Assembly: GCA_002197995.1 (NCBI GenBank)
Contig: NGZR01000007.1
Coordinates: forward strand, 206,399 to 270,398
DNA: 64,000 nt
Reading direction: 5' to 3'
From: Gaeumannomyces sp. JS-464
Taxonomy: Eukaryota > Ascomycota > Sordariomycetes > Magnaporthales > Magnaporthaceae
Shown here: positions 1-64,000 of the stretch, piece by piece
How positions within the stretch are numbered: the first letter of the stretch is position 1
Layout of the letters: every line of letters begins with the position of its first letter
Translations under genes and position numbers: made by a program
Notes under the pieces: generated by a model
Database searches by the model: none
Seen by the model: the letters and a program-made list of their open reading frames with translations, nothing else
Told to the model about the DNA's origin: nothing

Positions 1-3000
1 AACGTCGCGCCAAACCACCGAGAATCAACTACAGGCCACGAAGTCGGAGACCACGACTCTGGTCTCGCAGGTCGAAACGCTTCGCGCTCGTACTACGTCG
101 CTCGAGGCCTCGAAACGCGACACTCTGGCAATCCTGGACACCAAGAATGCTGCAAACGCCGAGCTCTCGGAGGAGCTTACAAAAGCAGCATCAGAAAAAT
201 CTCACCTTAAGCCAGGAATTGAGCCAAATCCAGCAAGAGGTGCAGGCCGCCAAGACTGTTGTGAACAGCGCAAAGTTCCGTGAACAGTCCTTGCGGCAAG
301 AATTGGAGTTTGCCCAGAAGAACAACGAGTGGTTGGAGACGGAGCTCAAGGCCAAGACGGCGGACGCGTTGAAGTATCGCAAGGAGAAGGGCGAGCGCAT
401 CGCGGAGCTCCAGCGCCTGAACGATGAAGCGAACTCGACCGTCGATTCCCTCACCAAAAGCGAGCAGCAGCTGCGGTCCCGGCTCGATGCTGCCCAGAAA
501 AAGACTGAAGAGGCGCTCACCAAGATCCAACAACTCCAGGAGGCTGCCGCGCGCTCGGATGCAGGATACAAGCAGGAGGTCGACACGGCCAAGCGCCTGG
601 CGGAGGTGTCTCAAGAATACGCCGAGCAGTACAAGAAGGAGATGAGCCAGATCAAGCTTAATCTTGAGCAGGTCAAGGACAACAGCGCTGACGAACTGCG
701 GAAAGTTCTACAACAACTTGAGCAGGCCCGGGAAGAGTGCAACCAGCTAGAGCAGAAGGAACAACAACTGCAGGCTGAGGTTGATCACCTCCGGGCTATG
801 ACGTCGTCACAGGGGCACGACACCACTCCAGGCTCCGCGCCTCAAACACCCAAGCCTAACGGATCATTTTTCCGTGCCGCTTCTCCCTTCGGAACCCCCG
901 GCTCGCTCCGTATCAAGTCATCCATCACCGCTACCCAAGCGATGGAGGAGCTGCACAGGGTCAAAGGCGAGCTGGTTGGCGAGAAGCGCCGCAATCGCAA
1001 TCTGACGCAGGAGCTTGAAGATATAATGAATGCACTTGAGGCCAAGGGGCCAGAATTTAGCGAGCTCCAAGAGGAGGCCGAGCGGCTTCGACACGAGAAT
1101 GTGCAGATGACACGCATCGCCGACGAGAGCTTCCAGGAGCGTGACCTGGCCAAGAAGTCTGCCCGCAAGGCCGAGGCTGCACTCAACACCTCGCAGGCAG
1201 AAATCAGGCTCCTTCGCGCCCAGATGAGGGATCTGAGCACACAGGTTCAGGTCCTCATCTTTAACATGCATGCTCGCGAAAAGGGTCTCGATCAGCTCAC
1301 CGACGAAGAGGCTGATCATTTCGCCAAGCTCCAGCGTGGCGAAGTCTCGGACAACTCTCTGAACGACATGTCTGATACGCACGTCTTCATCACAGAGAAG
1401 TTTGTGGCCTTCAAGGACATAGCTGAGCTTCAGGAGAAGAACCAGGAATTGCTTAGGGTCACTCGCGATCTTGCCGACAAGTTCGAAAATGAAGAGGCCA
1501 TGGCTGCTAAGAGACAGGCCGCGGAGGACCAAGAAGAAGTTCTGAAGCTCCGAGACCTCGTGTCGAAACTTCAGGATGAGTCAAAGTCACTGACAACCCG
1601 CATGAAGAGCTACATGACCGAGCGGGACATGTTCAGACGCATGCTCCAGCAGAAGGCGAGCGCTGGCGAGATCAACTCTGTCATCGGTAACTCTGTCGAC
1701 GGCAGGGAAGTGCTTGCTAGCATCGAGCAAAACAACCCCGATGACCATGATCTTAGCGCTGCGCTGCGTGAGCTCCAGGCCAACTTCGATGCTTACCGCA
1801 ACGAGCAGGGCGTTGACCTGCAAGCCGCGCGGGAGCAGGCCAAGCAACTTTCTGAGGAGAAGAGCGCGCTGCAGGGCGAGGTGGCCAGGCTGAACAGCCA
1901 GCTGGCCCTGGTCAACGAGCGCTACGAGATCTTGCAGGTGACCAACGCGGATCTCGAGAGCCAGAAAGACCATCTTAAGAAACGAAACCAAGATCTGTCT
2001 CAGAACGCAGCCAAGACCGAGCGCTGCGCAGTCAAGGGCGGAGGATCTGATTGAGACCAAGGGTTTGCTGGAAAGCATGCGCGCCGAGAACTCAAACCTG
2101 AAGGCTGAGAAGGCACTTTGGAAGAGCATCCAGGAGCGACTGATCAAAGACAACGAGGATCTTGGAGAGGAGAAGACGCGTCTCAACAATCTACTAGCCT
2201 CCCAGCAGTCGCTACAAAACGAACGCCAGCTTGCCGAGTCCGAGTCTAAGCGACGACTTCAGGCACAGATTGACAACCTGGAGTCTGAACTGAGCAGTAC
2301 CAAGCGCAGGCTGACGGACGAGGTCGAAGAGGCCAAGAAGCTGCAGCTCCGGAAGGAATACGACTCACAGCAGGCGCAGAAGCGCATCGATGATCTTATG
2401 GCGAGCCTCGGGCAGCACAAGGAGGAGCTAGTTGCCATCAAGACGAGCCGAGATCATCTGCAGGCACGTGTCAACGAACTCACGGTCGAGCTCCGAAGTG
2501 CCGAGGAGCGGGCTCAGCGCCTGCAGCCCCAGCCAACCTCGAGGGCCCGGCAAAGCACTGCGACGGGTGAAGAGGGCGAAGACCTGGAGGCTCGCATCCA
2601 GGAGCTTACCGACGAAGCTGCTGATCTCAGGCGTGAGCTTGAAATCGCGAACGCGCGCCTTGAGAACGCCAAGGTGGAGGCCGACCAGTTCAAAGAGCTG
2701 GCCAGCACCATTGAGGAAGACCTCCGTAGTCTGGAGAGCGCACAGGAGGCATACAGACAGGAGATGGATGCCGCGATCAACTCCAGGGATTCCACGATTA
2801 AGGAGCTCGAGCAGCGCATCAGCGATATGTCTGCAGAGCTTTCGACTACCAACACGGAGCTGTCGACGCTCCGAGACTCGCAGGCGGAAACTAATCGCCG
2901 GTTCGAGGATGAGAAGCGGATCCTCGACTCTGAGATCACACGCCTCCGCGACCAAGAAGCCACATACAAGGAGAAGGCAAAGCACCATCAGGCCAACCTC

Positions 3001-5937
3001 CGGTCGCAGTGTGAGATCACTGCCAAGGCCCAACAGGACTATGAGCAGGAGCTTCTCAAACACGCCGAGGCCGCAAAGCAGGTGCAAAAGTTGCGGGCGG
3101 AACAGGACAAGCTCAAGTCGGAGGCTGCGAAGTGGCGGGCAGGACGCCGAGTCGGCTAAGGTGTCGCTTGCTCAGGGCCAGACCTCGTGGGAAGAGCGGG
3201 CGAAGCAGATGGAGCAAGAGCTTTCGGAACTCCGCGCGCGGCGGGAAGATGCGAATGCGCAGAACAAGCTCCTTCACCAGCAGATCGAAAACGTCACCAC
3301 GCAGATATCGGACCTTCAGCACAGCCGGTCCATGTGTGACGACGCGGCCGCCACAGCACCTCTCTCTGCTGACACGGCCATCGAAGGACTCAGGGAGCTC
3401 AACAGCTACCTGCGCAAGGAGAAGGAGATCCTGGAGTACCAGTACGAGCTGAAGCTCCAAGACTCCAAGAGGCTGCAGCAGCAGGTGAACTACCTGCAAT
3501 CGCAGCTTGACGAGGCACGTCTCAAGCTGGAGCAAGAACGCCGAGCCCAGTCGGAGACGGGAACTACCTCGCGGGCATACACGGAGCTCATGGACAAGGT
3601 CAACGAGATGAACGTTGTGCGGGAGAGCAACATGACACTCCGCAACGAAGTCCAGCACGCGCAGAGGCAGCTCACCATCAAAAACAAGACGGTCCAGGAG
3701 CTCCGGGAGAAGCTACAGCCTCTGGAGGCCCGCCTTGCCGAGGTTGAGAATCAGAACCTGTTTCTGCAAGAGGAGGTGAAGCAGTTGCAGGAAGACCGCG
3801 ACAGGTGGCAGGAGCGCACCAACTCCATACTTACGAAGTATGGTCGCGTCGATCCAGCCGAGCTTGAACAGCTCAAGCAGACCGTCACCGATCTCGAGGC
3901 CCAGCGTGATGCCTTGGCGCAGAGCGAGGAGCCTCTGAAGGCCCAGATTGCTGAGCTGGAGGCCAGGAATGAGGCCAACGCCACCGCTTGGAGGGAGTCC
4001 AGGCAGAAGCTGGTTGAGCAGGCCAAGGAGAAGTCTCGGCAGCAAGCAGGCAGGATCAACGCTCTTCAGGCCGAGAAGAATTCGGCCGAGGAGCAGCTCA
4101 AGACTACGAGTGATAGCCTTGCTGCTGTTCAAGCTCAGCTGGAGGCTGCGAGACAAGAAAAGGTGGCTGTCGGGGATCGCTTGCAGGCGGCTCAAGAGCA
4201 ACTGCAACAACAAGCTCAAAATGCGGCGACCTCCGAAGATGTTGCTGCCACGGGCTCTGCGTCTAACGCCATGGCTGTGGATGATGGTAGGATCGCTCAG
4301 CTGGAACAAGACCTGACAGGTCTCCGACAGGAACTACAGGCAACGTTCGCTCTCAAGGCTGCGACAGAACAAGAGGTTCTGAGCCTCAAAGAGCAACTGT
4401 CTGCTGCTATTGAGGATAGGGATCGACTACAAGCTCTCGCGCAATCTCAGCAGGATGGGGAACCGAAGGTCGCAAACGGCAACGAGCCCGGGGAAACCCA
4501 GTCTTCGGCGACGGGGTCTGTTGGCCTGTCCGAAGCCGAGGCAGCGGCGCTCCGCGAGCAGATATCTGCAGCTGAGGCCAAGGCGGAGGAGGCGGAGAAG
4601 AAGGCGGCGGCGGTTGAGGCCAACATCAAGGCCACGGTTGACCAGCGCTCCAACAAAATGAAGGAGGCTCTCAACCAGCGCCTTAAGTTCTCCAAGGAGA
4701 ACATGGCCAAGGAGCTTGAGGAGGAGAAGACGAAGCTTCAGCAGGAGTACAATCTTCGACTGGAGCAGGAGCGGAAAATATGGATCCTCGAAAACTCCGC
4801 ACCGGCCCCCGCGGCTGCATCTGATCCAGGCCCAGTCCCGGCAACGCCTATCAAGCCTGAGCAGGCGCCATCCACACCCGTAGACATGGGCAAGCTCAGT
4901 GATGCTGATGTTCGGAGGCTTTTGACCGAGAATGCTACCATCAAGTCGATCATTGCAAACAATATCCGCAAGAAGGTCGAGGAGAACAAGAAGATCCGAG
5001 ATGAGGAGGAGCAGGTCAAGGTGGGGCAGGCTAAGGAGCAAGCGACCATGATGGCCGAGAAGAAGTCTGCATTGAGGATCAACATGCTGGATAACAAGTT
5101 CAGATTGGCGGCGGGCAAGCTGGGCGTTGTCGAGACCGCTGCCAAGGAAACGCCGGAGCGCCCTGTCGCTGAGGTGTGGGAAGTTGCCTGCCAATACAAG
5201 CCGCCTCCTCCTGCGCCGGCTGCCGCAGCTCCTCAACAAGCGGTCACCACCGCTCCGGGCACGCCTATGCCTGGAACTCCCACAGTTTATTCTACCGCTC
5301 CTGCGTCGGCCGCCGTTCCTCCAGCCAGCCGTCCAACTCAACCAAGTATGTTCCCCCGCTGCACTACGAAATCGTTATACTCTGAAGCTGACCATTCTTC
5401 TCGATTACCAGCACCCGCTACCCCAACGGCTGCTTCGGCCACCCCAGCCGCACCTGGAGTTACAGGAACGCCGGCACCCAAGTCCCTGCCGATGAAGCCG
5501 CAGCCGGCGACTTTGGCCCACGCTCCTGTACACAATCCCTTCGCGCAGAACGCCAACGCCAATACCAACGGTCCTGCGAAGGCCAATCCATTTGCTTCTC
5601 AGGTTCCGCAGCCAGCAGCGGGACAGCAACAGGCGCAGCCGCAACAACCAGCTGCACGAACAGGCATCCCGGTGCCATCAGGCCGGGGTGGCAATACTCA
5701 GCGTGGCGGAAGAGGAGCCGGCGTCTACCAGGCACCGAACGCGCGCGGAGGCGGCCAGGCAGGCAGGGGTGGCAGGGGTGGCGCCCAGCGAAACGCCAGT
5801 GTCGCCTCCCTCAACCCCGGCGCCAGTGACTTCCAACCGGGCAACAAGCGCCCACGGAACGACGAGGCCGGAGGCAGTGGGCCTGGAGGAAAGAGGCTGA
5901 GGGTGGAGCGGGCGGAGGCGGTAATGCCGGGGCTTAG
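1..5937 (+). CDS. Mlp1/TPR-type nuclear pore basket protein, 5' truncated by window edge
   Basis: Long coiled-coil protein of the nuclear basket, expected to act in mRNA export surveillance and chromatin tethering at the nuclear pore. Nearly the whole product is heptad-rich Glu/Lys/Gln/Leu coiled coil. A TPR/MLP1-2-like segment lies around 3390-3690 (LNSYLRKEKEILEYQYEL). The C-terminus is low-complexity Pro/Ala/Thr, then RGG-rich (about 5680-5790) with a basic KRPRND stretch, as in fungal Mlp1. The reading frame is already open at base 1, so the start lies upstream. Apparent single-base shifts occur near 181-184, 2021, 3137-3139 and 5901-5903. After the last one the natural stop is at 5937; uncorrected, the frame runs to 6031 with an unrelated tail. 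A GTATGT..CAG intron is likely at 5346-5411; it is 66 nt and lacks stops, so it could also be read through. Family assignment is firm. Confidence 0.85.
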
Positions 5938-6031
5938 GAACGCCGCGGTGCTATGGGTTCTGCGCACGGGACGTCTCGTTCTCCTCGCAGGAGCTAGTCC
6001 AGTTTATTCCCTACGTTTTCCTTGCGTCTAA

Positions 6032-7055
6032 CGGGATGGGATGAGCTACTGGGATGAGACCAAGGCCTTGAGCTAGTTGGACCTTTTCTTTATTTGTTCT
6101 TGGGCGGGATTGCTGCTTTTTTCCAGACTTCCTCGTTTTCCTTGCATGGGCTGGGAAGCACGTCCAGACCTTTTAAGACGGCGGGGTTCTCACGGAGACA
6201 TCGAATTTTTCTTTTGTCCTGTATTCTTTATCTTGGCATCATATCGCTGATATCTATGCTTGTAACAAAAACATCTTGCGCACAAAATTGTCTCGCGTTT
6301 GACTCATGGTGTTTATTACCTTGTTCTATTTCTTGCTGTGCGTTTCTTTTTGTGACCCGGCTACGCCCTCCTAGTCCCTGGCAGTGGTTTGAAAGACCGA
6401 CTTTTTCCTTCTAGATGTGTTTGTCATCGAAGATGAGGAGGCCGGAAAATTGTTCTAGAAGGGCACCTATGGTTGTTTTTGCTCGTTTCTTTTTCGCGGG
6501 CGTAGACTTACTTTAAGTGGCTTAATTCTAAGATGAGATTCGAAGGGCTTGACCATTTGTTTCTGTGAGACTGAGGGAAGGTAACGGACAAGACAGGACC
6601 CAAGACACTCAGCCCGTTAGGCATTGACCGAAGCCGAGGTTCATGTCGCAAAGAGATCGCTGGCTACATAAGTATCTGAGCTAGAGAAGGGGTATATACT
6701 AGTGCTAGGAACAAAGCAAGCTGCCTGCGCATCACAGATGGGAAGAATTCGGTGTGCAATAACAGGGTGTGCGTGGGACATCCGACGCTTCCCTGTCCGC
6801 CTGGTACCCCCTGATGATGGAATCATGAAAACAAAAAGCCACCGCAGGCATCACCAGAATGTGGATGCTTATAAGTACAGCAAACCCCCTTCCACCCCAT
6901 TCATTCCCCTCATGCTCCGAACTCGGGAAATTCGCAATGCAAAGATATAAATGCGAGAAATGATCCTTTGAATGCGCACGCTCCATGTAATGCTGATAAA
7001 ACCCCAAACGACAAGCCGCAGCCCCAAAAGACGGAAACAATACAACCTAGAACCC

Positions 7056-7088
<33 letters not shown>

Positions 7089-7167
7089 GAAAAATTGCCT
7101 CCGGAAAAGGGACACCAATGATCGTTTTTGTGTCGTGTCTCGAACATGGGAAGTATCCTGCATGCTC
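6032..7167. other. Intergenic between convergent genes, with an A29 tract
   Basis: Region between two convergent genes, so it holds both 3' ends. It contains a run of 29 A at 7056-7084, just beyond the stop of the minus-strand gene. T-rich sequence from 6080 to 6410 fits the 3' UTR of the nucleoporin gene. No supportable gene is seen. Confidence 0.6.
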
Positions 7168-10100
7168 TCAGTCGTCAACATCCATGTGGTCGTCTTCGGC
7201 GGGTGCTGTAGTCGCAACTACAATGGAACCCTCGTCCTCGGTCTCATGTTTCTGCTGTTGTTGTGGCCGCTCCTGCTCTTCCTGCTGCCGCTGCCGTTGC
7301 GGTTCCTGCTGTTCCGGCTGCGGCGACTGCTCCCGCTTCTCATGCTGATCCTTGGGCGTCTCGGGCCTTGCATAAGAGTTGATGCTGGCATCCTTCCTGC
7401 CCGGCAGTTCGTCCTGGTTGCAAAGTCGATATTCGCCGTCGTCCTTCCTCTCGATGATGCCCTCGTCAAGCGCCCACTTGGCAAGCAGTCGGTCGACCCC
7501 GATCCGCTGACCCTCGCCCTTCTCCATGTGCCGCCCGACGTGCTCGGTCCACTCGTCCCACGATGTCGGGCCCTCGAACACGGTCTGGCAGCCGGGTTTG
7601 CGGCGGTTTGCGGCGCGTCACTAGACACGACTGTTGCATATCCTTGACGTGGTTCTCCCACTCCGTCTGCAGTTTTCCATCGCTTTTGATCGCCTTTTTG
7701 ATGGCAAAAGGTGCGTGCATGCGTCGAAGGTGCTGCGTAAAGAGATCCTTACGGTTAAACTCGTTCCCCTTACCCTCGATCGCACTCAGCGGACACGAGG
7801 AGCACCGGTAATACTGGAGACAGAGGTGCTGGGAGGATATGTGGCGCTTCCACTCATTTTTAGACCCGAACGTGCTCGTACAGCCGGCGAATGAGAATGC
7901 GCACGGAAAGGGTCGCGTGTGCGCAGCCGCAATGTGCTTTCGCAGTGACGACGAGTCTTTGAACGGAGCATGACTGCACATGGTGCACCTCGTCTCCTGC
8001 TTTGGTGTTGGCTGTTTCTGCAGAGACCTCCGTTGCTTGTGCTTTGCGGGCGGCGTCGTGGTGCCCGAGCCCATGACAGACAGAGCCTCCTCGGCGCCCG
8101 ACTCGGTTGCGTCGTGCGAAGAACGGCTGCTCCCTTCACCATGAGGCCGCTTCTGGCCCGTCTGGGGCTCCCCGCCTGCATGACCCAGATGGCTCAGCGC
8201 CTTCAGTTGCTCGGCCGCCTCCTGCATTTCTGCAGAGTCTTCAACCTCCTCCTTGGCTACGACCGGCGCGGCCGTCTTCGCGGCAGACGACGGCGCTGAC
8301 GACGGAAGTCCATGCCTGACACCGGTCCGAGGACGCACAGGTGTGGACGTGGCCTCTGGCACAAGGTGGTTGCCGTTTGGAGCGTGGCGTGCGCTCTGTG
8401 CCTGGGTGCCCTGCGCCTGTGCTCCCTGCTCATGCCGAACCAAGGCTTCTCTGGCCTCTAGAAGAATCCTGCCATCCTCAACGTCCTTGGCGGATGCGGC
8501 CGGGCCGGCCATGGTAGACCCCACCAGTCGCTTGTATAAGTGAGTCATGTTGTGAGAGGTGATGTGGCCCAGAAAACAGCAGACCTTATCATGTTGCACT
8601 ACGTTCCAGACCGAGTGCGGCATCGAGACGAGGAGCATGGTTGGGGGACCGAGGAACATGCCCTCCACCGTGAGCTTGATCCCAATAGGAGTGGCGTTTT
8701 GCAGCCAGCTGTTGAAGAAGGTCATGTCCTGGCTGGCATCGCCCACAAAGGTCGTGCACACCAGGGCCCTGGCCTCGTCAAAGGTAAGGTCAGCGACGGC
8801 CTCGGGGCCAATGAGCTCGTCCTCGCGCTTGATCCTGGCATCGTTGTCACCATTCGGTTGCTCAGCCTGGCCGCGAGCACCGCCAGGTGGAGGTAAGACA
8901 GGCAGACTTATGCCCTGCCCCTTGCCCCCCGTCAGGGTGAAGAGCACCGGGGGGCAGACATCCTGTTGCGGAGTTGGGGGCCCGGCAGCTCCATTGGTCA
9001 AGGCCCGCTCCGGTACGCTTTTTTGCTGCAGCAAGGCGACCTCCTCTTGTAACCTGTGGGTCGTGAAGGGCCGGCCCGCCGAAAGCTTCGAGAAGGACTC
9101 TGCTAGGCAGGAAGTAAATGAGCGGGCGGGTGCCTCGCGGGGAATTTGATCGGAAGTATAGGCCGCAATGGCCTGTTTAACCCCGTGGCTGCCAGCCATT
9201 GGAGCTTCCCTGGGAGCGCACGAGTCGAGCAGCAGGAGCATGTCCGACTGTGCGTCCTCAAACAAGCACCTCACACCATCCCATTTTAGTTTTGAGGCAT
9301 CGTCGCCCTTGTGACTGGGAGCGAGGAACAAGAAAGTACTGTCAGCATACTATCCTTCAAGTTTGTCTAAGCCTCAAAGGCTGCAAAGAAGTATGAAAGA
9401 TAGGAGGGGGAAAAACGGTATGATCGATGAGGGGGTAACCGCCACCTGGCCACATGCACAGGCAACTCACCATGCCCAATAGAGGTGATTATCGGCCCCG
9501 ATATAGCCGTGGCCTGCGTAGTATATGATAAGCAGGTGATCGGCACGGGCATGCTCCAGGAACGAGGCCATCTGGACGCCGAGCTTGATGCTGGGGTTCG
9601 GGACGGTTGGTATGGACCAGCGGTCGGTGTGGTAGTTGTAGCGCTCGCGCAGGACGGCCTCGAGGTCGGCCATGTCCTTTTCGACCGACGCATCCTCCTC
9701 TCCCAGCGGAGCAGCAGGACCGAGACGCTCGAGTACGGCGACCGCTGGGTCTGGCGGTATATGAGCATGGCGGCGTCCTGAAGGTGGCGCGCAAAGGCCT
9801 CGAAGTCGTGGCGCTCGGGGATGTGGACGGGCTCGGGGCCCGGATACTGCTGGGCATGTTGCAACTGCAGCAGCTGTGGCAAGACGTTAGCATGGCACGG
9901 CGCAGATACGGCCTGCAGCCGGGCCGCCTGTCTCCCGGAGCGCCGAATTAAGGCAATAGTCAATCACCTGTTCGCTGGTGTATGGCGGCGGATGCTGGCC
10001 CGCCGAGGTCCCTGGGCTGGGGGCCGGTGTGGGAGCTATGGAGGCAGCGGCGGCGGCGGCGGCGACAGCAGCAGTGGTGGCGGCGGCCGCGGCAGCCGCA

Positions 10101-10195
10101 GCCGCAGCAGCAGAAGGAGCCGGGGAGGGCAGCGGTGGCGGTGGCATGTCGGGCATTTTTGGCGCCAGTCGCCGGCGCTTGCTCGGATGGTCCAT
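7168..10195 (-). CDS. Caspase-fold (peptidase C14-like) protein fused to C2H2 zinc fingers
   Basis: Predicted 964-residue protein after correcting three single-base shifts (near 9931, 9750 and 7592). The start at 10195 (MDHPSKRRRLAPK) is basic and followed by a Pro/Ala-rich stretch. An N-terminal caspase-like domain has the His motif YYAGHG (His codon 9509-9511), then an intron (9339-9470, GTGAG..CAG), then the Cys motif LLLLDSC (Cys codon 9218-9220). This is the His/Cys dyad of clan CD peptidases such as metacaspases. The C-terminal third has C2H2-type fingers (CSHAPFKDSSSLRKHIAAAH, then a second one ending KRHISSQH) and a third Cys/His-rich segment. The tail is Gln/Glu rich. Similar caspase-plus-zinc-finger proteins occur in ascomycetes, mostly as uncharacterised proteins. 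Proteolytic activity and substrate are unknown; nuclear location is inferred from the fingers and basic N-terminus. Confidence 0.75.
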
Positions 10196-13100
10196 TCGAG
10201 GAGTGGTGGCGGCAGTCGTCAGGGCGGTCGCAATGGCGGAAAAGCGAGGTGGGATGGGCTCGCACAGTCGGGGTGGCGGTCGCGGGCGAGCAGGAGCTCC
10301 CGGGAGAATACGGTGAGGGCAGGCCAAGAGGCGGCAGGCTGCGGCACCCCCAAACAAGGCAGAAGGCAATGAGGCTGGCAGCAGAAGACGCGTCGACGGG
10401 CTAGAAGCGACGGGAAGGCAGCAATAAATGAGGCAATTGGCGTGGCCAGGTGGGAGCAGCGGCGGGTGGTGGATGGGGCGGTGGGAGCAAGAAAAAAAAA
10501 ACACAAAAAACAAGGGAGCATGGAAACGAGCGGGCGTGGTGGCCAGGAATCGGAGGTCTGGGGGGTGGGAGAAGGCTGTGCGAGAGCTTCTGGCGAGGAT
10601 GTTCGGCTACCACTTAGCCTCGTGGTGACATGGAGGGGGCCAGGCCAGCACTGGGGCCTGGCATTGAGCGAGCAGCGGAGCTCTGGAGCCGGGTGGGTGG
10701 GCGCCAGCCAGCAGTGCAGCAGGCGAGTGCAGCAGGCGAGTGCAGCATCTTGCAGCCGGCCAGACTCGGTGGTGCCGCCAGTGCATCCAGCGTGGGAGGG
10801 CATGACCTGGAAAGGCCCGGGCGGGCACCTGTGAGAAGGCGCCATCAGGGCTTGTGTGGGGCCCGCGCAGCGCGAGCGGCCAAGCACACGCCGTAGCACA
10901 CCTCGATCCATGCCCAACCTGTGCCAACCTGCCCGCGGCCTGATGGAATCGCCGGAAGGAGGCTGTTGCGACCAAGGCCCAGCCAGCCATTCAGCCTCCG
11001 CCAATCAGGCCCCTCATCGCCGCCATCAACGGGATCGATTCCTCCCCCTCCCGGCACGAGTCTCCATCCATCCACCCATCATCTTTCATGGTTCCATTGT
11101 CCGCTCCGGCTCGACTCCTCCCCCTCCTCGACGGCGACAGGCTCAATTGATTTGCCGCCGAGTCCCCTTCTAATTTTCTTTCTGCAGAGGTAAAATCCAA
11201 AGGCAGCACGGCCGGAAGCTGGGCGGTCGTTCGGCCTTGGTCTTGGTGCCCCCAAGACCCAAGACGCCGCCCGTTTCTCGCGCAACGCGACGCATGCAGC
11301 CAGACCCTGTTGTTTGCTGCGGCCGCTGCCTGCCTGCGGCTGCTGCTGTTGTGCGCCTCGGGATTTTTCCTCCTGTCGCCGTGGACACGCAACAGACTGT
11401 GGGAAGACTCCACGACAGACCGACACGAGAGTCGAGACCACACCGACCGCGCCGGCTGCCTTTCAGGCTTCAACGGGGCCCCATACCTACATAGACCCTG
11501 CTGCCGCCTTTGGCTGGCCGTCCCATCCAGCCTTTGTTTGGGTGTCCACGGCCGCCGCGCCTCGGCTACGTGGTGTATCGGCCCACTCGGTCTGGCTGAT
11601 TGGTGATCTGCTGCAGCCAGCCTAAAGGACGGGACACTAGGCACATCAGTTAGCGCTGGGGACGCGAGAATGAATGGTTGATTGCAGTTTGCCAGCTTCC
11701 TATTTTATTTTATCCCATTTTATTTCGTTTTCTTGCGCCATTGTTTATTTGTTTCCTTGTCTGCTCTCCCATCGTGCCCATCCATCCCTTTGCTGGCTCC
11801 CCTTTCCCCGAGCTTGTCACGTTGCCCTTTGGCCTGTTTGTCTCAGTCCCCCGCATCCAGTCGTTCCGTTCCTCCTTCTCACAATCAGTTTCTCTCTCCA
11901 CTGACAGCAATGCATCCCTGACTCGACATCCATGCAGCTTGATAGTGCAGCCGTCCAACCACAGACAATCAGCACTGCAGAGCCCGGCTGCAATCCAGAA
12001 GGCCAAAGGGTCTGGTCGGTTTGCAGGGCGGCCAAAGAGGTTGCCACAAAATCCCGTCGCCTCCCGCCCCGATTGGACCAGGTCATCCCACTTCATGCGC
12101 CTGCAGTTGACGACACCGGACCACCTCCTCCACCGATTCGAGCTTCCGGCTCAGGGAAGGTCGTCGCGACTCCCGCGCCTCGCTGCCCTGCTCCGTTCCA
12201 CAATGCTATCCTTGCTTGCGGGGCTGCGACAACGAGCGCACGTGTGACTGCCTCCCTCACCTCGTTTTCTTGGCGAAGCAGCTCCTTTATTATACACGTC
12301 TGTAGCACAACCAATATTTGCCAGTCCGCTGCTGCACGCTCCGATGTCCGGGGCGCTAAAAGCACACAAGCCTACATCCGCTTCGGGCCATCAAAGCCCA
12401 TCCCAGATCCATCCAGAAATCAGCCAGCGGCGCGCGCGAGCCCAAACTCACGCAACCCACCCGCTCCACGCCTCATCCCACATTGAGCCCCCCTAGCAAT
12501 TGTCGGTGTGCAAAATATGTGACCCACCGATTTTCTTCACCCCTCACCGTCAGCCGCCCAACTTTGCGTCGCCATGACTCTGAACAGCGGTAGCCCTCGT
12601 CATCCTGCTCTGTCCAGCTTGATAAGCGTGGCTGCTGACCTCTTTGCAGCCGCGTGGAAGCCGATGGTATAGTGGACCCACACTCGACCAACCTGGCTCT
12701 TATTGGAGTGTTGTTTCCCGACGCAGAGGTGCAGGTGCATGGATCTTATATAAGCAGCATCTGCAAAAGTATAAAAACAAGGAATGCGTTGTCAGATATA
12801 AACACATGTTAAATTGTGGCCCAGACGTAGCAATGTTGCCATGCTTCTTTGGCTCCGACGCATGGCCTTGTGCCACTCTTGTCACAAGTCCCTCTCTGCC
12901 ACTGTGAAAATACGTTTGTTGTCTCGAAAAGCCTGGAATCTACGGCTTTGAACCTAAATCCCTAAATGTTACTTTGTGGTTCGGACTGGTAAACTCTAGA
13001 AGGTTCAAGTATGATGTGAATGATGGTAGATTCAAGTTATCGACACACAAGTAGCCAGCGGCGTCTTTTGGCGGCAGGGCTCCATAGTAACCCGTCCCTT

Positions 13101-13784
13101 CAGCAGCTCAAAGTTCTATTAGGAGAGGTGATGAGTCCCTGCGTATCCACTTGTGGTTCATCCGAACAATATCCTCCCAGTTAACCAGAATTCTGGGATT
13201 AGTGTATAGAAAAGTATTTATATACTCTCATCCACATCGATAACTTGTCCTCGCTTATGGAAACTGTACCAAGGTGCTCTTCCACACATAACCTTCTGCC
13301 AGTTTGTGCAGAGAAGCTAAAGTAATGGGCTGCATGGCTCTGGCGATATTTATTTGGGCGAGGCGTGAATAGCGTTCATTGAATCTAACTAATAGGAATA
13401 CATGATCATTACGAGTTTGTCTCGTGCATAAACGCCCACGATATCTGCTCCGTTGTCTCTCCCGTATCGAAATCCACAAGCCCCAATCTGGCCACACACT
13501 TGCTCAGGAATTTAGTGCATGGGGAAGATATTCGGAGAAATAGAAAGCTCGGTTAACGAACGAAACAAGTGTGGTATCTCGACTGTTGTAAAAAATCAGA
13601 TTTGACATGAAAAATTCTAACAAACGTCGTCATCTCATGCCGAGGGGCGGCTTGGACTCGTCCCCGGTGACTAGTGCTACGTGCCTAGCAAAGATTCCAA
13701 GCAAAGCATCTCCCAGGCCCGCTGGTTCGAGGCCCAATAAAGGGTCCGTGGATGTAGCCTATAGAGGCACTTTCCATCCGGCGT
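10196..13784. other. Long intergenic region, no supportable gene
   Basis: About 3.6 kb upstream of two minus-strand genes' ends. It contains only overlapping short open frames with biased composition. A short tandem repeat of GCAGCAGGCGAGT type lies near 10710-10745. The 11670-11910 segment is C/T-rich, like a fungal 5' leader. A 184-codon frame at 11932-12486 has no recognisable domain and is not called. Confidence 0.5.
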
Positions 13785-14559
13785 TTAGGCGAAGACCCTG
13801 GTGCCAGACCTCCTCACCGAGAGGAATGTTACCACGAGGCAACCGAGTGCAGCGACAAAGGCGATGTATTGGAAGGAGAAGTCTGCCTGTGCCCTCACGC
13901 AACGGCTTTTGAGCTCGTTGTACATATCATCTTCGTTTCGCATGCCATCGCCCACGGCACAACGGCTGGCTGTGTAGCATCCGCCGTTCAAGATCTTGTT
14001 GAGGTATCGTATGAGGTCCTGCCCATCGCTGGTGGAAGTGCATGAAACGCCCTTCATTGCCATGGTGAAGGCCTGGAACCATGTTGGGGCAAAGTCAGCA
14101 GCTGAGCCACGGGTAATTGCCACGCATCAAGTAGTCGGGTGACCATCACGCGCTGTCGTGGTCGAAGGCAAATTGGGGGGTGCCGGAGGAGGGGAAAACT
14201 GACGATTCCACCCGCGAGGAAGAAGAGTGCCGACAAGCCATCGAGGGCCAAAGGCACCAGGGAGGGGATTGCCTCGAAAAATATGGCAGCAATCCCGACG
14301 GCGGCGGCAAAGACCCCAAATCCGCCAGTAAAGCTAGCGAAGGAGGTTTCGGCGGGAGGGCCCTCGACAACCTGGTGCTTGGCGAGAGTGACCGAGATAC
14401 CGAGGACAACGGCGGAGGCGATAAGCTGTGCATTTCGTGGGCCACAAGTTAGGGTCAGAACACGGGATGTTGGACTTGGGGCACCAAAGTAGACTGGAGA
14501 GAGAGCTGGGCCGACCGTACCATGAAGCCTCGAAGGCCCAATGCAATGAGGTTCAGCAT
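13785..14559 (-). CDS. MARVEL-type four-helix membrane protein
   Basis: Three exons (14559-14521, 14425-14204, 14072-13785) with GT..AG introns give 549 nt in perfect phase, encoding 182 residues. The product starts MLNLIALGLRGFM and has four hydrophobic helices: residues about 5-30, 42-65, 70-95 and 155-178. Between helices 3 and 4 is a Cys-containing loop (VSCTST, GGCYTASRCAVGD, KSRCVRA) that could be stabilised by disulfides. This layout matches the small fungal MARVEL/Nce102-like family, which sits in plasma-membrane microdomains or trafficking vesicles. Exon junctions were chosen because they keep helix 1 and helix 3 continuous. The exact role cannot be told from the sequence. Confidence 0.75.
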
Positions 14560-17500
14560 TTTGGATCTGATCCTTATGGGTCTTGAGAAGAGTGGCGAGT
14601 GGTCGAGCTCATGTGCACAAGCTTGGCGCAGTGGAGTGATTTTTTTTCGTGGCCAGGTAATGAAAGACAGGATGGGTGTCTTGAAAGCTGGACGGGATGC
14701 GAACGGACTGTTCTTGAGGGAAGGCTTGGGACTTTATACCAAGGAGTTTCACGGCACTGTGCTCGGGAGAGGATGGGGAAGACGCAAAACAAGACGGCAA
14801 GCCCTTTGCCGGGAGTTAAGCGTGCCAGGCGCGTATGGAGGTTACTTGGAGCCCACCAGGAGTGGTCAGGTACCAGTGCCGCGGGCGCGAAGGATCATGT
14901 ACGGCAGGAAGGAGCGTTTGGCAAGCCCCTAGCCTATCCACATTCGTCGTGAATGGCTGGGGTCTTCCGCGACGGGCACTGTAGGCTGGAAAGTGCGCCA
15001 TGACACCCCGCTTGCCGGCGGGCAGGCTGTGGAAGGCTTGGAGCGGGGGACTTTGTTGGCGATGATCACGGCCTTTTTCGTGCTTCCGCCATCCCAATAT
15101 CGTATGTTCCACCCACAGCGCTACCTTTTTTGTAAATGGATGCTACTTTGTCTAGGCAGCACTGCTGTAATGACTCTATCTCAGGGTTGTCATGCAGCAA
15201 TTGTCTGCTTCAGGGGGTGAGCAAGACACTCCTCTGGCTCCTGGCCTGTCTGCATTTCAAGATCTGGTGTTTGGCCCTGGTTTGTCGGGAACGATGCAAG
15301 GATGACAGCATTGACAGCGGGAGGTTGAGCTGCCTGGAGGAGCATCGACCCGAGCTCCCCACCCCTCCAAACGGCCCCCCAGACATGGATGGGCCCACCT
15401 GCAGTAGGGCTGAAGCTAGCCTGAGCCTCCCTTGTGCCCCAGGAACTGGGGACACCTCTCCAAGGTTTGATGCGATGGAGGGCAAGACCAAAAACGAATG
15501 AAGTGGAAGTATTGAAGGAGAGATAAGGTGGTTAGAAGATAATCACGGAATTGCGCAGGCACAATACACCTGGACAAAAGCTCCCCACGGAGGAACTTTG
15601 ACGAATTCGAGCGCAAATGCAGGACGCGAAAACCGTGTGTAAAATGATGATACGGTGGGCCCCAAGGCCACCCACAGAGGAGAAGGCTGGCGATGGTTTC
15701 CGCATAAGGAGCCCTTAGCTCCGACAGGATCACACACGTCAGGGCTTGCAGGGAAAATCTAACCGTGTGCCCGGTGGCTTGGTCGTCGTAGCCTGAGGAA
15801 GCACGGGAGGTTGGTGCCTCTTGCAAAGCCCCAAGTTTCAACGCGGTATCCCATTTAATCCCCCGCCGAGGCTAGGATTTTGGGGCTCGGGCTCTGCATA
15901 CCCCTAGAGCTGTCGGCCATCGACTTTGGTGAGGCTGGCGGGAATACCGCAGGATGCTAGAGGCTGGCTGGTTGGCGGGCATCAATTCCATGGCACTTCG
16001 TGTTCATTTCCGAGGGCTGCGGCAACATGCATCAATTTGTAGACAATGCTGAGGACGCCGAGGCGGCGAAGAAATAATTGGTGAGGTGATGGGGACAACG
16101 TTTCCGAAGAGATTGGCGTGATAGTCGAGAAGGGAGGGTGTTTTCGTTAGCGGATGCAACGTCGTGCACAGTCGGATTCGCGCATACGTGCGTACCTACT
16201 TAGACGGAGTAACATTGCCGTCCCACGTTCGCGCCGTGGCGAACTTGGGTCGAATCAATCAGACAGCAGAGAACCGTTGGTTAGAACACGCGCGTGCTCG
16301 ACGGCGGGCTGCGCCACCTCCAGCCCAGCGGGGAGAGGAGGGAGGCATGGGAAGACACATGAAAACCAACCCGATGGAAATGGCTGCACCAGGAGCCAAT
16401 CAACTCTGCCAAGTTGCGTGAGTGGGCTCACCCGGCGCATGCGGGCTTGGCGTGGCGGCCTCAGAGACGGGCGGCGTTTGCGCGCAACTGGTCGACCCAA
16501 CGAGCGATCTGAGACAGCCATGACGTTCCGCCCCCTCGGTTCCTGGCCGCGGCGTGTCTACGATGCCACACCTGCAGATGCAAGACCGCAAGATGCCGAA
16601 AGTTTAACCCACCTTCCTTGCCTGCCTGACTTGCGGGAAGCCCTAGCCTAGGCGACGATGGCGCAAGCAGCGGCTCGCTACGTGGTATGGAAGTGGTCAA
16701 ACCTTGCCGTTCTTCTGTCAACGTCAACGCCCACAGGTGCTTGAGACGGATCATGGATTTCTGACACCTGGACAACGTCCGCCGCGGCATCATGTCCGGT
16801 GCATGTGCTGGGCTGACCTGACCGCTAGCGGACTCCTCGGAAGATCCTACATGAGACCCAGCCGTTTGGTGATCTGACTACAGAGAGGTCAGCCAGGACC
16901 AACATCCACAATGTAAGCGTAAATATGCCCCGCTCATTCTGATGGGAAACAAAACATCTGCATGTCAGGTTTGGGACATAAAATCTGCTCGACACTCGCT
17001 TGACAAGCTGAGCAGACAAGGGGGCCCAATCTTAAAAGAGGGGAGCCGCCACCAGGAAACCCGAGGTTTGGCGGGTGCCTGATCGACCAAACACGACAAA
17101 AGCAGGGAAGCCCCAGCCTGCACTGCCACCCACGTCGGGTTTTGCCCAAGGCCACACGAGTCTGCAAGCCCAGAAACGCAGGCGTCACAAGAACACTCGC
17201 CAGGCAAGCGCCAATACATCCTCGTGCCCGTTGGCTGGAGGGGGAAGGAAAAAAAAAAGAAGCAACGGTGACATAATTCTGGCTCCCTCCACTGCGACAA
17301 TCGCCTTTCTTTTCTGTTCTGCACTCCGTTCTCTATCCTGGTCATTATAGAAGAACGATAACCCGACCTTTTTGCGGCGACCCTCTTTTTGATTCGAGTT
17401 TACGTTTCTACTGCTTCCCGCCTGTGTGGGTTTTGCGATCGGCCAGAAACACCCCTCCATTTGGCCCAAGCTCCAGCACCGCCGCACCTTGCCCTGCGTC

Positions 17501-17820
17501 GTGCGTCACTGTCAATCAAGGGCCCGCTGTCGCTGTGGGGAGTTCCATTCGATTGAATCCCGCTGCTTGTTTGCCATCATTGATCCATTCATTCGAGTCG
17601 AGTCGACCCAACCCGCCGGCCCGCGCATCTTTGCTTTGCCCCCGATCGATTTGGACTTAGCCACTCTGCCGCCCAAGTTTTCCCTGCTGGTCAACCCGCA
17701 AGATTAGCAAGACCTCGCTGCCCTCCGCACCAAGTCCATTCGCGCCTGGACGCAAGTCTACCGGAAGTTCCGCGCAGTCAACAACGCCGACGACGAGACC
17801 TGCGAGAGACGAACGCGGCC
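14560..17820. other. Intergenic region with 5' leader of the patatin-like gene
   Basis: About 3.2 kb without a recognisable gene. The longest frame (16154-16651, plus strand, 165 codons) is Arg/Ser-rich with no domain and looks fortuitous. The last 400 bases are C/T-rich and precede the patatin-like start codon, so they probably hold its promoter and leader. Confidence 0.5.
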
Positions 17821-20011
17821 ATGGATATCAGCTATGTGCGGAGGAAGGACACCACCAAGGGTCCTCCCCTTCGAGTCCTCTCTTTAGGTGAGTGCGCGTG
17901 CGCGCGACAGGACGTGCGATTCCTCTGTCTTTTTTATTTTTCTCCCTTCTCGGCAGACCCGCTTTGGCGACGGCCGTGGCTGACGTATTGCCGACTGACC
18001 GCAAATACAGATGGAGGGGGAGTGCGCGGTTACAGCATCTTCATCATACTTCAAGAAATCATGCACAGGACATTTGTCGAGATCGAAGGGCGCGCCCCGC
18101 GCCGTTCCGAAATTCCGAAGCCGGCCGATCACTTTGACCTCATCGTGGGCACGGGCACGGGCGGACTGATCGCCCTTATGCTCGGCCGCCTGCGGCTTGA
18201 CCTCGAGACGTGCAAAGAGCTGTATGTGCGCCTGACACGCATGGTTTTCGAGACGGACAAGACGATACTCGGAATACCGACGAGGTCAACCCTTTTCAAA
18301 GCCTCGATGCTTGAGCTCGCCATCAAGGAGGCCGTGAGGGAACACACAGTCGACGAGGCCGAGGGCAATGATGGATCCGAGTCACCGGCTACGAGCAACG
18401 CAAGCGCCACCCATCGCAACAGACTATCGCGCCCGAGCGGCCAGCAGTACCCCCGCAGGCATTCTAGTAATGCGAGCGTGGTCAGCTTCAGTGCCAGGAG
18501 TCCAGCAACGCAGATGGCCCGTCCAGCATATAACTCGCGGGGAGGCGACCCGGAAGCAAGCCTCTACGACGCAAGAGAGAATAGAACGAAAACGTGAGCA
18601 ACTTCGAGCGGCAAGACCGCCACACGGCGTTTCAATCTCAAAGTCATTACACTGGGTTACTAACTGGATGTTTCTCCATGAACAGGGCTGTCACCGCAAT
18701 ATACAAGGGCACCCAGAAGGGCGGCGAGCCGGCAATATTGAGATCCTATGATTCAAGAAAGGAGCCGGCGCCAGAGTTTGATTGCAGAATATGGGAAGCG
18801 GGAAGGGCGACATGCGCGATCGGCCTTGCCTTCAAGCCCATCCGAATTGGCCAGTCGGTGTTCCACGACGACGGCGCCGGCACCTTCAACCCCGCGATAC
18901 AGGCCCTGGATGAGGCTGTAGTCAACGAGTGGCCGGGCCGTGAAGTCGGCGTCTTCATCAGCGTAGGAACGGGAAAGCGCCCTAAGAGCAGCGATGCGAA
19001 TCAGTCGGTTTGGTACGAGGGCTTTCTGGGCGAGTTCGCGGAGGCGAGGAGGAAGCTGATCGCCAAGATCGAGGGGTGCGAGACCATCCACCAGTACGTC
19101 TACAAGGAGCACCTCATAAAGCGTGGGGTGAATGTCGAGAACTACTATCGCCTCAACGTGGAGATGGGGGTGGGGGAGTTTGGTATGAACGAGTGGCACC
19201 GCCTCGCCGACATCAGCACAGGCACGAGGCAGTACTTGCGCCGCCACGACGAGAACAGCATGGTCCAAGGCGCCGCCGCGAAGCTTGCCAAGATCCACCG
19301 TGCCAAGATGCGATGGGACCGCGTGGCTCCCGTACCAGAGCTTGTTCAGACGTCGTCCGAGGTCTCGATGCCGTTCGCGGTCGAGCTGCCGGGTGACATG
19401 CCGACCGGCCCGCCGAACTACGGCCACGCTCCCATGACGCCCTCGAGCAGGCGGTCATACGAGTCGGGACGGGACAGCCTTGGGGTGCCTGGGTCGGCGG
19501 TTTCTCCACGGAGTTCGGGCGACCGTTTGACGGACCGCCCGTTGCCGCCTCCGCCTGCGGCCGGCATCGCGGGTCTTCCGGCTGGACTCCGCCCCGCAGG
19601 AACAGGCAGCCCGCGGCAGCCGTCCCATCAGCAGACCCCGTCGATGGCGGGTAGCACACTCAGTGCTGTCAGTGCGCTGACAGATTCTGAGGATGATGGA
19701 GACCGTCTCGTGGAGACGGCGCCGACGCCAGCTCAGTGGCGGAACGCGTCGGGGCAGGACAAGATTGCGATCATGGGAGCGGACGAGCAGCCGCGACGTC
19801 GCGCAGATGACGGGAACATGGCGGGTAACCATCGGCCGCACCACGGGGCTCACCCTAGCTACCCGCCGCCGCACCCAAGACACCCCTTCCGGAGCACCAA
19901 GCTGCTGGTGGACGGCGACCGGGAACCTCGACCCTACCCTACCCCATAGATGACGAGCCGCCACCGGTTGTCGACATGGCGAGGAAGCCCAAGTATCGCG
20001 AAAGACCTTGA
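17821..20011 (+). CDS. Patatin-like phospholipase-family protein, nucleophile serine not present
   Basis: Exons 17821-17887, 18011-18593 and 18686 onward join in phase. The N-terminus has the glycine-rich oxyanion motif DGGGVRGYS at the first junction. The position of the usual GxSxG nucleophile reads VGTGTGGLIALMLGRL, so Gly replaces Ser. A downstream DGAG motif (DDGAGTFNPAIQ) matches the catalytic Asp motif of patatins. Patatin proteins normally hydrolyse acyl lipids; here activity is doubtful. A Ser/Pro-rich C-terminal tail of about 190 residues follows. The literal frame stops at 19949 (637 residues). Adding one base near 19926 extends it to 20011 (658 residues), ending in a Pro/Asp-rich then basic tail, which I think is the true end. 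No signal peptide or membrane helix is seen. Confidence 0.75.
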
Positions 20012-23000
20012 AGGCCCAAAACACATCTCCTTTTTCTTTTTTCTTTTTCTATTCCTTCTCTTATTCTCTCGTGATGAATCCCCTATCCCTTTCCTTTCTT
20101 AATGATTCGGCCTCGGCTCTTGTCAAAACATCCCATGTTTGGGTTGAAGCACTCAACCCGGGGGTTTCTTCTACGACTACCCGATGATGATCTGGTGAAC
20201 AAGGGAGGCGTTTGGAGCTGTCAGTTTCTCTCGTATGTAGCTGGTTCATTTTTCTATCCTTTTATGACCTGGCTGTTGCCCGTCACGATTTTTTGATACA
20301 GTTCACTTTCGCGGATACCATTATTTAGCAACTGTTTTCTTCCTGTCGCCAAACGCCAAACGCTGTCCTTGTTTGTATCAGAGAGCCAAGTTTGTCACCT
20401 CAGCCACTTCCAACTCATTATGTATCCTAGGCGCTGTTCATGTTTTCAGTCACAGGTTGGCAAATGCCCGGTCAGGTAAAAGGCCTCTGGTCCCTACAAT
20501 TTCCCCATCGTTGGTAGAATATGGGTGCAGTGACGTCAGGCGCCGAGAGGGAACCTCGTCTGTGGATCCAACGTAAGCAAGAGTCAAGCAGGATCCGTCG
20601 TGATGCAGCCTCCACTTGTAATGATGTCTTCTGGCGGAACTGATGGCGGAAACAGGTACATAGGCCTAGATTGGAGCTCTGATGAGGTTACGAGATGATT
20701 TGAGAGGAGAAGCTCCAGGAGAAGCTGCCCAGCAGGCGCTGTGCGTGTGTGGCTTGGATCTTTTAGAGTCTGCTTGGCATGGAGAATTCCGTCGAGACTA
20801 AGCCGCTCGTGGATCCTGGCGCGCCGCCGCCATCTTTTGGTCCGTGGGGCAGCTTGAAATCTTGGTGCTTCTTCATCTTCAGCTCCTTCAGCCAAACGAA
20901 GAAAAGATAAAAAGATAAAAAAGATAGCACGCTCCATCATGCCACCTAGTCCGTTCTCGGACCCCTGGTTAGACCTGGACCCCGTCTGGGGATGAACCGG
21001 TCGTCCGTCCGTCCGTTCCTCTTTTTGGCTCTCCGGCGGCCACGGGCCGGCCAGCCAGCAACCCTGACAATAAAATCACACACAAAAAAAAAAAAAAAAA
21101 AAAAAAACGTTGGCACCAACGGGCAGCCATGATCTCGATCCTGGAAGGGGGGCTCGAACTAAGGGAAAGCATCATACATGCGGGCGATGGAAAGTGGTGC
21201 CGAGTGGCACTGGCTCTTCTGGGAGGCGCTCAGCTGGACCAACCGGACCGTCTCGATTTCGCGCCTCGGGGCACGGCCTTCAGCTGCTTGGCCCGGGGGC
21301 ATTTTTGCAAGAGGATCGGGTCATCTATGGGCAATGTATTGCTTCTTCTTCTTCTTCTTCTTTTTCTTTTCTTTTTCTTTTTCTTTTTCTTTTTCTTTTC
21401 TTTCTTTTCTTTTCTTTGTTTTTTCTTTCTCTTTTTTTTTCTCCTGCTGAGAAAAAGGTTCGGGTCTCTCTACACCCCGACGGCATTTCCCGCAAGCCGT
21501 GCAAACGAACCAGGCCATCCTGCGACATGGTCGAAATTCAGGGTCCTCGAGATGCAGTACGCTTCAATACATCATCTCGCTTCTCCTCTTCGTGGCTCCT
21601 TGTTATCACTTTTTTTTTTCGTGTTTACTCAAACTTTGACTCTTTTTGGGTCTCTGTTTCTCATCAATTTCCTTCCTTTCCTTTCCCCCATCTAATTTTT
21701 CGATGTTCTTTCCTCCTGGGGCAGGTCCAACCAGAGCGAGGAGGTAACCTGAGCAGGGCTAGCAAGCGCCACAAACGCCACCAGCTAGGCTGTGTGGAAT
21801 TTGGGACCAGAGAGGCGCCTCGCCTCGGACTACCCCCTGTGAGGGCACAGGCAGACCGCCGTCTTGGCTGGGGCGCTGTCGCCAAGTCCACCTCGCCGCT
21901 TCTCGTGTTGTCGCCGTTTTGTGGCCTGCCCTCAGGGTCGGTGTTTTGAGTCGTGCGGGAAGGCTGGGGTGATGGCTTGCCCTTGCCTTGGTTGGTTGGT
22001 TCTCGAGCCGGGGAGAGATGGATGGCATCAGGATCGACCCGCGTGGCTTAACAAGGCAACCGGAACAAGGCCAGGACCAAGTTTTGGGGCACACCAGAGA
22101 GGGAATGTGTGTTTCTGATGCCATTGGGTACCACACAAGTATCTACCTCCCAAGGAACCTACATGCAGGTCTGCACCATAGGGAGTTGGGCTGGTAGCGC
22201 ACAGGAATCACGCGACCAGCAGATAGGAGGACTCCTCTGAGTGGCTGGCAGCCGAAAACACAAAACCCTCCTCAGTCGTGCGGGCATTCCGACCCCAGGC
22301 AACCACAACGCCGGAGCCAGAGACAGCCGAATCTCAGCTCTGTGGTGAATTCAAGCTCTAGGCATCCCCCATAGCTCCCGATCTTGGGGCACTTTTGTTT
22401 TTTTCGCACGATGTCACCCTGGAATCTGCAGGGGAGTGGCTGGCTGGAAATGGATCGACATATGTCCCTGCGGGGGGAGGGGAGCCCCCTGCCGGCAGTG
22501 AGTGATCTAGCGGACAACCATCACAAACGCATTTAGGGTGCCCACCCTGCCCACCCACCCACCTCCTCGTCCGGCAGTCTGATGGTAGGTAAGCAAGGGC
22601 TGGCTGGGTGCCGGCTGTATGGTGTGTGCGTGTGCACCGCCCCTGTCAAGTCGACGGAAACTCCTGCGAATCAGAAGCTGAGTCCGGGGCGCGGAAGGGA
22701 TGGGGTCATGACGGCGGATCTAATAAGCGCGCTCTACCCAGCTCGGGGGCGGTGCCTGTTGGAAAAGAAAAAAAAGGAAAGAAAGGAATGCCCGCAGAGA
22801 AGTAGGAGTGGGTAGGAGGGTCATTTTGCATACATCAAGTGGATTTGTCTGTTGAGCTGGCTCGTCCCGGCCTCGAGATGGCGGGGGCGTCGTTGGTTGC
22901 TCTTCTGCTCGATCCCGTCGACCATATAAACCACATCCAACTGCTCCTCGTCCCGACTCCGTGTTCAAGCCTTCGTTGTGTTCTCTCGACACCAGACACT

Positions 23001-23612
23001 CCTCGATGTGTCTATCTCACCTTCTTTCCCTATCTCAAGTACCTGCGTCAACCTTGGGGTAGACATCTGTATACCAACAGCAGCCCCTGACAGAAACACC
23101 AAGCTTCGATCCATACGAACGATAACTGCCGCCATTTTTCCGCGCTGCCCCTCGCAATTTGTTCCTGTGATCTGCAGGCAAGCTTGTCTTTTTTTCCCCT
23201 CCACCCTGGTCAGGAAAAGCAAGCTTATTTTTCTTACACGCTAAGCCCGCTGCTCGCCAGACCTCAAAGGCGCCCGTTGGGGACTGGGCGCTAGTCCCAA
23301 AACGGCTCATTTCCGACGTCTCGCATGCGCCTCCTCCAAAAGTCTGGATTCACCCAGGCTCTGGCTCAACCCGGGGCGGCCCCAAGGGTTCCCCTTTAGC
23401 GTGTGCCCAGGGAGCACGGAGGCCCAGCGATGCAGGCCTGGCCGGGAGCGGGGCCAAGTCTTTAATATACCCCCCTCCTCTCGCCAGCCAGCCAGCCAGC
23501 CAGCCAGCCCTACGGCGGCCGCCCAGAAAATAGGGATCCTGTCTCTATTCAGCAGCATCTCGCCGCCGCACCACCCCCCGAAACGCTGTCGACGTCCAAT
23601 TTTTTTCTTCCC
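20012..23612. other. Long intergenic region with several simple repeats
   Basis: About 3.6 kb with no supportable gene. It contains a 24-A tract (21084-21107), a long pyrimidine tract made of CTT and CTTTTT units (21345-21442) and an AGCC tetranucleotide array (about 23483-23508). The last few hundred bases precede the Zn2Cys6 gene and presumably contain its promoter. Confidence 0.55.
21345..21442. repeat. CTT/CTTTTT pyrimidine microsatellite
   Basis: Tandem TTC units pass into CTTTTT-type units, an almost pure pyrimidine tract of about 95 bases. Translations through it on either strand are artefactual. Confidence 0.9.
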
Positions 23613-24907
23613 ATGTCCGAAGCCATGCAGATACGAATCTCCCGCGGCTCACGTGTTGAGCGTACCACCACTTCCTGCTCGGAATGCAGGAGGAGAAAAC
23701 AGAGGGTGAGTGTGTGCATATCATTTCAGCGTATGCCGTGCCTGGTATACAAAAAGAGCTAGGTAGTATCGTCGGAGAGCCCCCCGCGTGGCTCCGTGGC
23801 TCCTCGACCTGCACCCTTCAAACAAGAACCGGGACGTCGGGCTTCTCTCGCTTGCAACGGGAATCTTGCAGCTCGATGTTTTCAGATCTTTCCCTGTGCT
23901 CATGTCGTGATGGTTGAGCTGCAACATCAACAGGGGCAGGGGGACGGAACAACACATGCTTGACCTCGTGTGGTTCTCTAACTCTCGAGATACTTGCAGT
24001 GCAACCAAGGACAGCCTTGCAGCAACTGTGCAAGGAGATTCCCACAGCCACCCTGCGAATACACCCCGAGCGCACACCGGTATGATGCTCCCTCCCCTCA
24101 TTTTTGCCTTTTATTCTTCCGTTTCTGGTGGCCAAAGGACAAGACACACCTGTCAGTCACCCGGGAGCTGGGGGGAAAGGAGAGGCGCGGCGGGCGGCCA
24201 CGTATTCTGACGCCATCGTTACACCAGACGACCTGCAGGGTCCGACCCGCAGCCGGCCTTCACTCTCTCGACGATCTCCGCGGGCCTCGGGGAGGACGAC
24301 AACCCCGAAAACGCAGGGGTGCAGCAGCGGCCGCTCCTCCAGATCGGGCAGGTAGCCTCGGAATGGATCGACATCGACCCGAGCGTCGTGCAGTCCTGGC
24401 GCGAGTGCATGTGCTCCGGCTTCGACGCCGGCGAGCTCATCCGGTGGACCGGGATCGACATACTGACGCAGTTCCCCGGCCCGTCGACGTACGAGGCGCT
24501 GCCGTGGATGACGTCGCCGGGGCCGCCCGGCCCCGGCCCGGCAAACATCCTGTGCAGCTCCAACTGCGAGGCCCACCCCCAGCTCGCAAAAGCGACGGCC
24601 GCCGTGATGAATCTGCGGAGCGCCATCCCCGACCGCTTCCTAGGCGGAAATTGGAACCTAGGGAGGACCGAGGAGATCGTGTCGTGGCTGATGACGCTGG
24701 ACGCGAGCGCCCGGGTCGGCGCGCCCACGAGCCAGCCTCCCGGCGACACAGCCCACCAGGATATGAGCCTATTGCCGGTCCCGGCAACTAAGCAGAACAC
24801 GGACCTGCTCCGGATATGTGCGTACCTTACCCTGTATATGACTTACCTGCTGTCTCGTGTGGCTTGGGCTGGCATTTGTCGTGTGCCCTTGGCTATTGTC
24901 AACAACC

Positions 24908-24954
<47 letters not shown>

Positions 24955-26555
24955 TGGGTTTGCTAATGTCAAACACTCAAACCGACAGTTGTCAAGTTCA
25001 TCTCCAGGTTCAAAGCAGCCTTGGACGGAAACCCCGACCCCGACAAGGGCCAATACGTAAAGTTTTACGTCCCGTTCGCGATCCAGACGCCGTTGCTGGC
25101 GCAGGTCGCCATATACACGGCCTCCTGCTTCCTCCACGAGACGGGCCACATCGACAAGACGGCGACCATGTCGCACAAGGGGCGGGCGATCCGCATGCTC
25201 AACGAGCTGCTCCGGTCGTCGCAGTCGTCGACGAGCGACGAGGCCATCACGGCCGTGATCCAGCTCATCCTGGACGAATGGTACTGGGGCGAGACGAGTG
25301 ACCTGCGCGCGCACCTGCGGGGCCTGCGCGAGATGATCCGCCTGCGCGGCGGCATCCGGTGCCTGGGCATGAACGGGCTGGTGGGCAAGCTGGCCATCGT
25401 GGCCGACGTGGCCATCGCGCTGTCGTTCGAGGTCGCGCCCTTCCTGCGCAAGGGCGACGAGTTCGAGTACCGCGAGGCCAGCCACGTGCCGTTCCGCGTC
25501 GCCTACAACACGCCTCTCGTGTCGCCGCTGGTCCCCTTCGCCAACTGCGCCGACGCCCTCGCCATCGACCCGGTCACGGCCACGATCCTGGACGACATGC
25601 GCTTCCTCATCTCGCGCGTGCTGGGCATGCCGCCGGACCCGTCGGCGTCGGAGCTGCGCAAGCTCGGGAAGCTGGCGGCGTGGATGCTCGAGAGAATATC
25701 CAAGCTGCCCGCGCACCCGTCGCACGACAACGACGACGATATAGACAGGATGGGCCCGGGAGAAGGCGTTGGTGACTGGGCGGCCCTCAGTGGCTATGGC
25801 AGTTCTCCCACGTCGGAGGATGGAGGTGGCGGTGGAAAGCACTTGTGTGTGGAACCAGACGGCAGCGCGAGGGCCAGGACCCCAGTCATCATCAAGCACG
25901 AATCGCCCGAGGCAGACGAAGCGGGCTCGTTCGGATCGCCCGAGCCGCCGGTGGCCCAAAGCACGACAGACGCCACGACGACGACGACGACGACGACGGA
26001 ACCGCCCGACTACATGTACGAGGCGGTGCGGCAGGCGCGCTCCTGTACTGCCGGGCCGTGGCGTCGCGGCGGCCGTTCAGCGCCGTGGTGGGCGGGGCGG
26101 ACCTGGCGCGGCTCTGGGCGGCGACGTGGCGGGTGTCGCTGATGCGATGGCGCGGGGCGCTGGGCGTGTTCGGCTGGATCGTGCTGCCCATCGTGTCGTC
26201 GGCGAGGGGCTCGCCCCACGACCGCCTCATCAAGAGCATGCTCAACATCTGGGGCGTCCAGATGAGCCTCGACAACTGGGAGATCGCCGGCCGCGCCCTC
26301 CGCTCCGCCATGCGGCTGCAAGAGTGGCTCGGCGGCCGCGACGGGGAGGCGGCGGGCACGGACGGCAGTGGAGGAGGCGGTGGTGGTGGTGGTGCCGCGG
26401 CGCCGGCTGAGCAGAGGCTGTCGGCGGTTGCGGAGGGCAAGCGCCGCGCCAGCTCGGATGATGCGGCCGGCGGGCGGGTTGGTGAGGGCCTCAGCCCCGG
26501 TGCTGGCACTGGGGGTGGCGAGAGGAAGGATGGGAGGGCGATATCGCCATGGTGA
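23613..26555 (+). CDS. Zn2Cys6 transcription factor
   Basis: Four exons: 23613-23705, 24000-24079, 24228-24817 and 24989-26555. The zinc cluster spans the first two introns and reads CSEC, then basic RRRKQR, CNQGQPCSNC and PPC, giving the six-cysteine Gal4-type binuclear motif. The start at 23613 (MSEAMQIRISRG) puts the cluster near the N-terminus. The remainder is a long helical regulatory region of the fungal-specific transcription factor type (Fungal_trans_2-like), including QTPLLAQVAIYTASCFLHE and IRLRGGIRCLG. The tail is acidic, Thr- and Gly-rich. One base appears to be missing near 26036; with it the product is 776 residues in exact phase. Intron 3 contains a 44-A tract (24909-24952). 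The MATE transporter gene lies 1.5 kb downstream, but no regulatory link can be shown. Confidence 0.85.
24909..24952 (+). repeat. A44 tract inside an intron
   Basis: Forty-four consecutive A within intron 3 of the Zn2Cys6 gene (intron 24818-24988). The flanks are CAACCC and CTTGGG. It is the longest homopolymer in the window. Confidence 0.95.
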
Positions 26556-28069
26556 CGTCGCGTGATGGTGTCGAGGCGCGGAATTGTGATGGAAAAAGAT
26601 GGGACTGCTGGGTTTTGAAAGCTATAATTTTTTTTAATGGCCTCCCTGGTACCTAATGCTTTTGCCTTTTCGGCTCGTCTTCCCCTTCTTCTTTTTTGAT
26701 CCATCTAACACATTCTTAATTTTTTCTGTTGTCTCGCTTTTTTGTCAACCATTTTCACATGCCATGATGCCCAAACATGTCACCCAGCAGGCGCGGAGTT
26801 CAGGCTAGTTCCTTCAAGGTGTTTCTCGGGCCAAATGTTCATATTTTCCCATTTGTTTTCTATGCAGACAGTTGGGATAAAAAAAAAGTCCTCGAGCCGC
26901 AGAGACAGACACTTTTCAACTTTCGATGCAATTCTAGCATCCGTAGCTGTCTTCCATGAGTTCTTCCCTCCTTCTGACCTTAGCAAGCATCTAGTGGGTG
27001 GGTTGGTGCCCCAGTGGCCCCATGCTTGTGTAACGGCGGAAGTCGATCGCCATTTTCTCGCAGGAGAGCCTTGAAATTGCCATCACAACTTGTCACCATC
27101 TTCTCCATTCTGCTTTCGATCAATGCTCTCGTCAGCTCGCAGCGACAAGACAGTCCACGTGGTTTACGTAAATAAACGCCGTGGGCTCTGCAGCGGCAAA
27201 TGCAAAAGACGCACGCACGGCCCGGGCAAAATCGCCGGCGACATAATGGCATTACGCTACGTCCGCCATTTATTCTTCTCAGCCATTGGGCCCTGATAAG
27301 AGCGGCGGGGGCGGGCTCCCCGGGCTCGGACTTCCCCCGCCCGAACAGCCCCAAGGCTCGCGCTGGGTCCCGTCACCGCCGTCCGTCCCGCGCCCCCCGT
27401 GTGGCCCCCTCCGCCTGCACCAGGCGCCAGGCCTCCTATCACGACTGCAGGTCGATGGGGCAGGCCAAGACTGGGCCCAGATAGCCGCCTGTGTTTTGGG
27501 TCGGTCACGCTGCCTGGAGCCAACGACCGAAGGTGTCGTGCACTTACTGTATGGCTAGCCGGTGAAGCAGAAGCTTGAACCCATTGGCCAATGGCAGGGT
27601 AGCGAGTCAAGGCACCCGATGGTGCCTCGCCGTTCTCAAGAGGGCCCTGCCCGCGAAAAATGTGCAGGACAGGCACGCCTCCAGGTCTACGGTATTCCTG
27701 CATGACTTGGCGAGCTTGGGTTCCATATTCGAGTCGCCTTAGTCTCCCCTGCTGTTCCATATTTTCCCCGTCTTATCTACATCTACCTACCCAGGCGCCT
27801 AGTACTTGGATTTTAGTACATCCGTAGACTGTCTGCCCGATCATTCCGAAGCTCAACCTCAAGGTAAAAGTGACGTCTTGTTGAAAATCCTCCGCTTTTT
27901 TGTTTCCTTTATCTTTTCTTCGTTTCTCTTTCGCTCCCCATTTTGTCTCACCGACATCATTTGTTGTATCTTTTTCGGGATTCGGTTCTGGCAGACTCCT
28001 CTTGGTTTCGCTGCTCCGGATGTTCTGTCTTATATCCTGCCTTGCTGGCCGTGGCCCTCGACTTTAAGC
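26556..28069. other. Intergenic region upstream of the MATE gene
   Basis: No gene supported. The last 250 bases are T/C-rich and typical of a fungal 5' leader. An in-frame ATG at 27806 would add about 88 residues to the transporter, but the added sequence is hydrophobic and low in complexity, so I treat it as leader. Confidence 0.5.
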
Positions 28070-29812
28070 ATGTCTGCAACTCAAGATGCCCGAGCGCCAG
28101 GCGATGTCGAAAATCAACCTACCGAGACAACAAGCCTTCTGCCGAAGCCCGCTTCTATCGCGGGCTCTGCATCGGCACTATCCACACCCGACAGCACCTC
28201 GGTTGGCACGAGCGAGGCTTCCAGACCTTCACAGTACCGCCAGTGCCTGTCGGAGATATGGCTTCTGACCAAGACCTCCATACCCGTGATCCTGGCCTAC
28301 ACGTTGCAGAACTCGGTGCAGACGGTATCGGTGCTGATAGTGGGCCGTCTGAGCCCCGAGGCTCTTGCTACAGCAGCATTTTCGTACATGTTCGCCATGT
28401 CGACTGCTTGGCTGATCGCGCTGGGCGGAACCACGGCCCTCGACACCCTGGCCTCAAGCAGCTACACAGGCTCGGCTAGCAAACACGACCTCGGCATCCT
28501 TCTGCAGCGCGGTGTCGTTATACTCACCGCATTTTATGTCGCCGTCGCTTGTGTGTGGTGGTTCTCCGAGCCCCTCTTCCGTGCGCTTGGCCAGGAGGAG
28601 TTCATCTGCGTGCAGAGCTCCCGATTCCTTCGATGTTTGATCCCAGGCGGCTTTGGGTACATCTGGTTTGAGGCAATGAAAAAGTATCTCCAGGCTCAGG
28701 GTAAGCAGTTCCCCGCTCACCTAGGCGTTGATAAACACCGGAGGTTCCAGCCGGGAAGGCGTTACCGCCCAGTGAACCTGGTGGGCCGTGAGAAGAGAGG
28801 AACAAGATGGATTTTACTGACAATATTTGCGGACTTACAGAGATATACCGGCCTGGGACGTACGTGCTCTTGATATCATCACCCTTGAGCGCAGTGCTCA
28901 ACTATATCCTCATCCATAATCTCGGACTTGGGCTCTACGGCGCACCCATAGCGACGGGAATCGCTTACTGGGTCTCGTTTCTACTGCTCGTAGCCTACGC
29001 GGCATTTGTGGGGACATGAATGCTGGGGAGGATTTGATCTACGGCGAGCGCTGCGACCAGCTCACATGGCCCCTTTTGCGAAGCTGGCCCTCCTCGGCAT
29101 CATGCACGTAGGCACCGAATGGTGGGCGTTCGAGATTGTGGCGCTGGCGGCGGGACAACTGGGCACGATACCGCTCGCGGCACAGAGTGTCATCATGACG
29201 GCGGACCAGATCATCAACACGATCCCGTTCGGCCTCGGGGTGGCGACGTCGTCACGCCTGGGCAACCTGCTGGGGGCGCGGCGGGCGGGCGACGCCGAGC
29301 GGGCAGCGCACTGCGCCGCCGTGCTCAGCGTGCTGAACGGGAGCCTGATCCTGGCGGCGCTGTGGGGCAGCAAGAACGTGTTTGGGCGCCTGTTTAACGA
29401 CGACGAGAGGGTGGTCCGGCTCGTGAGCGAGGTCATGCCGTGGGTGGCGCTCTTCCAGATCGCCGACGGGCTCAACGGCTCGTGCGGCGGGCGCTTCCGC
29501 GGCATGGGGCGGCAGTCTGTGGGCGCGGCGGTCAACATCCTCAGCTACTACGGCGGCGCGCTGCCTATGGGGATATACCTGGCATTCCACGGATGGGGGC
29601 TTGGGGGGCTGTGGATTGGGCAGTGCGTCGCGCTTTATCTGGTTGGGGCCTTTGAATGGGTCATCGTCGGGATGAGCAAGTGGGAGCGCGAGGTGGAGAG
29701 GGCAAGAGAGAGACTGGAGAGCGGCGGGCTGGCGGTGGTGGCGCAACTAGGCGATGAGCAGCGGTTGGAGACTGGCGGTGCAGGGCCCGTCGCTGCTGAG
29801 GACCACGCCTGA
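28070..29812 (+). CDS. MATE-family multidrug/toxin extrusion transporter
   Basis: Two exons, 28070-28700 and 28841-29812 (intron GTAAGC..ACAG). After removing one apparent extra base near 29008-29020, the product is 533 residues. A polar N-terminus with a TETTSLLPKP stretch is followed by about twelve hydrophobic helices. Characteristic pieces include SIPVILAYTLQNSVQTVSV (first helix), GRLSPEALATAAFSYMFA, GGTTALDTLASSSY, LPMGIYLAFHGWGLGGLWIG and the GLGVATSSRLGNLLGA segment opening the second half. MATE proteins export drugs or metabolites by H+ or Na+ antiport at plasma or vacuolar membranes; the fungal Erc1-like group is the closest expected relative. The start at 28070 (MSATQDARAPGD) gives the usual short cytosolic N-terminus. 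The substrate is unknown. Confidence 0.88.
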
Positions 29813-31294
29813 GCGCATACGCGTATGGCTCCAGCCTTTATGTAGGTAGGTAGGTATGTGTTTTAAGACGGAACTGAACGTGTCGTTAAGGTCTTGCTTG
29901 GATACCTGTGGGACCGGAGCGCGACTTCCTAGAATAGAATTGCCTTCACCTTTCGTCTGAATACGAATACCTCGTGGCAAACGGCAAAGACACGCCACTT
30001 ACACACCTGGGTGGCAGTCCACCAGTCGCAATAGCAAACACTCAATCTTCTCCCGTGCAGTTGGCCTGCTGCTTGCTCTTGTTCTCTCTGACTCCTTTAG
30101 GGCTGCATTCGTTTGCGGTATTTTACCACCCGTAAACCCATCCAAACACCGTTAGTTCCTTCCCTTCTTTTTTTTCTTTTTTCTCTTTTTTTTTTCTCTC
30201 CATCGCTCTTCTGTTCGTCGCCGCCTGATTCTCTCAGCACTTGACGGCCGTCGTGGCAGGAATGCGCCGAAGGTGGTCACGGGGCGGGAAAAAGATTGTG
30301 TCTCTCAAATATCTGCTCCCTCCTCTTTTCGGCAGCCTCCTACCTGTCATTGACTTTGCCTCCTTGCCTCCGTGTATCGCGCCTGCTCTGGCGTCCGTGA
30401 TCGGCAACTGATGTGGGAGTGAGCATTTGCGACTGCCATTTCCACACGAGAACACCACCCACCGCGCTAAACCCACGCCCAGCCCGGCGCTCGCACCGCT
30501 AGCCAACATGGCCGACAAGGTCGTTAGATCCACCCCTGGCGCTCTGCCCAATGAGAGCGCGCCTGACGCAGATCTATCCACCACCACGACCCCTGCACTG
30601 GACAGCGAGTCGAGCCGCGATGCTTTGCAGCGTGCTTGGCTGCGAAATCTGGAGGCGGCGTTGAACATCAACAGTCAGGACACCGGCGACGTCGATTTCT
30701 TGGGCTCTCCCACTGAACCACCACGCGCATTTACATCGCACCAAACAGAGCTTTCCTCTGCGTCACGAGCCCTTCCTAGGGCCCCCAGTGGCCCCAGACC
30801 GCTTCAACCGCGCCCTGTTCCTGCCGCCGATTCGACCCCAGCCAGCCTGCCTGACCCCTTCGCCGACGACGGCCCTGTACTTCTCTTGCGTCAACCCCGC
30901 GATCCCCACCCGCACAGAGCTACCACCCTCAGGGTCTCAAGATCAGGGCCTGCCCAAACTTCGATTGCGACTTCAAGCCCGGTCGACCGAGGGCAAGCAC
31001 AAGCCGAAAGCCCTCAGGTTTGCTCAACAGAAGTCGCCGACAGTCCCACAAGGCCTAGATCGCCTCAACTTCCTCTCTGGGCGCCAAAGTCGCCCCGGCA
31101 TCCCGCTCTTCGAGCCCCCCGACTTGGGCGGACCTCCTCCACCACCTCACGACTCCTGGCCTGTTCACCGTTCGCCGCCTCCATTGCCGCCGCCGCCGCC
31201 GCCGCCTCCCCGCGACGAGGGGCGCAAGACCGACGCCCGGGCCCTTCCGTTATTTACGCCGCTTATCTGCCAGGACTACAACGCCACAGTCACC
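29813..31294. other. Intergenic region or long 5' leader; holds a possible upstream ORF
   Basis: TAGGTAGG-type repeats occur near 29838-29855, then T-rich sequence (30165-30200). An open frame with a good start context (CCAACATGG) runs from 30508 to 31308. Its first 70 residues, containing RDALQRAWLRNLEAALN, look protein-like; the rest is Pro/Arg/Ser-rich. It could be the true N-terminus of the following coiled-coil gene, joined by an unseen intron or indel, or an upstream frame in a long leader. Confidence 0.4.
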
Positions 31295-32425
31295 ATGAAC
31301 GGCATTAACGGTGGGAACATGGGTGCCGGCATGGTGGGCCCTACGCCGGCCGGCCATCAGACGGAGCTTAACTACATCTATGCTATGGTCGAGGACCTCA
31401 GTAGGCAGCTTGCGGACAACAGGAGAGTCCTTGAGGAAGTTGTCTCCCTGGTTGGCAAGATCCGGTCCAAGGCTAGGGCGCAGAACGTGTCCAACGAGGA
31501 GATTATCACAAACGCTGAAGACCTGAACCGTAAGTCCAGCGGGCGAAGTAGCTAGGGAGCAAAGCTCGCGTCTAACACACCGCTAACAAGATGCCCTACC
31601 AATCTCACAGCGGAGAACCTCGACGTGCTGGTATCAGCCTTGTCAGAGGCACTGGACCGCGCAACCCACGAGAGGGACACCAACATGGTGCTTCTGCAGC
31701 AGTACGCGACGGCGCTAGGCACCATGGTGCGGCAGGCGCACGAGTACAAGTCGCGCAACGTGTCGGACGTCTCGGCCTGGCACCGGTCGTACCGCGAGCA
31801 GCTCGCCGAGGCGCGCGAGGAGAACTCGCGGCTGCGCGAGCAGGTCTGGGACATGCAGGAGCGCGGCGGCCGCCTCAACGAGCTCGCCCGCCGGTTCCGC
31901 GCCCGCTACGACGCCGAGCCGTCCCGCTACGAGTCCCGCGTCGAGCACACCGCCCTGCGCCAGGAGGTTCGCTTCTGGAAGCGCATGGCCATGCCCGAGA
32001 TCCCCGACGACGATCCCTGCTGGAGCGACGACGACGACCTCATCGACCCGGCCGAGACTAAGCGTCTGGCCGAGGTCGAGCGCGCCGCCGCGGCGCTTGC
32101 CGCCGAACAGCAGCTTAAGATGCAGCTCGAGGAGGAGCAGGCGGCTATGGATCAAGAAAACCAGCAGCAGCAACAACAATTTCAAGATCACCAGCAGCAG
32201 CAAGATGAACTGGGCACGAATACAGTTTCAAATCAGGGGTCCGGTGATGGCTCATCAGTTGACGGACAGGCACAGCATGGCCGGAATTCGATTCTAGCAT
32301 CGCTCAATTCTTCGGAAAGCTCCCAGAACCCGCAAACGTCCGACGCCAGGGCCCAGCAGCAACCGGCCGGAGTTGGATTCTCGATGGGCGGAGTTGCCAT
32401 GCAAAGGGATGATCCCATCCTTTAG
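31295..32425 (+). CDS. Conserved fungal coiled-coil protein of unknown function
   Basis: Two exons, 31295-31529 and 31611-32425 (intron GTAAGT..ACAG), giving 349 residues in exact phase. The start context is CACCATGA. A short Gly/Asn-rich beginning (MNGINGGNMG) leads into a helical region with heptads, including HQTELNYIYAMVEDLSRQLA, then after the intron ENLDVLVSALSEALDRATHE, and a WHRSYREQLAEAREENSRL stretch. A conserved-looking block RFWKRMAMPEIPDDD follows, then an acidic segment, a charged coil and a Gln-rich low-complexity tail. I recognise this as the type of protein annotated hypothetical across Sordariomycetes. No enzymatic motif is present. The N-terminus is uncertain because of the open frame upstream at 30508. 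Confidence 0.65.
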
Positions 32426-32828
32426 TCGTGGCGTTTATTCCATTTCTTACATGTCTTTCCTGGCATCTATTATTGCTTTCCGGTACTGGTTCGAGATTAC
32501 CCCCCTTTTTTTTTTTATGCAAACAGCGCACTGAATCAGACCGAGCGTGCTTTGGGCCCGTCAAGTGTTTGTCTTGTGAAACAATGTTAAATAAAACTGA
32601 TGTACTTGATTCTCTTTATGATACGACCCGTTTAACCAATCAACCCCCTCCCGCCAAACGCCCAGTCAGGACACAAAGAAGATAAGAAAACTATGGACGG
32701 CCGATGCCGTTTTCTCGGATACAAAAAGGACATTGGTCCCCCGGGGGATTTGAGACCGGCCTCTACTCCCACTGCTCTCCCCACGGCCACCCAAGGCAGT
32801 CCGTCTCTGGCAAGACCGGGTGTGCTCT

Positions 32829-34602
32829 CTACGCTCGCCATTCTTCAGGCGGATGGGCCAAATTCCTCCGGCTGCCTCGGGAAGCCCAATCTGCGGCGCC
32901 ACTAGTTGCGCGCGGGGGCGGCTGGGTGCCGGTGGCGGCCTCGGCGGCCGACAGCTCCTCCTTCTCGCGCTCGAGCTCGGCGCGGCCGCGGAAGCCCGTG
33001 TCGATGTCGATCTCGGCGACGGGGGAAGACGCGGCAGCCGCCGCCGTTGCGCTTCTGGTAGACCAGGTACGCGACGAAGAGGATGATGATGGCGGGGCGC
33101 CGATAACGTCCATGGCCACCTCCTTGGGGCTGATGGGGGCACCCGGGGCCATGGCCAAAAGGCCATGGCGATCTGGGACAGAGGCCGCTGAGCGAGGTGG
33201 CGATGCCGACCCAGGCGCCCCAGGTGCCAAACGGGCTCGCAAAAGCGACGACACGGGGGCCGTTGTGGCGGAGCGCGCGGCGGAAGCGCACGTGGCTGAC
33301 GCAGATGGCCAGCCAGGCGAAGTAGTTGGACATGCCGGCCAGCGAGAGCAGCCACGAGAAGATGACGCTGCCGCCCGGGGCGGCGCCGACGAAGGCCAGG
33401 AAGCCGAAGCCGATCGAGATGGCGGTGGCGAAGACGGGGACGCCGCGGCGGAGCGAGATGAACATCGGGGCCATGCCCTTGGTGCTCAGGCGTGCAGGGC
33501 GCGCGACGAGGCGAAGATGGCCACGTTTGCCATGGAGGTCAGGGCGGCGACGATGCACGCGTTGATGACGTACTCGACGGCGTGAGCCCCGCCTGGCGCA
33601 TGGCCAGCACGAAGGGGGAAGGGGTGGCGCCGCCGCCCGAGCGCGTCAGCTCGACCGTGTTGGAGGGCAGGAGGAAGCCGAGCATGGTCAGGCCGAGGAG
33701 GTAGAAGGGAAGCGGGCAAAGGTCACGTAGGTGGCGATGCGCATCAGCTTGCAGGGGCGCAGGCACTCGGCCGCCGTCAGGCCCAGCGTCTCGGTGCCGC
33801 CGTAGCCGCCATGCCCGCGATCTTGAAGACGGTCAGGAAGCCCTGGAAGCCGTGCAGGAAGGCGCCCGGTGCTGCCACCAGGTGCGCCGTAGGCGATCCG
33901 GCCCTGGGGCAAGGGGACGGTGCGGCCGGGCACGAAGGGCTGGCCCGTGGTCGTGAGCCCGATGGCGAGGCATATGAAGATGGAGATGGCGAGATCTGAG
34001 GCCGCCCAGCGTTCTCGGCCTCGCTGAACCACGGGAGCCCATCAGAACGAGGGAGACGAAGTGAGGAAGCCGGCGATGATGAGGGCGGGGTGGACGCGCC
34101 CGTCGTGTCCCAGAGCTTGATCTGGGCGGCGATGGTGACGATCTCAAACGGCAGCACGATGAGCCAGTTGAAGGCGAAGTTCCAGGCCATGGCGAAGCCG
34201 GCGGCGGGGCCGACGAAGCGGTCCGTGTACGTGTAGAAGGAGCCGCTGAGCGGGAGCGCAGCCGCCATCTCGCCCAGGGCCGCCATGGTGCAGACGACGC
34301 CGAAGCCGACGGCCGCGAAGCCCAGCACCATGTTGCCGGGCCCCGCGTTGGTGAGCGCCTGGCCCGACGCCACCATCAGGCCCGCGCCGATGGAGCTCGA
34401 TAGCGCCATGAAGACCATCTGCCGCGCGTTGATCTGGCGCTTGAGCCCATCCTGCGTCTCGGGTGCCGCCGCGACGGCCTGCCCGTCCTTGGCGGTTGCC
34501 GTCGCGGTTGTGCTTGCTGTGGCCGCTGTGGCCGCTCTGCGCGCTCGCCCGGCGCCCGGGGGACAGGGCCTTCACGGCCCTGTTGATGAAGCCGAACACC
34601 AT
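32829..34602 (-). pseudogene. Amino-acid permease (APC superfamily), multiply frameshifted
   Basis: Read on the minus strand, successive frames carry consecutive parts of one amino-acid permease: start MVFGFINRAVKALSPG (34602), helix 1 with SIGAGLMVASGQALTNAGPG, then SGSFYTYTDRFVGPAAGF, AMAWNFAFNWLIVLPFEI, TETLGLTAAEC, VEYVINACIVAALTSMANV, FASSRALHALSTKGMAP, FSWLLSLAGMSNYFAWL and a final acidic tail near 32830-33000. The order matches fungal YAT-type permeases that import amino acids at the plasma membrane. About ten frame changes are needed over 1.8 kb, far more than in neighbours, yet I see no in-frame nonsense codon inside the conserved blocks. It may be a recent pseudogene or a poorly sequenced GC-rich stretch. 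Boundaries are approximate. Confidence 0.65.
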
Positions 34603-35435
34603 TTGCGCTGGTCTCGTCGCTGCTTGCCCGCGTCGTGGGGGTCCTGCCGCTCAGGTGTCTTGGAGGGAGGGAGAAATGGGAGGGTTGGAGGAGCTGGCGA
34701 CAGACGAGACTCTTTGTTGAGGCGATGCCTGAGTTTATGGTGTGCCCAGTAACGATGTACGACTTGCCGTCGATCAGAATGGTGACTACATGGATGGGTA
34801 ATGGTGACAAGAGTGATGACAACTAGAGAGGACATCCCTAGGACGGCCTTGGGCCTTAAATGCAAATACGAAGTCGCCAGCGAGGACAGAGTTCCAGCCA
34901 CCTGGAGCAAGGTTCGAGGACTTGGGGCGCGAGACACAACTCGAGGCGCTGGGAGAGGAAGGGCACGCTTATCATGGCCGGAAGGTTGCGAGGGGGCTCG
35001 GTTGGTTATTGGGAAAGCCGTGCTTCGAGATACACTTCCGCGAACCTGGCCGCGGGTCTCGACCGTCAGCGTGGCTGGAAGTTGCATCTGGACGATAAGA
35101 AAGCACGGCCTGGCTGCAGCTTCCCCCAGAATTGATGCCGTCAACACTCTGCATCTTGAGAAAATGGCAGATGTGTAGTTAGCGATGGCTTGACGATAGG
35201 GGCGGAGGCGCCCGTTTGGAAACACTGCAAGGGTCACGCGAGAGTATCAGGGTTCCGTGGTATAGAAAGGAAACCATCAACCTGAGATAATGCTGGGATA
35301 TCTTGAGAGATCAGCATCTATACACTCTCTTGAATTACCGGCTCATGGCAGATATAAAACCAGGGCCGCCTTGCTAATTTGGCGCCTGCACCGGCCCTCC
35401 GTTCCTCCAGGGCCGCAGTGGCCAAATTTCCCTGA

Positions 35436-35540
35436 TTTTGATCTCTGGCCCTCTTTTTGGCCCCCTCTCTGGCCCTTTCTCTGGCATTTTCTCTGGCCCT
35501 TTTTGTGGCCATTTTTTTGTGGCCCTTTTTTGGCTTTGGA
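35436..35540. repeat. Degenerate tandem repeat of CTGGCCCTTT-like units
   Basis: Successive units such as CTGGCCCTCTTTTTGGCC, CTCTGGCCCTTTCTCTGGC and TGTGGCCCTTTTTTGGC occur with variable T/C spacers. It is a simple low-complexity repeat. Confidence 0.8.
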
Positions 35541-35618
35541 AAGAATAGAGTCACTGGGCTTTTTGGTTTATATCTTGTCCCTCAGCCACCAAAAAAAAAA
35601 AAAAAACCTGGAACGCGG

Positions 35619-35925
35619 TAGCGAAGCGGCGAAGCTTTTTTTTTTTTTTTTTTTTTTTTTCAATGTTTAATATGTTCTTATGTATGTTATTCTCTCCAGG
35701 GGCCTCCTGCGGAGGCCTTTTCGCTTGCAGCGAGCTTTATTCGCGGCGCGAAAGGCAAGAGGTGCTCGATAGGCAAGAGCATTTGGGTAGGCGCCATGAA
35801 CCAATCCCCGCACCGGATTTTACGGGCACTAGGACAGAATAGGAAGAACGTTTTGAGATTCAGACAGGAGTATCGCTATGCGGTCGGAACGACCTTCGGG
35901 TCAGGTCGTCCCGCCCGCTTCGCTA
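35619..35925. repeat. Possible MITE-like segment bounded by inverted TAGCGAAGCG
   Basis: TAGCGAAGCG at 35619-35628 is mirrored by CGCTTCGCTA at 35916-35925, enclosing about 300 bases that include a T25 tract and a GC-rich hairpin. The same 10-mer occurs again at 37281-37290 (inverted) and 43195-43204 (direct). A small non-autonomous element is possible; no target-site duplication was identified. Confidence 0.35.
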
Positions 35926-36157
35926 GAACAAAAGTTTGTCGAAACGCCATGGAGCCAAACGACGTTCACGTCTGGCCAACATCCTGGCGCTACTAATCAG
36001 GCGGCACGCAGTCACTAATGCAGAAAGCACACGCAACCTCCTGGGTGTTCTCCTTTTCCTGTTCTTCCCCTTTCCTATTCCCACTCCCTTACCTCTCCCT
36101 TTTTATTTCCTTTCCCCTACCGCGCCAAACAACAGTCTTCCACCACTACCCAAGCCC

Positions 36158-37214
36158 ATGGCACCGTCGCCACGTCCCTCGTTTGGCTTGAACAACCAGC
36201 TGTTTTGCCGAGACGTAGCCACTGCCGTCAAGAGATTCAGACGCCAACACCCGGGGTGGGATTTCAATTTGTCGCCCGAGGTTTACAAGTCCATTGAGGA
36301 ACCCCCACCCCACGAGCGATTCAGCGTGAAATGCTCACCACTCGACCTGAGCGAGTCCAATCCGACCGCCGGCGGTGAAAACGGCACCGACGATGACTTT
36401 CTGCTTGTCACCCCCATCCCACTCAGCACGATGGAGGCCTGGCTGCAGGGTTCAAAGCCGTGGCTTTCGCGCGCATTCCACGAGCAGATCGAAAGGCCGG
36501 ACACGGGAGGGATATTTCCGGACCGCCGAGCTCCTGGGCAGCCATATGCGCCTCTGGCTCGCTGCGGCCGAGTTTGATTCGTGGTGCCGCGGTGCCATTC
36601 CCCCCGGGCCGCACCGCACCGATGGGATAATGTATGAATGGACGAACTGGATGAATGCAATCAAGTACTACGAGTTCCAGCGGCCAACTATCAAAAGCAT
36701 CATGGATGGCGTCCACTTCGACACTGGATTCATCCTCGACTACAATGAAACGGGTGACCCTCGTCAGGCCCAATCGCGACCTCATTCAGTTGCTTTCCTA
36801 AGCACGAACTTTCGGATGCGCGAAGACTGCCTTCTTGCTCCGGAGTTGATAACTATCTTCCATCTCTGCTTACACCGCTATTTCTCCGGCGCGAAGGGCC
36901 GCATTGTCCCGGTAAGTGTCTTGAAACCAATTTAGCGGCAAGCCTTTGTCCCAAACTAACGCAAACCTCAACGTCAGGTCACAATAATCTCTTGCTCTGG
37001 CCGCGACGTACGCGTTCTGCATGCGTACATCGACGACGTCGACCGCTGCATCCATGTGCGCAAGTCAAAGATCTTCAACTATGACAAGGGCGTGGACATC
37101 AAGGACGAGACCTGGAAGAGGCTGCTCTGCTGGGTTCTAGCCGAGCCTGACATGCGGTCCGTCAACGACCTCCAGAAACGCATGGAGAACCCGAGAACGG
37201 TGGCCGGCTGCTAG
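36158..37214 (+). CDS. Unrecognised protein, 329 residues
   Basis: Two exons, 36158-36911 and 36978-37214 (intron GTAAGT..CAG between RIVP and VTIISCSG). The frame changes once near 36505; removing one base gives 329 residues in exact phase. The start follows a C/T-rich leader with context AGCCCATGG. Visible blocks are WDFNLSPEVYKSIEEPP, AELLGSHMRLWLAAAEFDSW, YEWTNWMNAIKYYEFQ and VLHAYIDDVDRCIHVRKS. No signal peptide, membrane helix or known catalytic motif is seen. The composition is normal for a globular cytosolic protein. I do not recognise the family; it may be lineage-restricted. Confidence 0.6.
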
Positions 37215-37621
37215 GTGAGCGTGGCTCTGAGCTAGGGAGAAAGATCTGGGAGGACCAGCGCTATAGGCACAAGGAGGCGTCGCTTCGCTAGCCCGATAGC
37301 CCTGGGCATTGGTGCATACTAGGAGATTGTAAAGCAAGCATGGGGGCCAATAGGACCCTGGTATCTTCTTGAAGTCGCGATTCACTGGAAGACGGAACAG
37401 CACAAAGAGACAACTAGGTAGCGTTGCTAGGCTGCCCTCAGAGTAAAATACAAAAGATCATGAACCAAACGCGAGTCAATTTTGTACGCAAGAAATTTTT
37501 ATTACAAGCCTGGATATTAGCGACATAGTGCGAGATAGAGATTATACGACCAAAGACAATTGAATAAGCAAGCCCAAAACGGGAAACGAAGGTAAGGGGA
37601 AAGGGCCAGAACTCAAGCGAG
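37215..37621. other. Short 3'-3' intergenic region
   Basis: The region lies between convergent genes and carries an inverted copy of TAGCGAAGCG at 37281-37290. No gene is seen. Confidence 0.5.
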
Positions 37622-39437
37622 CTAGTAGCCGCTCTGCTCGTGGCGGGAGTCGGCGGACTTGTTGGCAGACTCGCCTGCCTCTTTGATCGCCTGATCGTCG
37701 CCGCGCAGCTTGGCAAATATCTCCTTGATGTCCTCGGCCGAGACCGCCTCGCCGCTCTGCGCGAACGGCTGGAGGAACGTCTTGAGCTTGTCCTTGAGGT
37801 GGTTGTACGCCATGACACCCTCAATGGCGCGCACACGGTCCACGCCGCGCAGCGCGCTCTCGCCCATCTCCAGGAGGCTACCCTGCGTCGACCCGCCGTG
37901 CTCAGAGCCGCCGTTCTCCGACACGGGCGGCTCGTAGGTATCCTCCTCCTCCAAAAGCTGTGGGTGTGGCTTGAGGTGTGGAAAGCACTCGGCACAGCGG
38001 CAGAAGCGCTCGCGGAAGTCCTCCTTCATGAACAGGGAGAACTGGCCGCTGGGCGCCGGGGGTAGCTTATCTAGCTTGCAGGTGGAGCTAGAGTCCGAAG
38101 TAACCTTTGACGCCTCCGCGGAGCTTGGAGCATCGGAGACGCTGGGCTGCTGTGGGGGTTGCGGGGCGGGCGAGGTATCCTCTTCGCTCTTGTGACGCTT
38201 AGACTCCTGAGGCTCCTCCTCTCCTTCGTCATCTGCCTTTCGCTTGAGTGATGAGCCTGCCGATGGAGCCTCAGTGGGCTTCGCCCCATCGATAGCAGCA
38301 ACCGCAGCCTGTTTGCTAAACACGGCTGGCAGAAAGCCCTCGGTCCCCGCGTAGCGTTTGATCCAGGGGTAGGCGTCGACGCATCTGTAGCAGAGGAAGG
38401 CCTCGAACGAGTCTTCCTCGGGGAATCCAGGCGGCATGGGAGGGTCCTCGTCGTCATCATCGCCAGCGCTAGCGTCATCAGCGGCAGCGTGTGCGGCTGG
38501 AGGAGCACTCCCGTTGGTCTCTGCGTCCTCTGAGATGGTCGCCAGGGGTTGGCAGGCTACCGGTGCTGCTGGGGTTGTGGTCGCATCGTTCGCCGACGGC
38601 TTTGCCTTGGTCTGGCCCTCTTCCTTCTCAAACCATTTCGAGCCGAGCCCCACGACGCAGCCAGGATGCCACCAGTCCTCGCCACAGCCCCAGTCTCGTG
38701 GGTGCCCAAGCCAAGGCACTGGTACATTGTGCCCTTCTGCTGGAAGGGATCGTAGTCACACTCGCAGCCGCAGAAGCGGTTGCGGAAGTTCTGGTTGTAC
38801 TTGTTGTTCGCATCCGGATTCTCCGAATGGACGCCCTTCTCCTTGGTCTTGGGGTCCTCGCGTAGGTTGCAGGGGTTGGTGGCCGGGAAGCGGGTGGTGC
38901 CGCAGTCGCACGTAAAGTTGCGCTTGGTGAAGATCTCGACGAGGGTGTGCTCACCATGGCACTGGACTGAGCACGAGTAGCACACGCCGGCAGCATTGTA
39001 AGGGTCCTTCGTGTCGACGGGCGGGGGTTGCACGTGAGGCAGGCGAAGACAGCCTGGCGTAGCGACCCTAGGGGCCTGGTGCAGTCTTGGATGCTCTGGT
39101 GATGAGTGGCGGGTTAGAGGCCCTCTCTCTCACTGTCGCGCGCATGGTACCGGGGATGGTGAATAGTTGGTTCTGAGACATACGTATGGTAGAGCCTCGC
39201 GCGCATCGGCTTCTAGCTGCATCTGCTCGCGGATGAAGCTGTTTGAAAGTCATGTGTTAGTGCATGGCGCTGACCCACAGCGTAGGAGGCAGGGATGGGC
39301 GTGTCGACTTACTCTGCAGCCGTCTGAGATGTCTGGGATTGCTGCGACGAGCTCTCGCGGCGCTTCAGAGATGGCACCTGTGTGGTGACGTCGGCATCAC
39401 CATTTGCGACGGCGGTCGATGCATCGGACTGCGACAT
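37622..39437 (-). CDS. mlo2: UBR7/mlo2-like putative E3 ubiquitin ligase (UBR box plus PHD-like finger)
   Basis: Exons 39437-39313, 39238-39184 and 39095-37622, with introns of 74 and 88 nt. Two single-base gaps, in a G5 tract at 39023-39027 and near 38697, restore 551 residues exactly. The UBR-type zinc finger is rich in Cys/His: CTRPLG, ACLTCN, GVCYSCSVQCHGEH, RNFTCDCGTTRFP, then NRFCGCECDYDP. A PHD-like segment follows (MYQCLGL, GCGEDWWHPGCVVG). A third Cys cluster, FLCYRCVDAYPWIKRYAG, and a C-terminal ERFCRCAECFPHL block match the UBR7 layout. A Lys/Glu/Ser-rich disordered linker separates the halves. UBR7 relatives bind N-degrons or histones and act in ubiquitination; the S. pombe member is Mlo2. 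The gene is divergent from MCM2. Confidence 0.82.
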
Positions 39438-39998
39438 GGTATCGATTGGGGTTAGGCGGCGGGGCCTTGGATAGGATTTGTTTTCTTGTCCGTCTCGGGG
39501 GTTTCTTGCTTTTCTCAATTGGAAACAGTACGTGTGGTAATTGGACTGCAGCCTGTAGTCGCGAGGTCGCTTGGGTCGGTCGAATTCCATGAATATGCGA
39601 AGATGGAAGCACTGCGATGGGAGATGCGATGCGCGCAACGGCACCTTCCTACGATGGAGGCGACAGGTCCCTCCAGCGGGAAGCATGGACCAATCCGAGC
39701 TTCCAAATCGTGAAAGCTGAGGTGTGGCCCACCAAACGCCCCACCACTTAACGCGAGGAAGGCGCGTCAAAACCACTTTACGCGTCTGCAATTTGACCCC
39801 TGTCCACGTTCCAGGCTGGAGACCGCAATCTTTCCCTGCAGGCGGGTCCCCCCTCTTTGAACTCTTCTCTGCATTCGCATTCCCCAGCAACCACGATTCA
39901 CCTTGCGACGAGCGCACAGAACCCGATATCAGCAGTTGATCTTTACAGCTGTCGCGTAACAACCAATTCTCGAGACTGTACCGGGGACACTATCCGGC
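39438..39998. promoter_or_regulatory. Divergent promoter between mlo2-like and MCM2 genes
   Basis: 561 bases separate the two start codons, so both promoters must lie here. No TATA box is obvious. The region shows no convincing gene of its own. Confidence 0.5.
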
Positions 39999-42814
39999 AT
40001 GAGGTGAGTTCAGGTTTGCGCAGCATTTTGTCTTGGCGGAATCTAGATACCGCCTCCCGGCCTGCCCTCCGCTCCTTGCTAACGCTGCCCACCCTTCTAG
40101 TTCCCCGCTGAGAAGCAACTCGAACTCTGCAAACCGCGGCCTGTCCGCCGCGGCGGGCGGGAGCCGGAAACGAGCCAGGTCCGGCGCTGGCGACGATGGC
40201 ATCTCTTCGATCGCGGCGGCTTCGAGCCCGCCTATCCCCTCCTCTCCCCCCGCCTTCAATATGGCGCATGGGGCAGATGACAATGACGACATCGAGGAGG
40301 ACGCCGAGATCCAGGACGACATCGAAGACCTCGACGAGATGGCCGAGGATGATGTGGACCTCTTCGGGGAGGGCTTCGAGGGGGATTATAAGGACAGGGA
40401 AAACGACGAGTATGAGCGTATTGACATCGACGACGAGGCCGACTACGACGCCATGAGCCTTGGCGACAGGAGGCGCCTCGAAGCCCAGCTAAACCGCAGG
40501 GACCGCGAGGTCGCCCGCCGCCAGCGCATCCCTGCCGCCTTCCTGCCTGGCGAAGACGAGGATGGCGACATCGACCTCACGGCTCAGCCGCGCCGGCGCC
40601 GACACCGGTATGATGAGGACCTGGACGAGGGACATGGATGCCGACATCATGGACGAGGAGCTCTCGCTCGAGGCTCTGCAGGACGTCAAGGCGTCTAGCT
40701 TGACCGAGTGGGTTTCGCAGCCGTCTGTCCAGCGCACCATCAAACGCGAGTTCAAAGCCTTCCTCACAGAGTACACGGACGAGCACGGCTCCTCGGTCTA
40801 TGGAAGCCGCATTCGCACGCTCGGCGAGATCAACGCCGAGTCCCTGGAAGTCTCGTACGACCACCTGTCGGCGTCCAAGGCTATTCTAGCCTACTTCCTT
40901 GCCAACGCCCCGGCCGAGATGCTCAAGCTCTTCGACGAGGTGGCCATGGATGTCGTCCTCCTACACTACCCCGACTACGAGCGCATCCACTCGGAGATTC
41001 ACGTCCGCATCTTCGACCTTCCAGTCCACTACACTCTCCGCCAGCTCCGCCAATCGCATCTCAACTGCCTGGTCCGCGTCAGCGGCGTCGTCACCCGGCG
41101 CACTGGCGTCTTCCCCCAGCTCAAGTATGTCAAGGTTGACTGCACCAAGTGCGGTGTCACCCTCGGCCCGTTCCAGCAGGAGTCCAACGTTGAGGTCAAG
41201 GTCACATACTGCCAGAACTGCCAATCTCGTGGCCCGTTCACGCTCAATTCGGAGAAGACGGTGTACCGCAACTACCAGAAACTGACGCTGCAGGAGTCCC
41301 CGGTACCGTTCCTGCTGGTCGTCTTCCGCGACACAGGGATATCGTGCTTCTGTGGGACCTGATCGACAAGGCCAAGCCTGGTGAGGAGATTGAGGTCACG
41401 GGCGTGTACAGGAACAACTACGACGCGCAGCTGAACAACCGCAACGGCTTCCCCGTTTTTGCCACCATCCTGGAGGCCAACAACATTGTCAAGGCCCACG
41501 ATCAGCTGGCTGGCTTCCGCATGACTGAGGAAGACGAGCAGCAGATCCGGAAACTGTCCAAGGACCCGCAGATCGTGGACAAGATCGTCAACTCGATCGC
41601 CCCCAGCATCTACGGACACACCGACATCAAAACCGCCGTCGCCTTGTCGTTGTTTGGCGGTGTCGCCAAGACAGCCAAGGGCAAGCACCACGTTCGTGGT
41701 GACATTAACGTGCTGGTTCTGGGAGATCCGGGAACGGCCAAGTCCCAGATTCTCAAGTATGCCGAGAAGACTGCGCACCGGGCTGTCTTTGCTACGGGCC
41801 AGGGCGCCAGTGCAGTCGGTCTCACGGCGAGCGTGCGACGGGATCCCCTGACGAGCGAGTGGACGTTGGAGGGCGGTGCTCTGGTGCTTGCCGACAAGGG
41901 CACTTGCTTGATCGACGAGTTCGACAAGATGAACGACCAAGATCGGACATCAATCCACGAGGCTATGGAGCAGCAGACCATCTCCATCTCAAAGGCCGGC
42001 ATTGTGACCACGCTGCAAGCCAGGTGTGGTATCATAGCAGCGGCGAACCCGATAGGAGGGCGCTACAACTCGACCATCCCGTTCTCGGCCAACGTCGAAC
42101 TGACCGAGCCCATCCTGTCGCGTTTCGACATTCTATGTGTTGTGCGCGACACGGTCGATCCGGCCGAGGACGAGCGACTGGCGCGCTTCATTGTTGGTTC
42201 CCACAGCCGCAGCCACCCGTCGTCGTCCGAGACGCAGGGTGGGGGTGGCTCGATGGAGGTCGAGCACGACTCGGAGCAGACCGAGACACAGGCCTCGGAC
42301 GGGCGGGACAAAGAGGGCGAGATTCCTCAGGACCTGCTGCGCAAGTACATCAAGTATGCTCGTGAGAGGTGTTCGCCCAAGCTGTACCACATGGACGAGG
42401 ACAAGGTCGCACGACTCTTCTCCGACATGCGCCGGGAGTCGAAGGCGACTGGCGCCTACCCAATCACTGTAAGTTTTGGAAGCCGGCCTGAAAGTGGCTA
42501 CTCTACTATTCCCCACGGAAACATGAATCCTAACAGCAGACTCCAATCAACAGGTGCGTCATTTGGAAGCCATCATCCGGATCAGCGAGGCCTTCTGCCG
42601 TATGCGGCTGTCCGAGTACTGCTCGGCGCAGGACATTGACCGGGCCATCGCCGTCACGGTCGAGTCGTTTGTAGGTAGCCAGAAGGTTAGCTGCAAGAAG
42701 GCATTGGCTCGGGCCTTTGCCAAGTACACGCTGGCACGGCCTGGAGCCGGGGCTGGTCGCCGAGTTGGTGCTGGCCGTGGCAAGGGGAGGGTCACTGCGA
42801 CAGCCAGCGCGTAA
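39999..42814 (+). CDS. mcm2: DNA replication licensing factor MCM2
   Basis: Subunit of the MCM2-7 replicative helicase. Exon 1 is only 5 nt (ATGAG, 39999-40003); exon 2 is 40101-42468 and exon 3 is 42554-42814. The first residues ([13 protein letters not shown]) and the Asp/Glu-rich N-terminus are typical of fungal MCM2. A C4 zinc finger is present (CTKCG ... CQNC, about 41140-41225). The AAA+ core has Walker [10 protein letters not shown], Walker B LIDEFDKM and arginine finger SRFDIL. The segment [19 protein letters not shown] and the winged-helix end ([14 protein letters not shown]) are MCM2-like. One extra G in GGG at 40629-40631 and one missing C in CCCC at 41298-41301 cancel out; the corrected product is 877 residues. 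An essential gene carrying two shifts argues for assembly error rather than loss. Confidence 0.95.
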
Positions 42815-44071
42815 AGGGTAGGATGTCTGCATTTCTTGATTTTTCGTCTTCGCGTTGGTCTGCATCAATGTCTCTGGAACGACGTCATGTTTCAGTTGCC
42901 TTTTCTTTCCTCCTATTTTGCTGTAGATCCTGCGCTTGGGTTGGTGAGGAAAGATTTGATGCGGGGCTCCGGGTTGATTCTTGATGATAAGAACCTGCAA
43001 GAAACGAATGGGTTGAATGAACTTGGGGGTCACGCTGCCGCCTGGATTAATGCGACCAAACCTATTTCTCACTCTGCCTGCCCTCAGGCGGTCCTGGTTT
43101 TGGCGTTTGCACAGCCTCGTCCGAACCTAGGGGAACCGGACATGAATCTCCTGAGCGTCTTTCTTCCAGCATCTCAGGCTCATGTTGTTTAGCCTAGCGA
43201 AGCGGCGCTCTGCCCCACAAGGCGGCTGCGAGTTTTCCACAGACATGCGGGGATTATGCTGGAGTCAAGCCGGGCCGGTGGAGGGTGTGGCGCGGGCGCT
43301 TTCGATGTACTTGGCTGGCCCCTTGTTCGCCCGCACTTGGCCTTCTTGACGGGGGCATCCTGAGCAGCAGTCGGGAAGGCGGCTCGCGCTGGGATGTGTC
43401 CCACCTGCACGTCGCGGTTTCGGCCTACCTGCCATTCAGCTCGCCCCAGCATCGTCGGTCCCGCGGCCCCGCAGTGCTCCCACCTGATCCATCGAGCGCC
43501 GGAAGAAGGCCGGGACAGTCGGCTGAAGTTCGGTCCAGGGCTATTCCTCGGCAGCAAAGGCTGGGCTAGGACCCATCCGAGAGAGGCTGCCCCTGGCTTT
43601 CCACTAGGTTGGTCGTTGTCCGGTGATGTTTATTCCTTCTTCTTGTCGAATACCCGGGCGCTATCTGGCTCAGATAGCAAGCCGCTATGCTGTTCGACGC
43701 TCTGGGCGCCAACGAAAAGGGGAAGAAAACAGCGCAAGCCGGCTCACTGGTGCATTCGACGGAGCCACCCGGTCCCCAACCGCCCGCCATCCCCGGATCC
43801 CATCCTCTGTCTCCCCATCTGTGTATCAATAATCAAGCCGTTTGCTACCTGGCAGTTGGACGTCATGCAAGCCCATGGTTGTATAAAAGGGCGCTCCCCG
43901 CCTCCTATGTGTCCGTGGCCTCCCAACAGCTGCAGACCGCCGCATATAAAGCCAAGCCTTCCCTCCTCTCTTCCTTTCGGCGTCACCCTCTTTGCTTGAC
44001 TTGAAACAAACCTCATAAGCCTTAGAATGCGGTGCACAGGCTCGTGTTGCACACCGCCACGGGATAACACC
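42815..44071. other. Intergenic region with beta-glucosidase promoter
   Basis: Between MCM2 and the GH3 gene. A direct TAGCGAAGCG copy lies at 43195-43204. No gene is supported. The last 200 bases hold TATA-like elements for the downstream gene. Confidence 0.55.
43882..43888 (+). promoter_or_regulatory. TATA box of the GH3 beta-glucosidase gene
   Basis: TATAAAA lies 184 bases before the chosen ATG at 44072. A second weaker element (ATATAAA) occurs near 43944. Distances fit a fungal promoter with a leader of 80 to 150 bases. Confidence 0.5.
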
Positions 44072-46718
44072 ATGGCTCAGATCGACGTTGAGGATGTGCT
44101 GAAGAAGCTCACGCTCACCGAGAAGGTTGAGCTCCTTTCGGGTAGGTGGTGGCCCTTATCAAGTCACCCCAAGGGAGCAATCTGCTGACAGCAGCACCAA
44201 AAGGTATCGATTTCTGGCACACCAGGCCAGTCCACAGACTAGGCGTGCCATCGCTGCGGCTATCCGACGGGCCCAATGGCGTGCGCGGCACCAAATTCTT
44301 CAACAGCGTCAGGGCGGCCTGTTTCCCATGCGGCACAGCGATGGGCGCAACCTTCAACTTGCCGCTGCTGGAGGAGGCCGGCAAGACCATGGGTGCCGAC
44401 GCCAAGACCAAAAGCGCGCACGCCATCCTGGGGCCGACCATCAACATCCAGCGCTCGCCCCTGGGTGGCCGCGGCTTCGAGTCGCTCAGCGAGGACCCGG
44501 TCGTGGCCGGTCTCGGCGCCGCGGCGCTGATTCGCGGCATCCAGAGCACGGGCGTCCAGGCCACGGTCAAGCACTTTGTGTGCAACGACCAGGAGCACCG
44601 CCGCAACGCCTGCCAGAGCATCCTGACGGACCGCGCCCTGCGCGAGATCTACGCGCTCGCCTTCCAGCTGGCCGTGCGCGACGGGCACCCGGCCGCCATC
44701 ATGACGGGCTACAACGGCGTCAACGGCACCTACTGCAGCGAGAGCAACGAGCTGCTCGAGAAGCTGCTGCGCGGCGAGTGGGGCTGGGACGGCCTCGTCA
44801 TGAGCGACTGGTACGGCACCTACAGCACCACCGATGCCGCCCTCGCGGGGCTGGACCTCGAGATGCCGGGCCCGCCAAAGTTCCGCGGCGAGCTGCTCAA
44901 GTTCAACGTCGCCACCGACAAGGTCCGCGAGCACATCCTGGACGAGCGCGTCCGCGCCGTCCTCAAGTTCGTTAACAAGTGCGCCGCCGCGGGCGTCAAG
45001 GAGAACGGGCCCGAGACCACGGACCTCAACACCCCTGAGACGGCCGCGTTCCTGCGCCGCATCGGCAACGAGTCGCTGGTGCTGCTCAAGAACGACAACG
45101 GCGTCCTGCCCCTGAAGAAGAACAAGAAGACGGTCGTCATCGGCCCCAACGCCAAGATCGCGACGTACCACGGCGGCGGCTCGGCCTCACTCTCGGCCTT
45201 CTACGCCGTCACCCCCTTCGACGGCATCAAGGAGAAGCTCGAGAGCGCGCCCGAGTATGCCATCGGGTCGTACTCACACAAGATGCTGCCGCTGCTGGGC
45301 ATGTCCACCGTCACGGCCAAAGGCGAGCCCGGCATGACGATGCGCGTCTACAACGAGCCGCCCATGGCGTCGCATCGCGAGATGACGGACGAGTACACCT
45401 TCACCAAGACAGAGTTCTTCTTTGTCGACTACTACAACAAGAAGCTGCGTTCAAACCTGTGGTACGCCGACTTTGAGGGCTTCATGGTCGCTGAGGCGGA
45501 CGAAGAGTGGGAGTTTGGCGTTGTCGTGCAGGGCACCGCCAACCTATACATCAACGGCGAGCGTGAGTTTTCCATTCTAAACCAGCCCCTCGTGTCACGC
45601 ACAGAGTATACGCTGACATCTTGACACAAAATCAAGTCGTCGTCGACAACACCACTCACCAGCGCCAGGGTACCGCCTTTTTCGGGACCGGCACCGTGGA
45701 GGAGAAGGGCAGGTACAAGCTGTCCAGGGGCCAGAAGTACCATTTCAAAGTCCAGTTCGGCAGCGCCCCGACCTCCAAGCTCTCTACCGAGAGCGTCCTG
45801 ATCGGCCAGGGCTCCATGCGCGTGGGCGGCTGCAAGGTCATCGACGCGGTCCAGGAGATCCGGCGGGCGGCGGAGTTGGCCAGGGGTGCGGACCAGGTCA
45901 TCGTGTGCGCAGGCCTCAACGCGGACTGGGAGACGGAGGGCATGGACCGCCAGGGCATGGACCTGCCGCCGCCCATGGACGAGCTCATCTCGGCCGTCGC
46001 GGCAGCCAACCCGCGCACAGTCGTCGTGATGCAGTCGGGCACGCCCGTGCACATGCCGTGGATCCGCGACGTCGCGTCCGTCGTGCAGGCCTGGTACGGC
46101 GGCAACGAGACGGGCAACGTCATCGCCGACGTGCTCTTCGGCGACGCCAACCCCAGCGGCAAGCTGCCCCTGTCCTTCCCCGTCCGCTGCCGCGATAATC
46201 CGGCCTTCCTCAACTACCGCGCCGAGGGGGCGCGTGTCCTGTACGGCGAGGACGTCTACGTCGGCTACCGCTACTACGAGTTCGCCGACCGCGACGTCCT
46301 CTTCCCCTTCGGCCACGGCCTGAGCTACACCACCTTTGCGCTCAGCGGGCTCGAGGTGCGCGCCGCCGAAGGCCACCGCGTGACGGTCGAGGTCAACGTG
46401 GCTAACACGGGCGGCGTCAGGGGCGCCCAGGTCGTGCAGGTCTACGTCGCGCCCAAGCAGGCGGCCAAGGTGAACCGCCCGCTCAAGGAGCTCAAGGGCT
46501 TCGCCAAGGTCGACCTGGCGGCGGGCGAGACCAGGCGCGCGACGGTCGAGCTGGACGCCAGGTACGCGGCCAGCTACTGGGACGAGGACCGCGGCAAGTG
46601 GTGCGCCGAGAAGGGCGACTACGAGGTCGTCGTCAGCGACAGCAGCGCCGCCGTCGAGGGCAAGACGCTCAGGGGCTCCTTTACGATTCCTGAGACGTTC
46701 TGGTGGAGCGGAATCTAG
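44072..46718 (+). CDS. GH3 beta-glucosidase with PA14 domain, intracellular type
   Basis: Exons 44072-44141, 44204-45562 and 45637-46718 give 836 residues with no frameshift. The start MAQIDVEDVLKKLTLTEKVE is the usual beginning of fungal bglH/bglI-type enzymes; no signal peptide is present, so the enzyme is probably intracellular. The N-terminal GH3 barrel shows RLSDGPNGVRG, KHFVCNDQEHRR and GLVMSDWYGTYS, whose Asp is the expected nucleophile. The second GH3 sandwich is interrupted by a PA14 insert at about residues 395-560 (FTKTEFFFVDYYNK to GTANLYINGE). The C-terminus is a fibronectin-III-like domain (VNVANTGGVRGAQVVQVYV). It should cleave terminal beta-linked glucose from cello-oligosaccharides or aryl-glucosides. 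In-frame ATGs exist just upstream (44028, 44073 region), but 44072 has the best context (CACCATGG). Confidence 0.92.
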
Positions 46719-47888
46719 GTTCAGAATGCCCCTCGGGGCGGCCGAGTTCTTTTCATGTATTATTTGCACTAAAAGCACTAATGGATTGATGAAGCCGGGA
46801 GAAGAGCATCGATATGGGGCACGGCATCATTTGCATACCTAGGCGGGCAAGTCACGGATCAGAAACTGGTGGGCCTCCTGCATCGCAGCTTGCGTGACAT
46901 GGTGTGAGTCGACCGGCAAGGGACGGGTAGGCGAATAGAAGCAGGCTGTGCTGTTGGTCTCTTCCATCTCGCACAGAAAGCACCCAGAAATGCCCACGGG
47001 TCAATGCCTTGCAATCCCGTGTGGCCGCGGCACCACCAATCTCTGTCCAGGCTGTCCTGTCGTGTCACCAAAGAAGACGCCCGAAATCGATCCAGCCTCT
47101 CCCCGTTCGCATTGTGGCCCGCCAATCACATCAAATACAAACGGATGCAGCGATTCTCGTTTGATGTTGGACTCGCCCGCTCCTCTTGTAGGGTCCTATC
47201 GACGGCCAGAGGCGCGAGGGCAAAATTCCCCAACATCAGCATTACAAAAATAACAGCCACCCCGTCACTTTCCCACCTCTGCCCTCTCTTCTGATCTTTC
47301 CTCTATCACGCGCCAAAGGATTGATCGCCACAAGGCTCGGATCGTCCAGCTTGTCGGTCTTGTGGGCTCTTGATCGACACCGGATGCTTTGCTTGCCTTT
47401 GCCATTCCAATTTTGCTTTCCTACTAGCGGCATTGCCGACAAGAATCTTCCTATCTACCTATATAGTCATCCCCGAAAAAAATTGCCCCCCAAGTCTGGA
47501 TTGATTGCCAGCCCTGAGCTGCCGCCGCTTCAACCTGAGCAGGGGGCGGCACAGGTGAGTCACAGGTGATCAGCCTGAGCTACCGCTTGGCATTTCATGC
47601 ACTCGGGTAAAATTGCCACAAGTAAAGCGGTAGTGCCCACACTTGCCCCTGAACCGTCTGGTTCCAGGCTCCAAGCTCACTGCCTGGATCCAGGCTCCAG
47701 GCGTGGCTGGCAGGCGCCCACTCCCAGGCCACAGCTGCGCAATCGTCAATCCGTCTCCACCGGCCGCCTTGTCGAATAGCTCCCCTGCATTATGTCAAAA
47801 GCCGACTTCTCGAATTCACCTTTAGATATTCATCGCCCAAAGAATTGTATGTGGGCATTGTGGCACATAGCCAGCCTAATATTAGCAT
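46719..47888. other. Intergenic region before the repeat island
   Basis: About 1.2 kb with no supportable gene. It probably contains the 3' end of the beta-glucosidase transcript. Near 47670-47715 the sequence has short repeats of CAGGCTCCAGG type. Confidence 0.5.
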
Positions 47889-48185
47889 GAGAGAGAGAGA
47901 GAGAGAGTTTATTTAACGTTGGTAAGTCGGGATCTACCAGTCCCTGCCTCCCAGGGGGCATACGACGTGCTAGCGCTACCTAAGCTATATACACCAGGCT
48001 ATAATGCTGCTTTTCGGCGGCTAACAAATTAAACCCGAGGGCACACGGAGGTCGGGCCGCGTTCCGGCGCTCCTTGTTAGTGAGCGGGTTATCAGCGGTA
48101 GGGCGTAAATACGCCGGGGCGTTGTGGGCGCAGCGGGTGGTAGTAATGCGTTCGGCCGGCGGGTGTGCCGGAAAAGGGGTCACCT
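47889..48185 (+). repeat. Left arm of a large inverted repeat, beginning with (GA)n
   Basis: Starts with a GA microsatellite (47889-47907). About 280 bases follow that match the reverse complement of 49065-49330, with a block of over 50 identical bases around the sequence CCAGTCCCTGCCTCCCAGGG. Scattered transitions separate the two copies. On the minus strand it can encode RPTADNPLTNKERRNAAR, which the other arm also encodes. Confidence 0.8.
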
Positions 48186-49064
48186 TCCCCCCGAAAAATT
48201 TTCCTGTCGGACACTGTTAATGGCCGCTAAGGAAACCCGGCCATTTTGGTGTGGGTGCCACCAAAAATGAGCCGGCAGCACAACAGGGTCTAACAGGCCA
48301 TTTGGCTCTGTTCGACCCGCGTTTTCCGACTCCTTTCAACAACGACGTCGGCAACGCAACTGGGCCAAAAGAGCAGAAAATGGCTGGCAACAGTATGGCG
48401 GGTCCTATTGCCAGTCGAGGGAAAGCCTGCACCCTATCGCCCAGGGCGCGCCACACGCGCGCCGAAACCTTCGACAATCGGGGTGCTCCAACCTCCGCGC
48501 ATCACCAGACCGCCCTTCAACTTCCTTTTCGCTTTCGCCTCGCGGACGTACGAGCCGAAACGATTTCGAACGCATAAGAAGACTGCAGGCCAGCAAGCAG
48601 TTAGAACACATTGGACGAATAGCCGGCCCGGCCGCCGCCGTCCCCCGCCACACACGCGACCACTTTCCGGTCGAACATACACGCGACTCCTCCTCGGTCG
48701 ACCGCATCCCAACGATACGCACGGCGCAAGATTGGCTTGTTTAAGCACTTGCTTAAGCACGCACGCGCAGGATTTGCTTAACTGCACGCGCCTCTGTTTG
48801 TTGCCACGCCGGGCTATACGTATGTATAGGTGGCATCGCACGCGCAAGATCCTGCCGCGGCTCTGTTTGCCAATGTGGCCTGAACGGTGCGCCTGACACC
48901 ACTTTGCAAACCGCGCAGCCTATCGTTCGATACGCGGAAAAATACACAAGGAGCACACCGGGTTGGAACTAGGCCCTCCAGCCCCGAACTTTTCTTTCTC
49001 TGGCCAGGCCCAGGAGGGGACCATTGCGGCCCCCCGCCTAGCCTTACTCTCTTTCCGGCACTTT
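48186..49064. other. Spacer between inverted repeat arms
   Basis: About 880 bases between the arms. No intact gene is present. The region at 48725-48795 has imperfect repeats of a TTGCTTAAGCAC-type motif. It may be the remains of inserted elements. Confidence 0.45.
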
Positions 49065-49328
49065 GCCGGCCGACTGCTTTTTCTACCACCAACAGCTGCG
49101 CTTACAGCGCCCTGGCGTTTATTCGCCCTACTGCCGATTGCCCGCTCACCAACAAGGAGCGCCGGAACGCGGCCCGAACTTCGTGTGCCTTGGGCTTGCC
49201 CCATGGTTTGATTTGTTAGCCGCCTCGATAGCAACATGTAGCCTAGTGTCAAGCTTAGGTAGCGCTAGCACGTCGTATGCCCCCTGGGAGGCAGGGACTG
49301 GTAGATCCCGATTCACCGACGTTAAATA

Positions 49329-49376
<48 letters not shown>
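49065..49376 (-). repeat. Right arm of the inverted repeat, ending in (CT)n
   Basis: Inverted partner of 47889-48185, bounded by a 46-base CT microsatellite (49331-49376). On the plus strand it encodes FIRPTADCPLTNKERRNAAR, matching the peptide of the left arm. The arms point toward each other across about 0.9 kb. Confidence 0.8.
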
Positions 49377-49378
<2 letters not shown>

Positions 49379-49477
49379 GGGAAAAGGGGTAAGGCCGGGG
49401 TTGGGCGGGGGGTTTTCGGAACCACCCTTAGGCCCGGCCGGGGTTGTTGTGGGGGACCAACAAGCCTACTGTTAATC

Positions 49478-50020
49478 CTAATAGCCGCACGCACAGGCCA
49501 CGGGGATTTCGACTGGTACCACCGAAAATTTAAGCACGACGACGATAACCCGTGCCGCTGTGGGAGAAATAAGTCTCCCTCCCACCCTGTATTTTGCAAG
49601 CTGGCTAAAGTAACGGAAGACAAGTAGCTTATAGCAGACCCCTCCCCAGCTTTTAACAGGCCCGGGTATTGGAAACGGCTGCTTTAAAAGCCCGCCCTTT
49701 TTGCCTCGTTCGTTGAGGTTACTAACTACTTTACTATTGCCAGACGACTTATATCGATTTGGAAAGTTGTCCGCGAACCAAGCGTTCCGGGCGTCCCGGG
49801 CCATCTTCCGGGCTAAAGCTTCAACGCCAGCCACTGTTGGTTTGGCGTGTTGGGGTATTGGGAGGGCCGTGCCTAACTTTGCTTCGGCGTCGGCTTCCTC
49901 GTTCCCGGGGATTCCCATGTGGCCTGGGGACCAGCGGACGTGCACCTGATGCCTGTCCATAAGGCGATGGACCTCTTTAAAGGCCTTGGAGCGCCCAGAC
50001 GAGCGCCCACCATGAACCCA
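49478..50020 (-). mobile_element. 3' fragment of a LINE-like retrotransposon (RNase H domain)
   Basis: On the minus strand the translation contains HVRWSPGHMGIPGNEEADAE, the hallmark C-terminal motif of retroelement RNase H (His and Asp of the active site in a GHxGxxGNExAD pattern). It is preceded by SKAFKEVHRLMDRHQ. Downstream, the product continues through a Lys/Gly-rich linker to a Cys-containing end near 49478, then the CT/GA microsatellite. No reverse transcriptase or endonuclease part was found in the window, so the element is truncated at its 5' side. Tad/MGL-like non-LTR elements of ascomycetes carry this RNase H type. Confidence 0.7.
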
Positions 50021-50783
50021 GTTGTCGACGTTTACTCACCACAAGGACAGGGGGCCCCGCGCCGCGCGCCGCGCAACAGAGGCTGGGTGGCCATCAAAAT
50101 CTGCGTCAAGAACGAAGAGGACCGCGAAGCCCTGGTTTTGCCCCACCTCCAAACCGCCGGCCCATTCGGCGGGTTAACACACTCAATGCCTGCTGGGAGG
50201 TGGGGGAAAAGACGTCGGGGGAGGCGAGAAGGAGGGGGTGTAGGATGGGTCCGGGCTAAGCTTACTGCGCCGCGTCGTCGGCACCATCGCCGTGGTCGCG
50301 CGCCAGCCATACCGCGGAAAAACTGCCGTGGCCGGGCTTGAACTGGGGCCGTTGGCAACGGCATATTGCCGTCGCCAGCGCCGTTGGCGGGCGTGGTGTT
50401 GGTATTGGATCGCTGGATTGGCGGGTGTTAAGGATTTGTATGCAATTTGGCAGTGTGCACTAACAGCGCAATGCCAAGAATTGGTGCGTTCGAGGAAGGT
50501 TGAGGGCGGGCTGGTGCCCGGCACTTCTGTGGCTATGGCTCTAGGAGGAAATGCCTCGAAGGGGAAAGGCGAGCGCAATGCTACTATTATTTCACCCTGC
50601 AGGCGGCAACGAGAAAGAAAAAAGCTTCGCGATCTTGCATGTAAAAACCAGTCGCACCGACGTGAACGTGGACTATAACCTCATTAGAGAACACGAGAAC
50701 AAAGCACACAACTTCCCAGTCCCAAACAAGCCCCCAACTCCCAGGCATCATCAATCCTTGCTGCTCGATTGAAATCAAACGGG
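50021..50783. other. Region between the repeat island and the PKS gene
   Basis: A minus-strand open frame at 50183-50578 is Pro/Arg/Ser-rich without a recognisable domain. The region may be further retroelement debris plus the 3' UTR of the PKS gene. Confidence 0.4.
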
Positions 50784-53700
50784 CTAAACCGTAACACAAA
50801 GAACTAGAGGGCGGACATCATCCGGGGGAGGTAGACGACTATGACCCGTTCTTCTCCCATTCTCGGCAGCTAGCTTCATCAGACCGTCGGCGGCATGCTG
50901 GCCCAGCGCGTCCAGGGACCCCATGCCCAGCATTTCTAGCACGGTGATGTCGAAGGCAAAGACTTGCTTCCACCACGCGCGCAGCTCCAGCGCGACGAGC
51001 GAGTCGAGCCCCAGGTCCACGAGCGACCACGACGTGTTGAGCTCCTCCTTAGGCTTGAGCAGCAGGTCGAACAGCTTCCTGCCGATCTCGAGTGCGAGCA
51101 GCTTGGCCGTCTCGGCCGTCTTGAGCACCGCCGGGTCCACCCTAGCCCCGGCCAGGAACGACTTGAGCGTCTCGTTGGACGCGGACGCGGACCCGTCGGC
51201 CCCGCCGCCCGCCGCGTTGTGGTACGCCGCCATGCGCCGGTCCCGCCGCCAGACGGCGCGGTTGGCCGGGCTCGAAATGGGGATTGACGAGCCCAGGCCC
51301 AGGACGAAGGTGTTGGCATGCGCGTGCGCGACCTGCGACTCGGGCTGAGAATGCTCTTCCTTCTTCTCCTGCTTCGCCGGTTTCGGCGGCCGCGAACGGG
51401 CGAGCATGGCCACCGCCATGGCGTCCAGGAGCTCCTGCTCCGTGATGCCCTTGAACCCGGTCGTCTTCATTCTTCCGATGAGGCCCTGCGTCTCCGCGAT
51501 GAACCCGACATCCTCTACCGCACCGATGTCGACCACGGACGCGGCCAGTCCCAGCCCGTTGCGCCACTGCGCGAACGCGTCCAGGAAAGTGTTGCCGCTG
51601 GCGTAGTTTGCCTGTCCCGGGTTCCCGATCACGCCCGAGAGCGAGCTGAAGAGCACCATAAAATCAAGATCGGCGCCCGCCGTGGCCTCGTGCAGGTTCC
51701 ACGTACCCTTGACCTTAGGCTCCGTCGCGGCCTTCCACTCGGCAAACGTCATTTTGGAGAAGTTCTCGTCGCGCAGCACCATGGACATCTGCACCACCCC
51801 CTTGAGCGGCCGGGCGGCGGCGCCCACGGCTCGCCTCACGTCCTCGAGGGCGCAGACATCCCCGGGCACCAGCCGCACCTTGCAGCCCATGCTGCGCAGC
51901 TCGGCGGCGAACGCGTCGTCCCTGGGGCCGGCGCCGGCACTCCGGGACAGGAAAAGCAGCTCACGCGCGCCGTGCTCGACCATCCAAGTGGATATGGCGC
52001 GGCCCAGGCCGCCGAGGCCGCCGACGAGGAGGTACGAGGCGTCGCTGTTGAAGGTGACGGGCCGGGCCTGCTTGGTCGTCTCGAAGGCGATGTCGCTGTC
52101 CCTCTTTTCCCAGCCTCCTGACACTCTTGGTTCCGGCTGGTTATTATGGGGGATCGAGACCCCCACACGGCCGATATGTTGTCCCTTCTGCATAAAGCGG
52201 AACGCATCTTGGGTTTGCGACGCCGGGAATATTTTGGTCGGCCGCACCGGGGTGGTTTTGCCGTCGACGTAATACTGCAGAGTGTCAAGGATAAGCTTCC
52301 TTAGCAGGACCGGCTTTTTCCACAGCTGATCGATGTCGATGCAGCAGTAGCTACGGTTCGCCAGGAAGGGGTTCATATCGAGCTTCCCCCCGCCGATCAG
52401 GTCGCGTTTCCCGATCTCAACCAGAATCCCGAATTCGGCAACGCAGGACCAGGTAGCGTGCAGCAGTTCGCCGGAAAGAGAGTTGAGGATGATGTCGATG
52501 CCTGCGCCGCCGGTTTCGCGTATGATGCCGTCCACAAATGACTTGTCCCGCGAGTTGAATATCCTGTTCCTCGGGATATTGTAATTTTCCATCAGGAATT
52601 TGACCTTCTCCTCGTTGCCTACCGTGCAGTAGAGCTCCGCGCCGATCATCTGGCAGACCTGGACAGCCGCCAGGCCGACGCCGCCGCATGCACTGTGGAT
52701 CAGCGCGGTCTGGCCCTTGGAGATGCGGCCGACGTTTACGAGCCCATGGAGCGCCGTGACATACGGCATTAGCATCGACGCCGCCTCGTCAAAGCTGAGA
52801 TCGTCGGGGATGCGCGTGCAGAAAATGGTAGGAGTGGTGATGTAGGTGGAGTAGGCCTGCTTTTTCAGGCAGAAGACGCGGTCGCCCACGGCCAGCTCCT
52901 GCGGGTCGACACCATCTCCAACGCGAGTGATGATGCCGGCGGCCTCGAGACCAAACTGACGAATAGGCAGTTCGACGACTCCCAAGGCGACCAGGATATC
53001 CTATATTGCGGTTTAATGTCAGTTATGTTCAGTATGAGGTAGGAAAAAAAGGCGCAGACGTACCCTGAAGTTGAGACCAGCCGAATGGACCTGTACTTCG
53101 ACTTCGTGCGGCTGCGGCTCCTCCCTCGGCATTCGGACCCAGTGCAAGCTTTTGACCCGGCCCGGCGTGGCCACGTCGAGGATAGCCTTCTCCTCTGGCG
53201 TCTCGACGAGGAGCTCATCGCGCAGTGCGAAGGGGTAGAAGCGGCCCACGTGGACGCGACCGTCACGGATCACCCACTCGAAATCCGGGTTAAGCGTGTC
53301 GGCGTCATCATCACCAGCATCGCCCTCGCGTGTGCCGCCACCCCTCGCTTGGAACTTGCCGAGAATATCGACAATTCTCTTAGCCGTCGCGGCGTCGTCG
53401 AAGCCGTCGACCTCACACGTGGCAAAGTCGGCGAGCAGCTCGGACCGCGCCGTCCGCGCCAGGCCGAAGACCTGGCCGTATCGTGGGTCACGACAGCTGA
53501 GGTGGGAGCTGTGCGTGATCCAGAAGATGCCCCGGCCGTCTTCAAGCCTGTGGATGAGGTCTTTGAGCGCCTGGAAGCGCGTCTCGTCCATCGACTCGAG
53601 GAACGGCTCTTGCAGGTCCAGCAAGGAGACGACGTCCGATCCAGGGTCTGGGAGACCGTCAAAGAGCCTGCATATCGTCACTTCGTAGCCTCGCTTCTCG

Positions 53701-56700
53701 AGCTGTGCCAGAATCTGCTGCTCAGCTGCGGTGTCAATCTGGTCACTAGCATCCAGCTGTTGTCTTCTCCCGCAGAGCACCGAGATCTTCTTGCTGGTGG
53801 GTCGTTTCCTGAATGACCCATGTCGTATAACCATGGTGGCCGTCAGCTGGTGCGGTGCCTCAGCGTCCAGAATTGAACCCTCGAGCTCGCCGAGCCCGGC
53901 AGCATCCAATTCGGCTTTCCACCTCTCGAGCCCCACGTACGGCTCCTGTCCCCGCCCGTCATCCTCTCGGGCTCCTAGCCACCACGTGGGCAGCACGCCT
54001 AGCACATAGTTAATCCATTTCGAAGACGAAGACGGACAGAGTTCCCGCATGAGCAGCCGGCCGCCCGGCCGCAGCAGTTTCTTGACGTTGGCCAGGCTCG
54101 AATGCAGGTGGTTTGTGGCATGGATCGCGTTGCTGGCGATGATCAGATCGTAGCGGCGGCTCTCCTCAAGCCATCCCTGCTCCGCGAGATCCTGACCGAT
54201 GTCCAGAGTGGCGTACTCCATGTTGGGGAAGAGCTCCTCGTGATCCTTGCCGGAGATGAAGCCCGTCGACGTGAACGTGTACTTGGCGCAGAGGACGGAG
54301 CCGTCTTCGCGCGTGAGCGCCTTGATTATGTCTCGAGCCGCCGAGCCTTTTCCGGTCCCGATCTCGAGAACTCGGAGGTTTGGTTTCGAGTGACCTAGAG
54401 CTCTGATAAACGGAATTATGTCGCAGTGGTCCATATACGCATACATGTCTGCTAGCGTTTTGGCCCCAACGACGTCCTCCAGGGTTTCACCCGAGAGCAA
54501 CCTGTCCATCCCACTGCAAACATTGTGGATGGCAGTAGCGGCAGCCGCCGCCGATGTCTCCAAAAGGCGGGCTAGCAGCTGCTTGATCCGCTCTGATAGC
54601 GTCTCGTTGTCGAGGCTCTTAAGGATGGAAGCCAGGATCGCTACCGCCGACTTGGACTGCGACAACAGCCAGCTGGCGTACCTTTGCAGGTGAGGTGCCT
54701 TTGTCTCGGTGTCCGCGCAGTAGCATCGACTCCTCTTGGAGGAGAGCAGGCAGAGCTGGCCGAGCTCCTCGAGCAGACGCAGGCACTCGGTACGCTCCGG
54801 AGAAGGGGAGCCGATGAGGTCCCTAACGTCCAGGAAGTCAAGATCCAGGGCCCATTCGTACCTGGCGGCCGCGTGTGTGTCCAGCACCTCGCTCGACAGT
54901 GCACCGTCTGCGAGCGACATCCTGAGTCCGCTGACCTCGAGGACTGTCCTTCCGTCGTCGTCCGACGTGCAGCGGCCACCACCGACGACCGAGTGGTTGC
55001 TCGAAAGGCTCGCCGAGACGCTTGTCACCATGTTGCTGGCGCATTGGGAGATGCTGATCCTGTCGATGCTGGTTGGGAGCCAGTTCTTGGTCTTGCGCAT
55101 CCGTCCGCTCACAGCGGCGGCGCCGAGGATCTGTATCGTCGCGTCGATGACAGTGGGGTGGATGTGGTAGTTTGCTTCGTCCCCCTGCCTGCCGTTGATT
55201 ACGCGCCCAATGGCCATCCCGTCATTGTTGGTCGAGGTCTCGATGCTTTCAAGAGTCTGGAAGCATGGACCCAGATCCAGTCCACCCTTGGCCATGTTTT
55301 CGTAGTATTTTCTGGCACTTAGCTTGCGAGGAAGAGCCTGGGGTTTCTGAAGAGCCGGAGTTGTACCATTCGGGTTGTCGTCAGAGCCGGTGGCAGGGCC
55401 CGCGAGCGCCGAGATCTCGCCGGTGCAGTGCTTGGTCCACAGATGGCCATTGTAAGAGGCGACCGTGAACTCCCACCAGGGGCTGTTGAGCGAATTGGTC
55501 AACCGGTGCGGCCGGAAAGACGTTATCATCTCGGTAGGCTTGCCCTCGTTCAGAACCAGAGCCATGCTAACTCTGATGTTGCGGATGCTGAATCCATCAC
55601 TGGTCTCGGCCACCTGTCTGACCGCCTCACCCGCCAGCGCGACATACCCCGCAAAGGGAAAGACAATATCCTCTCCAACCTTATGGTCACGCACCCAGGG
55701 CACATTCGAAAGATGGAACATGTTGCGCCAGGCAGGCTCAAGATCGGTGCTTTCGGGCAGGTTGACACCCAGAAGATCGTGGTAAGGAAATTTACGGTGA
55801 CGCCACTCCCGGCAGACTCGTGGCTCATACCAGTGGCTGCTCTCGTGGTTCCAAGGGTACCTTGGAAGGTCGGGAAGGCAAGAGCCAGTAGGGAACAGCG
55901 CGTGGAGATCGATGTCGGCCTTGAGCGAATGCAGTTTCCCGACAGCGGTGAGGAAAGAAGCAATGCAGTTCTGGCTACGAGCCATGGCCGAAACATAAGG
56001 AGCCTGAGAGGATGCCTGCGTGAAGATCTGTCTGAGGGGCCCTGCGAGAGCCGAATGGGGACCGATCTCCAAGAACACCGGATTCTTGCCGACAACATCG
56101 TGGTTAAGGATGCTAGTAACTGCCTCACGGAAGCGAACTACACGATTTGGGTTAGTGGATGTCAAGTGTAAAAGGCGTACATCGACGTAGACACATACCC
56201 GGAGACTGGAGATTGTCACGCCAGTACTCAGCGCCAAGGTTGCGCTCCTTGGTGAGGAGTTTTCCAGTGACGCTGGAGAAGAAGAGCGTCGTCGGAAGCG
56301 GGTCCTTTGCGGCCACTGAAGGGGCGATCAAAGAGAGGTACTGCTCGCCAATCTCAGCCATGTGGTAAGAGTGATAAGCCTTGTCGACCTGAAGCAGCCT
56401 CGCGAGCACATCTGGGCGTGTCTTCTTAACGTCCTCGACCACCGTCCTAACTGCATCAGCGTCGCCAGAGATGGTCACGCTCCGCGGCGAGTTGTCGCAG
56501 GCAATCGTAACCTTATCAATCAGGTGGCCCTCGGTGTCCTCCCAGCTCATCCCGATTGCCGCCATGGCGCCCTCCCGCTGCTGAAGGTTAGCGACGGCGC
56601 CGCGGTGGTGCGCGACCAGGATGGCTTCCGGCGCCGCGAGGGCCCCCGCGGCATATGCGGCTGCGATCTCGCCGCTGGAATGGCCGACGACGGCGCTAGG

Positions 56701-58810
56701 CACGATCCCGAGGAATCTCAGGGTGTCGACCAGGGCGATCTGCACAGCGGTGCAGAGCGGCTGGGAGAGCTCTGCCGAGGAGAGGCGACTCGTCTTCGCC
56801 GGCCTCTTGAGCTCCTCCTCGATCGAGTAGCTTGCGCCGTGCAGGTGGCGGTCGAGGGCCTTAATGCTGGCCCGGAAAGTCTCGTTGGATTGCAGGAGCT
56901 CCCTGCCCATCTGCGGCCACTGGGCACCCTGGCCCGTGAAAACCATGACTATATCCGGCTTTTGGGCGGTCTTGAGGTTCACGGGCGTCGAGACGCTGTC
57001 GATCACCCCGGAGGCGATGGCGAAGGCACGGTAAGACAGGTGCTCTCTCCTAACGCCCAGTGTATACGCCAGGTCGGGGACCTTGTCCGGGTTTTTCTCG
57101 ACCCAGACCTTATAGTTTTCAATCATTCTCTCGAGCGACTTGCTAGAGTTGGCCGTGTACAACAGAAGCTGCGGGGTTGCCTCGCCAAAGCCAAACTCGA
57201 TCGGCTTTGCTGCAGGCGCCGCGTTAAATGTCGCCGCCGATTCCAAGATTACATGGGCATTTGCGCCGCCCACGCCGAACGAGTTGAGACTGATGCGTTC
57301 CAGCCGATCCCTTGGCCAGGGCGTCGGCTCCAGAGGCACGGTGAGTTTGGCCTCCTTGAAAGGAATGTTGGGGTTCGGCGTTTTGAACCTGATATTGGGC
57401 GGGATGATGCGGTTTTCGAGCGCCTTGACCATTTTGATCAGAGACACAAGGCCCGACGCGCCTTCGGTATGGCCCATGTTTGGCTTGACGGATCCGATGT
57501 ATACGCCCTTTTCCCCGAACACGCGAGCAACGGCTTTGGCCTCGATAGGATCGCCAGTCGGCGTGCCGGTCCCGTGACATTCGACCATAGCCGTTTTGGA
57601 ATAGTTACTGATCCCGGCCAGCTGGTACGCCCTCCGTATAAGTGCCTCCTGCGCATCTGTGCTCGGCTGCGAAAGCCCCGGCGTTTTGCCGTCGACGTTG
57701 TGCGATGTCGCTCTGATAACTGCCCGGACGGGGTTGCCATCGCGGATGGCATCCGCCAGTGGCTTGACGTATATGGCGGTCGCCGCCTCGCCGCGGGCGT
57801 ACCCGTTGGCCTCGGCGGAGAAGGAGTGGCAGGCGCCGTCCTTGGAGAGGATGCCCTGCTCGGTCATGGCCGCCGTCATGCTAGGGCCCAGGATCAAATT
57901 TACGCCACCGACGAGGGCGCCTTCGCAGTCGCCCCTTGAAATGGCGGCGCATGCCTCGTTAAGACACACCAATGCCGCGGAGCAGCCGGTGCGGATTGTC
58001 ATGCTCGGGCCCCTGATGTCGAACTCGTACGACAGCCGATTGGAGATGACGAAATCCCCCGTTCCAACAATTCGGTGCATCCCCCACTGCTGTGGCTCTT
58101 TGGCAAACATTTCAACCCAATCCTCTCCAAAATTGCCTATATAGCATCCGATAGTCTTGCCCCTCCAGTCGGTCACGCCAGCGTCCTCGAAGCACTCCCT
58201 GGACACCTCGAGCATAATGCGCTGCTGGGGGTCGGCGCGTTCGACCTCGGTCCGCGGCAGGGTGAAAAAGGACGTATCCAAAGCGCCCAGGTCAACACTC
58301 CCATCGAGGAAGCATCCGTACTCGGTAGAGATCGTGCCGGGCTTGGGCGTTGCGGAGTAGTACGACGAGATGTTATACCGCGACTCTGGAACCCGACCCC
58401 GGGCGTTCTTCTTGGCCAGGACGAACTCCCAGAGGTCCTGAGGGACTCCAGTCCGCCAGGGAGTCTGCAGGCCATGCCGCAGATCGCGATGGGGATCATG
58501 CCATCGCTACTGGCATTGCTGATCTGGCTCTGGTTGTGACTGTGGGAGTTGCCGGCTCCAACTCCATTTGTCGAGGCTCCGTGACCGTTCAAGCCGTTGT
58601 CGATTGGACACTAGCCGGGTGGTGTCCATCGACCCTTTCCGTTCCCTGGCCGTTCGTAGCCACGTACGGGCTGCTTGTTGACGTGCCGTTGAGGTGTGGT
58701 GTTGGGCCATGTCCGTTCATGCCGATTGGCCCGCGTCCATGATCATGGCCATTGAGCGCAGTGCCATCATCGCCATTCGTAGTGCTCGTAAACTCGGCAT
58801 GGGGAGCCAT
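50784..58810 (-). CDS. Highly reducing iterative type I polyketide synthase (KS-AT-DH-MT-ER-KR-ACP)
   Basis: Exons 58810-56199, 56137-53064 and 53000-50784 (introns 61 and 63 nt); two missing bases near 58600 and at GGG 58442-58444 bring it to 2634 residues. After an Asn/Gly/His-rich leader of about 90 residues come: KS (active Cys in RTGCSAAL; His in ECHGTGTPTGD and NMGHTEGASG); AT (GHSSGEIAAAYAAGAL); DH (WVRDHKVGEDIVFPFAGY); C-methyltransferase (VLEIGTGKGSA); ER (SACGGVGLAAVQ); KR (LLVGGLGGLGRAI, FSSLSGVIGNPGQANYASG); ACP (DLGLDSLVALEL). All reductive motifs are intact, so it should make a reduced, C-methylated acyl chain from malonyl-CoA. It ends after the ACP with no thioesterase or reductase, so another protein must release the product. 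The neighbouring oxoamine synthase is the obvious candidate. A TATA-like element lies near 58951-58958. The exact polyketide is unknown. Confidence 0.95.
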
Positions 58811-59955
58811 TGCGCTGGGGTTGAAGCCTTGGCCGGATGGAGCGAAAAGGCTGTTGGGCAGGTATCAAGATGATGAGACTGGAGCGCTGCAGCTAGGCTC
58901 CTGTTGAAGGCTCGGATTCAATCTATCTTATCTGGTACTGATGGCCTTCATATTATAACCAGTTGCCCCGCAAGCGTCTTCCACCACGCGGCTACCTGTT
59001 CCAACGTGGCAAATATACCTACGTACCTAGTAGGTACACGGGACAGGTGTCCTTGGATGGCCTTGACCTCATTCTGGATGGATTTGATACCATCCTTCTC
59101 TTCTGACTGGTACTAGATTTCGACATCGGGCTCGGAGTCCAGACTTCTGGCCTTGTTGGCCTCGGCGCCCGCGGCGTACCATACGGCCCGAGACTGCACA
59201 GACGACCGATGTAAGACGGAGGCGGGGGACGGAAGATAGAAGACGAGGGAAACACTGTTGTCGCGCTGAAGCCTGATTCCGGGCCATGGGTTCCGGCCCG
59301 AGGCTGCCTGTTTACTGGACGGGATAAGGATGGGTAATGGGTGGTCCCAGCGTTCGGAGCCCGTCACCCGTCGGACGGGAGACCGAACCAGGTTCCTAAG
59401 GGGGTGCCATGTATCGGGCTTCAGCGCCGACCCAGTCAACACGTTGGCTGGCAGCCAGTTGCCCGCCCGAGAGTTCGTTCGTGTGCCCAATACATCCGTC
59501 CCATGGTCGGGAACCCAAGCCTGTGGGTGACGGTGGCGGCTGAGTATCCACTTGGACGCGTCGGACCGCCCCCGGGATGGGCGGGCATCAGCTCCTCCGC
59601 GTAACCATAGCCCACCGACGGCTCCTAGGAAGAATAGGCAGAGCGATGGAGAGACAGCGGTCGCGGTAACAGATCCGTTCTCTTCAGGTGACGCGATAAT
59701 GGAAACGGTGGTTGAGGGCTTAGACCGCCCAACAGCAGAACACTGGCCTGGGGCACCATGAAAAAACTGCCGTGAAATCCGCTGATGGCCCAATGTAAAA
59801 ATGGTGGTTTGTCACGTGGCACCTGGCTTCCGGTCTACCAGCTCCTTGCGCGAGTCATGTTCATGATAGGAATCACATGATGCGGCAGTTAATTAACCAG
59901 CCACATTTGATCAATCTCGTTCTGGTAACCCAAGTCCGCCTAAATAAAACTGCAC
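58811..59955. other. PKS promoter and spacer to the SDR gene
   Basis: 1.1 kb upstream of the PKS start. It includes a TATA-like element (58951-58958) and the palindromic motif at 59023-59037. No separate gene is supported; open frames on both strands at 59113-59822 lack domains. Confidence 0.55.
59023..59037. promoter_or_regulatory. Palindromic motif GTACCTAGTAGGTAC in the PKS promoter
   Basis: A near-perfect inverted repeat about 215 bases upstream of the PKS start codon. Almost the same motif occurs at 61609-61623 in the promoter shared by the other two cluster genes. It could be an operator for a shared regulator. Similar TAGGTA words occur elsewhere in the window, so the evidence is modest. 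Confidence 0.4.
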
Positions 59956-61313
59956 CTAAGTTGGTAGGTCCTGCGGCGGCAGATCCCATCCTCTCCTAAA
60001 CTCCTCTCCGTCCAGTCTGGTCATGCGCTCCCACCTCCGCCTTAAAACAGGCATGACGAGCCACCCCATCACCGGCCCCATCAGCGCGTCGAAGATTCCC
60101 CACCCCCTCTTGGGCGAAGGACCGGCCATATTGGCGAAAAGGGCCGAGGCGGCGGCGGAGTCCTCGCAGATGATGAAGTCGCCCCGGTCGACCGCGGCGA
60201 TGACGAGCGCGGCGACCTCGGCCGAGGACGGGAATTTGGCCTCGAGCTCGCGCATCGTGCCCAGGTCGGTCCCCTGGATCCGCTTAGTCAGCGGCGTCTT
60301 GGTCGCCTGCTCGAGCCGGAAGCCGGGGGAGACGAAGTCGGCGGGGAAGGCGCAGTGAATCGAGTATGTCGATGCCTGGCTGCAGTACCGAAGGACCTCC
60401 ATCCGTAGCGTGTCCGCCAAGGCACGGACGGCGCATTTGGCCGCTGTATTTCAAATGCGTCTCAGTGAGCCTTCGTCCCGGCTTTCTGTCATCCATGTCC
60501 CACCCGAATAGGTTGTATCGTGGGCGTTAGGGGTTCTTGGCTTACGAGTGTAAGCGATGGAGCCTGGCAAGCCCAGGAATGCCGCTGCGCTGTTGATGAA
60601 GACGATCTGGCGGAGCCTGTGAGGGCGCGCAGGAGCCCCGGCGGCGGTGGCTGCTTTGTCGTCACCGATCCAGATGTCCAACACGGACTTGGCGGCAAAT
60701 GCAGCGGAGTAGTAGTTGTTTCTCATGCAGTCCTCAAGAGACTTGGCCCCAATGTCCAGAAGGAATCCGTTCTCGGCATGGTTTCCGCCCGCAACGCAGT
60801 ACAGTATGTCTGGAACTCTGGGCTGTGCCCGGAACGAGGCGTTGACCTGGTCGAGAAGATGGACGTCTCGACCGAGCCGTCAGCTCCTTGGCCTTCGAGT
60901 TTTTGACATCTCTCAACAAAAAAAAATGGGGGGAATTTGTTGGGTGCACACGTACCTGCTCGGCGTCGGCCATGTCAACCACGACAGTGTTGATCTCCTG
61001 GCGTTTGCTGGGGCATGTTGCAAGTATCTCATTCCTAGCTTCCTCCAAGGGACCCAGCTGCCGAGAGAACAGAGTGATGTCGGCGCCTTTTGATATCAAC
61101 CTGTTCTTAGTGCGACCGCTAGCATGATCTCTCGTGACACAGATATTGGGCTTATACCTCTGGCTGCTAGCCGCATAGAGATGGCTTTTCCTAATCCTCC
61201 AGAACCGCCCGTCACAAAGACGGTCTACTCCTCCTGTCAGCTCAAGACCCGAGACCAAGATGCAACCAAGATGAGAGCTTGTACCTTACCTTTCCACCTA
61301 GGTCCGGTCTCAT
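59956..61313 (-). CDS. 3-ketosphinganine-reductase-like short-chain dehydrogenase
   Basis: Five exons (61313-61290, 61224-61158, 61086-60956, 60846-60546, 60443-59956) sum to 1011 nt, 336 residues, with no frameshift. The N-terminal Rossmann motif TVFVTGGSGGLGKA binds NADPH. The central PDILYCVAGG and NNYYSAAF segments fit the SDR core. The catalytic set is Ser in VFINSAAAFLGLPG and YTPAK (Tyr and Lys, split by the last intron). The C-terminus has a hydrophobic stretch (WGIFDALMGPVMGWLVMPVL) that may anchor the enzyme to the ER, as in Tsc10/KDSR. The family reduces 3-ketodihydrosphingosine; related enzymes reduce the 3-ketone in fumonisin (Fum13) and sphingofungin pathways. Position next to the PKS and the oxoamine synthase suggests a pathway-specific copy rather than the housekeeping enzyme. 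Confidence 0.85.
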
Positions 61314-61784
61314 TCTTTCAGTGAGCTGAGGGGGCTTTACTACGCAAGCTCCAACCGTGTAAGTCTGGGCGCGGCAGTGCTCTCATGGTGGCTTACACTA
61401 ACTGATATCGGAGGCTTAGTGTGCCAGTAGGTTATATATCCCCACCCCAGTTTTTCCAGTAGTAAATCATCGAAACCGCCGAGGCAAGCGCGGTCGAAGC
61501 CCGCGGCTTCTTTCGCACCAATGACTGCCCACCCTGACCGGGTTCCGGACCCGGCCTTCTGCTCCGAAGGCCACCCAAACATGCGACCATGGTATTTGCA
61601 TGTGTTAGGTACCTAGGTAGGTCACCGCGTCTTTTTAAGTGTCAGTCGCTTGCTCAACATCCGTTACCTATACAACTCTCACCGAAATTCGATTCAGTCG
61701 TATATGGTACCGTCATCGCATTCTTCCATCTGTCGAACGCGGTCTGCCTCCCATAACCTCAGCAGAATCTACTCAGCTCTCGCA
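61314..61784. promoter_or_regulatory. Shared divergent promoter of the SDR and oxoamine synthase genes
   Basis: 471 bases separate the two start codons. The region contains TATATAT at 61433-61439 and the motif at 61609-61623. Both genes are probably co-regulated from here. An in-frame upstream ATG at 61704 could add 27 residues to the oxoamine synthase. Confidence 0.65.
61609..61623. promoter_or_regulatory. GTACCTAGGTAGGTC motif in the shared promoter
   Basis: It differs from the PKS promoter motif by one inserted G and the final base pair context. It overlaps two palindromes, AGGTACCT (61607-61614) and CCTAGG (61612-61617). It lies 162 bases before the oxoamine synthase ATG and 296 bases before the SDR ATG. 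Confidence 0.4.
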
Positions 61785-63349
61785 ATGTCAGCTGCTCAGT
61801 TGCTATCAGACTGGATCAAGGGTCAGAAACTCCAGGGCCCCCAGATGAAAGATGCCCCAACATTCTACCGGAATCTGGAGGAGGCCCTCGACGTCCGCAG
61901 AGCCGACCACGCCATGTTCACGCGCACCAAGAGCGCGTGGAAGCTGGGGGCCGCCGTGGACTTCTGCTCTAACGACCTCCTCTCCCTCGGGTCCAGCGGT
62001 GCCATCCGGACGGCCTTCCTGGAGGAGCTGGCCAAGGACCCGTCCTTTAACCTTTACGCAGGCGGGTCGCGCCTGATGGATGGCAACTACGATTACATTG
62101 AGCAGGTCGAGCAGGAGGTCGCCAAATTCCACGGCGCCGAGACGGCGCTTATCGTTGGGTCCGGGTATGAGGCCAACGGGGCCATTTACGCCGCGATCCC
62201 GCGCCCCGGCGACGCCATCGTATACGACGAGCTCGTGCACGCCAGTACGCACGACGGCATGGCGCACTCGATGGCCATAACGCGAGTGCAGTTCCGCCAC
62301 AACGACGTCGACTCGCTGCGCGAAACCATCGCGTCTGTCGTGGACTCCCAACCTATGATCAGGGATGGGTCGCGCTCGATCCTCATCTCGGTCGAATCGC
62401 TGTACAGCATGGACGGGGACATTTGCCCCCTGGTGGAGATGCTTGAGGTCGCTAAGGAAATGTGCCCTAAGGGAAACGCCGTCTTCATCGTCGACGAGGC
62501 TCACGCAACCGGGATACTCGGGCCTAAAGGTGCGGGCTTGGTTAGAGCCTTGGGCGTCGAAAAGGAGGTCGCGGTTCGACTGCACACTTGTGGGAAAGCC
62601 TTAGCTTCCACTGGTGGTAAGTTTGAGTTTTGTGTCTTCCCGTGGACTATAAAAGGAGGGTTAGCTACCCAGTCTGTTGTGTTACGCGCTGACAGACAGG
62701 ATACTTGTATAGCCGTGATACTCGGGAACGCAACCGTGCGTGCCGCGCTCATGAACTTCGCGCGTTCCGTGATATACACCACGGCCCCATCGTACCCTAC
62801 GGTTGCAGGAATCCGCGCAGCTTACAATCTGATAAGCTCTGGTGCAACACAGAAGGTCAGTGCCCGTCTGCGAGCTTGTTAACCTCTGACTATTATGTAT
62901 CTTAACACTGGTTACAGGCGCAAAACAACGTCCAGCATCTGGTGAAGCACTTTTTCAAAAGAATCACCGAAAATCCAGTCTGGACCAAGGCCAACGACAT
63001 GGGCATCTTATCGATTCCCGTTATGGAAAACTGGGAATCGCGGGACTTCCACGCGCACATCGTGCCGGTTTGGACGCGGCAGCGCTACAACTGGTGGCTC
63101 GTCTTCCACCTGCAGCTGTCCGGCATATCCGCCTTTCCGATCGATTACCCAACAGTGCCCAAAGGCCAAAGTAGGATTCGGCTGATGATCCACGCGGGTA
63201 ACACGGACGAACAGGTTTCCATGCTGGCCGCCACCATCTGCAACTGGGCCCGCGAGATGATCGCCATCGAGGAGGGGGTCGTGGAGGGCGGCGGGAAGGT
63301 CCCCAAGGCGGCGCAGCAGGTCTACGCACTGATGGCCACCCACGCTTGA
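61785..63349 (+). CDS. PLP-dependent alpha-oxoamine synthase (AONS/SPT-like)
   Basis: Exons 61785-62616, 62713-62855 and 62918-63349 give 468 residues in exact phase. Fold type I motifs are clear: DFCSNDLLSLGSSG near the N-terminus, NLYAGGSRLMDGNYDYIEQ, the cofactor-binding DEAHATGILGPKGAG, and HTCGKALAST, whose Lys should form the Schiff base with PLP. The family condenses an acyl thioester with a small amino acid under decarboxylation (8-amino-7-oxononanoate synthase, serine palmitoyltransferase, ALA synthase). Here the acyl donor is probably the ACP-bound chain of the adjacent PKS. The Lys region (CGKA) is more like AONS than the TFTKSFG of serine palmitoyltransferase. A longer frame with a Ser/Arg-rich N-terminus opens upstream (61650 or 61704) and might encode a mitochondrial presequence; I prefer the ATG at 61785 (GCAATGT). 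Confidence 0.88.
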
Positions 63350-64000
63350 TTTGTGAGGGATGATGCGGAGACTTGGCGACGGAATCTGAGTCCGGCGTTT
63401 ATGGCTTGTACGGAGATGATCACCGAGATACAAAGATAAGATGAATTCATCCTGTTTCCAAACTGTCCTGACACCTGTACATCATCCGGGGTACTAAATC
63501 TGTCCGATGATCCGAGATTCCAAGACATTACTAAGGGCAGAATGGAAGTCTTGAAGCGATGCTCGCACTACTGCAGTGTGGGTGCCAGCCCGAGACGCCA
63601 TGGCCAAATGTGCAGATGCGGTCAGCTTATGTGGATTAGTAGGCGAGGACTTGCATGCGAGGACGGAGCGGCCCCCGCCGGCGGCTTTCCCGAGATGGCC
63701 GCGAAACCGCTCGGGGGCCGGAACCCGGATGTAACCTCATTTCGGGACCATCGCCGAGAAACATTCGGGGAATATGCGCCGATGAAAGGGTATAGTCGGA
63801 TGTAGCCCTAAATTACCCCGCTTATGTCCGCGACCAGGACTTAGCTTCAACGCAGCCGATTCTAGCTGCGTGTGGCCAGCCGTCGCGGCCGTCTTCGGCC
63901 CGTATTGGCGTACAAGCAGCAGTCTGTCGGAGCATAGGTCGAGATGGGCCCAGTCTTGTGCCTCCACGGGGAAAGGAGACAGTCTGTATGGTGTAAGAGT
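63350..64000. other. 3' flank of the oxoamine synthase gene
   Basis: No supportable gene. A further cluster gene could start beyond the window edge. Confidence 0.5.

What the first reader, a model, noticed from the sequence alone, without database searches (positions are those of the whole stretch)
50784..63349. Compact sphinganine-analogue-type gene cluster: reducing PKS + oxoamine synthase + ketosphinganine-reductase-like SDR
Three adjacent genes provide a full logic for an amino-polyol lipid. The seven-domain reducing PKS makes a C-methylated acyl chain, the PLP enzyme can condense it with an amino acid, and the SDR can reduce the 3-ketone. Seen directly: all catalytic motifs and gene order. 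Known: the same trio underlies the fumonisin and sphingofungin pathways. Inferred: the product here is a sphinganine analogue. The oxoamine synthase is stand-alone and AONS-like (CGKA lysine region), so this may be a distinct member with a different amino-acid donor.
Basis: partly seen in the sequence, partly recalled or inferred. Interest (0 to 1): 0.92.

Follow-up and report, generated by a model that had tools for sequence, protein, structure and literature searches.

The report
Fungal sphingolipid-mimic gene cluster, sphingofungin type
A fungus carries a gene set for making a molecule that probably resembles a building block of its own membrane lipids; clusters of this kind are already known from many fungi, and this genome also holds a second version with different finishing enzymes.

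Summary
The trio is real: a seven-domain reducing PKS, a ketosphinganine-reductase-like SDR and a stand-alone 468-aa alpha-oxoamine synthase (AOS) lie at 50784-63349. The cluster runs past the window's right edge, with P450, MFS, PhyH dioxygenase and transcription-factor genes. Its five enzyme types are those published for "SAM1" clusters; the A. fumigatus form is linked to sphingofungin. The AOS matches solved 9dos (labelled AONS) and 9pep (sphA) at E about 1e-219 and 1e-209. Separate genes exist for biotin AONS, Lcb2, ALAS and Tsc10, so AOS and SDR are not housekeeping. A second, diverged cluster lies on the same contig (1.81-1.83 Mb), with a fatty-acid-hydroxylase and a transferase-family gene and no P450 match. 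The PKS frame is broken near the KS start; essential genes (MCM2, chaperonins) show such breaks too, so assembly error is likelier than decay, though some other PKS frames here are unbroken. The AOS has His-Ala-Ser where 9dos has Phe and 9pep Leu: a donor other than aminomalonate is plausible but untested. Product and expression are unknown. Verdict: new member of a known kind.

The parts
50784..58810 (-). Highly reducing PKS gene, KS-AT-DH-MT-ER-KR-ACP, in open pieces 56152-58506, 53019-56327 and 50784-53000; ATG proposed at 58810; frame broken near the KS start
   Evidence: ORFs; Pfam; frames at the N-terminus; best-scoring named KS-AT match Coccidioides immitis PKS, 71% over 94% (P0121)
59956..61313 (-). 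Ketosphinganine-reductase-like SDR, 336 aa, exons 61313-61290, 61224-61158, 61086-60956, 60846-60546, 60443-59956
   Evidence: Spliced with GT-AG sites; adh_short 1.8e-21; PDB 8jat Tsc10 E 3.5e-19; best-scoring homologue 72%, Hypoxylon trugodes
61314..61784 (.). Divergent intergenic region (471 bases) between SDR and AOS start codons, presumably a shared promoter
   Evidence: Coordinates; promoter function inferred; the same divergent order is seen in the second cluster
61785..63349 (+). Stand-alone alpha-oxoamine synthase, 468 aa, exons 61785-62616, 62713-62855, 62918-63349, SphA family
   Evidence: PDB 9dos E 1.5e-219 and 9pep (sphA) E 1.1e-209; homologues; tree

Best explanation
A SAM1-type (sphingofungin-like) cluster. 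Shown here: gene content, domain order, family of AOS and SDR, their separateness from the housekeeping genes, and AOS-SDR linkage in other genera. Inferred from characterised relatives: the PKS builds a reduced, C-methylated acyl chain on its ACP and has no thioesterase domain. The AOS releases the chain by PLP-dependent decarboxylative condensation with an amino acid, giving a 2-amino-3-ketone. The SDR reduces the ketone to the alcohol. The P450 and PhyH dioxygenase hydroxylate the chain, the MFS protein exports the product and the transcription factor regulates the set. The product would be a sphinganine analogue that acts on sphingolipid synthesis; AOS and SDR may also top up the fungus's own sphinganine, as reported for SphA and SphF.
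For: Domains. AOS is a SphA relative, 62.7-97.5% identical to 45 fungal AOS rows and 41.3% to this genome's biotin AONS over residues 1-277 (tree). The biotin AONS itself reaches only 9.2e-64 with 9dos. SDR is Tsc10-like but distinct from the genome's own Tsc10. Published SAM1 enzymes: PKS, aminotransferase, SDR, dioxygenase, P450 (PMC7376913). dN/dS between the two clusters: AOS exon 1 0.13, SDR exons 4 and 5 0.19 and 0.35, PKS pieces 0.12-0.19. Dual role of SphA/SphF: PMC10936153, passages.
Against: No product, expression or enzyme data. The PKS frame is broken near the KS start, so a dead gene is not excluded. With NCBIfam the window AOS and the biotin AONS score alike against bioF (253.5 and 250.3 bits, both under the cut-off 426.45), so that model does not separate them. 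No Fum1, Fum8 or Alt reference sequence was in hand. The published donor prediction for SAM1 (alanine) and the reported donor of SphA (aminomalonate; serine with palmitoyl-CoA) disagree, so the head group is open. The MFS and transcription factor are named in the paper's figure legend for SAM1-SAM5 together; I did not see the figure.
Confidence: 0.86

Rival explanations
1. The AOS and SDR are housekeeping genes (biotin AONS or SPT, and Tsc10) that merely lie beside an unrelated PKS.
For: The AOS scores highest among NCBIfam models with bioF, below its cut-off (253.5 against 426.45 bits), about as high as the genome's biotin AONS (250.3); the SDR's nearest structure is Tsc10.
Against: A separate AONS lies at C12:684105-685808 beside an AAA_26 (BioD-family) and a Radical_SAM (BioB-like) ORF. 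Lcb2 is at C12:5.931 Mb (PDB 8c80 SPT2, 4.2e-125), ALAS at C30:1.492 Mb (8eim, 4.2e-78), Tsc10 at C1:12.125 Mb (8jat, 8.7e-27).
Confidence: 0.02
2. The cluster is a decaying relic: the PKS is dead, and AOS plus SDR survive as an auxiliary sphinganine supply or resistance pair.
For: Frame break near the KS start. The second cluster's PKS, MFS and dioxygenase, and the end of its AOS, are split over several frames. Some other PKS matches in this genome lie in unbroken frames of 1510-2434 aa, and three PF00118 genes are near full length in one frame, so breaks are not everywhere. SphA and SphF can feed sphingolipid synthesis (PMC10936153).
Against: Breaks without intron room occur in MCM2 in this window and in at least three places in PF00118 chaperonin genes; PKS pieces show dN/dS 0.12-0.19 between the clusters, which averages over their history; P0123 is unbroken there.
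Confidence: 0.1
3. A fumonisin/AAL-type cluster proper (Fum1/Fum8/Fum13 orthologues).
For: Same three enzyme classes; one KS-AT match is labelled FUM1 (Colletotrichum shisoi, 54% over 60%).
Against: The AOS is 468 aa, whereas Fum8 has a residue 580; it matches 9pep sphA and shows the AONS-like signature of SAM1/SAM2 enzymes; seven gene types found here against a typical 16-gene FUM cluster in Fusarium. No Fum reference sequence was compared.
Confidence: 0.02

Closest known systems
SAM1-type clusters of Fusarium and other fungi (Kim et al. 2020, PMC7376913)
   Same: PKS, AONS-like aminotransferase, SDR, dioxygenase and P450; a serine in the GGSR motif
   Different: Species; gene order not compared; a second diverged cluster on the same contig; product unknown
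Sphingofungin cluster of Aspergillus fumigatus (PMC10936153, passages)
   Same: SphA-family AOS, SDR 63% identical to an A. fumigatus SDR, PKS without thioesterase, P450, MFS transporter
   Different: AOS has His-Ala-Ser and His-Asp-Gly where 9dos has His-Phe-Ser and 9pep His-Leu-Ser, both with His-Thr-Gly; no acyltransferase among the window cluster's genes; donor may differ
Mycosphaerella fijiensis PKS8-2 cluster (PMC4936691, passages)
   Same: PKS, ketosphinganine reductase, alpha-oxoamine synthase, MFS, transcription factor; its sphingolipid hydroxylase recalls the fatty-acid-hydroxylase gene of the second cluster here
   Different: The window cluster has a P450 and a dioxygenase; no sequence comparison with PKS8-2 was made

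Membership tests
SAM1-type sphinganine-analogue cluster | Highly reducing PKS with KS-AT-DH-MT-ER-KR-ACP and no thioesterase | tested here: met
   Pfam on the three open pieces; no thioesterase model at E 0.001
SAM1-type sphinganine-analogue cluster | AONS-like alpha-oxoamine synthase with Ser at the ALAS-83 position | tested here: met
   SphA family; GGSR motif, Ser95; that this Ser corresponds to ALAS-83 is recalled, not aligned here
SAM1-type sphinganine-analogue cluster | 3-ketosphinganine-reductase-like SDR | tested here: met
   PDB 8jat Tsc10 E 3.5e-19; TGxxxGxG and YxxxK
SAM1-type sphinganine-analogue cluster | One dioxygenase and one P450 besides the trio | tested here: met
   L009: P450 2.6e-56, PhyH 2.3e-29; stated for SAM1. 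MFS 5.8e-31 and Fungal_trans 2.2e-8 are also there, but whether SAM1 has them was not seen
SAM1-type sphinganine-analogue cluster | PKS inside the SAM1 PKS clade | tested here: inconclusive
   KS-AT 71% to a Coccidioides PKS, a genus named in the SAM1 PKS tree; no tree with SAM1 references
Sphingofungin cluster (SphA orthologue) | AOS with the active-site motif of 9dos/9pep | tested here: not met
   HASTHDG against HFSTHTG and HLSTHTG
Sphingofungin cluster (SphA orthologue) | Aminomalonate as donor | not testable with these tools
   Needs an enzyme assay
Fumonisin/AAL cluster | Fum8-type aminotransferase long enough to have residue 580 | tested here: not met
   Window AOS is 468 aa; Fum8 numbering from PMC12821873
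Any sphinganine-analogue cluster | Sphinganine analogue produced; genes co-expressed | not testable with these tools
   No expression or metabolite data

The most novel reading that the evidence does not exclude
One genome runs two ancient, diverged sphinganine-analogue clusters about 1.56 Mb apart on one contig. They share PKS, AOS, SDR, dioxygenase, MFS and regulator, but one finishes its product with a P450 and the other with a Sur2-like hydroxylase and an acyltransferase. Both AOS enzymes keep an AONS-like active site, so they may use alanine or serine rather than SphA's aminomalonate. The fungus would make two different variants and carry two spare SPT/ketoreductase pairs against self-poisoning.
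Probability: 0.35. Interest if true: 0.5.

Novelty: new member of a known kind. Interest (0 to 1): 0.36.

Why it matters
Sphinganine analogues include fumonisins, sphingofungins and myriocin, which act on sphingolipid enzymes. This pair of clusters offers a natural comparison of finishing steps and of donor choice in AOS enzymes close to SphA, whose structure is solved, so the role of the residue in the His-x-Ser motif (Ala here, Phe or Leu in 9dos and 9pep) becomes directly testable.

Tried and rejected
Housekeeping origin of AOS and SDR: rejected. Pseudogene reading of the PKS: not adopted. Frame breaks without intron room also occur in MCM2 (two) and in PF00118 chaperonin genes (at least three: C23:1547230, C23:4057383, C32:399908, 29 rows); by eye also in Lcb2, ALAS and Tsc10. 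Against this, three PF00118 genes are near full length in one frame and some other PKS matches lie in open frames of 1510-2434 aa.

RIP as cause: TpA/ApT 0.52 and 0.45 and (CpA+TpG)/(ApC+GpT) 1.20 and 1.23 in the two PKS genes (whole window 0.60 and 1.27; L026 1.01 and 1.02), no strong signature by thresholds that I recall. Recent duplication in this lineage: not supported, since AOS2 groups with a Chaetothyriales protein, Teratosphaeria and Claviceps, and AOS1 with an unnamed protein; the fork joining both lineages has support 90/83. A P450 in the second cluster: no tblastn match at E 1e-4 over the 50 kb fetched. Species identity: not established. Papers on the SphA structures: none among the 8 listed of 647.

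Limits of the counts: the AOS tree holds 45 of the 120 listed homologues (75 left out; one search found 5536 at E 0.001) plus three sequences of this genome, cut to AOS residues 1-277. One search covered only 52 AOS codons and 1 SDR codon, so these were redone (276; 89 and 151 codons); the dioxygenase piece gave 0.64 and was not followed up.

Full report
What is there. The window is C32:206399-270398 of a 53-Mb, 34-contig assembly; gene content is fungal. Six-frame reading and Pfam confirm a reducing PKS on the minus strand: KS and AT in 56152-58506, DH and MT in 53019-56327, ER, KR and ACP in 50784-53000. The SDR splices to 336 aa and the AOS to 468 aa with GT-AG introns. SDR and AOS are divergent, with 471 bases between their start codons.

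The cluster is larger than the finding. Reading the contig to the right (L009, L010) shows a P450 (window-equivalent about 64223-66126, in two overlapping frames), an MFS protein (66821-68464), a PhyH dioxygenase on the minus strand (68745-69853) and a fungal transcription factor (from 72370); Pfam E-values are 2.6e-56, 5.8e-31, 2.3e-29 and 2.2e-8. To the left lie MCM2 and a GH3 enzyme.

What the enzymes are. Against solved structures the AOS finds two far ahead of the rest: 9dos (labelled AONS) at 1.5e-219 and 9pep (aminoacyl transferase sphA) at 1.1e-209; the next is 3.5e-42. The SDR finds only Tsc10, 8jat, at 3.5e-19 with the limit set at 1e-15. Named AOS homologues reach 84% (Cercophora scortea) and 82% (Hypoxylon trugodes, Pyrenochaeta) for the first 277 residues. 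The best-scoring SDR homologue is 72% (H. trugodes) and an A. fumigatus SDR is 63%. In 21 of 48 named AOS rows an SDR row has the same species and longest-contig length. In Annulohypoxylon sp. FPYF3050 (ABKA04_008797/008796) and Nemania bipapillata (ONZ43_g6089/g6088) the two tags are neighbours.

Not housekeeping. This genome has a separate AONS (C12:684105-685808; 41.3% over the compared region) beside an AAA_26 (BioD-family) and a Radical_SAM (BioB-like) ORF. It also has Lcb2 (C12:5.931 Mb; SPT2 structure 8c80, 4.2e-125), ALAS (C30:1.492 Mb; 8eim, 4.2e-78) and Tsc10 (C1:12.125 Mb; 8jat, 8.7e-27). The biotin AONS too has 9dos as its nearest structure, but at 9.2e-64, and it scores like the window AOS with the NCBIfam bioF model (250.3 and 253.5 bits, both under the cut-off).

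A second cluster. C32:1809535-1832730 holds TF, PKS, PhyH dioxygenase, MFS, a fatty-acid hydroxylase (Sur2-like by eye; PF04116 8e-10), a transferase-family protein (PF02458 7.5e-4, below its cut-off), SDR pieces (49-61%) and AOS (81% over its first part). No P450 match was found there. AOS2 groups with a Chaetothyriales protein (93%), Teratosphaeria and Claviceps, AOS1 with an unnamed protein (97.5%). Between the two clusters dN/dS is 0.13 for AOS exon 1, 0.19 and 0.35 for two SDR exons and 0.12-0.19 for three PKS pieces.

Is the PKS broken? The frame changes near the KS start at about 58460 with no room for an intron, and once more in 58590-58670. The unnamed protein P0123 is continuous there. 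MCM2 in this same window changes frame twice without intron room (MCM2_N 2-125 then 124-150; MCM_OB 2-86 then 86-124), and PF00118 chaperonin genes do so in at least three places. Essential genes cannot all be dead, so indel errors in the assembly are the simpler explanation. Against it, some other genes here are open over long stretches (PKS frames of 1510-2434 aa; three PF00118 genes). The break is no good evidence of decay, but decay is not excluded.

Donor. The AOS has GGSR, HASTHDG and CGKALAST (Ser95, Ala153, Lys271). Kim et al. predicted alanine for SAM1/SAM2 enzymes from a serine at the ALAS-83 position. SphA is reported to use aminomalonate with the polyketide, and serine with palmitoyl-CoA. 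9dos and the Aspergillus, Penicillium and Trichophyton rows have Phe in place of Ala153, 9pep and the Paecilomyces row Leu. A donor other than aminomalonate is therefore plausible but untested.

Known or new. Kim et al. 2020 (PMC7376913; read: parts 1-3 of 12, sections 8 and 9, passages) described SAM1-SAM5 clusters and SAM1-like clusters in other genera, including Hypoxylon and Metarhizium; 15 of 69 Fusarium species with a SAM cluster had two. They state PKS, aminotransferase, SDR, dioxygenase and P450 for SAM1. This locus fits that type. PMC10936153, PMC4936691 and PMC12821873 were read as passages only.

Noticed in passing
C32:1809535-1832730 (L021-L023): A second, diverged cluster of the same type on the same contig, with a fatty-acid-hydroxylase (Sur2-like) and a transferase-family gene and no P450 match.
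   Followed up: partly
40003-42639: MCM2 is split over three frames without intron room, a sign of indel errors in this assembly.
   Followed up: yes
49478-50035: RNase H-like ORF (PF00075 3.8e-6) beside the PKS 3' end, probably a retroelement remnant.
   Followed up: no
44146-46715: GH3 glycoside hydrolase with PA14 insert, left neighbour of the cluster.
   Followed up: no
L026:3566-6959 (C12:683566-686959): Biotin AONS gene beside AAA_26 (BioD-family) and Radical_SAM (BioB-like) ORFs.
   Followed up: partly
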